The translations under genes were made by a program, and so were the position numbers. Below are positions 1-64,000 of a stretch of 64,000 nucleotides of DNA, piece by piece. How positions within the stretch are numbered: position 1 is the stretch's first letter; each line of letters opens with the position of its first letter. Location: the NCBI GenBank assembly GCA_963971285.1, contig OZ020244.1:32612001-32676000 (forward strand), in the 5' to 3' direction. Below the pieces are notes generated by a model. That model made no database searches. It saw only the letters and a list, made by a program, of their open reading frames with translations, and was not told the DNA's origin. The DNA is from Astropecten irregularis. Lineage: Eukaryota > Echinodermata > Asteroidea > Paxillosida > Astropectinidae.

Positions 1-26
1 TCCTCGGCTTCCCGTTGGCGACGTAT
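1..26 (-). CDS. VEZT: Possible VEZT exon 12, cut by the window edge
   Basis: A pyrimidine-rich acceptor (ttgtgattgttcgtag) precedes an in-frame charged stretch IRRQREAEE running off the window. Human vezatin has a similar charged helix (KERQKREHEESKRVL) after the exon 11 region. The short length leaves this tentative. Confidence 0.35.
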
Positions 27-3000
27 CTACGAACAATCACAAAGACAATCATGCTGGATTTAGACTGACTTGTGGAAAGTAAAAAGAGCAGTGAACTGGT
101 ACACTGTGGTTGTATTTTTTCCCCCATAATCTGCGTGAATAGAGACCCCAGATGATGTTATCACTGCATCACTTTGGGGATAAAAAAACGTCTTTCCGTT
201 GGCATCAGGTCTAGCCGCATGCCCTCTAATGAGGATGGCTAGAGCACAAATGACGAAATGTCAAGTTCATACCTTCACTTTTTTTCTGAACCCAAACATC
301 TTATTCCCAAATAACATGGTAATAAACAAATACATGTAGTGCACTCTGAACATACATGTGCGCTACTGTGTTTCCAAAACAACAAGCCTGTCAAATCTAA
401 ACAAAATTTTTTTTTTTTTTAATTTGTACAAATATCTCCAACATAACATAAATATGTTTTCACAACATTTAAAAACAGCAGTCCCTATTGCATGTGGGCT
501 TAATATTCTATGTTATAAACTGTTATATCCTAAGAAGGCAGGTATGACACAGTGGCATATCTAGGGGGTGGGGGGGTGGCAAGGAGACTAAGAGATGCAT
601 ACTTTTTCTTGAGCAGAGATCCCTTCGTCCCAATCCTCGTCAGTTCTCTCCCAAGGTTCCGTGTCGGTGTAGGCCTCAAAAACCTGTCAATAGTCAAATT
701 ATCAGATGAGGTCAACACATTTATGGGGATGATAATCGATACTGTACTATGTGGCAATCACAACACAAACTGTTCACCTAACTGTGGATGCAATCCTTGT
801 ACCATCATCTGTTCTCTTGAGAACATTCAACCTAGTAAAATGCTTGTACTCAGTTCTGCCAAATTAAGCACAGCAACTAACTCCTCCAAAACCGTACTCT
901 CTCTTACTCCAAGCTTGAAGGAGATGGGGCCGATTTCATAAAGCTCTGCGACGCGTCGCATCTATGCGGTGAGTCCATAGACAACAGATTTGTCTTAAAT
1001 GTGCGACGCGTCGTAAGTTTTATGAAATCGGCCCCTGGTGATTAAGCCTCTTGGATAATTGCTGCAAGCCCCATGGCTGCATTGGAACCTCCGATCCCTG
1101 AATTGATTCACATAATAGTGAGTTTGATGCACTTGGACACGCATCAGTATTTAAGGAACAGAGGATCAATTTCTTAAAACTCATCATAATTTACTATCTA
1201 TCGTAGGAATTATGATTACATAGGATAGGATGGGCTATCCTTCGTAACTCCAGTTACGATCGATCGTAGGGCTTCATGAAATCAACCCCAGGCCCAATTT
1301 CATGAAATCCATGGCCTATTTTTGTGATTAGATTTATGAAATCTATCTCATGTAAAACAAGACTTTTGGCACTTAATCATTTAGCGAAGAATTTCTAGGC
1401 TAACCTTGATATTTTTCTGCTTACGCGCAGTCATGTGTATTCTACAGAAAGACCATGATTAGCGTAGCAAGAAAACAAAAACATTTTGCTAACGTAAGCA
1501 AATAATTTTTGTTTAAATCAACAGTAACGGATTCCATGAAATTAAGCCCTGGTGAACGTGATAAAGCACCGTACCTGATCGTCAAATTCTATTTCATTCC
1601 TCAACGGCAGTAGAAGGATTGGCTCCCTGCTGTCTGTGTTTACATCACCCTGTCTATCTGCACTATCGCTATCTGGTTTCTGCTCCCTCAAACCTACAGG
1701 AAAGTGTTGGGTGAAGATTACATCAATCTTAAGTTCAATACGAGAAAGTGAATAGGAGGAAGCTCACTTCAAACTTCAGATGATATTTTGAGTAGAGTGT
1801 GCCATTAGTCTTCTCAGAACCTTAAAGGTACAGTACAGGATTGTTAACAAACCCAAACAGAAATGTTCACAGATTTACACGTACAACTTTCAGGGTATGA
1901 GGATGGTGCTGGTAGAAATATACCATTGAAATACTTCCATCTAAAATATCCAGAGTTTAGTCAAACAAAGACGGAAAACAGTTTTGATCTCGAGGTACAG
2001 TATTAAGACCAAACCATTACCCCCGGTATTTATGTTTCGTAAGAAAAATTGAGTCATGGTTTTTGCTATTTTCTTGTGACTCAGATGTCCGATTGAACTC
2101 AAATTTTTACAGGTTTATCATTTTATTTGCATGTTTGATCAGACAAAGAGAGAGTGCAGTGACCTTTACCAATCATGCATTATACTTTTAAATACTTTAT
2201 ACACAAAAGATGATACAGTGTTACCACAAATCTCCATTTGATATAAAACACTGCTTATTTATATGCTATCCTGATTTTCTGTGATTCTTACCCTGCTCTT
2301 TGCTGTTCATCTTCTCTAAGGATGACACCGCCTCTTGGAGACAGTCCTGAGATGCCGTCAGTTCTCTCCTGACGGTTTCAAGCATCCCTGATGTCAGGAG
2401 ATCTTTCACAGCGTCGCCCTCGCCTGCTGGGGTGCGGTCCGCATCCGACGCTTCAAGGCTCTCCTCCACCGAAATGACTCTGTGATTTTGAATAAAAAAA
2501 ATGCCATCTCTGACTATTCCTCATTTTTGATCAACATCAAATTTCAACAATCGTTATTAAACAGCAGACCATTCTAGATTTTGGGCCTTAAAGGTTATAC
2601 CACACTTTGGTTTTTGCCAAAGAAATGCAGATTAATTGGTAAAAATATCAAGAGCAATGCAACAACAGTCATCTGTGAAATGTCCAGTCCCATACGATGC
2701 CCATTTTTTGAGAAAACAGTGAAAAACGCTCTAGGTTTTTCCAAATCTTTCCACAGTAGTTTTGATCTCCCTTAAAATAGATCTACCTGAGATCAAAACT
2801 GTTTTGGGTGATTGATGCTTCTTTTCTGGATAAATACAAAATGTCAGGCAACATTTTTAAATGGTATGTTTCTACCATCACCATCTTTATACCCAGTAAG
2901 TTATAGGTAAATCTGTGAAGATTTCTGTTTTGGCCTGCTACCAAAGTATGGATCAGACTTTTATTCTTGCACACGTGCTTGCATGGCAGACTGCTTAAAA

Positions 3001-6000
3001 AGCCCTTGAAGGGCAGAAAGTGTCGAGCCAAAATATCAACCCCGAAAGGTGTACCTGTTCAGTGTGGCCTCAAGATGAAGCCTCAAACTGCGCACAGCAC
3101 TACTGGCTCTACACTGAGGATGTGACTCGTCCCCACCCAGGGGGAGTCTCGGTGTAGGTACGTCGGTATCGCTGTGACCGGGTCTCTGTCGGTGACAGTC
3201 ATAGCTACGTTGAAGCTTGACCAGACTGGACTCACAGGATGAGCTGACATCTTGGACAATCCTCAACCATAATTTCAGAGTGTCTGCTGTCCTCCAGAAA
3301 CGAAAAGGGAGCAGAAAACATGAGAACAATTTGGTGATTTGATTTCACTAGGCCTGCACATAACATCTGCTTTAAAGGTAGTATGACCATACTTTGGCAG
3401 CATATACCGAAACAAAAATGTCCACAGATTTACCTACATGTATAACTTACAGAATATGAAGATGGTGCTGTGCATACTGTTAAAGTATTACTGCCTGAAA
3501 TGGTGTATTTATCCAGAAATTGGTAAAACAAAGACCAAAATCATCCCATCCCGTATGGCACTGGGAATTTCAAAGATGACTTTTACTGTATCTTTCTTGA
3601 TATTTTTGCCCATGAATCTGCATCTCTTTGACAAAAACCACAGTATTATATTATCTTTAAAATGTGTCTTTTTTATAAGGACATCCAAGTTATAGAGTAC
3701 TTTGTATCAGATTCGAAACAAACATTTGATGCAAAACTATCTATGTACCTTCACAGTGCATCCATCCCACATTCAAAGCAGTGCAATCAAGTCTTGGATT
3801 CAAAGTAGTCTGGTACCTGTTTTCTTTATGGAATTCAGTGGTGTTGGCTTTTCCAATGGGTATACAAGGAAGGTGACAAGATGGATACAATGTGAATAAG
3901 GCGTATTCCAAGCTTTACTTCACAATGCTTAAAACTAAATCTTTTGCGCCTACGTACCACACAGTACAATAGCTGCATACTGCATATTACCACAGTCACC
4001 ACAGGAGGACTAGGATCATAAACCACACATTACCGGTACAATACGGACGATTTATTCATTTATTCAGGTATTCAGGATACCACACTTACCACAAAAGAAC
4101 ACGTGTGGCAGTAAGATGTGATACAGAGGTGGGTTGGGCTTAATGAATGGTTGCAAGTTTTGTATTCATTTTCTGTTTCATTCTATCATTTCTACATGTG
4201 GAAAACACCACAATTTCAAAACACATCCAGTACAATCACATGATAATATTATATCATAATAAAAAGGTCTGACTTTTCTACCTTAAAATAAAATAAAGAA
4301 GAAGATACTGCTGCCCGATTACCTGTTATATAAGGCTGTAGTCTTGCATCTGGGCACACGCTGAGGATTAATCTCCGAATGAACTCTGACCTCTGCTCCA
4401 GGAACAAACTATTCATTGCCTACAACGAGGAAGATGAAAGGGTAATTTTTAATGTGAACAAACTCACGCATAGTAGAAAAACTCCAGCATCCACACCAGA
4501 CTTCGCAAGAAGCAAACCTACATCTCCCATGAGATTAAGGGCCTGTTTGTTTCGGACGAATCCTACGGATCCGGATCCCATTTTTCGGATCCACCTCCTA
4601 TGCAGGGTACGCTAAAATGGGATCCGGATCCCAAGGATTCATGATCCTTTGCGTGAAACAAACAGGCCCCAATACTCTACAGTAGGTTTGCACTTAAAAA
4701 GTAATTATTATGAAATCAAATTACACAACAAGTACAAAACTGACTGCTAAAAGATACAGTACAGAATTGGTAACATACCCAAACAGAAATGTTCACATTA
4801 TATTTACCTATAACTTTCAGGATATGAAGATGGTGCTGGTAGAAACATAAATTAAAATGCTTCCGCTTGAATGTATATTTTTCCAGAAATTAGTAAAACC
4901 ACTGGGTTAGCTAGCTCCATGGTAAAACAGGAGATCAAAAAAACAATTTTGATCTCCGGGTATTAGATCAAAACCATTCTTTATGTTTCACAAGAGAAAT
5001 CGAGTTGGGTTTTGTGCTATTTTCTTGTGACTCAGATGTCTGATTGAGCTCAAATTTGCATCTGTAGGCTTATTATAGGTTTTCCCGGTCATTTTCGGCA
5101 AATGAGCAGCCAATTTCATTTTCACACATTCATGTTGACTTGATTTTGCCTCCTCGGTTGAAACCGTCACTCGATTTCACTTTGATGCATCCGTAGTTAT
5201 ATGGCATTGCATTCAATTAAATTCAACTGTCGTTCAGTTTAGCCATGCCAAATCGGCATTCAATTTAGCAGAGTAACCGCAAACAACGATTTATACCAGA
5301 TCGTTACTTACGTTTTCGTTTTGAGACAACCAATTTCGCAAAATGAGCAAACAAATGCAAACCCCTTTATTGCAGTGTATTGCAATGGTGTCGCATCTCA
5401 TCATCCATTTTGAAATGAATAGCCCCTCCTCCGACCAACCTCTCTCTTCGTCCGGATCTCAAATAAGTTGCAAACAAATGTAAACCCTTTTACACCTGTT
5501 TATTTCTTTGTATCTTGTGTCATTTCCCCTTTCCATGAATTTCTATATTTCTTTGATTTGTTATTTGTTTATTATCAAGAGAGGATTGGTGCCATGGATG
5601 TGTGTTGAAAATCATGGTGTTGATGTTCAAATTGACTGCAAGCTCAATGTAATCTAAATCATTCGAATGCATCAATCAACCGTCAACATTAGATATTCTC
5701 TCGTACAGCGACCGAAAGCTGCCATTATTTTCGAGGATTTTTCAATTACAAACAATTGTCGTCAGGGGACATCACATAAGTGGTTTCCATACAAGAAGTG
5801 AACCATTCTATACCCTTTTTATTCTTGCGGTACATTCATAATTTCAGACAGAACGCTAAATTTGCTGAACAATTTACAGAAATGCCTGCCCCAAAACGAA
5901 TTCGAATGACTAAGCGCACGCTGCCAAAAGCCGTTGCGAATTTGAATGCTGTTCGAATGGAATTTTTAATTGAAAGGCGATTCTATTTAATCGCCTGACC

Positions 6001-9000
6001 CTTTTGAACATTTGCTTGCACATAAAATGAAATCGAATGACTATTTTGAGGTGCCATGCAGTTTCACGCGAAATGGAATGACGCAGCGTTTAAATTGTCC
6101 GCTCATTTGCCGAAAATGACCGGGAAAACCTATATTATGTACATGCTGGATCAGAGTCAGACAAAGCATGAGTGCTGTTCTGTGACATTACCAATCATGT
6201 TTTATACCTTCAAAAGTAGATGGAAAGTTTGCACATAAGCAATGCTATGAAATAGGGCTCCACACTCATGACATCACAATCAGATGTTCGGACAAACAAG
6301 TCACACATTGCCCAATTAACTTACATGTATAAAAACGTTGTGATATTTGTCAGAACATCCTGGTGACTATAGCTGTCGATAATAAAGGGCGTATTCTATT
6401 AGCTCGAGCACGGAGCCCTATTGAAATTACCAAGACTAAAAAGCAACGATATGAAACTCAGGCTCTAGACAGAGCTTTAGATCTGTACTCCGAATGTTCT
6501 CACCTTGAGTGCCGCTAAGGAGAAACAACCAGTCAGCTCAGAGAGGGAATCCTGACTTGCATCCTCGCCATCGTCAACCTAACATTGTCCATTAATAATC
6601 AAGAGTTATTCCCCCATAACGACGTGTACATTGAATAATTTCCAATATCACAAATAACCTCCCATGGAAAGAGATATAACAAGTTTCCTTCTGAAATGAA
6701 GGCTACATAAGCTACAAAAGTAATCGCAGTCTTAAAAGAAAGGTAAGTTTGCGGTGACACCATGTAATCTCTTCTGTGAGATGTGTGTGGTTCTGAGAAG
6801 AACCGTTGGTATTATCTCGACGTTTCGAACAGTGTGCTCTGTTCGTCTTCAGGAGAGTGATCGCAGTCTTGTTTGGACTAGCCTCTACTCAAAATGTAAC
6901 AAAGTGTTCAAATAACCTGGCTTCTGACAATTTTGGACACCGCCAATATAGGGCTGGATAGCTCAGTTGGTAGAGTGCTAGTACAGTATTCTGTTGCAGT
7001 TTTCTTTAGTCCATCTCTGAATGAATACCTGGCAACAGCTTCAATAAAGCGACAATGGGCAATTACAAAATGGAGGCTAAGGTTCCAGCTCTGTCATCTG
7101 TATGCTGAAAATATTGGTTGTGGTTTTTCATTGAAGCTGGACCTCTGTTTTCCTTTTCAAACCGGAGAATCTACCTCAGAACTGCAGCCTGCAGAAGCCT
7201 CTATTTTTGATACCCGTTATATCAGAATGGATTAACGAAATGGAGCCGGAGCCTGAGATGGAGCCTGAGCCTCTGTTTCGTAAATGCCCTATGGTAACTT
7301 GTACCTTGTAGACTTCACTTCCAAAAATGTTCTCTGGGGGACGATACTCTCAGCAGCCTAAGGAAGCAGATGCAGCTTAGGAGGCAGCACAAAGAGTAGG
7401 TTTAGGGACTACAGCTACTTGCCAATTTCAAGACATTGAAAATATGACTACACAGCCAGCCTAATTTACCTTCAGCCATGCGGCCACATCGTCCAAGTTA
7501 ATCACTGCCAGGTAGTTACTGATGTGGTCAACATCTGACACCAGAGGGAGCTGTTTCATTAGGCGGAGTGTCGCATCTCGCAGGGAGTTGAACTGCGCCC
7601 TGGCAGCACAGAAGCAGGCCTGTCTCAGCGCATGGCACTGACGGTGCTGCTTGGAAGAAGTTGCATTCTCAAGACGAACGATGGGCGTGTACTGACCAAC
7701 CCTTAAACCAAGAGTAAAAAAATACCAAGTAAAGAGAAATGTTATCCAAAAGTTTCTTTTTGTTGCTGTTTGAAAATAAAAAAGACACTTCTGCCCAATT
7801 CAAACTGCAAGCAACATTCTTTTAAATGAATTTTGTATGATTTGGTATAACGTTTCTCTGCACGGTTGCATACATATATTACATACGGTATGCAGTTGTG
7901 GCTCCTAAAGGGAATACTGTGTGCTACTCTTCCAGCTTTTCCCCACGCCCTGCTGCACTATGGAACTCTTTACCTGCAACCTGTTTCCCTCACTCTTGTG
8001 ACTTTTCCCAGTTTAAGCGTAACGTAAACACACATCTCTCTTCCTCTTAAAGGTAGTATCATACTTTGGTTTTTGTTGAAGCAATACAGGTTCATGGGCA
8101 AAAAATATCAAGACAGATACAGTAACATTCATCTGTTAAAATTTCAGTCCCATACGGTGCCCGCTTTTTGAGAAAACAGTGAAAAACAGCCACAGTATTT
8201 CTTAAGTTTTTTGTCTTTTATTTTTGATCTTTTAAAAGATCAAAAAGATTTTCGGTCGTTGTTTTACTAATTTCTGGATAAATACACCATTTCAGGCGGA
8301 AACATTTTAACAGTATGTTTCTATCACCACCATCTTCATACCCTGTAAGTTATACGAAAATCTGTGAACATTTCTGTTTTGGTTACCAAAGTATGATACT
8401 ACCTTTAATTTATTATGCTCAGTTTTATCTTCTATTGCTTTTTCTATTTAGCCCTCACCTTGAGTGGCCTTCTGGGCCGGTGCATTGTGTTGGGCGATTT
8501 ACATAAAAGATAAATTCTCAACAAAAGTAGGCAGGGATTTAGTCCTAACATGCTAATTGGCTTGTTACTTCCAGCAGAAGAGATCTGAGGTTTGATTATT
8601 GTGAAGTAACATTGTTTTATCAATTAGAGGAATTTTTGTGTAAGGCTCTCCTGTGTAAGACCGAAAACACAAATTACAGCGACATTAAGTCGACATTAAC
8701 CTGAATGTAATGACAGAGACTCACATTGTAAACCCCCTGGAAATAACCTCCACCTCCTGAATGTAACGGATGCTCCGCTTGGCCAAAACCCACTGGCGAT
8801 CCAACAGCCTCAGACATTGCTCTGTGCTCTGAATGGACTCTTTGTGCAGCCTCCTCAGGCCGTTGAGAATCCAGCGGACCCGTGTCCAGTGGAGCAGACA
8901 AGCCAAGGAGGACAGGAGAGCAATAAGTGCAAGACCGACGTATACTGCGGATGAACAGTTAATTCCTGCTGATTGGCCAAGGGTCAGGAATGGCAAGATA

Positions 9001-12000
9001 ACACTGAGTGATGCAACCAGAACAGCAAAGGCACTGCAAACATGGCAAATGAAAACAAGACAAGAAAACAAGGTGAAATGACATCAACAACCCTGTACTG
9101 GTGTCACAAGCTCTGGTGTCCAGAGCTGATCAGATGACAAAAACGGTCAGCTAGGCACGCAACAAACACTAGCTCAACTGTCTGGCGTGCCGAGCTGACC
9201 CGATGACGAAACCGGCCAGCTAGGCACGCAACGAACACTAGCTCAACTGTCTGGCGTGCCAAGCTGACTGGATGACAAAACCGGTAAGTTAGGCACGCAA
9301 CGAACACGAGCTCAACCGTCTGACGTGCCAAGTTGACTGGATGACAAAACTGGTAAGTTAGGCACGCAACGAACACGAGCTCAACTGTCTGATGTGCCAA
9401 GCTGACCGGATGACGAACCGGTCAGTTAGGCACGCAATGAACACGAGCTCAACTGTCTGGCGTGCTGAGCTGACCGGATGACGAAACCAGCCAGCTAGGC
9501 AAGCAACGAACACGAGCTCAACTGTCTGGCGTGCCGAGCTGACCGGATGACGAAACCAGTCATCTAGGCACGCAACGAACACTAGCTCAACTGTCTGGCG
9601 TGCCGAGTTGACCAGATGACGAAACCAGTAAGTTAGGCACACAACAAACACAAGCTCAACTGTCTGATTTGCCAAGCTGACCGGATGACGAACCGGTCAG
9701 TTAGGCACGCAATGAACATGAGCTTAACCGTCTGACGTGCCAAGCTGACCTGCTGACGAAACCAGTAAGTTAGGCACGCAACGAACACAAGCTCAACCGT
9801 CTGACGTGCCAAGCTGATGACGAAACCGGTAAGTTAGGCACGCAATGAACACGAGCTCAACCGTCCGACGTGCCAAGCTGACCGAATGACGAACCGCGGT
9901 CAGTTAGGCACGCAATAAACATGAGCTCAACCGCCCCGCGATACCTAAAAGAAAGGGCTTATTCTGAATGGCTGACTATCACACCAGTTCGACCAAGGGC
10001 AAAGTAACACTATATAGTGATGTTAATTTAAACACTCCTTACCACAGAAAACGACCACACACCCACACCAAGTGGTACTGATGCGACGAGGGTGGATGTC
10101 TAGTGTCCAGACTCCCATTAGGACGGTAAGCCTCAATTGTCTGCCTGTCGGTATCCAGCAATAGCTGACTATGTAATGCCTGTGATGAATACTGTGGCAA
10201 AAACTGGGCATTCTGCAAGGACAGGGATGGTTTGAAGGAGAATGACACTGAATGAAGGAGAAAACTTTCAATCAAAATAGATTCCTCTATAAATCTACTC
10301 TTGTCCTGATAGAAGTATCACTCTTGATTTGTGATAAATAATCAAATACAAAATCATTTTGGCAATTGTTATGAATCTTAATTTTAGGGGTAAATGTTCC
10401 AAAATATAAACCACTTTTCAGATTCTTTGAAAGAATCGCTCTTAAGTCTTGCAAAAGTTGCCCTTTACAAGAAAGTCAAGAACACTTCAACAGCACCACC
10501 AACGAATAGACAATGGCCCCATCTGAAAGACCCTCTATATCCCAAAGGCTGTGACTTATGGCTGCAAGCCTCAAACTGTGCACTTACCACATCTTCAATG
10601 AACTTTGAAACTGGAGGGAAAAGCCATTCCAAGCATCTGAGCACTACTTCCTGCAGAAAGCCACAAATGAAAAAGAGGTAGAAAAGCTTGAAACAAGACC
10701 ACAGATTCTTGCGGAAATAATTATACCATTTATAGCCAAAAGAACATGCAGTCTGGTTATTCCACAGAGAATTACAGCATGGCCTGCAAATGTAGTTGTA
10801 CTGTTGGTAAAAAGAAAACAATATATTTCCTCAAGACCTAATACTGTATTGACTTACTAACCAATTTGAAAAGACTGAAAAAAGATCTGAGGCTTTGCAT
10901 GGTGAAAATTATGCAGCTGTCAATTGTAAGTCGCACTATAATACCCCTGGGAATGGTGCGTCACTTGTTCAATGTGCGTCGCGTTTTCATGTACCATGAC
11001 GGACCCCATACCAGCGTCCAAATTATGACGGACATTCATCTACCTTGACGGACCCCCAAGTCAGTTTTGTGATGCACCATTGCTTGATTCTGACGAACCA
11101 TTACTGTCCTAGCTAGTGGCGGCCCTACCATTGGCAAAGACAACCCTGTGTGTGCAGCACAATTCTATGGAGTTTAAAATGACTGACATTGACGCACCCA
11201 TTCGTCAATGTTGTGACGTACCAAAGGCTTCAATGACGGTACCCTGCGTCAGGAATGTGTGGTAAATGACCCATCCATGACGCACCTTTCCCGGGGGTCT
11301 AATGGTGCGTCTTACAACTGACAGCTGCATTAATGTATAGCTCAGTTTGCAGTGACACCATGTGCCCATGTAATATTTTTGTTTGTACTTCTCAAACTTT
11401 GAATATTGTCAAACCTTTCGCTTGGCCCCAACATTTCGATTAGGCCGCTCTAGGATGATGAAAATCATGAAATGACAAAATGTTACTGCAAACCAATCCA
11501 CACTTCAAAAGGCTGATCGTTTTAGACTGTAAATGTATTGAAACTAGTAGATGCAGCATTCTAAAAAGCATCAAATAACCACAAGGGAAACTGACTGAAT
11601 TTGAAGTCATTGAAACGTGAATAAAGAAAAATTGACTGGAGCAGGATTTGAACCAGCAACCTCCTGAATACCATACCTGCATACAGGCACTCTACCAACT
11701 GAGCTATCCAGCCCTACGCTGGTGCTGAGTGGTGGTGTCTCTATAATAGTCAATTGTTCGTTTGGCAGTCAGAAGCCATGAAACCATGCACATACCGCTA
11801 TATCCCTGGGATCATTTCATCGATACGCGCAGCAATGAAACAGTAGGTCCCCTACATTTAAAAAAAAAATTATTTATCATACCCGTCATTCAATAAAAAA
11901 GATTCCTTGAAGGAAAATCTTGCCTCGCCATGATTGAAAATGTATGTGCCTTCAAATCACTTTTTACCTTTACAACACGCAGTTGAAACAGACCACTGTG

Positions 12001-14126
12001 AGGAGCGTCTCCACTCATTTGCATCAGCAGCCTTTTATCGCCAACTGCTGGGATGGTTTCAAATTCTTGGTCTGGGCAGGTTTCCCTCAAATACTGACTC
12101 AATGGAGAATTCTGTGAATGTGATGTGTACAAACAACTGGATTATTAAAAATTAGTCAAGTGCTGGGCGAAATTGTATCATTTTATATCCGGTAAACTGA
12201 TTGCAAAAATAAATCAGGTTAACAGTTACGTAATCACCTTCATTGATCATGCATGCTCAGTGTAGAAGAATAGGGCCTGATGAATAAAAGCATGTATGGT
12301 ATTGACAGAGGGTATTTACATGACCACAATGGGAATATGTAGTCTATTAGACTACTATTAAAGCGTATTTGACATGACGATATTTCAGGCACCGGAAAAA
12401 GTCAACAGCAGGACAACTCGACTTGAGACAAGTCGACTGAAAAAAAAACTTGACACCGAGACAGCTCCACTGCAAAGACAACTCGACTCCGAGACAAACT
12501 TACTCCATCTCTCCCGACATCGATAGGATCGATGCCTGGCGTGCGCGATTTTATATCTGAAATAACTAAATAGGTGACAACAAAAATTGTATTTCTGGAA
12601 GCAAAAATAAGTGACACTGCGGCATTCTGCATGCAAAACCCTGGAATAATTATTCTGGGTGTATTTTTTTTATTTCTCCCTTTAAAATTTTTATTTTATT
12701 TCAGGTTAAAGATTCCGCTCAGACGTAGACCGGCGAAACGTGCCCTCCTAACTTTGAGCATTTTATAGGACTATAATATTTCCGGTTGACTTGTCTCCGA
12801 GTCGTGCTGTCTTTGCGGTCGAGCTGTCTTGAGTCGAGTTGTCTTTGCGGTTGACTTGTCTCTGAGACGAGTTGTCTTTGCAGTTGAGCTGTCTCAGAGT
12901 TGAGTTGTCTTTGCAGTTGAGCTGTCTCAGAGTTGAGTTGTCTTTATTTGCAGTTGAGCTGCCTCAGAGTTGAGTTGTCTTTGCAGTTGAGCTGTCTCAG
13001 AGTTGAGTTGTCTTTATTTGCAGTTGAGCTGCCTCAGAGTTGAGTTGTCTTTGCAGTTGAGCTGTCTCAGAGTTGAGTTGTCTTTATTTGCAGTTGAGCT
13101 GCCTCAGAGTTGAGTTGTCTTTATTTGCAGTTGAGCTGCCTCAGAGTTGAGTTGTCTTTATTTGCAGTTGAGCTGCCTCAGAGTTGAGTTGTCTTTGCGG
13201 TTGAGCTGTCTCAGAGTTGAGTTGTCTTTGCAGTTGAGCTGCCTCAGAGTTGAGTTGTCTTTGCCGTTGAGCTGTCTCTGAGTTGAGTTGTCTTTGCAGT
13301 TGAGCTGTCTCAGAGTTGAGTTGTCTTTGCAGTTGAGCTGTCTCAAAGTTGAGTTGTCTTTGCAGTTGAGCTGCCTCAGAGTTGAGTTGTCTTTGCAGTT
13401 GAGCTGCCTCAGAGTTGAGTTGTCTTTGCAATTCAGCTGTCTCAGAGTCGAGTTGTCTTTGCGGCTGACCTGTCTTGAGTTGAGATGTCTTTGTGGTCAA
13501 GCTGTCTCGGAGTTGAGTTGTCTTTGCGGTTGAGCTGTCTCTGAGTCGAGTTGTCTTTGCGGTTGAGCTGTCTTAGAGTCGAGTTGTCTTTGTGGACGAG
13601 CTGTCTTGGAGTTGAGTTGTCTTTGCGGTTGACTTGTCTCTGAGTCGAGTTGTCTTTGCGGTTGAGCTGTCTTGAGTTGAGTTGTCTTTGCGGTTGACTT
13701 GTCTCTGAGTTGAGTTGTCTTTGCGGCTGACTTGTCTCGGAGTTGAGTTGTCTTTGCCTTTTGCAATTGAGCTGTTTCGGAGTTGAATTGTCTTTGCGGT
13801 GAAGCTGTCTTGAGTCCAGTTGTCTTTACGGTCAACTTGTCTGACATTCTTTATCGATATCGCCATTTTGTTCTAAATCCATGACCAAGTTTTAATTTTA
13901 CGTCTTTACCAGTTTACAATACTTGGGTAAGGGGCCTAGGCCTAACGTTAGGCCTAGGCCTAGGCCCTAACAGTTAGGCCTACTCAATTTTCCTCAAATT
14001 TACAGTCCTGCAATACAAGTAAACAACTTCATTTTTATTCTAAGACTAAGATAAGCCAAGCAGCAGCCCATACATACATGTACATACCTCAAGAAGGACC
14101 TCCTCGTCATAAGTTTCCTCAGCCAT
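1..14126 (-). CDS. VEZT: Vezatin (adherens-junction transmembrane protein), 5' part of gene, exons 1-11 plus a possible exon 12
   Basis: Vezatin is a two-pass membrane protein of adherens junctions that binds myosin VIIa. Coding exons on the minus strand are 14088-14126, 11968-12111, 10588-10650, 10043-10212, 8725-9033, 7470-7701, 6504-6578, 4323-4419, 3055-3286, 2292-2479 and 1575-1693, about 556 codons in all. Every junction has GT/AG and matching phase. Family signatures as I remember them from human vezatin are an N-terminus ending DEEVLLE then NSPLSQYL (human DEEVVFENSPLYQYL), two hydrophobic segments near residues 140-160 and 165-190, IQEVEVISRGF near residue 240 (human IQETEVISRGF), SEFIRRL, and AVRSLRLHLEATLN. 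Human vezatin is about 780 residues, so the acidic C-terminal third lies upstream of base 1. The nearest upstream gene, TMA7, is divergent. Several introns carry MITEs and two carry minisatellites. Confidence 0.93.
27..1574. other. VEZT intron with MITE-like repeats, no gene seen
   Basis: No convincing exon. Two TIR-flanked palindromic repeats with ends reading gggccgatttcat are present (918-1036 and about 1289-1553). Open frames at 530-941 on both strands look like chance or repeat-derived frames. Confidence 0.5.
918..1036. repeat. Short palindromic MITE, GGGGCCGATTTCATAAA ends
   Basis: The left end ggggccgatttcataaag is inverted at the right (ttttatgaaatcggcccc). Internal copies of gcgacgcgtcgca and tgcgacgcgtcgta give a full hairpin of about 119 bp. 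It is related in its ends to the commoner GGGGCCAATTTCATAGAGC family in this window. Confidence 0.75.
1575..1693 (-). CDS. VEZT: VEZT coding exon 11
   Basis: Acceptor tttcctgtag, donor gtacggtg, 119 bp, phase 1 to 0. It encodes a polar, acidic linker (GLREQKPDSDSAD...) ending LPLRNEIEFDDQ, equivalent to the human PIPEEQELEAYVDD area. Similarity is weaker here, so support rests mainly on phase and splice sites. Confidence 0.7.
2292..2479 (-). CDS. VEZT: VEZT coding exon 10
   Basis: Acceptor aaaatcacag, donor gtaagaat, 188 bp, phase 2 to 1. It starts RVISVEESLEAS (human EVIILEDELEK) and contains LQEAVSSLEKMN (human WEEAISQVDKLL), a predicted coiled helix. Confidence 0.87.
2585..2990. repeat. 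AAAGGTAGTATCATACTTTGG-family MITE (decayed)
   Basis: It begins ccttaaaggttataccacactttgg, with internal gaaatgcag and tttttgagaaaacagtg blocks shared with better copies at 8047 and 28800. The right end near 2950 keeps accaaagtatgga. Confidence 0.6.
3055..3286 (-). CDS. VEZT: VEZT coding exon 9
   Basis: Acceptor tggaggacag, donor gtacacct, 232 bp, phase 1 to 2. SSLVKLQRSYDCHR and SSAVRSLRLHLEATLN match the human CLEELKRSYEFYR and HTAVRSLQLHLKALLN segments. The acceptor was chosen among nearby AGs because only it fits the phase. Confidence 0.88.
3372..3664. repeat. AAAGGTAGTATCATACTTTGG-family MITE (inverted, decayed)
   Basis: Starts tttaaaggtagtatgaccatactttgg and ends near acaaaaaccacagtattat...tctttaaa. 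The inner sequence is in reverse order relative to the 8047 copy. It lies in the intron between VEZT exons 8 and 9. Confidence 0.6.
4323..4419 (-). CDS. VEZT: VEZT coding exon 8
   Basis: Acceptor cgttgtag, donor gtaatcgg, 97 bp, phase 0 to 1. It encodes AMNSLFLEQRSEFIRRLILS, which parallels human LWVAQSSEFFRRLALLLS. Confidence 0.87.
4537..4671. repeat. Hairpin MITE with GGGCCTGTTTGTTTC termini
   Basis: gggcctgtttgtttc at the left is inverted as gaaacaaacaggcccc at the right. The interior repeats ggatccggatccca in both orientations. It is about 135 bp long, in the intron between VEZT exons 7 and 8. No clear target duplication was seen. Confidence 0.75.
6504..6578 (-). CDS. VEZT: VEZT coding exon 7
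   Basis: Acceptor acaatgttag, donor gtgagaac, 25 codons, phase 0 to 0. The acidic start (VDDGEDASQDSLSE) then FSLAALK matches the human EEEAHNFTDGFSLPALK stretch. Confidence 0.88.
6731..6865. repeat. Repeat with the caccatgtaa / ctcgacgtttcgaac signature
   Basis: Contains gtttgcggtgacaccatgtaatctc and tatctcgacgtttcgaacagtgtgctctgttcgtc. A fold-back relative lies at 39165-39325, and related elements lie at 28241-28475 and 35775-35970. Confidence 0.6.
7470..7701 (-). CDS. VEZT: VEZT coding exon 6
   Basis: Acceptor after ttggtttaag, donor gtaaatta, 232 bp, phase 2 to 0. It encodes HALRQACFCAARAQF and VSDVDHISNYLAVI, aligning with human GLRKAVYRTLRANF and SESDNVTNYICVV. Confidence 0.9.
8047..8408. 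repeat. MITE, TTAAAGGTAGTATCATACTT terminal repeats (well-preserved copy)
   Basis: About 362 bp. The left TIR ttaaaggtagtatcatactt is repeated inverted at the right (accaaagtatgatactacctttaa). The centre holds the palindrome gatcttttaaaagatc. The flanking TTAA could be the target duplication of a piggyBac-like or similar TTAA-targeting family, but this is inference. It lies in a VEZT intron. Confidence 0.85.
8725..9033 (-). CDS. VEZT: VEZT coding exon 5 (membrane segments)
   Basis: Acceptor catgtttgcag, donor gtgagtct, 309 bp, phase 2 to 2. It carries two hydrophobic helices separated by a short GQSAGINCSS turn, then a basic amphipathic stretch ending in the vezatin signature IQEVEVISRGF. 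The acceptor lies about 70 bp from a 69-bp minisatellite. Confidence 0.93.
9105..9945 (-). repeat. 69-bp minisatellite in a VEZT intron, coding-like
   Basis: About a dozen tandem units of roughly 69 bp (some 66 or 63) share gagctcaactgtctg, gacgaaacc and ttaggcacgcaacgaaca. Because 69 is 23 codons, the minus strand stays open for long stretches and reads a repeating ARQTVELVFVACL unit. There is no start context, splice evidence or known family, so the frame is probably a by-product of unit length. Confidence 0.9.
10043..10212 (-). CDS. VEZT: VEZT coding exon 4
   Basis: Acceptor gtccttgcag, donor gtaaggag, 170 bp, phase 0 to 2. It encodes NAQFLPQYSSQALHSQLLLD and ends in a hydrophobic run (HLVWVCGRFL) leading into the membrane region of exon 5. 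Confidence 0.82.
10588..10650 (-). CDS. VEZT: VEZT coding exon 3
   Basis: Acceptor ctttctgcag, donor gtaagtg, 21 codons (EVVLRCLEWLFPP...IEDV), phase 0 to 0. It corresponds to the human VAETIKSWIFF region. Confidence 0.8.
10911..11333. repeat. MITE with ATGCAGCTGTCARTTGTAAG termini
   Basis: atgcagctgtcaattgtaag at the left is inverted at the right (cttacaactgacagctgcat). The TIR runs on for about 40 bp to the cccctggg/cccggggg stretch. The interior repeats gacgcacc and tgacgga blocks. It is about 423 bp, in the intron between VEZT exons 2 and 3. Confidence 0.85.
11470..11770 (-). mobile_element. tRNA-derived SINE
   Basis: On the minus strand the head reads GGGCTGGATAGCTCAGTTGG (A-box region) then GGTTCAAATCC (B box), followed by the tail region with cagtttcccttgtggtta. 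Related copies lie at about 20455, 45055 and 45390. No cloverleaf-competent acceptor stem was evident, so a SINE is preferred over a tRNA gene. Confidence 0.8.
11968..12111 (-). CDS. VEZT: VEZT coding exon 2
   Basis: Acceptor cattcacag, donor gtaaaaag, 48 codons, phase 0 to 0. It begins NSPLSQYLRETCPDQEFE, which parallels the human NSPLYQYL...FE stretch, and ends QLRVVK. Confidence 0.88.
12405..12510. repeat. Small inverted copy of the 33-bp VEZT-intron minisatellite
   Basis: gacaactcgacttgagacaa and gagacagctccactgcaaag are reverse complements of the unit in the large array at 12785-13850. The two arrays are therefore arranged head to head around about 275 bp of unrelated sequence. Confidence 0.75.
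12785..13850. repeat. 33-bp minisatellite (37-bp variants) in VEZT intron 1
   Basis: About thirty units of the type ttgagttgtctttgcagttg + agctgtctcagag, some with an extra 4 bp (tttatttgcag). The 33-bp units (11 codons) keep frames open on both strands, for example a minus-strand QRQLNSETAQL repeat. The array lies between VEZT exons 1 and 2. Nothing supports it as protein coding. Confidence 0.95.
14088..14126 (-). CDS. VEZT: VEZT coding exon 1
   Basis: Thirteen codons, MAEETYDEEVLLE, followed by the donor gtatgta. ATG has a purine at -3 and G at +4. The short acidic start matches the human vezatin N-terminus. It ends in phase 0. Confidence 0.85.
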
Positions 14127-14308
14127 ACCGATACAATCTCTTGAACTAACACAAGTTAGGCCTACAAGAAAGTACAACAATTGAGTTCAGTGCCATCCAT
14201 AATGTAATGCAATGGCACATGGTTTACTTTTACATTTTGACAGTGATTGTTATTTCCCACGTTATCAACAGCGCCCTCATACGTCAAGAGTTATCGATGG
14301 TATGCCTA

Positions 14309-14447
14309 GATGATAAATCACACTGGTTAGAGTACACTTATGAATATGTATTACGTCGTCGACCCCATAGATAACGTAATGAATGGAAGCCCATAGTTCT
14401 ATAACTGACGTAATAGATCAATTGTACTCTAAGTAGTGTGATACAAG
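14309..14447. repeat. Short MITE, ATCACACT...TTAGAGTACA termini
   Basis: aaatcacactggttagagtaca at the left is inverted as tgtactctaagtagtgtgat at the right, with tacgtcgtc/gacgtaat inside. It is about 139 bp and lies roughly 200 bp upstream of the VEZT start codon. Confidence 0.7.
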
Positions 14448-15051
14448 GCCTACATGTTGTGAATCACTCACCGATCTCTTTGTACACGAGTTGTTCCCGC
14501 GGTTAACGTAAGGGATCGCGCCTTTCTCAAGTTTACTCCACATTTCACAAATACGGTATGTAAATTATAATAAAAAAGAGAAGTGTGTCGTTCAGATAAA
14601 TGTTGATCAAACCAATCAAAAGTCATAAAAAGTAGGCCTACTTAGTACTTTGAACATGTTGAATGGTAGGCTTGAGCTGCATGCATCATGCATGCATGCA
14701 GTATGGCAAGGATCTGTGGATGGTGTGCACTACGCCGTGATGGCAGTGCCATTGGCACCGTGTACAACTATACAACAAGTGTACATAGGCCGACACGGGC
14801 AAGCAGTTCAGTGCGTGCATACAACATTAGTATTTTATTCCTCCATTGTTTTACACAGCTCAGTGCTGTACAACCAGACAACGTACTATCTGACTATTCT
14901 GTCGGTCCGCAACACGTCACTTTGTGTATCAAACTAAGTACAATGTAATTGTACACTCCAGTGCATTGTGCTATGCGTGCTTGTTTTCACTCACAGCTAC
15001 ATTGTCAAGCATTGTTCAGTGACCAAAAAAGACAGGATGTTCAGCATTCCA

Positions 15052-17022
15052 TTAGTGTAGTTAACACCACCCATATTATTTTCAGTATTTATTTGGGTAA
15101 TAAACTGTTTTGTTTTCACTGAAATATTGCCGAAATAAGTTCATTTTAGGGTTTTCAGGACCCATGAATAAATTTGCTTTAAGTAACGAATCTCATTGTG
15201 GAACAGAAGAAGGTAAATAAATGGGCAATTCCACGATAAAGTGGACATGACCATCAAATTTTCAAACTTGTCAGATCTTAATGGTTTTGGTATCAAATTA
15301 ATGCTAAAAGACTGAATTTTTCAAAAATAATCATTGCATTCAAAAATAACATAATTAACATGTCTAAATATGCAAATGAAATCAGCATACTAAAATTTCA
15401 ATTAAATATTAAAAAATACATTGAAGTTAAATGGATGTAGCAAGAGTAATTAAAAATGGAAGTGCAAACTTTCAATTTATTTTCAGAGTTTTAGGGTTGA
15501 CTGTCATAATAAATTGATCAAAAGTTCAATAATTTCAATTTGTAATGCTTCAGTGAATATTTAATTTATTGTAATTACTTGTCACGGTGTTACAGTAAAA
15601 ACGAATCTTTTTGATATTATATGAAAAGTACAAACACAGAAGGAATGACTTTGATTGTCCAAATCATGACCACAAATAAGTACCATGTACAAGTACTGAA
15701 ATAATGATCAGTCATTTTGTTAATTAATTAAAAAGTGTTAAAAACCTGTCACGGTGTTACAGTAACTGTAACACCGTGACTGTAACACAGTGACTTGCAT
15801 TGCAATAACACAGAAAATGAATGGAAATGACTTTTGTTGGAGTGACCATGTGTTGGAGGCTTGATGTTTTAAGAATTGTTTTACAATAGACAGAAGGGCC
15901 AAGCCAAAGGCATTTAAAATGGTACTAATACAGTCAATAATACAAGTAACTTCAAAATATCAACTGTATACTGGCACCAGTGTAAGACAATGGAGGGCAG
16001 AGTGGGGTGGAGGGGTGCTCAGGTGAAGGAAAAGAGGGGGAGAAATAAAAATGGAAAAAAAAAACATATTAAGATAACAACCAGACAGAAACAAGTGTCA
16101 ACCCTGAGTTTTCCAAACCTATTGCATCTGACAAAGAAAAGGGGGGGGGGGGCCCCTGCAATGCACTACAGTCCAAGAATGCAAATTTTTTACCCATCTT
16201 TACAAACATATTTTATCATTTGTAATGCTGACAAGTGGGAAAGCAGGGAAAACGTGGGAAAATCACCCCTAAAAACAACTTGGAGGAAATAATATCTTGA
16301 AACCTCATGAAATGTACAGTATTCCTGAATATCATGTGTAAATGTATGGAAGTGTCACGGTGTTACGGTGTATAGTTTCACTTATCTTATTGTTTTTGTT
16401 AATCTGTTATGATTTTGTATAATGTTTTGTTTGATCTTGAAGTGTAAGACTATGATGTTGAACACTCATTATAAATGGTTGCTACATACCACCCACAGGA
16501 GAAATATTATGAGTTGCAAGTATGACAAAAAGATTCTCCATATGTTTAGTACATGCAATTCAGAAGTCACGGCGTTACAGTCACGGTGTTACAGTACATA
16601 TATTCATAATCTATGTCATAATTGTCCAGTCAATATTTTTTTTTTTTCGATTGTACTTGATTATTATTACTTAGTCTCAGCTACATCCAATTAACATAAC
16701 CTCTTTTCAAAATGTTCTTTAACTTCACAGAGTTTGTTTAGTAAACAAAGTGTGAAAAAATGCATGTCCATTTTGCGTCACGGTGTTACGGTACTAATTA
16801 ATCATTCATAACTTATTAATTATTATGACGTTTCATTAATTCTTTCCTTTTTAAAGTTTCCTGTGCTGATAGTAATAGATACACAGTGAAAGTTTGTTCT
16901 CTAGGCTTACATTTAGTTTGCTATTTACATTTGAAGAGTGAAAATATACTCCAAAGTGTCACGGTGTTATCGTGGAATTGCCCAAATACTGAAATTAATA
17001 TGGGTGGCGTAAACTACACTAA
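15052..17022. mobile_element. Outer MITE (about 0.2 kb) interrupted by a second element
   Basis: TIRs of about 40 bp: left ttagtgtagttaacaccacc continuing to ttcagtattta; the right end is its inverse with a few mismatches (tgggtggcgtaaactacact). Without the insert at 15223-16983 the unit is about 0.2 kb. A related copy without the insert lies at about 60270-60447. Confidence 0.8.
15223..16983. mobile_element. Nested DNA element with GGGCAATTCCACGATAA TIRs and 4-bp target duplication
   Basis: The left end gggcaattccacgataa and right end ttatcgtggaattgccc are a perfect 17-bp inverted repeat. aaat directly flanks both ends. The related sequence at 60401-60410 (aaataaatac) has a single uninterrupted junction. 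The interior (about 1.7 kb, AT-rich) has no transposase frame but repeated gtcacggtgttac motifs. It is a non-autonomous DNA transposon of unrecognised superfamily. Confidence 0.88.
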
Positions 17023-17044
17023 CCCCGGATGTTCGACCGAGAGA

Positions 17045-17090
17045 ATATATATTAGACTGTTGTGTTCTCAGGTTTTGCTCTTTTTTTCCG
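17045..17090 (+). promoter_or_regulatory. TMA7: Candidate TMA7 core promoter: TATA-like box and pyrimidine-tract start
   Basis: atatatat (17045-17052) lies about 30 bp before ctctttttttcc (17078-17089), a C-plus-pyrimidine tract like the 5' TOP starts of translation-machinery genes. The start codon is about 120 bp further on. The assignment is inferred from spacing only. Confidence 0.4.
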
Positions 17091-17198
17091 ATTATTTAGG
17101 ATAGGTCTACTGCCTGAGTGATAGTGACTCAGTACACATTTAGTAGATTGGAAGTTTGCTCAGCCCTCGGGTCAACGACTGAATTCACCTGTTACACC

Positions 17199-17214
17199 AT
17201 GTCTGGAAGGCAAG
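17199..17214 (+). CDS. TMA7: TMA7 exon 1 (coding part)
   Basis: ATG TCT GGA AGG CAA G, then donor gttagta; phase 1. It encodes MSGRQ. Confidence 0.93.
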
Positions 17215-20209
17215 GTTAGTATTTATAGTAATTCATGACACCGTAATCAACTGCCTGATCATTGTTATCGTGTCTCACTCTCAGACTTGGTTATGACGCC
17301 GTAGGCCAATTTGTTGAAACTTAAAAGGTTTCTGGAAGAATTCCACTGTCGACCATCACTTGTACAGGTGTTGTAGTTATACACAACAAAATTCCACTGA
17401 TGACCATCACTTGTACAGGTGTTGTAGTTGTACATAAAAGAATTCCACTGATGACCATTACAGAAAAAGGATTATATCCTCTACTTGAGTTAAAATACAA
17501 GTCATGATAAACTTCAATCTCAGGTGTATAACACCGGTGTAACATACTCTGTACATATCTAAAAGTGAGTTTCATAGGGTTTTGACCTACACAATTATAC
17601 ACTTTGAATGCAGCGGCTGCCATTTTTCTCAAAATGCCCTCTGTCGGCTCCATAGGTGAAAAGATTTCCACTGACAGCCATTGCCCTGGATTACAGAAAA
17701 TGCCTTCTGTTGGTTCCATAGGTTTGTGCATAAGTGAAGGCTGTCAGTGGAATTCTTCCCGGAGGCCAGGATACTTCACTGAATATGCCAATGATCATTT
17801 GCCCAGCAAGCTGCACCATCAAATGTGTTTTATCATAGAATAATAACCAGTTTGCTAAGGCAAGACTAAAATCAGAATATGCAATTTATTTATAAGACCA
17901 AATGATTTCTTTACAGGAGGAAAGAAGAAACCTTTGAAGAAGGGCAAGAAGGAACAGAAAGAGGAGGATGAGGTTAGTTCAGTCAAGCAAGGCTACCTGA
18001 ACCACGATAGTCTCTTAGAACCATTTTAAAAGCAATTAATATTGACTCCAAGCTTTAATTTAACCCTTACCCTCCTCAATCCTCCAAAATCCTTCTGGTA
18101 GTTTGGAGGATTTCGGAGGATTCAGGATATAATGTCATTTTCAAGTGAGGACCACTTGAGGAGTTGCAAGGATTCAGGATAAATGCATTTTTTGAGGTAT
18201 GGCCACCGAAGGATTTTGAAGGATTCAGGATTCAGGTACCTCTCATTTTGAGTATAAGTGAGATCACTGGAGGATTATGGAGGATTCAGGAAGAACGCAG
18301 TTTTTAAAGTGTGACCATTGGAGGATTATGGAGGATTCAGGATGGTACTCAGTAAATTGCCCCTAGGGGGTTAGGGTTAAAGCTTTAAATCCTACCAACT
18401 ATTCATGCCAAATACCAGCTAAGAAGCAGCCAAGCATTGGCAGCCTGTACCTTAAAGGTATAATACATGATTGGTAAAATTCACATAACAGCACTCGCAC
18501 TATCTAATCCACTATACATGTACACAAAATAATAAACCTGTGAAAATTTGAGCTCAATCGGACATCTGAGTCACAAGAAAACAGCGAAAACCCGACTCCA
18601 TTTTTCGTTTTAAAACATAAATAATGGTTTTGATCATACCCTGAGATCAATACTGTTTTCGGACTAATTTCTGGATAAATACAGCATTTCAGGCGAAAAT
18701 ATGTCAATGGTATGTTTCTACCAGCACCATCTTCATATCTTATAAGTTATACGTAAATCTGTGAACATTTCTGTTTGGGATGTTACAAATCCTGTTCTGT
18801 ACCTTCAATTGGTAAATTTGTAAGTGCAACCCCCCCCCCCCCCCCCAAAAAAAACCCAAAAGACCAGTATTAAGCAGTACATGTATTATACTTCATAAAT
18901 TAATCATGCATCTTTATGCTGGGCAAACCTCGTTTTTGTCAGGAACGTCACAAATGTGAACGGAATAATATTGATAATAGTACTGAATTTATAATCCTGA
19001 CACATCTGTCCAAAGACATTCGTAGCACACAGACAAACAACAATTAACAATCAACCAAAAAGACAATTATGAATAATTGCATATTAAGATCATGCTGACA
19101 ATATGGCTTCTACAACTTTGTTTTTTCAAAACCCACTACTGGTATACCAGCACAAAAATAATATCAATAGAATAAAAATGATGCCATCACTTCAGTATTA
19201 ATGAGATAGACTTCATATAAAAGCTGCAATTTCTACCTGGATTATTTGGGTATTATTATTATTATGATTTTCGATATCAATTTCTTTTATGATGCAAACT
19301 CTAATTTTTGGCCAGGAATGCATTTTCCGGCAATTTTCGTTATGGGTCTTTTTACACCATTAATGCAACTTGCTATTTATACCACAGCAGTTTATTCACA
19401 ATGTGCTTCTTGTTGTATCATTTTACTATCATCACAGGATGACGCTCAGTTTAAACAGAAGCAGAAAGAAGACAAGAAGAAGATGGAGGAGGCTCGAGCA
19501 AAGGCTGGCCAGAAGGGACCTATGAGTGAGTCAATTGCATTTGAACCACACACCTGCCTTTTCCACAGTGATGCTTCTTAGAGTGCTAAAACATTATTTT
19601 GCCTTAATAACAAGACTTAAATTTAACCCTTTTTAAAAAGCTTCCTGTAAGGAAAAAGGTGATTAAATCACAGGATTCTATTGGAAGTTGAGGAAGTACT
19701 GGGTTTTGAATTCCAACAAGATGCCAAAACTAGGGACAAAATGTGTCCTTCTCCTTCTCGCTATAACCAGTGTGTGTCTGTTATACTTGGTAGAAAGCCA
19801 ATTTAACTGATGAATCTAGGGTCCTTTTCCAAACCTCGGCTCCGACTCAGGCTCCGACTCAGGCTCCGACTCAGGCTCTGGCTCCATTTGTTGTATCCAT
19901 CTTAAAATAACAGGTATCAAAATAGAGGCTTTTGGCTGGAGTTCGGAAGTGGATTCTCTGGTTTGAAAAGGAAAACATAGCTTGCAGCTTCAATGAATTA
20001 CCACAATCTATATTTTCAGCATATGGATGACAGAGCCGGAGCCTGAGTCCAGCTTTGAAAAAGGGCCTAGGACTTGGGTTGGCTGCAGTCTCTCTCCCTT
20101 CAGGTCTGTTGAGTTCAAACTTTGCCCTGCTTGGCAGCTCATCGACTTCAATTCTTTATTATTATTTTTTTCAGGTCAAGGCGGCATCAAGAAATCGGGC
20201 AAGAAATGA
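17199..20209 (+). CDS. TMA7: Translation machinery-associated protein 7, complete gene (4 exons)
   Basis: TMA7 is a tiny, very basic, conserved eukaryotic protein that associates with ribosomes. Coding exons 17199-17214, 17917-17972, 19438-19525 and 20175-20209 total 195 bp: 64 codons plus stop, the same length as human TMA7. The protein starts MSGRQGGKKKPLKK, has the central FKQKQKEDKKKMEEARAKA coiled region and ends GGIKKSGKK, all near-identical to the human protein as I remember it. All introns are GT/AG with consistent phases (1, 0, 1). Intron 1 contains a repeat also found at 59.4 kb. Intron 3 contains a GGCTCCGACTCAGGCTCC repeat. Confidence 0.97.
17330..17850. repeat. Dispersed repeat in TMA7 intron 1, related inverted copy at 59.4 kb
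   Basis: gaattccactgatgaccat recurs three times (17340-17460). It is followed by agattgaagtt/aacttcaatct and cctctgtcggctccatagg blocks found in opposite order near 59400-59745. It is a mobile repeat of unrecognised class. Confidence 0.6.
17917..17972 (+). CDS. TMA7: TMA7 exon 2
   Basis: Acceptor ttctttacag, donor gttagttc. Encodes GGKKKPLKKGKKEQKEEDE, the lysine-rich N-terminal half. Confidence 0.95.
18451..18808. repeat. AAAGGTA...ACATGATTGG MITE (related to the AAAGGTAGTATC family)
   Basis: Left end cttaaaggtataatacatgattgg, right end caaatcctgttctgtacctt. The interior shares tatttatccagaaatt-type and agctcaatcggacatctgag blocks with copies near 1825, 4745, 27493 and 58650. It lies in TMA7 intron 2. 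Confidence 0.65.
19438..19525 (+). CDS. TMA7: TMA7 exon 3
   Basis: Acceptor ctatcatcacag, donor gtgagtc. Encodes DDAQFKQKQKEDKKKMEEAR and continues to QKGPM; ends phase 1. Confidence 0.95.
19830..20070. repeat. GGCTCCGGCTCAGG-ended MITE in TMA7 intron 3
   Basis: The left end ccttttccaaacctcggctc, with gactcaggctcc repeated, is inverted at the right (gagccggagcctgagtcc...aaagggcct). Same family as elements near 7080, 21410, 32993, 38440 and 47970. Confidence 0.7.
20175..20209 (+). CDS. TMA7: TMA7 exon 4 (terminal)
   Basis: Acceptor attttttttcag. Encodes SQGGIKKSGKK and the TGA stop, the invariant C-terminus of the family. Confidence 0.96.
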
Positions 20210-20454
20210 CATCTGGGTGATACCTGCCCCCCGGCTGATCATCATGAAGGAGACATCACATTGAAAATCAGGACACTTCTACTGTTTGTTATACTTCACA
20301 TAAGAACTGCAATGGGAATATGCAGCACTATGTGAGCCACTCTGCAATATCAAACCATGTACACTGTATGTAATCACAGCTCTACTACGTTAAGGCTTCC
20401 CCCGATGCTTCATCAAGTGGACATTCTTCCAAGGAGGGTTTCGGAGCACGTGAT

Positions 20455-20580
20455 TAAGAACAATTGACTGGAGCGGGATTGGAACCAGCGACCTCCTGAA
20501 TACCACACAGGTGCTCTTACCAAGTGAGCTATCCAGCCCTACGTTGGTGGTGACCCCAATAGTCAATTATCCTTGAATCA
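20455..20580 (-). mobile_element. tRNA-derived SINE fragment
   Basis: Minus strand reads ggggtcaccaccaacgta then GGGCTGGATAGCTCACTTGG and GGTTCCAATCCCGCTCCAGT. Same family as 11470 and 45055. Confidence 0.8.
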
Positions 20581-21305
20581 TCTCAACCAACCGACCCTTA
20601 ATTCATTACTGGTTTTTAGCGGACTATTTTGTAAGTTTCTCACACTACCTTTCAATATTAATTAGCGAAGAGATCAAACTTGCATTGAAAATTAGGACTG
20701 TGTGACATGGCTGCAATGTTCAGAAGATATTTACATCATAGATGCATTCTGTTGCAAAGCAGTTTGGTCTGTTGACATTCATAGGCCAATCTTTTTCATC
20801 TGCTTGTGTTGTGCAGTTGTGATCTATTTGCTGGGACTTCGCTGGTACCAATTCATTACTCTAGAGTGTACGGGCGGAGTATTATCAGTCGACAGGGATG
20901 ATTTTCTCAGTGTACCTTGTCTCCTTTGTTTAACTCACACATCATAATAGAAAACATTTCAATAGAAATCAGGTACAGTGTAACACCACTATAACACAGA
21001 AATTATAGTGGTCATTCGTTATAGTGAACAATGTTCAGCATGCCTATACATTGTACACAAAATTTGTGAGCCAAGGATAAAGTTCAGTCTAGACAAATGT
21101 CGAGTATAGTGGTGTTTGTTATAGCGGCGTTCCACTGTATGTAAATTGAGTTTAGAATCAAGACAGCCTTTAAGAAAAACAAGGAGCTAATTTTCATTAT
21201 CTTGGCTTTGATGCATTTGAGAATGTATCGAGAAACTTACTCCTTTTTTATACCCTCTTAAATTGTGCATGGGATAATTGGGGAACCCTTGTTTGTGGAT
21301 ATGTA

Positions 21306-21393
21306 ATGTTATGAATTGAGGCTTGCCCTGTTGATCTTGGCATACATTATTATGTATGCCAAGATCAACAGGGCAAACCTCAATTCATAACAT
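21306..21393. repeat. Near-perfect 42-bp inverted repeat with 4-nt loop
   Basis: Arms 21306-21347 and 21352-21393 pair over 42 bp with one mismatch (C against T). The loop is tatt and the arm core is tgttgatcttggcatacat. No copy was noticed elsewhere in the window, and no TIR-family ends were recognised. Confidence 0.92.
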
Positions 21394-23545
21394 GGTGAAT
21401 TTTATTAAGCATTTTTGAAATCTTCGGCTTGGGCTCTGGCTTTGGCTTCACATCATGTGCATTCTTATCAGTGTAGAGGGTTCTGGCTACGGCTTTTTCA
21501 GTTTTGAACAAGAAAAAGGTGCTTCAACTTCAAATATGACCGAGATAATGCCCGAGCAGGAGCCTAAGGTTTCAAAAAAGGGCTTTTAAATATTGTGTAT
21601 ACATACGTGTACATGTACTGAAATTAACAACAGTTCAATCATGAGTATATGACTTAACGTTTGTCTATCTGTTCTGGTTTTACTTGTGCTTTGTTGAAAC
21701 ATTTAATCCCCAGTGCTAAAAGACTGAAGAGCTTTTCACACTATCCAAAATCTCAGGGTTGGAACTGGATTGAACCTGAAGATTTTTCAACCCTTTTCAC
21801 ACTTGAAAAATGTCAACCCCGACCTGACCCGGGAATAGTCTACAGTTCTACTTTGTCCCACACCACATACAAACGTTTTTTGCAGATTTTATGCAACACA
21901 GCACATCAGATCTGTTTTGAGAACATTTCCACATGGGTCGTGACGGAGTAGATGGCCCTTGATTGGTCAAAACCTAGAGGTCAGTGCTGGGCCGGCTTGC
22001 ATAATTAGTCGTGAAATCTGCACGCATGTGATAGATGCTTGCTCGCTGTACGGCGAGTGCGTCTATCACATAGACTTAACCTGGGTAGGTACCAGGATTG
22101 ATCATCTCAACCCGGTTCCAAACTGGATTTTTCGCAGTTCACCAAAAACTTAGCGACTAGTGTGAACGTTGCATCTCTTCTCTGAACCAGGGCGGAACCG
22201 GGTTGGTTTCAACACGGATTGAAAAGAAGACAGTGTGAAAATGTCTTATAAAGATAAATCCCTCTAAGCTTATTGTGATGTCTGACTTAGCTCATAAGCT
22301 GATCGCGTTTAAGCCAGTTATATAATCTAAGCAGTGAATGCATCACAATCCCAACAGTAAAACTAATTATGTTCTTCTCCGCATTCATGTCGGCAAAGGC
22401 CAGGGGCTGATTTCACTAACGCATTGCGATCATCGCTAAAGCCCACATCCATCGCTAAACGGAAAATTACTACGCCAAGTAGCGAACGATTTCCATTTAG
22501 CGATGGATATGGGTTTTAGGGATGATCACAAAGTGTTGTTTACATTACATTCAGCAATAAATTTCAATGTGTATGAAACGTTGTGTACAACATAATTTTT
22601 TTCAAATTGTGGGTTTTTTTATGCCCAGTTTTGATGGCTCTCCATAGTTTCCACCATCTTGGTTGGCAAAATCTTGGGCTGTGGCGTTGCAAAGGAAAGG
22701 TCTATTGACATGAGTGGCGATTAATGCACAGTATTGTTGTAGATACATAAACTGACCATGCAGAAAATAACCCTGACCCTTCTTCCTCCATTCCAACTCA
22801 TAACAAATGTTTCCAAGAAGCCAACCAAAGAAAATACATTCTTGTTTCCTTTATACACACATGGGAATTTAATTTCCAGTATCCGAAATGAAATCTTTAC
22901 AGACTATTTACAATAAATAGCAAATGGGAAGACAACAAAAAATCTGAAACTCAGTGCTTCCACAGACCAAGAATACATTTACATGTATACATGTAATGTA
23001 ACAGCTCTGCTGCAAGCAATGTATTGCATTAGATTCAAACTTTAACATCAAAAGTTAATAGACTGAGAAACACTAGATATGTAATATGCAAATTAGGCTT
23101 GCACTATTACTAGATATGTACTCACATGTATTGCCGATGTCTCTGTACAAAGTGTCAGTCCATCTGGGTACATTTACAAACATTAGCCCATTCTATGATA
23201 TGTTACTTTGAAAGCAAATATTGCCAGTCCTTATTCACTGCTCACCCATAACTTCTTAAAATGTACAAGGATTAACATCAGAAATGGACAGACTTGTGTT
23301 TGCTGCCCTCTGTAGTTCAAAAATTAGAAAATACATGTGTACATGCAACAAATCTAATAAATACATGTATTTCATATTTCAATTTGGAGAAAAGAATAAA
23401 TATAAAATATTCAGCAGTTTTCACTTAGCAATTTCATGTTGTACGTTTGATAATAATAAGAATTTCTGAAGCAGATTTTAATAAATGGGCAAATGATTTC
23501 AGTAAAAATAGATGGTCTGCTTCTAACTCTTTAAAATTCCATTCC

Positions 23546-23990
23546 TTTGTCCCAAAAAACAACAACGCAACACTGTGTCGGCACCCATTATGTTAAAATC
23601 AAACTGTTTATCACTTCAAGATTCAGATATGTGATACAACCATGTCTTGGCTACCACCATGTAAAATATAAGCATATTGGGGCTGAAATTGGCGAAAATA
23701 TGACCAATTGAAAAGTACTCCTTAAAAACAAATTTGGAAGGATAACACGCATAGTGGTCAATACACACATAATGTGCATGAAAGAAAGATGAAAATCGGG
23801 TTTTGAGGTTAGGTAATTCAGTCTTAGATTTGTCACTCAATTTCAGTCCAATTTTGCTGAAATTCTACATGGTGACAGCCAAGACATAGCTGTATCACAT
23901 ATCTGAATCTTGATGTGATTAACAGTTTCATTTTCATAAAATAGTTCCGACGCGAAGTGTTGCGTTTGTTTTGGGACACCCTGTATAGTA
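23546..23990. repeat. Mariner-like MITE (GTCCCAAAACAAACGCAACACT ends)
   Basis: The left tgtcccaaaaaacaac + aacgcaacact is matched inverted at the right by agtgttgcgtttgttttggg + acaccctg. The gggtgtcccaaaa terminus is typical of Tc1/mariner-type ends. No transposase frame is visible in about 440 bp. Confidence 0.65.
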
Positions 23991-24279
23991 CACTATACCA
24001 ACCAAACAAATAGAGGAGAATTTGGCTTCCCAATTTTTCATTTGAGGTTTAGCTTTTAGCCAGTTCTTTGGTTAGCACCCAATCACTTGAAAATGCCATT
24101 TTTAATACAATAACTTAATACTACATGAAGCACAAAACTTTGCTCACAATGTACAATTTCTTTGTTTTTTTATCATACAATGCAAATGGAAGGCAAATTC
24201 ATTAAAAGGCTTTGCCTAGAAAATGGAGCTTACAGGTATTCAGGTTCAATTCCAACAATACAAGGAAATCTATATATAC

Positions 24280-24528
24280 TGGGGCCAATTTCATAGAGCT
24301 GCTTAATCACCAAAATGTCCTTAAGCACTCAAAACCTTGGTAAATGAAATCAGTATGCCAACCAAAAATCCCCGTGAATGTTATGCTCGGCAAACAATGG
24401 CCGAATACAAGTCAAACGTAGTAAAAATCACATGAAAATTTGCTTGGCAATCCTGTTTGATCAAGGAAGACTTTCCATGCTTAAGCAATTTTTTTAAGCT
24501 GAAGCAGCTCTATGAAATTGGTCCCTGG
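24280..24528. repeat. GGGGCCAATTTCATAGAGCT MITE
   Basis: About 249 bp. The left ctggggccaatttcatagag is inverted at the right (ctctatgaaattggtccctgg). The interior has cttaagcac repeats and atgttatgctcggcaaacaa. Other copies are at 33713, 49214, 50175 and 61852; a fragment is at 28620. Confidence 0.8.
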
Positions 24529-25605
24529 TCTCAAGTGACGGATACAAAGCCCTAGTCAGCTTGTTCAGGTTTGAATCTTGGTCCAAACTGGCGGCAGTAT
24601 ATCCACCCTGCTGTACATTTCTAATTAAGACTCCAAGACATTTGCATCCGTTATGGATATTTCGAATGGAAACTGCACATCTTAATTCTGTATTTGTTTG
24701 ATAAGGCACAAATATTTAAACAATATTAGTAATATCCCATGGACCCTCTTCATAATAATAAGTACCACCATTGTAAGTAAAAAAACAAAATCCTGACAGA
24801 AACCTGATTTACATGCACCACTATTTTCCTAAGGCATTCAACTAAAAATGCACAGGATGTACGATTGAAATATATTAAATCTGTCAATCTACGCCAGCAA
24901 TGTATAAGTTAGTAATTAAAAAACAACTTGTGTGATGTCATTTTGCCAAACCTTGGCAATTCATCTTCAAAATGCTTGATTTATTTTCTCATGAGAATGA
25001 GGCAATTTTTATAAAATTTAGGACAAAAAATGTAGGGGGAAAAAAACCTGAACGGATGTCATTTTATGACAATTAAAATGTGCTGACTGTTCTTGAATCC
25101 ACAATATGAATGAAAGCATTTTGAACTGATTCATCTAGATTGTAGATTGACAGATATTTTTGGAGATTCATTCCATCAAATTCAGTGTAAAGGTGGAAAA
25201 TTGTACTCACTATTTAGTGACGTTTCACTGATAAACTATTAGTTTCATCAGACTGGCGACTCATACCACTGCTCACTGTCCTTTTATTGACGTTGGAGAC
25301 TGCCGTAGAGGGCGTGGTAATGAGACCATCAAAGACGTTATGAAACTTGTAGGCCAACATTCGTAGACACCAACCACAACATTGACTGGGACAATGCAAA
25401 AATCATAGACAGGGAATCGGACAAAACCACCAGATGGCTAAAGGAATCCTTTTGGATCAGGAGGAGAGGTGACAATGTGCTGTGACGAGGGGGCCTACAA
25501 GTTACATAACTAGCTTTGGCTACGTCTATAGTCAGCGTGTTCCCATGCAATTGCAATGGACTCAGACCTAGACCTAGCTCTAGGCAACTGGTTTCAGCCT
25601 ACGTA

Positions 25606-25611
25606 TTTATT
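25606..25611 (-). other. SORT1: Candidate SORT1 polyadenylation signal
   Basis: Minus strand AATAAA, about 440 nt beyond the proposed stop codon at 26049-26051. It fits a short 3' UTR but was not verified. Confidence 0.4.
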
Positions 25612-26048
25612 TCTCGAGGAAGTCAGCACAAGTTTGATCATTCTTCATAAATATATCCGTAATGGCTACCATGGGGGAATCAAGTTGACACACAAGCTAA
25701 AAACTGACCAGCCCGGTGACCAGAAACTTGAAAACGTAGAATGTGGAAAAGTTGGCCATGTGGCTTAAGATGACTCACGGGTTTGAGAATAAAAGTCGCA
25801 AGAAAAAGATCTTCACCGCAGAATTGGTCAGACGGTGAAAGCCGTTGAATGAAGTGTATTAAGTATAAACAAATCTCCTGGGTTAACGCTGATGGTGGCA
25901 ACAGCCCATCATGTTAGCTTCGCTACAGTACTATATATACAGATTGTGACCGATTGACATCTGCACCGTCTCACGTTCTACTGGAAGACTCAAAAGATGA
26001 CAACTCCTGAAAGTTCATCCTCTCATATTAAGTGAAAGTTCAGCTCAT

Positions 26049-26063
26049 TCAATCCAGCATTTC
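26049..26063 (-). CDS. SORT1: SORT1 exon 21 (terminal, coding part EMLD-stop)
   Basis: Good acceptor (taccttgctgtctacag), then GAA ATG CTG GAT TGA in the phase required by exon 20. It yields DSSDEEMLD at the C-terminus, comparable to DDSDEDLLE of human sortilin. Only four residues, so support is splice site, phase and motif position. Confidence 0.65.
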   Translation of the reverse strand, partial: EMLD

Positions 26064-29000
26064 CTGTAGACAGCAAGGTAGATATACACAAAGTGGTTAT
26101 TATTGTTATTACAAATATCTATTTCCCATTATGAAACCAAGGATTCCTCAAAAGCTTGCAAGGCACTGTAGCTCGAAAGCCTGATGAAACATTTTTTTTA
26201 TGGAAAGATGATGAGAAGGAGATACAGTTTTAGAGGTGGGAGGAAAACCCCAGGGTAACATTCTGGGTAAAACCCCACAGCATCAGGTAGGGACTGAAAA
26301 CCCAATCTACTTATGGACCACTTAATTATTATTGTAACTGACATCTAATGGAACATTCAAAAGAATGGCCGTGTACAATCAATAGAATATACTCTCAACA
26401 CAGCCTGCACTAATGTCACAGAAATATGCTCAAAATATGGCTCAGGTTCCCTGAATTTTCACAAAATGTGTTTGTTTTGAAACTGAGTATTTTAATCAGT
26501 ACCGAAATCATTAGCGCACAGCCCTATTGGTTATTACAATTGCCCATGTGTCTCACTGCATGAACATCAGAGATTTAAAAATAAAACAAAAACAAAAACA
26601 AAAACGATTGTCTGTTTCTTGCATTGCTGTTAAAACACTGAATGTTACTTTGTTCAATAATATAATAACTTGAGTAAAAGTTTTTCTAAAGTTTTTCATT
26701 TTTTACAAAATGAATAGATGAATTAAAATTCAAAGCACAGATTTTTCTATGTTCATACCTCATCTGATGAGTCACGATATGTTGGATGCGATTCTAAATC
26801 GATCATCTTATCCAAATTGTCTCCCTCTGAAAGCTGAGAGTACCTGTAAGACGGCGAACTGAAAATCGTACAAAAACAAAATGAAAAACAAATCATTATA
26901 AGTTCTTATAAACTGTAAGGTGCAAGGGAAGAATTGCAATTCCCTGCTGATTTTGTTTTTCAGTTCTGAAAAAAAAAAACCTGAAGTTTAATGGCAATCA
27001 AACATTGTGGTGCATTTTAAAACATCTTAGATTTTTATTGAGTTTTGTAGGACCATTAACAACAAACTTCTTGGATATGATTGCAACCATTTAAGCTAGC
27101 CTTGGATGGGGGCCTCTCCATAGTAAATTATATCTGCACACTAGAAGTGCCAGTCATGGGTATGTGTATAGAAACTCTAACATGTTTCTGTACACAAAAA
27201 GTCAAACACTTTGAATCTCAGGCTGCAGTCGATCTGTGGTCATATACATGGGCTGATTATTAATTCAACCTTTTGTGTATTTTGCTTTGTTTGTATTTGC
27301 TTGTTTGTTTGTTTGTTTGTTTGTTTTGTCCAATCTTTGTCATCTGTTTGTATGTCTTTTTTTGGTATAGTTTTCTATGCTGTGTTGTATCTGACAATAG
27401 GCGTGACCTAATAAGCTTTGGCTTTTTGTAACCACGCCTCCATCTACGCCACTTTTTCTACTGTCATTGTAATGAATACTGGTAGATAGTATTAAAGGTA
27501 CAATGCATGATTGGTAAAGGTCTGCACTCATACTTTGTCTGATCAAACATGTACATGAAATAATAAACCTGTGAAAATGTGAGCTCAATCGGACATATGA
27601 GCCACATGAAAATAGCGAAAACCCGACTCGCTTTTTCTTATAAAACATGAGGAATAGTTTACTTTTATGTTTGTTCCAAAAACGTTCGGACGAACGATCT
27701 TTGGAAAAGACACTCAATCTTGATTTGCTTGAAAAACCCAGCATCTGATGAACCAATATTTCCCATGGTGACTGTTTGCACTGTTTACGAACTGTTGAGT
27801 CCATTTTCTGTCTCAAACTCAATAATTTGTTTTTGGAGGCCTTGCAAATCCTATATGCTCCCTTGACATGTTACTGTAGTGATGTGACTGGCACTGGCAG
27901 CCAAGGAGTTGATCATGCATGCCGGTACGACATCACTTTGCAGCATCCTTTTTTTTTTTTTTCAGGTCATAATTAGCTTCTAAGTATTAGGCCGATTAGC
28001 CTCTAAATTATGATGTTTTTATTCTTTACCTTTGTTTTGTGCAGGGAAGTCTGTTCTTTCTGTGCAATAAGAACAGGCTACCAGCAGCAAATGCAATGAC
28101 GAGTAGTAGAAGCATCACAATGGCCGCTGATCGTGTACCACTGGCCTGTGGTATTAAAAAGAAGCAAATCAACCAGCATGGTCTCGGGTCAAAGATAATG
28201 ATTCCATTAGAGGTTAGTGAAATATCTTTATAATTATGAGGATTGGTTTGTGGAAACACCATGTAAGAATAGCTTGTACTTTCGCACTTTTTATTTCGTC
28301 ACACTTCTCGTATTAGGTCTCAACGTTTCGACTAGCCTGCTCTAGTCATCATCAGGAGACAATGACTGATGACTAGAGCAGGCTAATTGAAACAACAAGA
28401 CCTTACAAGATGTGCGATGAAATAAGAAGTATGAAAGTACGATTGATTCTTACATGGTGTCTCCGCAAACCGACCCACATACCAATTGTCATCATGCAAA
28501 GCCTCAAATCTTTCTTGCTTTTATCTTTATGAACTCTTATTCATGAACTAGCGCCACCGAAAAAGACAAGTGACCAACAAAATTATTCAGCAAATAAGAA
28601 TTACTTTTAAAAGAACAAGTCAAAAGCAGTAAACATCACATGACCATTTGCTTGGTAATCCTGTTTGATCAAGAAAAAACTTTTCATGCTTAAGCAAATT
28701 GTTGTGCTTAAGCAGCTCTATGAAATTGGCCCATGGTCAGTCAACATCCACTTTTAAGTATCTAAAAAGTGCTTCATTGAAGGAAGTAAGAGAGATGCAT
28801 TAAAGGTAATATCATACTTTGGTTTTTATCAAATAAATACAGATTCATGGGCAAAAATATCAAGACAGATACAGTAACAGTCATCTGTGGGCAGTGAAAA
28901 TTTCAGTCCCATACAGTGCACACTTTTTGAGAAAACATTGAAAACCAACCACAGTATTTCTTAAGTCCTTTCTCTTTTATTTTTGATCTTTTAAAAGATC

Positions 29001-32000
29001 AAAAAGATTTCCGGTCGTTGTTTTACTAATTTCTGGATAAATACACCATTTCAGGCGGAAACATTTTAACAGTATTTTTCTACCATCACCATCTTCACAC
29101 CCTGTAAGTTTTTGGTAAATCTGTGAAAATTTCTGTTTCGGTATGCAACCAAAGTATGATACAACCTTTAAGGAGATTGAGTTTTTATTTTATCTATTGG
29201 TTACCATTGCAACAGAGAAGCTTGTGTCGTAATTCGCAGAGCATTTCTCTTGGAGTTTCTCAATTTTTCTTTCGGGTTCAAAGCCATCAATGCATACGTC
29301 CCCGGGAATCTTACGATATCTGTTGACATATAGAAACACAAACTGTTATCAAATCTTCAATCCTAGCAGGATCTTTCTCAGAGGCTAGCTACGTCTCTGC
29401 AGGCTTTTTAACCAAAGCAGGGCTCGAAATATCTACTAGACCGTACGCGTGGACCGAGTCTAGTGATTTCAGTGTCAGTCTAGTAAAGTGTGTCCTGCAC
29501 TAGTCCGGCTGTCTAGTGATTTTGTCTTCCTTGCTCAATTAAAATGGTTCCTAAATGGGAGACTTTGGAGAATCGGTCTTCGAGTCAACAGCGCACGCAC
29601 GCGCAAAACAACGCGCGCATGCTCACAATTGCGTGCGCCTGCACTGCTGACTTGAAGACCTATTCTCCAAAGTCTCCTATTGATGAAATTTGACAAAAAA
29701 ATTGCATACAATTATGGTTTTCCTATGTACATGAATGCCACGGGTCTAGTGAAAAAAGTTCAGGTCTAGTAAAATGCTTCAGTTACTAAGCCTGCTGTCC
29801 AGTGCCTTTTTTTCACGAAATTTGAGCCCTACTCTGAGTCAAAATGGCCAAGGATTGATCATGAAGGTTCAAAGTGATAATTAAGCCCTCTCTTGGTTGT
29901 GGACTAAGATGAGAGAGCGTGGGTCGTATTTCTGGAATTGGAACCTTTTTTGCTAAGTCTGGACTTACCCCCAGGAGCGGATCTGATCCTCCACGCCCTT
30001 GATGCAGATGTCCAGGTGTGAAATATCAAAGCCTGTGCTCACCTCACAGTCTTCACTGCTTTCACTCCGACTAAAACCAAAATCACTACAAACAAATCCA
30101 CAATAAATATAAACAGCAGTGGTTATATGTGAAAAGTCCACAGTCCAACATTGTGGCTAGCCTACCATAAAGCATGTTCACATACACCAAAAAGTGTGAC
30201 TATTTGGGTCGCAATTTGCAGCGTGACCAAAATAGTCACGCTTATTTGTGTGGACACAAATAATCGCGATTTGGAGTGCGATTCAAATTGCACTAATAGT
30301 GCGTCTTTTTGCAAATAGTCGCGATTATTTGCTGTGTGAACGGTGCACCAAAAAATACTGCTTTTTTTTTATATCCCATCATGCAAGGCGGGTGCGCGAA
30401 TTTAGCACAGGATGCATGTTAACTTCACGCTTCACTGTATACGCGCAGTTTGATATATCGTACCGGTGCAATTTGAGTCGTGCTCTTTTGCCCTGTGTGG
30501 ACACAACAAAAAGTATGACTATATTTGGGTTACCAGTGTTCTCCAACTTAGAAAATTAAAGAGTGGTGCTGAGCGCGTAGCGCGAAGCACTAACGGCGTG
30601 GGGTCCGGAAAATTTGGATTCTAGATGCTCTGTGATGCATTCTAAGGCAATTTCTGTCCACTTTACCCAAATTTTTGTGTGTGCAAAAGTTGTCAAGAGT
30701 TGTATAAGACTTCCATTTATTAAGCAAATTATTAAACAGAACATCAAATAAAAGATCAGTACTGACTATTTGTTCCAAAATTTCAATTTTCAGTTATTGA
30801 TCTAGGTAGCTAAAATGTGTTTAGACCAAGCGTTTTATTTTAGGTTTATTAATTAATAAGGTTTACCCTATTAACAATTTTAACAAATATAATTATCTAA
30901 TTCTATTCACGTCCAAAATTAGACAAGAGACTTGGTCCCACATTATTTTGAAAATCAGTTTAAAACCGAAGAAAATATGTATAATGGTCAAGCAAAAATA
31001 AATAAACCTCAAAATTCCAAAAACATTGGAATAAAACTTAAAAGTGGCCTCAGCTTAAAAAATTAATTGGGTAGACCAGTTTTTAATTTTCGATAGGCCT
31101 ACCATCATATTTTCTGGGCCTAGGTAGACATCATATTCTAAATTTCACAGAGAAATCAAGAGAAAATTACATTCATTCCAAACGAAACGTGATGACAGAT
31201 GACAAGTTATAAGTAAATTTCTAGCTAAGAGCGAAAATCATTCAATAACAGGTGAACATTAAAAGTTTCCGTGTACCAAGGTACGTAACGTTGGTAGCGT
31301 GACCGAGCGGACTGTTGACCGGTCGCACGAAGCATTAGCCCCACGGCCATTAGTGTCAACAGTTGCAATCGCAAACTCAACTTTTTGTAGGCATTTGTTC
31401 CTCATAATTTCCAAAAATGACTTCTTATTTCATGTGAATGTATGATAAATCATCGAAAATGTAGTTTGAATAAAGCAAGCTCATTCAAAATGCCGATTTG
31501 TCGGAAGAATTTCGTCGAAGTTTCGCCTAAACGTAACCAGATTTGTGACCACGTGCGCAGACCGTATGCAGCAAAAGTAGGTCTCTTGCAGTGCAGAACA
31601 TATGCAGCAAAAGTAGGTCTCTTGCAGTGCACGTGTTCATTGCAGGGCCGGTCGACTCGCTGTCTCCCCAGTACATCCGTTTAAATTTGACAGTTTGTGC
31701 GAAATCACTGGAAAGTTTCGAAGGTTAGAATCGAAAATAAAGTGATTCTCATTGTTTCCAGATTATTTCTGTAGTAATTATTTACTGTACAGTAAAAAAT
31801 GTAAACGTGGCGGCATGATTTTAAAGCGTGGCGGCGATTTTTAAGCGTGGCAGCTGCCGCAGAAAGCGTGGCGGTGCGTCACGTCTGTTCTACACGTTGG
31901 AGAACACTGGGTTACGATTTGGAGCACGACCCAAATAGTCACGCTTTTTGGTGTGTGAACGTGCCTTTTAAGCATAGAACTGAAACATACGCAAGCAGAC

Positions 32001-35000
32001 AATTCTGCACTCACAAAATCTTATTTCATGGATTAATTGGGATCTTTTCATTCTGCTTGTGGGTATTTCGATGGTTTGAGGACATTTTTGTAACGTAAGG
32101 TACCTCTTTTTTTGCAATATATGCATGCATTTCAAGGAACCAAAAGTGGTTTTCTTGCTGGTTCCAATAAAACATTTTGAAATTGGAGTCTTTCATGGAG
32201 TCTTTGTAATGATTGATCAAGGAATAGGTCAAAGTCACTTAATAGGTAACTTACGTTACAGTGGAATTGCCCTTGTGCATACTTGATGTTCAATATTAAA
32301 GATTCCACTCTTCAGCTACTGTATAAATTTAGCGCTAACCATTTTATGTGAAGAATGCTGAGCATAATCCAACGGCAAGCAGTGCCGTGGAAGCAAATAA
32401 TCCCAGGGGATATATTTTTGTCGCAGCTTACCATTCATAGTCGTCCTTGGTGCAGAGACATTGGCTGGATTTCTTGGGTTTGTGCTGGTGTTGGTAGCTC
32501 AGACGGCACAGGGAATCTGGCTTGACCCTGTCAAACGTCTCGTGCATCCCGAGCAGGCAGCCCTTCTGATTGTTGGACTCATGGGGGACCCACTCCACAA
32601 AGTCTTGCGCCGTGCCTACAGAGGAATAATGAAGCATTGCAATACAAATGTTTAAATCATATTTAAAAATCTTTGTTAGGGCTGGCGCTAAGTGATGTAC
32701 ATGTACATTTGCCACAAGATTACCCACTGTTGCATGCGCACGGCGCAACATATGCATTTTACTTACATTCAGATGTGAGAACAGCGCTGAAGTCAATGGT
32801 AATAACTCTCCACATTCTGTCCTCTACACCAAAACCCCATATGCTGACGTTGAGAGACGAAGTACTGGGTTCAGGTATTAATCCTGTAATACGCAATGGC
32901 TCTTCATAGAACTGGTACTCATTCCAACAATGGCCTTCATCATAGGAAAACCTATTGACACCAACACAACATCGAGTTAGTAAGATTTCAGGGGCCTTTT
33001 CTAAACCTCGGCTTCGGCTCAGGCTCCGTCTCTGACACCATTTCATGAATCCAAATTTAAAAAAAACGGGTATCCAAATAAAGGCTTTTGGCCGCGGTTC
33101 GGAAGTAGATTCTCTGGTTTGAAAAAGAAAACAGACTTTCAGCTTCAATGAAAAACTACAACCTATATTTTCAGCATATGGATGACAGACATGATGGAGA
33201 CGAAGCCAGAGCCTGAGCCGGAGCCGAGGTTTGGAAATACATGTAGCCCCAATGATCCGCACCATGCAAACAAATCGTTTGGGCACAGAGGTGATTCCTG
33301 AAACAAGATTGTCTCTCTTCCGCACCTTACCAATTTGTGATTTCAAATGCCCTCTACTCAACTCAACTTGAGATAACAGCCAAGTACATGTAAGTTTGAT
33401 TTTTAACTTTTAAAGAAAAAAAATAATGGTGAAAAGACTTAAAAAATACTGTGGGCATTTTCTTTTTTCAAAAAGGGGACACCGTATGGGACTAACAATT
33501 TCACAGATGACTGTTATTGTATCTTCCTTGATAATTTTGCCCATGAATCTGCATTTCTTTGACAAAAACTCAAAGTATGATAATACATTTAACCTTGTGA
33601 AATGCATATGGGGGTATCAACACTTTTGAGGACTCGTTGCTTTCACTAACAGATGACAGTGAATTTGAAACATGATTTTCACAAAGGAAGTCAATATTCC
33701 AGGAACTATAATGGGGCCAATTTCACAGCCCTGCTAAGCACAACAATTTGCTAAGCATGAAATTTCTGTCTTAATAAAAACAGCATAAACAATCAAATTT
33801 TCATGACTGTGTTTTGTTTCACTTGTGATTGTTGATTGGCTGTTGTTCACTGTCCATAAATATCAAATGGCATTTTGAATAATAGTTTGTTTGATTGAGC
33901 AAGACATTTTGTGCTAAGCAATTATTTTGTGCTTGACAGTTCCATGACATTGGCCCAAGGACTGCAAGTGTCGTCTATTTACTTGATGATATTAGTTGCT
34001 TCTTGATCGGCAGGTATGGCTAAGAGTAAGCCTCCATGGTTGGTGATGGTATACTGGTAGGGTCCTGACAAGGCCTTGTGCCAATTGTATCCTCCGTCGC
34101 TGGATACGAATACGTCCGGTGGATGCGTCTCCAATGAATCGGCAACATTGCCTGTTTGTCAACCAAAAAGAAAACCAGGTTTGGTATTTTAGATCAGCGG
34201 ATTTCATGATATTTGTTGACTTCCTTAAAGCCTGCTGATGGAGGATGTTGATTGGTCAATTCCACGTGTCCGCATGGCAGCAGCTATCTTCGAGATAGAC
34301 GCTCGCCAAACGGTACGATAGTAGATGCCCCCTGATGATTGGTCAAAACTTGGTCAGTGCTGGGTTGGTTTGCATAATTAATCAGGAAATCTGCACGCAA
34401 GTGATAGACGCTAGCTCGCTTTACGGGTGAGTGCATCTATCACATCAAGACTAGTCAAACAGTGAACCAAACATAAAGCAGGGATCATGGTTTAGGAAGG
34501 TTGGATCTTGAATGCAGACTTACCGTTTGCTAGGATAATTCCTATTGCACTCTCTTGACTAAGGGGACCCGATGGAGCGTTGATCCCTCTGGCCATGCTG
34601 TACTTATTGTGGATCTGTAGGCTACACGACTGCAATCAAGAACACATGAACATAGGGCCATATGAGAATATTGCATAGCACAGTACAGTATGCAAAAACT
34701 CTACTAACTTGAAAGTTCACATTATATCATGCCTGCATAAATCCCAGTCATCTGATTGGTAGATCTTGATCACATGTCACCAAATTATCCGTTATTAGTA
34801 CTTTCATGGTGAGTAATTCTGCGTTAGGTTAAGACTCAAATTTATTGCAGCAGATTATTAAAAGTTACCCAATCAGATGACAATGATTTTTGTGGTGCAC
34901 GATATGAAACAAATAGTGAATGTTTTAAATTTGTAGAATGTTAAAGGTAGTATCATACTTTGGTTTTTGTCAAACAAATACAGATTCATGGGCAAAATTA

Positions 35001-38000
35001 TCAAGGAAGATACAGTAAGTCATCTATGAAAATTCCAGTCCAATACGGTGCCCAAATTTTGAGAAAACAGTGAAAAACGGCCACAGTATTTCTTAAGTCT
35101 TTTCTCTTTTATTTTTGATCTTTAGAAGATCTAAAATAATTTTGGTCACTGGTTTTACTCTTTTCTTGATAAATACAGCGTTTCAGGCAGGAATATATAG
35201 GAAATGTGGTTGAGTCAGATGGATCGTTATTGTGCTGAGAAGGGGATGGGTCGTGTGGCTGCCTGGGGGATGGCTATCATAAGACCAAAGAAGTACAGCT
35301 GAAAGGTAGATGCGGCAACGCGCTGCAGAGTCCAAGGCTTCCACTGATTGATTGATTGATTGATTTGCATCATGCAAAGTTGTGCGCTCAGAAATGCACT
35401 GCCATACCCCAAACATGGTCGATATTTTCCTATTGTTTTGTATTGTAATTTTTTTATGTTTGTGCTCACCGTGGTCGAGTCTTTACAGGTGGAGCCTTTG
35501 GGAGCCTTGACGGGTTGCCATATGCCCCCTCGGTCGTAGGTTATCATGGTATGAATAGATCCATCCTGGTTGACTTGGCTGGCCATGTACACACCACGCA
35601 TGGACGTCACACGGTAGAAATCAGATAAAGTAGGCGATCCTTCGGGGAACTAAGAACAAGAAAAAACAAATCATCAAATAGACATCAAGATCTTCAAAGA
35701 ACCACAGATAACCAACAAATCAAATGAATTTGAAAACAACTTCTTAAAGGTAAGAAAGATTTCAGGCTTTGCATGGTGACAATTGGTATGCGGATCGGTT
35801 TGCGGAAACACCATGTAAGAATCGTTCATACTTTCGCACCTCTATTTCGTTCGCACTTCTCTTAAGGTCTCAAAGGTGAGTAAGGTGAGACTTACGAGAA
35901 GTTCGAACGAAATAGAAGTGCGAAAGTGCAACGATTCTTACATGGTGTTTCCCCAAACCAATCCACAAACTTAAAGGTAGTATCATACTTTGGTTAAGTT
36001 GATAGAACAGCTGCAGTCTGTTCATAATTTGATTTGTCATGAATTAAAAACAAACCTGTGTAATTTTCAGCTCAATTGATCATTTGAACAGAAGAAAACA
36101 GTGAAAAACCGTTGCAATTATGACGCCAAATTGTGTTTTTTTTTGTACTTGTGAGGTTTTAATGTCAGAGATCAAAACGTGATGGAATTTGACCTGGGGT
36201 CGATTTTACAAAGCCGATCGATCGTAAGGACAACCCTTAGTTTGCTTAGTTACGGTTTAAAAAACTCAAGTGAAATGTAAACAAAAGGTTATTATAACAG
36301 CGGTCAACTTCCATGACATGCATAATAACAGGGTGCAGTAAGTGGTTGTGTGATTCGCCGATAATGTCATATGTCATGGCAGCCACATAAATGCGTGATC
36401 ACACAATAGCCATTCCGGTAATTGTTTGAATTCACAGGCGACTGGAACAGAGAGTGCCTTCTCATGCATATAATAAAATTTATGATATTAAAATGATAAA
36501 AGAGCAATAAATAATACACCGAATTTCAATTATCCACGAGCTTTACAAGTTATCACTAAGATGGAAATCAGGATGAAATCTGGGCGTCTCATGGTCGCAC
36601 TCATGGTCGCAAACCTCAGGGAGCTGAGATGGTTTAAGGTATGCATAATAGAATCAATATGTAGAGGTGTTTATGATTGTCTGATTGTTTTGATTATTAC
36701 ATCACAAGCACAGAGAATGGTGCTCACCAAGTGTTTCTCAAGAGATACAGAGAAGACAATGCCATCTGAATCCGATGTATACAGGGTACCAGACGATGAA
36801 TCTGAGGAATAAGGAAGACAAATAAATGTTGTTCTGTTAGTGAATTTCCTGTTAAATATGATTTCACATGTTTTTATTGTCAATTTATATTACAAATGGC
36901 ATTAAATCCTACCTTACTTTGGAAAAAATTTTCAACATGCAAGACTTTCCTGTCTTCAAATTTCAGAATATAAATAACATTTCTTGAAACAATTTCACTC
37001 CACTAAATCTTGCTGGCACAAAATTATGCATATTTTGACAGCCGTTGAACTGGTAGTTAGTTCATGTATTATGCATGCACAGGATAAGAATTTTCATGTG
37101 ATTATAATATTAGGCTGTGTCCCAAAAGACTGACAGCGGCCGTAGTCAGTGCAGCCGTGGCTGCAACTGCATCTTTGAACTGGAATCTCAATTGGAGACT
37201 TTAGAGAACCGGTCTTCAAGTCAACAGCGCACGCGCAAGCATAACAGCGCAGGCGCAAAACAACGCGCGCATGCTCACAATTGCGTGCGCGTGCGCTGTT
37301 GACTTGAAGACCAGTTCTCAAAAGTCTCCCATTGGGATGCGCATTTTGGACGCGCCTTCAATAGACAATTTGAATTCATGTTTACAAGCATACGAACGCA
37401 AAGGTCGGCCCGGCCACAACAAAGTGGCTTGATATTCGTGACATCGCGGTGGCAGCTGCGGTCAAAGTCAGACAATTGGGATGCAGGAACAAAATGGCCG
37501 CGCTGCCAATTGCCGCAGCCAGTCAAAGGGAGACTTTGGAGAACCGGTCTTCAAGACCACAGAGCATAAAATTGTGAGCATGCGCTCATTGTTTTGCGTG
37601 TGCGTGTGCGTGCGCTGTTGACTAGAAGACCGGTTCTCCAAAGTCTCCCATTGGGACATGACCTACTGTAGGCAGGGCAAACGTACAGGAGATAAATCAC
37701 ACTGATTATTTTAAAGAAGTACATTTTGTCTGGTCACAGGGAAGAATATGTCATATGGGGTATTCATTTGCAGAATTCTGCCAATTGTTGCAATGGCAAC
37801 TGACTGCTGCATGAAATGGATGCTTTCAGAGGCGTTCAGCCTTTGAGAAGGGTTTTGCTAGGATTGAAAATGTCTGGCCCTCCTAACACTGAGCTTTTTA
37901 TATCTTATGCTGGAATTTTGGTTGAAAGCAGTTTGCAGCCATTCATTACTAACAGATAGGTACATTTTATGGGGCTGTACTCCCACAATAGGCACTGCTA

Positions 38001-41000
38001 AGCACCAGCTCGGACCCAGACAAGTCACAGGACCAAGAATCAGTCATGATCAACGGATGCCACAGAAATGGAACACTATGCAACTCAGCCAGGACCAGTG
38101 TGTTGGTATTGCCATCGTTGGAGTCTACGGCAATAAATCATGACTTCACATCTGAGTATTTACATCATACATATCTAATCCTTACCTCCAATGTCATCAA
38201 CATGCATGAATATCATGCCTTCATTCATGTCCAGCACGGCAAAGAACTGCATGACACAAAGACAAGCAATCACAGCAATAAATTAGTAAGTACAGCACAT
38301 CAAATACATGTAATAGAATAGTACACATACTTCTACTTGTTTTCAATTCTCATCTTCTTTTTTTTTCTTTTTTTTGGTGAAGGTTACGTGATGCACAGGT
38401 AAAATGGCTGCTGTAAAGAAAATGCTACATTAGAGCCCTTTCTCAAACCTCCGCTCTGGCTCTGGCAGCAGGCTCCAGCTCCGGCTCCATTTTGGGAATC
38501 CATTATAAAATAACGACTTTCAAAATAGAGGCTTTTGGCTACAGTAGATACTCTATTTTGGACAAGAAAACAGAATTTCAACCTCAATGAGAAGCCACAA
38601 CCTATAATTATTTTCAGCATATGGATGACAGCACCAGTGCCGGAGCTAGTGCCAGAGCCAGAGAGCCGGAGCCGAGATTTTGAAAATGGCCAAGGAGACC
38701 AAACGATCAAAGCAAGTACAAGAACATGTAAAATAACTGACACTGACTGATAGCAATAGCAAGATTTAACCCTTACCCTGTCCTCAGCAACAACCGGTAG
38801 CTGAGTAGGATTCCAAGTTTTCCCATCATCCTTGGACACGTACAGTATTCTTCCCTTGCCGTCCTGGCAAAGAAAAGAATCACAGATGAAAATGGACCTA
38901 GTTCATTGCTACTCACGGGTACACAAAGTGCACAAACTGAAAAATCCAACACATTTGATCTAAGGCTGTGCGCTGTGATCATATAAGGGTTGAAGTGTGC
39001 TAGCAGCCAAGGGCGCGCGCCGCTGTCAATCACGTTATAGCAATTCAGCACCCCAGCTGCCACTAAGGATGATTAGCCTCCCAAATTATTATTATCATTA
39101 TGTGCTATCCCTTTAAGAATAAAGTTCCTACCCTAATTAAACACAAATCAATAAGTTTCTTAAAAGGAAGGTAGGTTTGCGGTGACACAATGTAATCTCC
39201 TGATGAGGACGAACAGAGCACACTGTTCGGAACGTTGAGATAATACCTACAGTTCTTCTCAGAACCACACACTCTCACAGAAGAGATAACATGGTGTCAC
39301 CGCAAACGTACCTTCCTTTTAGTACTTCCACCATGCATAGCTTCAAGTCTTACTTAATAAGTTTCTTGATTGGAAACGCTCACATTTTTTAGGGGAGAGA
39401 GAGAGAGATAGAAGCCATCTTTGATCTTTATGAGCTATGTGGGTCATTCCCAATCATTTCAAATCCAACCAAACCAAATCCTATCCCTAGACATACAAGA
39501 TCAGGAAGTAACGTGGCACTGTATAGCACAAACTTTCTATGAGCCTTGTGCTTGCAGGCAAGTCTATGTGATAGACGCACTCGCCGTACAGCGAGCGAGC
39601 GTCTATCACATGCGTGCAGATTTCCTGATTAATTATGCAAACCAACCCAGCACTGACCTCTAGATTTTGACCAATCGAGGGGTGTCTACTATTGTACTGT
39701 ATGGCGAGTGTGTCTATCATCTATCACATAGACTAGCTAGATGCTGCAGACGCGCAAAATTGACCAATCAACTTCCTCCGTTACGATCCAGACAGAAATG
39801 TTCTCAAAACAGTTCTGATAGACTGATGTGCCGCATTGCATAAAACTTGCATGGAAGAATGTATCAGACTTATGGACGTAGTGGCGCGGAGTAGAATGGG
39901 TGATACTCAGACTACATGCAGCCCACAAGTTCAAAGACAGGTGTCAAAGGGGTTGAAGCACTGTGCTGAATTTGGGCCGAGATGGGTAGGTTCCTATCCA
40001 AAATGCCGATAGTCTAAGGGGGGTTTAGGGTTTTATGGTTACAGCTCCGCTAACCTTTCCTCCAAGCATCGCAGCAAACACAAACTTGCCCTGCACTCCA
40101 AAGCTGAACACCTCTTGATGAATAGCTGTAAATACATACAACATGTCAGATGTAAATGTAATGCATTAGACTTATTCACACAAAACAGTTTGAACAGTCT
40201 GAAGATGCCATCTTAGATTTAGATTAAGAATAGCACAGACATCACATCCACCATGTTTTGTGGTGAGCAGACACTTATTTTCAAGGTATAACACCCTGTA
40301 TAAGGAAGCTGATGATGTCATAATGGCAAGAATGGTGTCTGTCATCACATATATGGTTTAAAAGTTGACTCAGCTTCTTGTCAAACATGTCATTTTATCT
40401 TATTCTAACTTAAAAGTCAAGTTTTCCACCTACCTTAAATGCTGTTCATTTTGCAATTTTCTGTTACTTTGTTAGTAGTCATGGTAGTATCAAAGTGACA
40501 AATATGACTAAACAGAAAAAAAAATGTTTGTCCCATTCCATCAATTTTTGCTTTTTGAGTTGACGTCAAAAAAATACATTCATTTGATATATGATTCACT
40601 TTTTCTGTCCTGTTTTCAAAAGATTTTACAAGGTTTCACAAATTTGGGTCGCACAAGTTTCTTGGGTAATGTGGCATACATACTGAGCGTCCAAGGACAA
40701 GGCACTGTTTTTTTCTGTTGTCCCTGTATTCCCTAGACTAAGTACACCTTTGTATTTCCAAAGAAAATTTGGAACAAAAGAAGTCAGTTTGAGGTGTAAG
40801 AATGGTTTCATTGTATTCCTTTATCCTCCTGCATAGCTGCCAACTTATCTTAAAGGAAATTTCGAATACTTCTACTAAAAAAGAGGAATCACAGAGCAAA
40901 CTACATAGGAATACATGTGTATTTCCAAGCCAAAAATCGGAATCTGTTGTCAAGAGCTTGTAAAAAGTGATACATTCTTACCCAAAAAGAGGAATGATTC

Positions 41001-44000
41001 CTCCAAAAGAGGAATGGTTGGCAGGTATGCTCCTGTCCCCAATAATGCAGAGCACTCATTAAGAGTATGAGAGTGTGTACAGTGTTGGAGTACTTGTACT
41101 CGTACTTGAGTACAACTCGAGTACAGACAAATACTCAGCCTGCCCTGTACTCGATTAAAAGTACTCAAAAATAAAATGTACTTGGCTCATACTCGATTCC
41201 ATGTACTCAAATTTTAGGAGTACTGGTACTTGACCATTTAGTGCAAATTTCATTTTCGTTACAATTTCACGGTTGATAATGTTGACGATTTCCGATAAAT
41301 GATACAATGGGAGTATGAAGATCATCAGGAGTTTAGTGTCAAATGGAATAAGCAGCACAATGTCATTTGCAAGTTTTGAAAAAAATTATTTCCTGCGAAG
41401 AATGGCACAACATGATCAACATCCAATTATAAGCATCTTTGTGAAACAAAATGCAATTTTTTGCACTGTGACTTGGTACTCGGACTCGGCCCTGTACTCA
41501 ACCTTGATTGTACTCGGACTCGATACTTAGGACTTGGACTCGACAGCAATGTACTCGGACTCGGCCCAGTACTCAGACCTTGAAGTACTCGGAGTACTCT
41601 GTATTTGGATCTGAGGACTCTACTCCAACACTGGAGTAAGATATATGCCAATCAACTGAACGGTATTACCGTACATTATAGGACTGAATAAAAATGGACT
41701 TTGTGAATGTGGACTTAAAAGTACTCAGAAATCTTATGTACTCACTTTGGAAGGAATGTCCATAGTCTGTGGACCTCATCAAGGTGTATGCGGGTGTTTC
41801 TATAAAAACACACAACGACAAAAATCAAAATTAAACAACATTTACCAGTACAGTATGGTAATAACAAACATAATTCACATATGTAGGTGTACATATCTTG
41901 CACAAATATCAATATTTTGCTATATAAAACTATTATCCTTGCAACATTGACAAAAATGGTTTTAGCAGATGAAATGACAGGATTTGGTGTTCCATTAAGC
42001 AGAGTGTTAAATTTCAACAATTTTGGTGACATTTTCGGTAACATGTTGCCCAGTTAGGGGCAACACACCTGGGCAACATGACTTTGAGCCCTGTGTACAT
42101 GGTGTACACTAGCAACATTTGTCCAACATGTTTATACAACGATGTTCAGGTACCTGGGCAACATGTGTTGAAAATGTTGACGGTGTACACTTTGCTTTAC
42201 ACAATGTGGAGTGCTATTATTATAGTAACAGACACATTGTAGCGAAAAATGCAAGTCAAAGTGCTAAAACACTGTAGTCAATGCAATGGTAAATGGTAAT
42301 AGAACAAGTCTAAAAACACGTAATTTAATTCACATTATAAACATCCTTTTTGAAACCTGACAACAATTCTATCAAAAACCTATGTTCTAATTTTTGCTGA
42401 ATTTGTATGGATTAGGTAACAATTGTTCAGCACTGCCAGCAGGCGTGGTTCTAGAGCCAACATCTTGGGGGCTAGAAGAGTCAAAATTATTATTGTTTTT
42501 AGGTGACGTCATTCTTTAATATTCGCTTGTGCTAATGAGTAGAAAAGCAACCTCTACACAGTGTGTTTTTGAAGTAAATTCGTGTGTAATAACTGAAAAG
42601 ATCCAGTATTTTCAAGAAGTTTTTTCAATTGCATTTTTTTTTTTGGGGGGGGAGGGGGCTAGTAGTGCAGGGCAAACAAAAATTGGGTAATTTCATATCT
42701 GGTTACTGATTTCAAAAAGAAAATCAGTTAACCTATGTAATCACCTTAAATCACCAGCGCTGATCAAGCATTATTTAGATCACATACGTACAATGTCTTT
42801 TTAGGTCAAGTATGTTTCTACTTGGCAAAATGGACAAAATAACAGACTGAAATTCAAGTACAGTATGTATTCTACAGTTTACACTTTTTGGTTGTTGAGC
42901 ATAAGCCAAACGTTCATCCTTTTTTTCCTTTCAGTTTCGGTTTTACGGTTTGTGGAAATTTGTACCCATATAATTAAATCCGGGTCGGTTAATCTATAAC
43001 CGAATAAAAATCCCCAGCACTAGTGGATAGACACAATTTTTAGCTGCCCTCACCAAACCGCGCCTGACTGCCAGACAACAATAAGTGTTGTACCAGTGAG
43101 GGACATATGACGCAGCTCTGTTGTACAGTACAGCATGCATTCTACAACAGCAACAGATGGTGCTTATAATTGCTGAATAATCACAATATATATTGGACAG
43201 ATGTATATTTATTGATTATTTGGCCACAGTGCATGCTGCATAAAGGAATACATTGTATTTGTAATACACAAACAACACATGGACTGAAATAGCTAATCGT
43301 GTTTATATTCTTTCATTTGTTTGCACACACAATTGCTTTCACTATGATACAAATTTTACATGGAAACAATACATTGTACTCTGCATGTACACAGAAATAA
43401 ATGAGGCATGTTGATGTGTACATCTAAGTGCAAATGACATTTGATGTGTGGACGTGTGTTACAATAATCTGAACATGAACAATAACTCAGTTTAATGTTT
43501 GTCTGTACTCCACCATTGCATGTTTATATGTATATAAATGGTTTTCATTTTGTGTAATTTCTTTTTCGAAAAATCACGATTTTTTATCTTGGTATAAAGG
43601 CAAGCAAAATGAGGATATTTGCACACGACACTGGAGGAACAAAAACCAATGCAGTCTCAAATTATCAAAGCTCTGAATTGTCAATTTGTTAAGCTGCTTT
43701 AAGGGCGTACATACAACATTGGTACCAAACCAAAACAGAAATGTTCACGATTTACGTATGAAAACTTACAGGGTATAAAGACGGTAATGGTAGAAACATA
43801 ATGTAAAAATACATGTACTTGTGTCTGAAATGCTGTATTTATCCAGAAAAGAGTCAAACCAAAGATAACAAATGAGACAGCTATTCCCACACAATTTGGC
43901 GTAACAATTGCAATGTTTTTTCACTGTTTTCAACTGTTTCCAATGATCAATTCAGCTGAAAATGTCGCAGGTTTGTTTTCATTCCATGAAAAATCAAATT

Positions 44001-47000
44001 ATGAGCAGCAAGCAGCCGCTCTGTAACCTTTTTCACAATAATTCCTAATTTCTTCAGTTTTAACTGAGTTTTAAGTTCCAGCCTTTAATAACAAATGATA
44101 TAATCACGCGGATATTCTGTATTACTATTCTGCCACAGAATCGGTTGGCAAGCAGACTTCTGCTAAAAATTAATATTTCGTGAGATACATAAAACACAAT
44201 TATGTACATTATGTATTAGTATCATACAGTGACAGTATTTTTAAAAGTATCTAACGCTTAATTGAAATTAATCATATTCATAAATGCATAAAATAACCAG
44301 ATGTTAATCCAGAACTTACTGGTATCTTCGCTGTCCGTGTCGGCTGATACTGTCACAAATATTGAGCCTGGTTCGTCAGCATTAGTTCCCCAGTCAAAGC
44401 TCATCACGTTTTTCTGGACATTTCTCCAATTCAGGCCAAAATCGTCCGATACCCAAAGTTTGAACTGACGCAACGCAAGGGAGAAATTGATAAAGAAAAC
44501 AATTACACAAAGAACAGCACTTCAGTTTCATCTGACAGTGAAGAGAAAATAAGTTTGAAATTGATTGCTCATTTTTTGATGATTGAAATGTACACGCTTC
44601 CATTTGATACCTTGGCTAATGATCGATGACATTAAACCGGGTGTTAAACTTTAAAAACAGAAAACTGTTGTAAAAGGCCAGGCCAGCCTTTTTAATCAGG
44701 CACTCAGAATTAGGACCATTTAGGTAGGTGGGGGCCCAAGATTTAACCTTTCAAATTCCTATGATCAAGAAAGTTATTATTTTTTTAATCCTTAAGCTCA
44801 AAACAAAGGCAATACATTTTGAAGCAATTTTCTTAATATCTATATAGGCTTCTGTACTTATTTGAACAATGGCCATTTTTGTTATGAGAATTAGACATTT
44901 ACCGGGTAGACATTAATGAGAATTCAACAATCAACCAATGAGTTATCATCAATTTTACATTCTACGGTCGATAAACAAACTCTAATTTTAATCGTCAGAA
45001 GCCATATCTGCCAAACAACTAAGATAATTGACTACCATTTAGTATTAGGGACACCACCAACATAGCACTGGATAGCTCAATTGGTAAGAGCGCCGGTATG
45101 ATATTCCAGAGGTCGCTGGTTCGAATCCCACTTTGAATCCCACTTTTCAATAACTCAATCCAGTCAGTTTCCATTGTGGTTATTCAATTAATTATTAGAT
45201 TTATTAAAAAGCCACATCCTCTTTGAGTGATCTCCCATGTACCGTTTCTCAGGTTGCAGCATTGCTATTAAAAGCTGCACATATTTTCAATGATCCTTAG
45301 GATATAGCAGTACATGTATGCGAGTGGTTTTATGGCTTCTGACTGCCAAAGGACAAAAGATAATTGACTATTAGGGACACCACAAACATAGTGCTGGATA
45401 GCTCAGAAGGACGCTGGTTCGAATCCCGCTCTGGTCAGTTTTTATTTCTTCAATTTTCAAACTCTAATTTTGATATAGGAGTAAAAAGAGCTATCACAAA
45501 TCACAGTGCAACTCAACAATTGAGCATTAAACTTTCTCTCAAAATATCCCAAAGCTGTTTTTCCTATCGTTGTTGTTTTTGGTCATCTTATTTATTTTAT
45601 TTATTTCTTGTTTACCCTGGGTTTACCTGCTCAGTGAAACACACACTGTTTTCGAAAGGTTCCCACAGCAATTACAATATGAATTATGAAGGATGGTGCT
45701 ACACGCGCCCTTGGCTGCCAGCCACATCAACCTATATATGATCACGAAGCACATCTTAAGAACGAAAGTGTTTGGTTTTTGTGGAGGGAGGAAAACCGGA
45801 GAACCTGGAGAAAAACCATCGTAGCATAGGAGAGAACCAGACGCACAACTCTACTCACATACATGTATGACCCAAGCCGGAATTGAACCCAGGCCACATT
45901 GGTGAGAGGCGAGTACCTAACGCACTTTGCCACCTATGCCACCTATCTTACCTCTTGATATGATGAACGTGCAAGCAGTCTGTTGCCATCGGTTGGATGG
46001 AGCATGATCGCCCCGTCAACGTAAAACGGCGTAAGTGATTTGGTGAATGTTTTACCCCCGTCCACGGTGATGAATAGCCGTGTCTGTGTCTCACTCATGT
46101 CCTCCAAGAACGACACAAGGATGACCTGTGAACAAAATGGCAAGAATCTCAGAAAGTCAGCATTGTTTCAGTTTTTGCAGAACAGGAAAAGATTTATAGG
46201 AGAATCCATTTAAAGGTAAATGCTTCACCACTGCAACCCTAAGTCCACTAAAAAATTGCAAAAGTTAAGTATTCAACAAATAAATGAATGAATATATAAA
46301 AACAATCAATAGATGCAGAAATTGTCACAAGATTGGAGTGCTGTGGCTTTATGATCTGGCGTGTTAGACTCAAGGTCCTTGTGGTCAATCTACAGATTGT
46401 GGGTTCGAGTCCAGCCATGGGCTAGTGGTGCTTGTATCCTTGGGCAAGACGCTTTGTCACATATTGCTCCTCTTCACCCAGGAGTAAATGGGTACCTGTG
46501 AGGGTAGAGATGGCTTTATGTGCTTAATTAGCCTACGTGCGCTTTGCAGGCATTCGGGGGTTGTGTACTCCCCAGGGAGTTGAGATTGTTTCAGGAATGT
46601 TTTTGGGGCCCGATGACCAGGGATAATAATGGTAAGCGCCTTGAGCACCCTCTGGGTGGATATGTTGCGCATTATAAGTGTCTATATTATTATTATTATT
46701 ACAAGATTCAGAAGCTTATCTGTTTTCAACTTATTGAATGCTACTTTTGTATATTTGCTTCATAGTTTTTATTAACTGAGGTTATATGTTTTTGCTTTTA
46801 ATATGTTGATGGCTCCCAGAGGTTTGCACACTGATGTTAACTTTGATTCTACGATCCTACAATTCAATTCCAAATTGTGTTCACACTGGAATGATGATAG
46901 AGCATTCGAGATCCACACTGGATCCAATCCCTTATCTGTGAGGTGGATCAGATCCCAGGATCAGAACCAGATCATGTATTACCGTTCACATTCGTTACTG

Positions 47001-50000
47001 ATTTTCCTTTGATCAGCCCTAAAGGGGATCTGATTGCATTCGCATGGCTAAGTTAGTCCAAGTGTGAACGCAATCAACGCAATCTTACTCAGGACACCCT
47101 AGGCCTTGAATTTGGTTCTGAAAGGGGCAAGGCCACTTTTCCATTGCAAGGGGCACTTCCATTAGAAAATCATAATGTCTATGGAAACATTTGAAGCGGG
47201 CACCAAGGCCAAGAACAAGGGCAATGAAGGCCATGGCCTCCATTAAATTCAAGCCTTGCCTATCCACGACCCAAATTTTCCCCTCTTGTACTCAAGGAGA
47301 AAGCAAGATGTCAGCCAATCTCTTCAAAGATGATTACTCACTTTCCGTGGATCATGAGGGCTCTTGATAATTCCGCCCTCTGACCTGATGACAGCTCCAT
47401 CAATGCGATCGTTGATGCTCTGGAAAGACTTGCCAAAATCTAAGCTGTAATCGACAAAAAATATACGATTTGAAAATCAGTCAGACAAAATACTTGCTTG
47501 GATTCAGGAGGGCCGCCTGACGGCTAACGTGTTCGATCCTAGCAGGATCTTCATTGACGGCTAAAGATCCTGCTAGGATCAACATGTGTCAGGCCCTCCT
47601 AATTACTCCAAGCATTTTATAAATTTCAGGTCATTATTTTGGCTGATGAGCAGTTTGAAGCAGTTTATTACTTGGATAGAAGAAATTCTTGGCAGATGTT
47701 ATGTGGGGAAAACATAAGACAGGTTAGGGTGAAAGATAAAAATGGTCTCAAAGAGATCATATATTTATATCATTCTCAGGCAAGCCTAGATGCATTTTAC
47801 ATATGATGGCCTACATGTATATATTAATGCCTTAATCTTGTAAGCCTATCCTGAGCAGTTCTGTATCTCATTTGAAGTCATACCATGCCCGCATAAATCC
47901 CAGTCACCTGATTGGTGGATCTTGATCACATGTAACTAAATTATTTACTCCACTGAACGGGTACTAAGAGCCTTTTCCAAACCTCGGCTCTGACTCAAGA
48001 TCCCTTTCATGAATCCATTCTAAAATAACGGGTATCAAAATAGAGGCTTTTGGTTGCGGTTTGGAAGTGGATTCCATGGTTTGGAAAAGAATACAGAGCT
48101 TCAGCTTCAATGAAAAACCACTACCAATATTTTCAGCATTATGGATGACAGAGACGAAGCCGGAGCCTGAGCCGGAGCCGAGTTTTGGAGTTGGAGAAAG
48201 CCCAAATTTTTAACAGTGGGACCGCTTGCGTTAGTAACATAAATCCATAAAATGGCCAAGGTTTCTACGCAAAGAGAATATTGTCCTGCTAGCAGAAGAG
48301 GAAATATCACATATTGAATTATTCGGGCATGGTAGGCCTATAAAACAAATAATGAATGTTTATGAGTGGAATGGCATGGTAAGAATAAATTCATGAGGTG
48401 ACAGATGGAATGTTGCATACCACGAGGCGAAACATTACAGGGAGGATTGTGTGCTCATGCATGTTTGTGGGCAATATAAACCGACGATGTGCTCGAACCT
48501 TCTCACACCTTCAGTGTGAGAATGCATAAATTTCAAAGATAGTATCATACTTTGGTAGCATACCAAAACAGAAATTTTCACAGATTTACCTATAACTTAC
48601 AGGGTATAAAGATGGTGATGGAAGAAACATACCATTACAATTTTTCTGACTGAAATGTTGTATTTATCCAGAAAAGAGTAAAACAAGTCGCCAAAATAAT
48701 TTTTCATCTCTTAAAGATCAAAAATAAAAGAGAAAAGACTTAAGAAATAGTGTGGCCATTTTTCACCGTTTTCTCAAAAAGTGGGCACCGTATGAGACTG
48801 AAATTTTCACAGATGATTGGTACTGTTGCTTTACCTTCCTTGATATTTTCGCCCATGAATCTGTATTTCTTTGACAAAAACCAAAGTATGATATTATCTT
48901 TAAATAGGCCTATATATACAACTACTTCAAGTATTAACCACTTTCTAACCTTATCCAAAGCTGGGACTGTGCAGCAAAAAACATGTATTGCATTGTAGAG
49001 AGTACCATCATTTCCTGTCAAGAAGAAAGGGGGAAAAATCATATTTTATGTCCCGACACAAAAAGAGGAAGAAATACAGCAGCATCGTTTAAAGATTAGG
49101 AAGTAATTAAACTAGTGTGACCCTTCATCACTGCATGCGCTATGTGGTACTGGCAACTGCATTTTAACTACGTATTCATTCACACCATCTCCATCCAGCC
49201 TGTTTGTGACTAGAGGAAAATTTCATGGCGCTGCTTAGCACAAACAATTTGCTAAGCATGACATTTCTGTCTTAAGAAACAAAAACAGCATTAACAACCA
49301 ACTTTCCATGTGTTGTTTGTCACTTGTGATTGTTCTTTGGCCGATGTTCACTGACCATGAATATCAAATTAAATTTTTAATGGTGGTTTGTTTTATTGGG
49401 AAAGACATTTTTGTGCTAAGCAGAGCAGTGAAATTGGCCCTTGGCATTGGAATGTTTCATGGAAATAGCATCCTGGACACATGATGTACATGTTAGTACA
49501 GTACAGGAAGCAAACTTTTGGTATACATACAATGAAACAGGAACTCAAGATGCATGACAAATTTACAACTTGAACTGATGATTCCTGGCTCTATGGTCCC
49601 ATGAATGACCAACGAAAAATACATTTACCGGGTAATACCAACAAAAAACCTTGTTTGGTTTGTTCTACATAGATATATGTACAGGCCTTGAATTTGGTTT
49701 TGAAAAGCGCAAGGCCACTTTTCCATTGCAAAGGGCACTTCCATTGAAAAATTATAATGTCTATGGAAACATTTGAAGGGGCACGAAGACCAAGAGCCGG
49801 GGCAACGAAGGCCATGGCCTCTGTGGTCGTGGCCCCCAGATTACACTAAGATTTTGGTAAATCTTTTACAGAGAACATCTCTTAATCCCTTTTCCCATTT
49901 TTTATAATCTCTAGGTGTTAAAAGGTTTCAGAATATATGCATTATGCCAATTGTAACTAGAGCATAATTTGCCTTGGTTATGAAACACACTTATCAAAGA

Positions 50001-52409
50001 ATGGTGTTTTACAAAAAACAAACCTGACATTGAATTAAATATTGTTTTAGAAGATAAAGTAAATTGTATATAAACAAAATTATAACAAATTGTAAAATTC
50101 AGAATTGCATGTAATGTGCACAACTGGGTAAAGCGAATGCAAATTATGCAAGTAACAGTAAAATGCGCAACTGCCAGGGGCCAATTTCATAGAGCTGCAC
50201 TTAAGCACCAAAATTTGCTTTTAAAGCACCACCTTAGTAAATTAATAAAATCAGTATGCCAGCCAAAACCCCTTGTGAATGTTATGCTCAGCAAACAATG
50301 GCTGAATCCAAGTCAAAAGCAGTAAACATTACATGAAAATTTGGTTGGTAATCCTGATTGATCAAGGAAGACTTTTCGTGCTTCAGCAAATTTTGTGTTT
50401 AAACAGCTCTATAAAATTGGCCCCAGGTCACAAAAAGCTATTAAAAACACATAAAAAGACAACATAGATGTAGAATTGCAAGCAAGTACCAGTAAACAGG
50501 CAGAGCGAGTTGCCAAGTGCTGAAAAAGTTTGTTTAATCAGTCTGCTTAAAACTCAACAATCATTCGAGGGTGACACATTTTTCAAGAAAATTTCAGACA
50601 ATCTTCTTACCTTGCCATTTTTCCCAGTCCATATCATTGCCAAATTTTGGTTGCTGTCGGAGAAGTTGTACTGTGTGGCAAATCAAAAGAAAATTGCTCT
50701 AAATTGAAATCCAAATAAAAGGTGAAAATATCTCACAGAAAAGCTTTCTAGTAATTTATAGTTTATCAAACAAGTTTGTTTAACCTAACCCAACTGCATA
50801 CCACAGATAAGTTATTAGCCTACCATAGTACCACACATGGTTTTTCCTGTGGTTAGTGTGGTATACTAAATAAATACCACAACACACCACAGTGTGGTTT
50901 ATGTGGTAATGTGTGCCACACATTACCACTGTGGTTTACAATATAATGATGATTCAGATGAACTCCCCTGTTGCGATGGTAGTACTGTGTGGTAAGCAGC
51001 TCTTGTCATGTGTGGTGGGTACAGAGGGTTAGGTTTGGACTAAGTATTTGGTCCAGTTACTTGTACTAAATCTTAATGTACATGTAGGCTCCTATATGAA
51101 GCAATGTTTTGATTTACATTTTGTTTTATTACATGATAATAAAACCAAAGAATGAAAATGAAACCGTCTCTGACAATTGTTGCTATTTTTAGAAAATGAC
51201 ATGGCAATATATTGCTGTTGGTGCCTCAATAGTAATGAGAGCAACATACATGTAGTTCATAGTTTTGGTACCCGTTGTCATGCCAAAAGGTGTCCGTTGC
51301 CAAATAGCGTCCACTAATTAACATACCGGGATTTGATTGGTTATGCGCTGTTGACATCACATAAGTATGCAAGCTGGCTGAATTGTGTCTGAGCTTAGCG
51401 TGCGTCCTATTGAGTCAGGCTGACTCTTCACCTAGCAAGACGTGTCCAAGTTTTTCATTCAAAGTCTGTAAAAATGACCACGTTATGGCTAATATCGACG
51501 AAAATCATCATGTAAAATCTACAAGTGCAGCTGAGAATGATCGGGCTGACATCAATTAAACTTGGCAGATTTAAGAAAAATTACCTTATTCATAGACATG
51601 AAAAGGTTAGATCGCGGTAGATACGGATATAAGGAAAAAAAAGTGATCAAAGTCACACAGTGTCGTGTTATTTTTTTTATCGTACATGAAAGTGCCTTGT
51701 ATGTTTTTATTTGTTTCTAGCAAGTGTATTGTACCATTTTTACTTCCTGCAAAATATGTATTAATCATTACACCTCAAATCTCTAGACTCCCTGCAATAC
51801 CTTAAAAAATACAAACAAAAGCACAATCAGAAAGGATCGAGAATAGTATGGGGCCTACTGCAAATGCATCACGTACGTACGCATGGGCTGTGCTTGGACA
51901 TTATTTGGCAGCGGACACTATTTGGCATGTATATACATGCCAAAAAGTGTCCAGGCTTCACTGCGCATGCTCCGCGGACACTATTTATTTGGCAACGGAC
52001 ACCTTTTGGCATGACACCGTCTTATCACAATCCCCAGGCCAGGCCCAGATAACGCTTTATTTATACAATACAGCTGACCAGCTACAGTAGACAGAACACA
52101 GTGACACTGACAGTGGTAGTTTAGTATGGGTAAGTAAGTATTTTAGCTTACAGCGTGTGTGTGCTTAGCAAGCTCAGCCTTTGCCTTCGCCTGCTCAATG
52201 TGGCACTTTTGATCAGTAGACGATGCTGAATCACTATCTCTGACGTGTCGCAGGTGGATTCCGCCCTCCGTACGACGCCCAACGAAATCTTTCTGGCTGA
52301 AGAGAGCGTCAACGCCTGCCGATGATTTGACGACTGTGAACTCGGCATTGACAGCAAACACCGAGGATACAAACACTAAGACACATAAAATGGTTCGTGG
52401 GGCTGCCAT
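26049..52409 (-). CDS. SORT1: Sortilin-type VPS10-domain sorting receptor, complete gene (21 coding exons)
   Basis: Sortilin is a type I receptor that moves cargo from the Golgi to endosomes. Exons listed separately join with GT/AG sites and consistent phase into about 812 residues (human 831). Seen in order: signal peptide (1-22); propeptide with a possible RHVR furin site in exon 1; the VPS10 beta-propeller with Asp-box signatures (ISLDFGKSF, ITVDGGKTF, VSDDFGLNW, RSTDYGHSF, VSKDDGKTW, TYDRGGIW, SSDGGYNW, SYDEGHCW); the 10CC segment (CLLG, [22 protein letters not shown]); a transmembrane helix near 742-763; and a cytosolic tail with YSQL at 781-784 and acidic DSSDE ending EMLD. There are no LDL-receptor repeats or fibronectin domains, so this is sortilin, not SORL1 or SORCS. 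TMA7 is the convergent downstream neighbour. Confidence 0.95.
26759..26858 (-). CDS. SORT1: SORT1 exon 20 (cytosolic tail)
   Basis: Acceptor cgattttcag, donor gtatgaac, 100 bp. SPSYRYSQLSEGDNLDKM...TYRDSSDE, parallel to human VHRYSVLQQ...GYHDDSDE. YSQL is a YxxL sorting motif. Confidence 0.93.
27493..27655. repeat. AAAGGTACAATGCATGATTGG MITE fragment
   Basis: ttaaaggtacaatgcatgattgg followed by agctcaatcggacatatgag, as in the 18451 copy. The right end is missing. It lies in the intron between SORT1 exons 19 and 20. Confidence 0.6.
28030..28145 (-). CDS. SORT1: SORT1 exon 19 (transmembrane)
   Basis: Acceptor tttttaataccacag, donor gtaaagaa, 116 bp. The hydrophobic run AAIVMLLLLVIAFAAGSLFL is followed by the basic stop-transfer HRKNR and a juxtamembrane Cys. 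Confidence 0.93.
28241..28475. repeat. Fold-back repeat with CGTTTCG / caccatgtaagaat signature
   Basis: attggtttgtggaaacaccatgtaagaat at the left is inverted at the right (gattcttacatggtgtctccgcaaacc). The middle has gactagcctgctctagtcatcatcagg repeated in reverse. A similar element lies at 35775-35970. Confidence 0.75.
28800..29171. repeat. MITE, TTAAAGGTARTATCATACTT family (well preserved)
   Basis: About 372 bp with inverted ends ttaaaggtaatatcatactt / caaagtatgatacaaccttt and the central gatcttttaaaagatc palindrome. It is highly similar to the 8047 copy and sits immediately downstream of the SORT1 exon 18 donor. Confidence 0.85.
29205..29319 (-). CDS. SORT1: SORT1 exon 18 (10CC end)
   Basis: Acceptor atatgtcaacag, donor gtaaccaa, 115 bp. 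[20 protein letters not shown] then EKLQEKC (human [26 protein letters not shown]). A MITE (28800-29171) lies 33 bp beyond the donor. Confidence 0.94.
29555..29680. repeat. Palindromic MITE, GGGAGACTTTGGAGAA family, copy 1
   Basis: tgggagactttggagaatcg at the left is inverted as tattctccaaagtctccta. It is inwardly symmetrical through gtcttc/gaagac and gcgcacgcac/gcgtgcgc, so the whole 126 bp folds. Copies 2 and 3 are at 37190 and 37527. Confidence 0.85.
29969..30085 (-). CDS. SORT1: SORT1 exon 17 (10CC part)
   Basis: Acceptor tggatttgtttgtag, donor gtaagtcc, 117 bp. CDFGFSRSESSEDCEVSTGF...HLDICIKG (human [20 protein letters not shown]...DLEFCLYG). A closer AG (ttggttttag) would drop the conserved CDFGF, so the upstream acceptor was chosen. 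Confidence 0.92.
30168..31970. mobile_element. TIR element interrupted by a hAT-like element
   Basis: Left gttcacatacaccaaaaagt (then gtgactatttgggtcg) is inverted at the right (gacccaaatagtcacgcttt then ttggtgtgtgaacgtg), about 45 bp. Inner tnntcgcgattattt-type repeats recur near 30260-30330. Without the insert it is about 0.4 kb. It lies in the intron between SORT1 exons 16 and 17. Confidence 0.8.
30534..31907. mobile_element. Non-autonomous hAT-like element, CAGTGTTCTCCAAC ends, 8-bp target duplication
   Basis: tgggttac occurs at 30526-30533 and again at 31908-31915, flanking cagtgttctccaac and its inverse gttggagaacac. An 8-bp duplication and CAGTG terminus are typical of hAT transposons. 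The 1.37-kb interior is AT-rich, has repeated aagcgtggcgg near the right end and no transposase frame. Confidence 0.82.
32432..32615 (-). CDS. SORT1: SORT1 exon 16 (10CC part)
   Basis: Acceptor attcctctgtag, donor gtaagctg, 184 bp. FVEWVPHESNNQKGCLLGMH and [11 protein letters not shown] match the human ...DGCILGYKE and SICLCSLEDF stretch, with the cysteines of the 10CC region. Confidence 0.95.
32767..32951 (-). CDS. SORT1: SORT1 exon 15
   Basis: Acceptor ggtgtcaatag, donor gtaagtaa, 185 bp. KFSYDEGHCWNEYQF, TGLIPEPSTSSLNVSIWGF (human KFSTDEGQCWQTYTF, TGLASEPGARSMNISIWGF). Confidence 0.96.
32993..33240. repeat. GGCTCAGGCTCC MITE
   Basis: ggccttttctaaacctcggc at the left is inverted at the right (gagccggagccgaggtttgg). 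Interior aggcttttggc, tctggtttgaaa and attttcagcatatggatgac blocks are shared with copies at 19830, 38440 and 47970. Confidence 0.75.
33408..33594. repeat. AAAGGTAGTATC-family MITE, partial
   Basis: Right half of the family: gaaaagacttaaaaaatact, ggacaccgtatgggactaac, ccatgaatctgcatttcttt and caaagtatgataatacattt. Confidence 0.65.
33713..33959. repeat. GGGGCCAATTTCA MITE
   Basis: ggggccaatttcacagccct at the left, gttccatgacattggccc at the right, with ctaagcacaacaatttgcta inside. Same family as 24280. Confidence 0.75.
33983..34151 (-). CDS. SORT1: SORT1 exon 14
   Basis: Acceptor tgacaaacag, donor gtaaatag, 169 bp, phase 1 to 2. DVFVSSDGGYNWHKALSGPY and NHGGLLLAIP (human [30 protein letters not shown]). 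The coding frame differs from the longest open frame at this site. Confidence 0.94.
34263..34452. repeat. Repeat with GTGATAGACGC hairpin
   Basis: gattggtcaaaacttggtca, tttgcataattaatcaggaa and the hairpin gtgatagacgctagctcg...gagtgcatctatcac. Similar copies are at about 21953-22085 and 39505-39745 (inverted). Confidence 0.7.
34524..34629 (-). CDS. SORT1: SORT1 exon 13
   Basis: Acceptor cttgattgcag, donor gtaagtct, 106 bp. CSLQIHNKYSMARGINAPSG...PLSQESAIGIILANG (human [20 protein letters not shown]). Confidence 0.95.
34941..35196. repeat. AAAGGTAGTATC-family MITE, left part
   Basis: ttaaaggtagtatcatactt then family interior up to aaatacagcgtttcaggc. The right TIR is absent. Confidence 0.7.
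35470..35649 (-). CDS. SORT1: SORT1 exon 12
   Basis: Acceptor cttgttcttag, donor gtgagcac, 60 codons. RVTSMRGVYMASQVNQDGSI then HTMITYDRGGIWQPVKAP (human [37 protein letters not shown]). Confidence 0.96.
35775..35970. repeat. Fold-back repeat with caccatgtaagaatcg ends
   Basis: tgcggaaacaccatgtaaga inverted as tcttacatggtgtttccc, with cgcacctctatttcgttcgc / gttcgaacgaaatagaag arms. Relative of 28241. Confidence 0.75.
36728..36801 (-). CDS. SORT1: SORT1 exon 11
   Basis: Acceptor ttattcctcag, donor gtgagcac, 74 bp. GTLYTSDSDGIVFSVSLEKH (human [20 protein letters not shown]). Confidence 0.94.
37110..37670. repeat. GGCTGTGTCCCAA element carrying two palindromic insertions
   Basis: The left ggctgtgtcccaaaagactg and right cattgggacatgacc suggest inverted TGTCCCAA ends. 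Copies 2 (37190-37334) and 3 (37527-37651) of the GGGAGACTTTGG palindrome lie inside. Confidence 0.65.
38186..38246 (-). CDS. SORT1: SORT1 exon 10
   Basis: Acceptor gtcatgcag, donor gtaaggat, 61 bp. FFAVLDMNEGMIFMHVDDIG (human [20 protein letters not shown]). Confidence 0.93.
38433..38690. repeat. GGCTCCGGCTCC MITE
   Basis: agccctttctcaaacctccg at the left, gagccggagccgagattttg at the right, with aggcttttggct and attttcagcatatggatgac inside. It lies in the intron between SORT1 exons 9 and 10. Confidence 0.75.
38777..38863 (-). CDS. SORT1: SORT1 exon 9
   Basis: Acceptor tctttgccag, donor gtaagggt, 29 codons. RILYVSKDDGKTWNPTQLP (human RRIHVSTDQGDTWSMAQLP). Confidence 0.94.
39165..39325. repeat. 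Fold-back repeat, caccatgtaatctc / cgttgagataat signature
   Basis: aggaaggtaggtttgcggtg at the left is inverted at the right (caccgcaaacgtaccttcct). Relative of 6731. Confidence 0.75.
40055..40125 (-). CDS. SORT1: SORT1 exon 8
   Basis: Acceptor tatttacag, donor gttagcgg, 71 bp. IHQEVFSFGVQGKFVFAAML matches human VKIYSFGLGGRFLFASVM. Confidence 0.92.
41080..41633. mobile_element. hAT-like MITE with CAGTGTTGGAGTA ends and GTACTCG array
   Basis: cagtgttggagtacttgtac at the left, gactctactccaacactg at the right. The interior is largely gtactcggactcg-type repeats in both orientations. The CAGTGTTGG end is hAT-like; a clear 8-bp duplication is not visible. It lies about 110 bp from SORT1 exon 7. 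Confidence 0.75.
41746..41799 (-). CDS. SORT1: SORT1 exon 7
   Basis: Acceptor tgtttttatag, donor gtgagtac, 54 bp, phase 1 to 1. Encodes TPAYTLMRSTDYGHSFQ (human LELWRTSDLGKSFK). Confidence 0.9.
42020..42200. repeat. AACATGTTGCC / GTGTACACT repeat
   Basis: ttttcggtaacatgttgccc and several aacatg(t)ttg repeats, ending ggtgtacactttg. A full-length relative lies at 61001-61484. Confidence 0.65.
42201..44319. other. SORT1 intron between exons 6 and 7, no gene
   Basis: AT-rich with short direct repeats. A decayed AAAGGTAGTATC-family piece lies near 43700-44000 (aaaacagaaatgttcac, tatttatccagaaaag). No exon with family similarity was found. Confidence 0.55.
44320..44464 (-). CDS. SORT1: SORT1 exon 6
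   Basis: Acceptor gttgcgtcag, donor gtaagttc, 145 bp. FKLWVSDDFGLNWRNVQKNV matches human GLWVSKNFGGKWEEIHKAV. Confidence 0.94.
45035..45300 (+). mobile_element. tRNA-derived SINE
   Basis: agcactggatagctcaattg, gtaagagcgccggtatg and the B box ggttcgaatccc, then cagtcagtttccattgtggt as in the 11470 copy (opposite strand). A second copy with a deleted tRNA region follows at 45372-45470. Confidence 0.82.
45372..45470 (+). mobile_element. tRNA-derived SINE with internal deletion
   Basis: gggacaccacaaacatagtg, ctggatagctcag joined directly to aggacgctggttcgaatccc. About 45 bp of the tRNA-like region between A and B boxes are missing. Confidence 0.75.
45742..45945 (-). mobile_element. tRNA-like SINE abutting the SORT1 exon 5 donor
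   Basis: Minus strand: ggtggcaaagtgcgttaggt, gcctctcaccaatg and the B-box-like gggttcaattccggc, followed by a tail with ttttcctccctcc. A related ggtgggaggaaaacccc stretch is near 26235. It begins about 7 nt after the exon 5 donor. Confidence 0.65.
45952..46125 (-). CDS. SORT1: SORT1 exon 5
   Basis: Acceptor ttgttcacag, donor gtaagata, 58 codons, phase 0. VILVSFLEDM, LFITVDGGKTF, YVDGAIMLHPTDGNRLLARS. A tRNA-like repeat begins within a few bases of the donor. Confidence 0.94.
46322..46700 (+). mobile_element. Long tRNA-derived SINE with conserved-looking central domain and ATT tail
   Basis: A tRNA-like head (gtgttagactcaaggtcctt...gtgggttcgagtccagcc) is followed by ttgggcaagacgctttgtca, caggagtaaatgggtacctg and gcgccttgag. 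It ends gcgcattataagtgtctata + (tta)n. The layout resembles the widely shared metazoan SINE superfamilies with a central domain; which superfamily is not certain. Confidence 0.8.
47342..47444 (-). CDS. SORT1: SORT1 exon 4
   Basis: Acceptor gtcgattacag, donor gtgagtaa, 103 bp. Encodes SLDFGKSFQSINDRI and HDPRK. First Asp-box repeat. Confidence 0.9.
47520..47625. repeat. Hairpin repeat, GATCCTAGCAGGATCTT
   Basis: gttcgatcctagcaggatct pairs with agatcctgctaggatcaaca. The flank ggccctcctaa...agcattttata recurs at about 12740 and 37878. Confidence 0.65.
47970..48210. repeat. GGCTCTGACTC MITE
   Basis: gagccttttccaaacctcgg at the left, gagccggagccgagttttgg at the right, family interior as in 32993. 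Confidence 0.7.
48532..48904. repeat. AAAGGTAGTATC-family MITE (inverted orientation)
   Basis: agtatcatactttggtagca at the left, accaaagtatgatattatct at the right. The interior is the reverse complement of the 8047 element. It lies about 45 bp beyond the SORT1 exon 3 donor. Confidence 0.82.
48950..49014 (-). CDS. SORT1: SORT1 exon 3
   Basis: Acceptor ttcttgacag, donor gttagaaa, 65 bp, phase 0 to 2. Encodes EMMVLST...FFAAQSQLWI (human GVILVLTT...TFGQSKLY). A neighbouring frame starting at a Met was rejected on phase. Confidence 0.88.
49208..49444. repeat. TTTCATGGCGCTGCTTAGCAC MITE
   Basis: Related to the GGGGCCAATTTCAT family: aaatttcatggcgctgctta, atgacatttctgtcttaaga inside, and gcagtgaaattggcccttgg at the right. 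Confidence 0.65.
50175..50427. repeat. GGGGCCAATTTCATAGAGCT MITE
   Basis: ggggccaatttcatagagct at the left, gctctataaaattggcccca at the right. Highly similar to 61852. Confidence 0.8.
50611..50670 (-). CDS. SORT1: SORT1 exon 2
   Basis: Acceptor tgccacacag, donor gtaagaag, 20 codons YNFSDSNQNLAMIWTGKNGK, matching the human FNDLRGSVSLSWVGDSTG stretch. Confidence 0.9.
50780..51010. repeat. Region rich in accacac/gtgtggt repeats
   Basis: Multiple alternating taccacac, gtgtggta and accacagtgtggt blocks form overlapping hairpins between SORT1 exons 1 and 2. Element boundaries are unclear. Confidence 0.5.
51273..52018. mobile_element. DNA element with TTGTCATGCCAAAAGGTGTC TIRs
   Basis: The left cgttgtcatgccaaaaggtg, tccgttgccaaatag is inverted at the right (tatttggcaacggacacctt, ttggcatgacaccg), at least 35 bp. 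Internal copies (ggacactatttggcatg near 51906, catgccaaaaagtgtcc near 51937) repeat the end motif. About 0.75 kb without a recognisable transposase. It ends 134 bp before the SORT1 exon 1 donor. Confidence 0.8.
52152..52409 (-). CDS. SORT1: SORT1 exon 1: signal peptide and propeptide
   Basis: ATG with MAAPRTILCVLVFVSSVFAV, cleavage likely after VNA. LRHVR then DSD is a possible furin site. It ends CHIEQAKAKAELAKHTHA, equivalent to human C..VRDFVAKLANNTHQ. Donor gtaagcta, 86 codons, phase 0. Confidence 0.92.
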
Positions 52410-54146
52410 TTCGGCCCAATCTTGATCTTAATCTCGTCCCAATTTACCAGTTAACTACACTGTTGACATGGTTGATTGCACTGCTAGCTCGGTCTACAAT
52501 CACAATTATGATATAGCGCCCTCTTAAGTCAAGGCATAAAAAGAAGAAAATTGAATGGGGGCGCTGTTCGGATGCATCAATAGAGCTATCCGATGGTCAA
52601 TGTATATCCGAATAAAGCTTACTATTTTCGATCTGTAAATTAAACTTAAATTTAAATGAAGGCCTACTTTTAACCTTCGTATTGGCCTAAAAACGGACAA
52701 CGAATCAATAAAAATGTCGTTCTCGATGATTGAGGTCGTACAATAAGCCTTGACATACGGCCATGAGCGCAGTATAAATAATTGGTTTTCAATAGGCCTA
52801 ATCAATTTATATTGGAATTATTCTTGAGATCTAGACTTCATTCAGGCGCATTTTGAAAAAAATGAATATTTTTCAGTCAGTTCGTCAGTGTATCTAGTCA
52901 TTCCTATACAGTCTTTCATCAAAGCAGCTCAACAGAGCGAAGCTAATTATTATACTGATGAACACAGTGGACGTTGCATAGTGTGAGACATTAAACTTTC
53001 TCATGTGTAATTAGGGACATTTAGGAGCTAGCATAACAGAAAGTTTAACTTTCCTGAGTGAGGAACCCAGAAACATTACAACCCTGCTGGCTTTGGAAGA
53101 GCCTGGAAATTGGAATAAACGTGATTGGCCATTATGGTCTTTGGTAAAATATATTTTTAGCTTTCCCTACTCTGATTGGCTAATGAATGTGACGTCATTT
53201 TAAGCTGTTCTTATGCCAGTGTGTATTGTACGTTTAAGGTAACCATAGGACATTACCTTGCTTTTGCCGTGTGTACATTGAAATTATATTGGCAGCTCAA
53301 CAGAGCGAAACTAATGATTAGACTGATGAACACAGTGCACGTTGTAGTGTGAGTCATTATATTTCATGACAATGCAATTTAGTGCAATTGAAAATTTACC
53401 CATCCGGTACGAATAAGTTGCATAATTTTTCTCCAGCACTGAAAACAATTTCAGGGGTTTTCCCCCAAGTTTTACCTCCAACGATGTACGTGTATTGCAT
53501 TGTAAAATTGAGAACTAAACTTTGCAGGCTTTCAGATGCTTGAATTAAAATTAATTTCGTAGATCTGTGTCTATTTATACTGTACAGTTTTCATCGAATA
53601 AGTATTCTGTCGTTTTAAACTATTATCATCACACGTCATAGCCCAGAGGTTCACTGGTATTTCGGGGTTGAGTGTACTAACGAGAAAGAAGATTAAATTC
53701 CATCACTTTGGCCGACAATTTTTGTGCCGGGGTCAAGACGTGTGAACTATACCTATCTCAGTTTGGCCAAATTAGGGTCACTCTACGAAAATCAAAGTTA
53801 CATGAACAGAAATAGTTGAACCTTTGTGAGTTTCAGTGATCATAGTTTACATGCAGCTCATGTTCGCCTTATATGAACCCATGGCATGTCACCGGTTATT
53901 TGCACGTCTGTCTGTCAATTTGTCAAACGTATTAACTTTCTATCGTCTTAAAGGTCGTATTTTTGCGAACTTTAAAACGAGTCTAAATTTTCTAAGGTCT
54001 CTAAACTCATGAATTGTAGATAATATCAAGATTATACTCAAATTAGGTTTGCCCCCCACCGACGTGGACGAGCACCGCACACTCAGTGCTTGTTTATTTT
54101 GTTAATACAAACTACAATCTTAATATGCAGGCCACAGGTGGTGACG
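52410..54146. other. SORT1 upstream region
   Basis: No TATA box recognised directly upstream. A direct repeat (caacagagcgaa(a/g)ctaat...actgatgaacacagtg) occurs at about 52922-52998 and 53290-53360. The rest is unassigned, AT-rich single-copy-looking DNA. Confidence 0.5.
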
Positions 54147-54241
54147 TACGAGTCGGTCGGCCTACGAGTCGGTCGGCCTACGAGTCGGTCGGCCTACGAG
54201 TCGGTCGGCCTATACGAGTCGGTCGGCCTACGAGTCGGGCG
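54147..54241. repeat. 16-bp tandem repeat TACGAGTCGGTCGGCC
   Basis: Six units of tacgagtcggtcggcc, the fifth preceded by an extra ta and the last truncated (tacgagtcgggcg). A related tatacgagttgacc appears at 56719, just past the Harbinger element. Confidence 0.95.
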
Positions 54242-54249
54242 TATTGCCT

Positions 54250-54800
54250 TGGTCACACCTACGGGTTTTGCCGTACTTGGCCGCAGTTCTTGCACCCGTA
54301 GTTACCCGTACTTACACGTACTAGATTCGTAGTTAGCCTCAGTTACATGTAGTTAGCCGTAGTTACCCGTACTTAACCGTAGTTCAGCCGTAGGGTTTTA
54401 CCCTTGGTCTAGCCGCACTTCTAGCCTAAAATTTTGAACATGTTCAAAAATTTCGCCAACACAAGTACGGGTGGCCACCCGTACTTATCCGCAGTTGTTC
54501 GTAGTTACCCGTACTTCGATCGTACTAACAGCTGCAGTTACACGTAGTTCACCCGTAGTTACCCGTACCTACCTGTACTTAAAAATCGGCACCAATTTAC
54601 TACGGTCTACCACGGTTAAGTACGGATCAAACTACGGGTAACTAAGGGTAAGTACGGCTAAGTACGGTTGCACCAAGGTTGGCAAAGTAAGAGTAACTAC
54701 GGTTAAGTACGGGTGAAGTACAGTTAAATACGGGTGAAGTAAGGTTAAGTAAGGGTGAAATAAGGACAAGTAAGGGTAAGTAAGGTCAACTAAGGTTAGG
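54250..54800. repeat. Left subterminal motif array of the Harbinger element
   Basis: Dozens of degenerate ccgtastta units on the plus strand to about 54590, then the reverse (taagtacgg) to about 54800. The switch suggests an internal palindrome: ccttggtcacacc at 54247 is loosely mirrored by ggttgcaccaagg at about 54677. Confidence 0.85.
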
Positions 54801-54841
54801 TAATGTCAAATAAAGCTAGTTTCTGGGAAATATCTGGAGGG

Positions 54842-54848
54842 TATATAA
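54842..54848 (+). promoter_or_regulatory. TATA box of the Harbinger transposase gene
   Basis: tatataa in a locally GC-richer context, about 100 bp before the ATG. The start codon context caccATGG is an optimal Kozak match. Confidence 0.6.
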
Positions 54849-54944
54849 GCTGGATCAGAGCACATGGTCTTCCCAGTCTGTGACAGTTCTTCACCAGATC
54901 GTACGTCTTAAATATTCCTCTCAAACCTCAACAACAACTTCACC

Positions 54945-56243
54945 ATGGTAGACAGGGTTACCATGATTAGGTATTGGGGCCTGATGAACAGAGAGCTGAT
55001 GGGGTTGGCCAGGGACCTCGTGGAGCTTGAAGAGGTGGAGGCTAGAGAGAGGCAGCAGAGAAGGCAGAGAAGGTGGTGGACTAGGGGATGGATTGCCCGG
55101 AGACCCACACTGGGCCTTTATGACACCCTCATGCAAAAGCTCGAGATAGAGGATGTCGAGACCTTCGCCTACTTCATGAGGATGGATGTGGACACATTCA
55201 ACGACCTGCTGCAGAGGGTCCAAGGGCGTATTCTGAGGAGGGATACCGCGATGCGCGATGCTGTCTCACCTGGGGTGAAACTTGCCGTCACCCTCAGGTA
55301 CCTGGCAACAGGCAACACGTACAGAGACTTGAGGTGTGGGTTCAGGGTTGCCCACAACACCATCTCGTGCATTGTGAGGGAGGTGTGCCAGGCTCTATTG
55401 GACATCGTTGGACCAGAGGTGCTGAAGACCCCAACAACAGCAGACGAGTGGCTCCAGGTGGCACAGAACTTCCAAAACCGGTGGCAGTTTCCCCACACCC
55501 TGGGAGCCATAGACGGCAAGCATGTAGCCATTAAGAAGCCACCCAAGTCAGGTTCACTCTACTACAACTACAAGGGCTTCTACTCCATTGTGTTGATGGC
55601 CTTGGTCGACGCCGACTACAAGTTTCTGTGGATCCAGGTTGGCGATGTGGGTTCCAGTTCTGATGGCCAGATCTGGAACAACTGTCAGATGCGCGAAGCA
55701 ATTGAGCAGGGTGTCCTTGGTGTTCCTGATGCTGCACCGTTGCCTGGTGATGACATGGCCTCCCCCTACTACTTTATAGCTGACGACGCCTATGGCATGA
55801 GGACCTTCCTGATGAAGCCATTCTCCATACGTGGCCTCACCCGCGACGAGCAGCTCTTCAATTACCGTCTCTCCAGGGCGCGCCGTGTTGTTGAAAACGC
55901 CTTTGGCATCATGGCCAACAAGTTTAGATGTCTGCTGGGGCCAATCCAGGTGGAAGTCGACAGTGCCACACTCATTGTCAAGACTTGTTGCGTCCTCCAC
56001 AACTATCTGCGAGCCAGGAATCCTGCTGCAGACAACCAGGTTGCAGACCGGGAAGATGCTGCCCACAACTTGCTGCCTGGCGAGTGGCGTAACCATGTGA
56101 ACCTGACAGACATGACTGAACCACAGTGCGGGAACCGCGCAACCAAGGAGGCCAAGAGGCAGAGACTCTACCTGAAACACTACCTAATGTCGGCAGCAGG
56201 TTCAGTGCCATGGCAAGAAAGGATGGTGCCTCAACACAACTAG
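54945..56243 (+). CDS. Harbinger/HARBI1-like DDE transposase
   Basis: Uninterrupted 432-codon ORF, no intron needed. An N-terminal basic region (RQQRRQRRWW, residues 36-45) is followed by a helix-turn-helix-like segment (about 108-150: KLAVTLRYLATGNTYRDL...NTISCIVREV). The DDE nuclease (DDE_Tnp_4 type) has D190 in GAIDGKH, a conserved D240 in SSSDGQIW, D280/D281 in FIADDAYGM and E317 in RRVVENAFG. It catalyses cut-and-paste transposition of its own element. The length is in the usual 350-450 range. It is more GC-rich than its surroundings, with a clean strong-Kozak start and a TATA box upstream. Its place between TIRs and the absence of introns argue for a live or recently live transposon gene rather than a domesticated host HARBI1. 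Confidence 0.95.
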   Translation: MVDRVTMIRYWGLMNRELMGLARDLVELEEVEARERQQRRQRRWWTRGWIARRPTLGLYDTLMQKLEIEDVETFAYFMRMDVDTFNDLLQRVQGRILRRDTAMRDAVSPGVKLAVTLRYLATGNTYRDLRCGFRVAHNTISCIVREVCQALLDIVGPEVLKTPTTADEWLQVAQNFQNRWQFPHTLGAIDGKHVAIKKPPKSGSLYYNYKGFYSIVLMALVDADYKFLWIQVGDVGSSSDGQIWNNCQMREAIEQGVLGVPDAAPLPGDDMASPYYFIADDAYGMRTFLMKPFSIRGLTRDEQLFNYRLSRARRVVENAFGIMANKFRCLLGPIQVEVDSATLIVKTCCVLHNYLRARNPAADNQVADREDAAHNLLPGEWRNHVNLTDMTEPQCGNRATKEAKRQRLYLKHYLMSAAGSVPWQERMVPQHN

Positions 56244-56359
56244 GTGTTGGCAGATGGGTGTACTGGCAAAAAATGAGAACATATAGAGCAAATTTGAACC
56301 ACAGGTATAAATTTTGCAATACCGACGTCTGGAGACCGTAGTGCGCAGGCGCGGGCGTC

Positions 56360-56660
56360 ACCTGGCCGCAGTTTCGACCGCAGTTACTCGTACTTATCTG
56401 TAGTTACCCGTAGTTCAGCCGTAGTTAGCCGTAGTTAGCCGTAGTTCAATCCGTACTTACCTGTAGTTACCCGTACTTCACCCGTACTTCATTCGTACTT
56501 CTCACCCGTACTTACCCTAAGTTACCCTTACTTCCCCGTACTTACCTGTAGTTACCTGTAGTTACCTGTAGCCATTCGTACTTACCGTGGACAATTCAGC
56601 CGCAGTTACCCTTACTTACCCGTACTTACCCGTACTTACCCGTAGTTCAAAGTACGGGGA
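56360..56660. repeat. Right subterminal motif array of the Harbinger element
   Basis: About thirty cc(g)tastta units (cgtagttacc, cgtacttacc, cgtagttcagc) in plus orientation, opposite to the inner part of the left array, so the gene sits between inverted arrays. Confidence 0.88.
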
Positions 56661-57676
56661 TTTTCAATTTTTTGAACTGCGGCCAAGTACGGCCTTAGCC
56701 GTAGGTGTGACCACAGCATATACGAGTTGACCAGCATTCTCTTCCATAAGGCCTGGCGTGGCTTTCAAGTTTTCCAAATTAGGACCTCAGTATAGAACAC
56801 TTTGCCAATCGTTGGAGTTGATCTTTAAGTTTTCTCCATGCGTTTTCAAAATTCACATTACATAATCTTTATTTTGGTGGGTATCCAATTTTTTGGAGGT
56901 TTCCTATAGCTAGATTCGGGTTGAATGACACTCATTGGCCCTCTTTCATACAGGACGATTTTACCGTATAGTCACGCTTTTTCTTTCTGATTTTATGTCG
57001 GTATTCCCTCCAAAATCAGACAGAGATTTTATTTCTTTTGGGGTTGGTGCACTGAACACAATTTTGTTTCGGGTTTTCAAAATACCAGGGAAGTCATCTT
57101 TTCCTTCCTCCATGTTCAGAGAGATGAACTATGCACTGATGAAGGAGCCCCCGCCCCGGGCACTGTGTGACCTTATTGGTACGTCATTGCAAGGCTGAGA
57201 ATCTAGTCCAGGATTATTGTGCAACAACTTGTGGTTGTTCACTTCCATTTCCACGTTATTATCACGTACATAATTCTTTTCCTCGGTCAGAAAATGGTGA
57301 CCTGTATCCTTGACTCTTTTCAATGCTTCTCACGCACACAGTTTTCAACAGTTTTCAATCTCGCATGAGATTGATAGCCGATCTGCATTCGCCTACACTT
57401 AAGCATATTCCATTGGAAATCACATCCAATCCCACGACTCAGTAGGCCTATACTGACAAACTCCATGTCTGTATTCTTCCCTTTAATACGCGGTTCTTTT
57501 CATAATCTGAGCATATGCCTACCTGTCGGGTTCTCGATATTGTGTTAGATCTGACAATAATAATAGCAAGGTGAACACAACTGAATGTTTTTTTTTCAAA
57601 ACCAGCCAAGCTTGAGTTCGAAATGTTTTCCCCATCATTAAGTGACGGATCAGCAACTATACGCGTGGCAACATAG

Positions 57677-57810
57677 GGTGCATTCGTTTAGCTCACCCGG
57701 GTCGACACCAGAGTCAACTTCGTCCTAATTCTGTCGCTTGTTTTGTGCAGTATAGCACGACCATTCCCAGAAAGGGCTGACCCGTGTTAGCTAAACGAAT
57801 GCATCCATTA
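57677..57810. repeat. MITE with GGTGCATTCGTTTAGCT ends
   Basis: agggtgcattcgtttagctc at the left is inverted as tagctaaacgaatgcatcc at the right, with gggtcgacacc / ggctgacccg inside, about 133 bp. Confidence 0.8.
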
Positions 57811-58933
57811 GTGGTCTGTGACGTCAGAGTTTGTAAAGGTAAATGATTGGCTGGTGTGCGGACCACTCACAATACTGCTTCCACCCAATAGTTCCCGAAT
57901 TATAATATGCTTGGAAAATGCATTCCACTAGTGTGTGCGAGTCCTGACCTATTGGGGAAAGTGAAAAAAGGTGAAAAGAAACCAAACAAACTGGGCTTAT
58001 TTTCCAAAGCCAGCGAAGCGAACAGATTTGGGTGCAGTACGCACAGAAATTGCAAGCGAACAAGCAAGCCTATATTCAGCATACATTACAGCATAGCGGG
58101 CACAGGAGATCCACTAGTGGTAAGTTCTCTGTACAAGTTTTCATGCCGTCGAAATTCACCTCTTTGCCCTTTCTGTATTGACATAAAATAACTTTAAATG
58201 TTTATTATTAAATCACAATACATGTACTTAAAAGTTGGTAAAGTTAAGTTGTTTCATGATAATACTGCACGAGAACCTTGAGTGATTTTTGTCAGATTGA
58301 GTGAGGTTTATTATGGCATTTCCATGCACAAGTAGCAAGAGAAGAAAACTACACTCCACTGTTTCACAGACTCTTTTGCGTGTATATTGATCACATTAAT
58401 ATCCTCTCCCATGGCGAGATGTGGGCAACGTTTTCACTATAAGGAACTCAAGGGTTATTAATACTAGGCCTAATGAAAGCGACACGAAAACCAACATACA
58501 CCGAGCACGCTACGGAAATGAGCGACAGACACGAACTAAACTACTTAATCAGGCACTGCAGACGACGTACGTGGGCAGACGATTGTCGTAAACAAGAGCC
58601 GTTCCGTGCATTTTCAATTAAAAAGTTCGAAATATTTCTCAGTCCCGGGTTAAAGGGAGGGTACAGAATTGGTAAGACAAAATACAATTCATAATCACAG
58701 ATTCACATAAAACTTACACAGTATAATGGTGATGATAGGAGAAAACACCCCATGAAATGTTTTTGTCTGAAATGCCATATTCGTTGAGAAATAAATGAAA
58801 CTATTTTTCGATTGGAATAAATCGCTTTGAAGCGTTTTACTTTTATTCATTTGTTGAAATGTGTAAACAGGTTTTCACTATTTTCTCGTGACCCAGATGG
58901 CTGATTGACCTCAATCTTCTACAGGTTTGTCAG

Positions 58934-59318
58934 TTAAAGGCATTGCATACGTTTGGTAATGACTCTGAACATTTATGGCAATAAAAACTTACTTGGTGAG
59001 AGGTACAGCTGCTTTGGATAGTATAATGCATATTGAGAAACGTTCAATTCGAAGTACCGCGGTTATGGAAAAATATGTCACTTTTTATCTCCAAAAATTA
59101 TGAATCTGAGAAGCGTTATGGCCGTAACGCTTCTCAGCTATTGACTTACTGTTATCTGGCGTGAAATAACCGCTCTAGTTTGTCGCCAAAATCTCACAAA
59201 CGCTACCACCTTTTGAATTGAAACTTTCACAGGTTAGTTTTATGGTATATATATACAATTATATTGGTTTGAAACAAACAATAGGCTCAAATTACCAAAC
59301 GTATGCAATCCCTTTAAG
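58934..59318. repeat. MITE with TTAAAGGCATTGCATACG ends
   Basis: ttaaaggcattgcatacgtt at the left is inverted at the right (aacgtatgcaatccctttaa). It holds the perfect palindrome gagaagcgttatggc/cgtaacgcttctc near 59107-59138. Confidence 0.8.
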
Positions 59319-59399
59319 GTATATGATGGATTACATTATGTGCTTTCACTGTCAGCAACGGTTTTGTCGCAAACACCAGTTCTGTACCATCCCTTTAAT

Positions 59400-59745
59400 T
59401 CTTCTTTTCCCGAAATGTTGGTAGAAATATTATTGACTATCATCAATTTCATTTCTGGTGGGAATTGTTTCGAGCCTTTGCAAAACATTTCCCGGAAAGA
59501 ATTCCACTGATGACCATAATTTGTGCACAACTCTATGGAACCAACAGAGGGCGTTTGGAGCAAAATGGCTGCCTCTGTACTGAAAGTGTACAATTTGTAG
59601 GTCAAAAACCCTGTAAAACTCACTTTACAGATATGCTACCCAAGTTTTCCACACCTGAGATTGAAGTTCATCATAATTATTTTGTATCCAATAAGTTAAC
59701 TCTTAGAGGATATAATCCTTTTTCCGTCATGGTCATCTGAGGAAT
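59400..59745. repeat. Dispersed repeat, inverted relative of the TMA7 intron 1 repeat
   Basis: gaattccactgatgaccata, accaacagagggcgtttgga, cacctgagattgaagttcat and gaggatataatcctttttcc match blocks at 17330-17850 in reverse order. Confidence 0.65.
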
Positions 59746-60269
59746 TATTTCCCATTTCCCCTTGTGGATTATTGTCATATGCTTGGCGAAGAGAGAGAGA
59801 CAGAGAGAACACCGAAACCAATTTCGATGTTTAAAGCAGAATTATATAACTATGCCGATTGGAAGCTTGATTGTGCAACCTATATGACGGGTAATGCTTT
59901 ATATACTATACCATCTCGTGTTTTTGATAGTCCTAAAATTGTTTTGTTATTTTTACCATTCATAAATTGCTTAGTCCTACTAAAATTAAGCTACTCTCGA
60001 TCGTTCTGTTACAATTTCCTAGTTTGTGGAATTTTGAATGCTGTTTTCATTCACTGTGAAAATGAGTCACTACACGCCCACTTTTGCAACGAGTCCTGTA
60101 AACTGTGCATTGCATGCGCGTTGAGTCCCCTCATCATAACTTCCCTAAAAACTCACAAACCCTGTCAACTTTCCCAAACCTTAATAACCATGATTCTGAC
60201 ATCAAAATGGATATCAAAATTAAAGAGTTTATTGAGTTTGGTAACTGTAAAGTTATTATATATTTTTTT

Positions 60270-60447
60270 CAGTATTTATTTGGGTAAGAAACTGTTTTTT
60301 TTTCACTGAAATATTGCCGAAATATGTTCATTTTAGGGTTAACAGGACCATGAATAAATTTGCTTTAAGTAACAAATCTCATTTTGGAAAAGAAGAAGCT
60401 AAATAAATACTGAAAATAATAGGGGTGGCGTAAAAGACACTAACCCC
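60270..60447. repeat. Uninterrupted relative of the outer MITE at 15052-17022
   Basis: cagtatttatttgggtaaga, cactgaaatattgccgaaat, gaataaatttgctttaagta and aataggggtggcgtaaaaga match 15080-15220 and 16984-17022 closely. At aaataaatac (60401-60410) it has no insertion. The left TIR is poorly preserved. Confidence 0.88.
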
Positions 60448-61000
60448 CTAGCGGGATGCATTGCAAAACCATGCAATGACCTATGTGATAGGGATGCAAT
60501 GTTCCCAACAAAGTGTGTGTGCATTTTCTGGGTTCCCAAATAGTTTTTATATGAGTATACCGTCATTATGCCGAGAGTTTTCGCTGTTGAATGCAATTAT
60601 AACACAGAAAGTTTGACAAGAATTTCAGCACAGGAGAGAATTAGTAGTTCAGCAGATGACCATTCACTGGTTGTGTGCATTGGTGAACCCATTGTTATGT
60701 CTCAACCCCTGGGGGCGTGTTTTAGTGATGGAGGCCGACTGCGACAATTAATACACACGTAAAAAAAACCCTCCAAATTCCATATAGTGTACATGTACAT
60801 GTAGGCTGGTTCTTGAATAATGGATCCAAAACCATGACGGTCAACTTGCAAGGAAGGTTATATTATAATGGAGTAATATCTCAAATGGAACACATGTATA
60901 TCCTGTATGTTTGTAAGCAAATAGCCTAAGTCTTGCAGGTTAATTACGAAACTAAGAATAGTGTAGCATTTCATTCACTATAGAAACAAGTATAAAAAAA

Positions 61001-61484
61001 AGTGTACACTTTCAACATGTTCGGTAAAAATATCGGTAACATGTTGCCAATGCAGGTATACCTTGTTGCTGAAAATATTGTCAGCCTACACTGAGCAAAA
61101 TGAGTTGGTTAACTTGGTTATTATTATTATTATTATTATTTATTCGGCCAGAATCACACAACAAATGAATACAGTAAACAAGTACATGACTAAAAAAGCA
61201 AGAAGACAAAAAATACAGTTGACATTAAATAAACAACATACAGGAACAACTCTAATTGTGATGGCCAGGATCAACACAAGTATAATAAAACACTGTAGCT
61301 CAAGAGCATATTGATCCACTCACAAAAGAGACATAAAATAAATAATTTTATATAACATGCCACAGCAACATCTTGGTAACATTTTAATTGGCAAAATGTT
61401 GCTAGTGAACTGGGTTCAAGGGTATACTGGCCCTAAATGCATGGGCAACGTGTTACCGAAAATGTTACCGAAATAGTGTACACT
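61001..61484. mobile_element. TIR element with AGTGTACACTTTCAACATGTT ends
   Basis: agtgtacactttcaacatgt then cggtaaaaat at the left, aaaatgttaccgaaatagtg tacact at the right. Contains (att)n and several aacatgttgcc motifs. No transposase. Relative at 42020-42200. Confidence 0.72.
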
Positions 61485-61851
61485 GGGTAAAAGTCGTCTG
61501 ATTATAATGGTAACCCATGTACACCACAGGATCCAAGTTACAAAAGGTTATTGTGTATGAAAACGGCAGGCTGAACTGCACACTCCATACTATGGTTGAA
61601 GGATGAGTAGCCTACGATGAGCTACGAGCTTTGTGATACTATAAAAAAGGCCTATAAGCCCTGAAAAGTAACATAGCTTGAGAAGTCAAGCCTGATAAAA
61701 ACAGGATTACCAATCCCTTGTGCGACTTGTTCGTATGCTCGTAACCTCTTCACAATGTTTTTAGTAGAAACCTATAGTTATAGGCCTATGAGGGTCTTTT
61801 GAGCTTACACAAAATGTTGGAGCTTTAAAAATAATGGCGGCCATTTCACAC

Positions 61852-62105
61852 CAGTGGTCAATTTCATAGAGCTGCTTAAGCACCAAAATTTGCTTAAGCA
61901 CCAAACAACCTGGGAAATAAAACCAGTATGCCAGCCAAAACTCCTTGTGAATGTTATGCTCAGCAAACAATGGCCGAATACAAGTCAAAAGCACTTAAAC
62001 ATCACATGAAAATTTGGTTGGCAACCCTGTTTGATCAAAGACATTTTTACACGCTTAAGAACATTTTGTGCTTAAGCATGCAGCTCTCTATGAAATTAAC
62101 TCCTG
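61852..62105. repeat. GGCCAATTTCATAGAGCT MITE
   Basis: tcaatttcatagagctgctt at the left, agctctctatgaaattaact at the right; the interior atgttatgctcagcaaacaa tggc matches 50175 and 24280. Confidence 0.75.
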
Positions 62106-63355
62106 TCGATTTCGTAAATTATGGCCTATACATTCAGTAAATTTGCGTCGACATATACGCATACACTATCCACCCTGGGCAGACACGTCTCCACATCCCG
62201 GGTAAATCGTGCTCTGTATTATTTCCTACTGTACTCATTACAAAATGTATACTCGTGGTTATGTTACTGATGCTTCTGGATGGTTGTCCAGCATTTATAT
62301 TTCGAGTGAGTGACCCATGAGCTTCAAACACCGTGTGTAACGATACACATGAATTCTTATTTGACTCACACAATTATAATTAGATACCAATAAAATAGAA
62401 ATTGACTAACTAGTTTATACCATATAATGCGACATATTTTTTCTTCCTTGCGGTAGTCGCCCAACACCCATAAGGCCTTATAAACTCCATTCAATAAAGA
62501 GATAAAACGTAAACGAAAGCGAACTAAGAGCATAAGACAGATCGTAGCATAAGACAGATCGTAGCATACCATGAGCATACCGATATAAAACCTGTACGAA
62601 TAACAAAGTTATTAACACCTGAGATACCTGTTTACTGTAATCAAAACTCATATGAAGTTAAATACTTCTGTATTGTCATAAAACCGTACCTGTATATTTG
62701 TTTGTGCTAAAAAAATATTGTCTATAGAAAAAGGAGGCATTTTAGAGCAATAATTTAGCACCCCACTTTTTGCGACGAAAACCCTTGCTAACGTCACATG
62801 CAGAACGCCTCGCAGTATATGGTGCGAGCTTATACTACAATAGTTCTGTAGGTGACGTCACACGCTATTGTTGCGTGGATCGGTTCCAAGGGGGACATTT
62901 TTGGGGGCGGGGCATACAATCATGTACTGATTTTAAAACTTTAAGTTGGTCAAAATTAAGCACTTACATAAACATTTATAAATTGAAATAGTAATTAATT
63001 ATGTATGAAACAATAATCTTAAAGAACTTTATCCATTTCACGAATTTGATTACAGTAAACCTTTAATAGACCTCAGGTAGAATACCAAGGGGATGTGGTG
63101 ACTGATTGACACCCATAACAATGAACTCATTATTAAGAGAGAATTGGAAAACTCCATCCTAAAGTTAAACTACACTTACAACACGGCACCCATATACCCT
63201 TCACACTGTCCCCATGCAGCTTAATGCCCGTTATGTACATGTAGTTCTTAGGTTTGATGAATGCATTTTTGCAATTTGATTCCTGGTTTTTCAGACACAC
63301 TCATATCCGTGACATCCTACTTTCAAGTTCCCTCGGTGAGGAGTAATCTGCTAAA

Positions 63356-63413
63356 ATGAAGTTACTTGTTCTGCTTGCGGCGTGCATTGGACTGATCAGT
63401 GCAGCCAGTCTGG
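63356..63413 (+). CDS. First coding exon of a secreted or lysosomal protein (gene continues beyond the window)
   Basis: ATG AAG TTA CTT... encodes MKLLVLLAACIGLISAASL, a textbook signal peptide with a basic n-region, leucine core and small residues before the cut. It is followed at once by the donor gtgagtta; phase 1. The upstream flank has an in-frame context aaaATG. The open frame continuing to 63934 past the donor is hydrophobic and cysteine-rich without family similarity, so it is read as intron. Short exon 1 signal peptides of this kind are common in cathepsins, lectins and other secreted proteins, but no family can be assigned. Confidence 0.6.
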
Positions 63414-64000
63414 GTGAGTTACTATACGGCAAAGTGACAATTTTTATTTCAGCACGATTTAATTTGTTGCGGACAGAATCATACTCTAGAGGGCCAGGAT
63501 TACAGGATAACTTGCTTTTTGCAAGATGGATCCGAGTGCCACAATTACCGGCCGACGTGTACTGTTTATGTTTACTCGGAGTCTTATTCAGTTTTGCTAC
63601 ATCATGGAATAGTGTGGTTTCGTACCCAGTGAGAGATGCGGTGGTCGCCATGACATATGACACATGGGGCGCGCATTACATTATTCACAGTGTTAACTAT
63701 GCATATCATGCCAGAATGGTGGCGCAGGAGGAACATCTAACATCAGAAATATCTTCCCACATATTTGTGATGTTTGATACATCGTTCATCACAAATTCAC
63801 AAATATCTGTGCAGTTTTGTTATGCCATAATTTGTACATGCATTATAATGACGTATAACGATACCGATCGTATATCACAAATCTGCGCACATTTTTCTTT
63901 GTGTGGTTTTTATAGTGACATGATTTTTTTCTGAATAATCTTTGTTTGCTTTAGTTTATGATAATTAGAAATCAAGTGAAATGTACACAAAAAGTTATTA
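63414..64000. other. Presumed intron 1 of the signal-peptide gene
   Basis: No acceptor followed by a recognisable domain was found before the window ends. tcacaaatatct recurs in both orientations near 63750-63810. Confidence 0.4.

Follow-up and report, generated by a model that had tools for sequence, protein, structure and literature searches.

A PIF/Harbinger element that encodes a transposase, carries long arrays of one short motif at both ends and lacks a Myb-like partner gene raises the question of whether such an element moves by means of its transposase alone or descends from a larger, two-gene form. One lies in the 64,000-nucleotide stretch of the Astropecten irregularis genome analysed here (contig OZ020244.1; hereafter the window, whose positions are used throughout), and an earlier note made from the letters alone had placed it at 54250..56713. 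These borders were too short by 5 bp on each side. The element occupies positions 54245-56718, and is flanked by TAT at 54242..54244 and again at 56719..56721, this boundary being fixed by the identity of the two TAT copies, by the boundary TGCCT..CAGCA in sibling copies and by the comparison of the sibling L018 with its empty site. The left terminal inverted repeat (54245..54289, plus strand), which begins with TGCCTTGGTCACACCTACGG, is 45 nt long and 87% complementary to the right one (56674..56718, minus strand), which ends in GGTGTGACCACAGCA, its extent being set by this complementarity and by the sibling boundary. As expected of PIF/Harbinger, the inverted repeats are kept at the ends of sibling copies and the target-site duplication is of 3 bp, that of the window copy being TAT and not the TWA usual in the superfamily.

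The transposase ORF (54945..56243, plus strand) encodes 432 aa and matches the Pfam family DDE_Tnp_4 (PF13359) with an E value of 4e-34, residues 189-353 covering profile positions 1-158 of 158. The catalytic residues D190, D280 and E317, the start context (ATG in CACCATGG) and the TATA box TATATAAG (54842..54849, plus strand) are all present, as had been reported. A DDE_Tnp_4 protein within the 400-500 aa range of the class, the predicted product is supported by its sequence as a PIF/Harbinger transposase of the IS5-like DDE type; a sequence search for relatives of solved structure returned none at E up to 1. The ORF is open, yet six of its residues depart from the family majority.

In the genome (475.7 Mb, with an echinoderm-type mitochondrial code), 11 copies of the family were found, namely seven with the transposase only, two long and two MITE-like, so that the window copy is not a single divergent one. 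Exact TGGTCACACCTACGG was found at 19 sites genome-wide, all of them at ends of these 11 copies. The short copies sit at seven loci with different flanks, and the five full-length short siblings are 97.6-99.4% identical to the window copy. Near-identical siblings with clean duplications had been proposed as a mark of recent activity; the first part of this holds, and the second holds for half of the eight two-ended copies, which have a perfect 3-bp duplication (TTA in L004, L006 and L018), while L005 has TAA/TGA with one mismatch and three copies (L002, L003 and L015/L017) have no matching duplication. Empty sites were sought for L018, L005 and, with the right flank alone, the window copy. The joined flanks of L018 match another locus over 220/220 bases at 99% and those of L005 match one at 95-97%, which supports the 3-bp duplication in both; no empty site was found for the window copy, the searched right flank having 382 bp that are single-copy except for one 54-bp piece. 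As empty sites exist for two copies, the family has been mobile in the past.

Recent activity is further borne out by the coding sequences, as transposase frames are open in five of the nine coding copies (broken in the other four) and there is no sign of purifying selection among them. Relative to the family majority, 43 nonsynonymous and 11 synonymous changes were counted, with changes common to several copies counted once per copy, against a neutral expectation of 2.96 to 1. An open 432-aa frame with promoter signals could also be that of a domesticated host gene, but this ratio, the four broken frames and the presence of many copies with termini and target duplications make such an origin highly improbable. 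A gene of the HARBI1 type, with a single locus under purifying selection and no mobile ends, was considered and rejected, the family having 11 copies with common ends.

The two long copies, L014 (C9) and L015..L017 (C30), are both split at the same point, which corresponds to 56261..56262 in the window. Their insert, 2.9 kb in L014, consists of a convergent multi-exon second gene on the strand opposite to the transposase. All seven short copies carry one common deletion here, and differ from both long copies by four substitutions wherever these are readable. One common deletion thus removed the second gene, start codon included. The ORF list of the window copy contains no Myb-like ORF, as had been observed, but the description of the element as intact is misleading given that the second gene of its two longer siblings is missing at 56261/56262. 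Since these siblings hold that gene at the junction, the window copy is a deletion derivative and not a Myb-free Harbinger, which rules out a form that lacked a partner from the start. Very probably, it comes from a two-gene PIF/Harbinger family by a deletion that left it with the transposase only.

The search for a Myb-like ORF in sibling copies, as had been advised, was successful in part, in that a second gene is present in the two long copies but is broken in each, as judged by comparison of L014 with C30, and its MADF match falls under the Pfam cut-off. Its exons 3-5 have GT-AG borders, and the scripted splice combinations tried on L014 gave no open frame for a full spliced model. The first piece has a weak match (E 0.0032) to MADF (PF10545), and the other three of the four pieces have no Pfam match, nor does the partner ORF of the sister family L020. 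That family and a second sister, L057, keep a convergent partner ORF, and the L057 partner matches MADF above the cut-off (E 3.1e-6). Piece 1 of the second gene aligns with the L057 partner (29% over 48 aa), and exon 3 aligns with the partners of both L020 (42% over 43 aa) and L057 (37% over 38 aa). These alignments support, though less firmly than the loss of the gene is established, a resemblance of the second gene to the Myb/MADF partner of Harbinger elements. No third copy of the gene was found among the 40 of 52 candidates scored. The other hits to the insert cover only its positions 86-726, and were paired six times at a distance of 6-7 kb on one strand, in an LTR-like manner.

That seven short copies with a common deletion stand against two long ones, and that both second genes are broken while five of nine transposase frames are open, could mean that the transposase alone suffices, the dense arrays replacing the Myb partner and the short copies being autonomous. 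This is rather unlikely, as L057 and L020 keep the partner ORF, with an MADF domain above the cut-off in L057, and published systems, as far as the accounts drawn on describe them, need both proteins (PMC9710019, PMC2836001). In L021, opposite-strand ORFs that may encode a partner lie in the same place as the partner genes. It may also be that the long copies were still unbroken at the time the short copies moved. The deleted form of the two-gene family presumably multiplied after loss of the partner gene with help in trans, although, with both second genes broken and no third copy among the candidates scored, a supply of the partner in trans at the present day is no more than a possibility.

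A 10-bp unit with the core CCGTASTT is repeated some 60 times over the two ends of the element, mostly at intervals of 10-11 bp and in nested inverted blocks. The motif arrays singled out in the earlier note are real, since the two ends, 974 bp in all, hold 36 exact CGTASTT sites, whereas 500 dinucleotide shuffles gave 1.4 on average and never more than 5; with up to one mismatch, there are 67 sites against a mean of 16.5 and a maximum of 30. Only four of the 40 exact sites across the 64 kb lie outside the element. With up to one mismatch allowed, the left outer block has 20 plus and 2 minus sites, the left inner block 0 and 16, and the right block 25 and 0, which confirms the flip of orientation described within the left end. 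The left outer array (54272..54580, plus strand, 20 forward CCGTASTT sites) has a period of 10, the left inner array (54598..54794, minus strand, 16 reversed sites) lies upstream of the TATA box, and the right array (56367..56647, plus strand) includes 24 of the 25 forward sites of its block, mostly at 10-11 bp spacing.

Between copies of the family, the number of units in the right array differs in 10-bp steps, and an unrelated repeat of TTGAGTTG in the window is similarly dense, with 48 hits in 1 kb where the array motif has 50 in 974 bp. The arrays might then be a functionless, expandable tandem repeat carried by the transposon, but this is unlikely, given that decay of the units is not uniform. 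In an alignment with all positions weighted alike, the core is conserved, a linker base is free (0.27 bits), and 62 of 65 units have C or G at one particular position. Moreover, the units are oriented block by block, the motif also occurs within the terminal inverted repeats, and the MITE L018 retains just termini and arrays. A role as hairpin or foldback DNA, with the left outer and inner blocks forming a cruciform for the transposition machinery, would agree with the folding of the left 586 bp as a single DNA strand at -101.9 kcal/mol (z -5.86, with none of 100 shuffles folding as well). However, the same would hold for any repeat blocks in opposite orientation, the right end has no equal opposing block and the mobile L018 lacks the left inner block, so that such a role is very doubtful. 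The pattern within the units argues for the arrays as candidate protein-binding sites, a proposal now better founded than when first made.

MITEs sharing the arrays, the search for which had also been suggested, are represented by L018 and L019 only, the latter truncated. The 502-bp L018, running from TGGTC to GACCA between TTA duplications, consists of termini and arrays, and answers to a Tourist-like MITE in being short and non-coding with the family termini and a TTA duplication. With the coding parts absent, it is likely to have moved in trans. In both MITE-like copies, the left part is joined to the right array at a 17-bp identity between the left and right arrays, the block GTAGTTACCCGTACTTC at 54501..54517 and its counterpart at 56463..56479 (both plus strand).

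A mechanism can be proposed in which the second protein, with the transposase, would bind the 10-bp units side by side on one face of the DNA, and once bound would concentrate the transposase at the ends and pair them. The transposase would cut at the TGC..GCA termini and insert the element at AT-rich targets of 3 bp. Transposase would be supplied by the window copy, and the partner would have come from long copies still unbroken then. Being direct repeats, the left outer and right arrays could recombine or be joined in repair unit to unit, which would eject the genes and leave a mobile MITE of termini and arrays. The inner blocks are located upstream of the transposase promoter and of the second-gene start, and may therefore also serve in the control of these genes by their own products.

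The sister families carry other motifs (CATCCGYT, GGCGCCAA and perhaps TCGTACAA in the three sisters), which are enriched above shuffles but only moderately relative to ordinary genome segments, and in L020 not at all relative to these. As a general trait of the clade, arrays are accordingly suggested by L057 and L021 and not by L020. A broader reading, offered tentatively, is that each Harbinger family of the clade may have its own subterminal motif and its own MADF reader, with helically spaced arrays acting as a multivalent specificity code and their direct-repeat part ejecting genes to give mobile MITEs. If so, the binding array and the birth of MITEs would be two sides of one structure, and the sister families make co-change of motif and partner testable. 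Otherwise, this is a new family in a well-known superfamily. It touches on the origin of MITEs from parent elements and on the way in which a short motif gives specificity to transposon ends, and one small family displays the two-gene element, the transposase-only element and the MITE together with base-exact junctions.

In the Ac/Ds (hAT) and En/Spm (CACTA) elements of maize, short subterminal motifs in both orientations are bound by an element-encoded protein, but these belong to other superfamilies with other transposases. Galileo of Drosophila, from the P superfamily, likewise has many sites for its DNA-binding domain, there of the THAP type, in repeats of its long ends, and these repeats have been proposed to lend specificity to a short recognition site (PMC3688188). 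Among Harbingers, Harbinger3_DR of zebrafish encodes a transposase together with a Myb-like protein. The latter recognises a 9-bp subterminal motif, nuclear entry of the transposase depends on it, and transposition needs both proteins (PMC9710019, PMC2836001). The window copy differs from it in lacking the partner gene, and dense arrays are not described in the portions of those papers drawn on (PMC9710019, PMC2836001). Harbinger-Snek of sea kraits, with relatives in sea urchins, is also a two-gene Harbinger of marine animals including echinoderms, and has multi-copy solo-ORF variants, probably from large deletions, and short non-coding ones with the same termini (PMC8437027). Compared by description, the Astropecten family is low-copy (11 found), and the text consulted on Harbinger-Snek does not mention motif arrays (PMC8437027). 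MtPH-A6-4 of Medicago truncatula has subterminal repeats and internal-deletion derivatives that are possible MITE founders, and orf1 is absent from some members of other PIF/Harbinger families of that plant (PMC2213677). There, in the part of the account used, a 12-bp motif is triplicated within a 60-bp repeat, in contrast to the 10-bp unit, 10-11 bp spacing and nested inverted blocks seen here (PMC2213677). A literature search, weak as evidence given its limited coverage, found no Harbinger with a 10-bp array. Sea kraits and sea urchins thus offer precedents for solo-ORF elements, Medicago for subterminal repeats and zebrafish for a 9-bp site bound by the Myb-like protein; what is notable in the Astropecten family is the density of the arrays, their helical spacing and the array-to-array birth of its MITEs.

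The DNA transposon spans positions 54245-56718 of the window, with TAT immediately outside either end. Its terminal inverted repeats (TIRs; left, TGCCTTGGTCACACCTACGG..., and right, ...CCGTAGGTGTGACCACAGCA) are 45 bases long with 87% pairing. The transposase ORF at 54945-56243 encodes 432 amino acids with a full-length match to DDE_Tnp_4 (E 4e-34), with D190, D280 and E317 present as the presumptive acidic triad. There is a TATA box at 54842-54849, and immediately outside the left border a 16-bp tandem repeat (TACGAGTCGGTCGGCC) occupies 54147-54240.

A DNA search and a TIR pattern search of the assembly (475.7 Mb, 168 contigs) concordantly identified 11 copies of this PIF/Harbinger family, and each of the 19 exact TGGTCACACCTACGG sites in the assembly lies at the end of one of them. 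With up to one mismatch, the pattern has 30 sites (19 exact and 11 one-mismatch), as compared with 40 for the reversed-pattern control. In addition to the window copy, the family includes five full transposase-only siblings (L002-L006) with 97.6-99.4% identity, a truncated transposase-only copy (L016), two long copies (L014 on contig C9, and a copy on C30 covered by L015 to L017) and the MITE-like L018 and L019. Both ends were found in 8 of the 11 copies, the exceptions being L014, L016 and L019. Perfect 3-bp target duplications flank four of these eight (TAT for the window copy; TTA for L004, L006 and L018), and L005 has a duplication with one mismatch (TAA/TGA). A matching 3-bp duplication is absent from the other three (L002, L003 and L015/L017), possibly due to recombination between copies or to changes after insertion. 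In the same assembly, COX1 (contig C168, 16,335 bp) has AAA, ATA and AGA at positions presumed to encode Asn, Ile and Ser, respectively. This codon use fits the echinoderm/flatworm code, and the protein appears to resemble sea star COX1.

L018 sits within a 130-bp repeat. When its flanks were joined with a single TTA, at least 114 genome matches were obtained, the best being 99% across all 220 bases without a net gap. L005 sits in a different repeat, and its joined flanks gave 11 matches, eight of which span the join at 95-98% (seven of these over at least 218 bases), one spans it weakly (79%) and two are L005's own flanks. These join-spanning matches show that elements of the family inserted with a 3-bp duplication at the boundary assigned here. 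The 130-bp repeat (TTAGGCAAGGTCTTTCATTTGTGACACATTG...), both tandem and dispersed, occupies L018 1508-1925 and occurs at many loci, with at least 114 genome matches. The right flank of the window copy, which was the flank searched, is single-copy but for a 54-bp piece.

The two ends of the element (974 bp) contain 36 exact CGTASTT sites, where 500 dinucleotide shuffles gave a mean of 1.4 and never more than 5; allowing up to one mismatch raises the count to 67, as compared with 16.5 (maximum 30). The element holds 36 of the 40 exact sites in the 64-kb window. Read from left to right, the left TIR is followed by a forward and then a reversed block, the gene, a second forward block and the right TIR. 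When the motifs internal to the TIRs are counted, there are two nested inverted motif pairs, an outer one with a long left part and a right part of ~60 bp, and an inner one that faces the gene region from either side. The transposase gene and the second gene, which in the long copies runs towards it, each have an inner block upstream, in the same orientation relative to the gene concerned. Of the 58 intervals between successive main-orientation sites in the three blocks, 34 measure 10 bp and 8 measure 11 bp, a spacing of about one turn of B-DNA. Alignment of the units in four stretches (692 bp) on a 10-letter cycle, with equal position weights and two letters permitted at one position, gave an information content of 1.1-1.9 bits for eight positions, as compared with 0.27 bits for the linker base; 62 of 65 units have C or G at one position. 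As judged from sequence, this pattern would fit a candidate recognition site better than neutral tandem-repeat decay. In a control for 8-mer density, the densest of 59 one-kb window segments outside the element had 48 one-mismatch hits (TTGAGTTG) and the next 21, as compared with 50 in the 974 bp of the arrays. The argument for the arrays therefore rests not on density alone but on block orientation, on the presence of the motif in the TIRs as well and on its retention in a MITE. The TTGAGTTG units form a dense tandem array at about 12900-14000, with the 48 hits falling within 13001-14000.

The MITE-like L018 is 502 bp long, from TGGTC to GACCA, and has 1/268 differences from the window copy in its left part and 0/251 in its right. 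In both L018 and L019, position 54517 is joined to 56480 via a 17-bp identity (GTAGTTACCCGTACTTC), which is present at the corresponding junction place in the left and right arrays. As the left outer block and the right block repeat each other in direct orientation, a simple cause of the MITE would be slippage or recombination between the two, or gap repair.

A transposase protein search of the genome gave at least 98 matches, and three fetched relatives representing sister families (L057, L020 and L021) are 44-49% identical. A convergent partner ORF is present in L057, where it matches MADF (E 3.1e-6, above cut-off), and in L020, where it has no Pfam match; in L021, two ORFs (124 and 155 aa) lie on the opposite strand at the corresponding place. 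The commonest subterminal 8-mer occurs 19 times in 1086 bp in L057 (CATCCGCT) and, on the side upstream of the transposase, 14 times in 514 bp in L021 (TTGGCGCC) and 10 times in 740 bp in L020 (TCGTACAA), each above 200/200 shuffles. Among like-sized window segments, these would rank third of 59, third of 120 and, for the 10 hits of L020, near the mean (8.6), respectively. L057 860-5455 is a complete-looking element with a transposase and a convergent MADF gene. Among the protein matches listed, the L057-type transposase has four equal-score frames without stops (contigs C18, C21, C25 and C10), and this family is possibly recently active. A short palindromic element at window 57676-57806 (28-nt arms, 89% complementary; GGGTGCATTCGTTTAGCTCACCC...) is perhaps a separate MITE, and similar arms (AGCTAAACG) are found in L020 4490-4565.

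Both long copies are split at one identical point, 56261/56262, by extra DNA of 2.9 kb in L014 and 41.6 kb in the C30 copy, the latter being longer because of a further insertion of ~38.6 kb. The second gene, a candidate Myb/MADF partner, lies on the opposite strand with its start codon 19 bases from the right junction, and its exons 3-5 have GT-AG borders. Piece 1 scored 18.2 bits against MADF_DNA_bdg, under the cut-off of 22, and the other three scanned pieces had no Pfam match. In small local comparisons, piece 1 matched the L057 partner ORF (29% over 48 aa, E 1e-5), and exon 3 matched those of L020 (42% over 43 aa, E 5e-7) and L057 (37% over 38 aa, E 2e-4). Both copies of the gene in the family are broken. 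Exon 1 of L014 is 59 bases shorter than in the C30 copy and the gene has an in-frame stop; the C30 gene has two bases fewer than L014, leading to a frameshift, and also carries the large insertion. No third copy was found among the 40 of 52 genome candidates scored. A stretch of the L014 insert (about positions 86-714), probably a solo LTR, is also found elsewhere, including six pairs whose members are separated by 6-7 kb. The further insertion in the C30 copy (L023-L026, C30:5515000-5554999) includes repetitive ORFs and a 1382-aa pol ORF, named by eye and presumably Gypsy-like.

The deletion of the second gene is shared by all seven short copies. At 54533, 54799, 55557 and 56668, the long copies have a common base that is absent from every short copy readable there. 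L003 shares two more bases with the long copies (54838 and 56223) and L016 one (54838, with no base at 56223), and on these sites L003 and L016 would fit branches that split off early among the short copies. Right-array length, which changes in 10-bp steps, cuts across the short/long grouping. Coding changes relative to the majority number 43 nonsynonymous and 11 synonymous (shared changes counted per copy), the neutral expectation being ~3:1. Transposase frames are open in five of nine copies (window, L002, L004, L015 and L005, in which the fourth codon differs) and broken in L003, L006, L014 and L016. Together, the shared deletion, the base grouping, the ratio of coding changes and the state of the frames indicate that the deleted form multiplied once the gene had been lost, its copies later decaying with no selection visible.

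PMC9710019 describes Harbinger as having two genes, both needed in rice and zebrafish, and the Myb-like protein of Harbinger3_DR as binding a 9-bp subterminal motif; a need for two element-encoded proteins likewise appears in PMC2836001. Solo-ORF Harbinger variants, with sea urchin relatives, are mentioned in PMC8437027, and long repetitive ends with many binding sites in PMC3688188. These parallels provide a precedent for each main feature of the window family, and the new part is the combination of features together with the array spacing.
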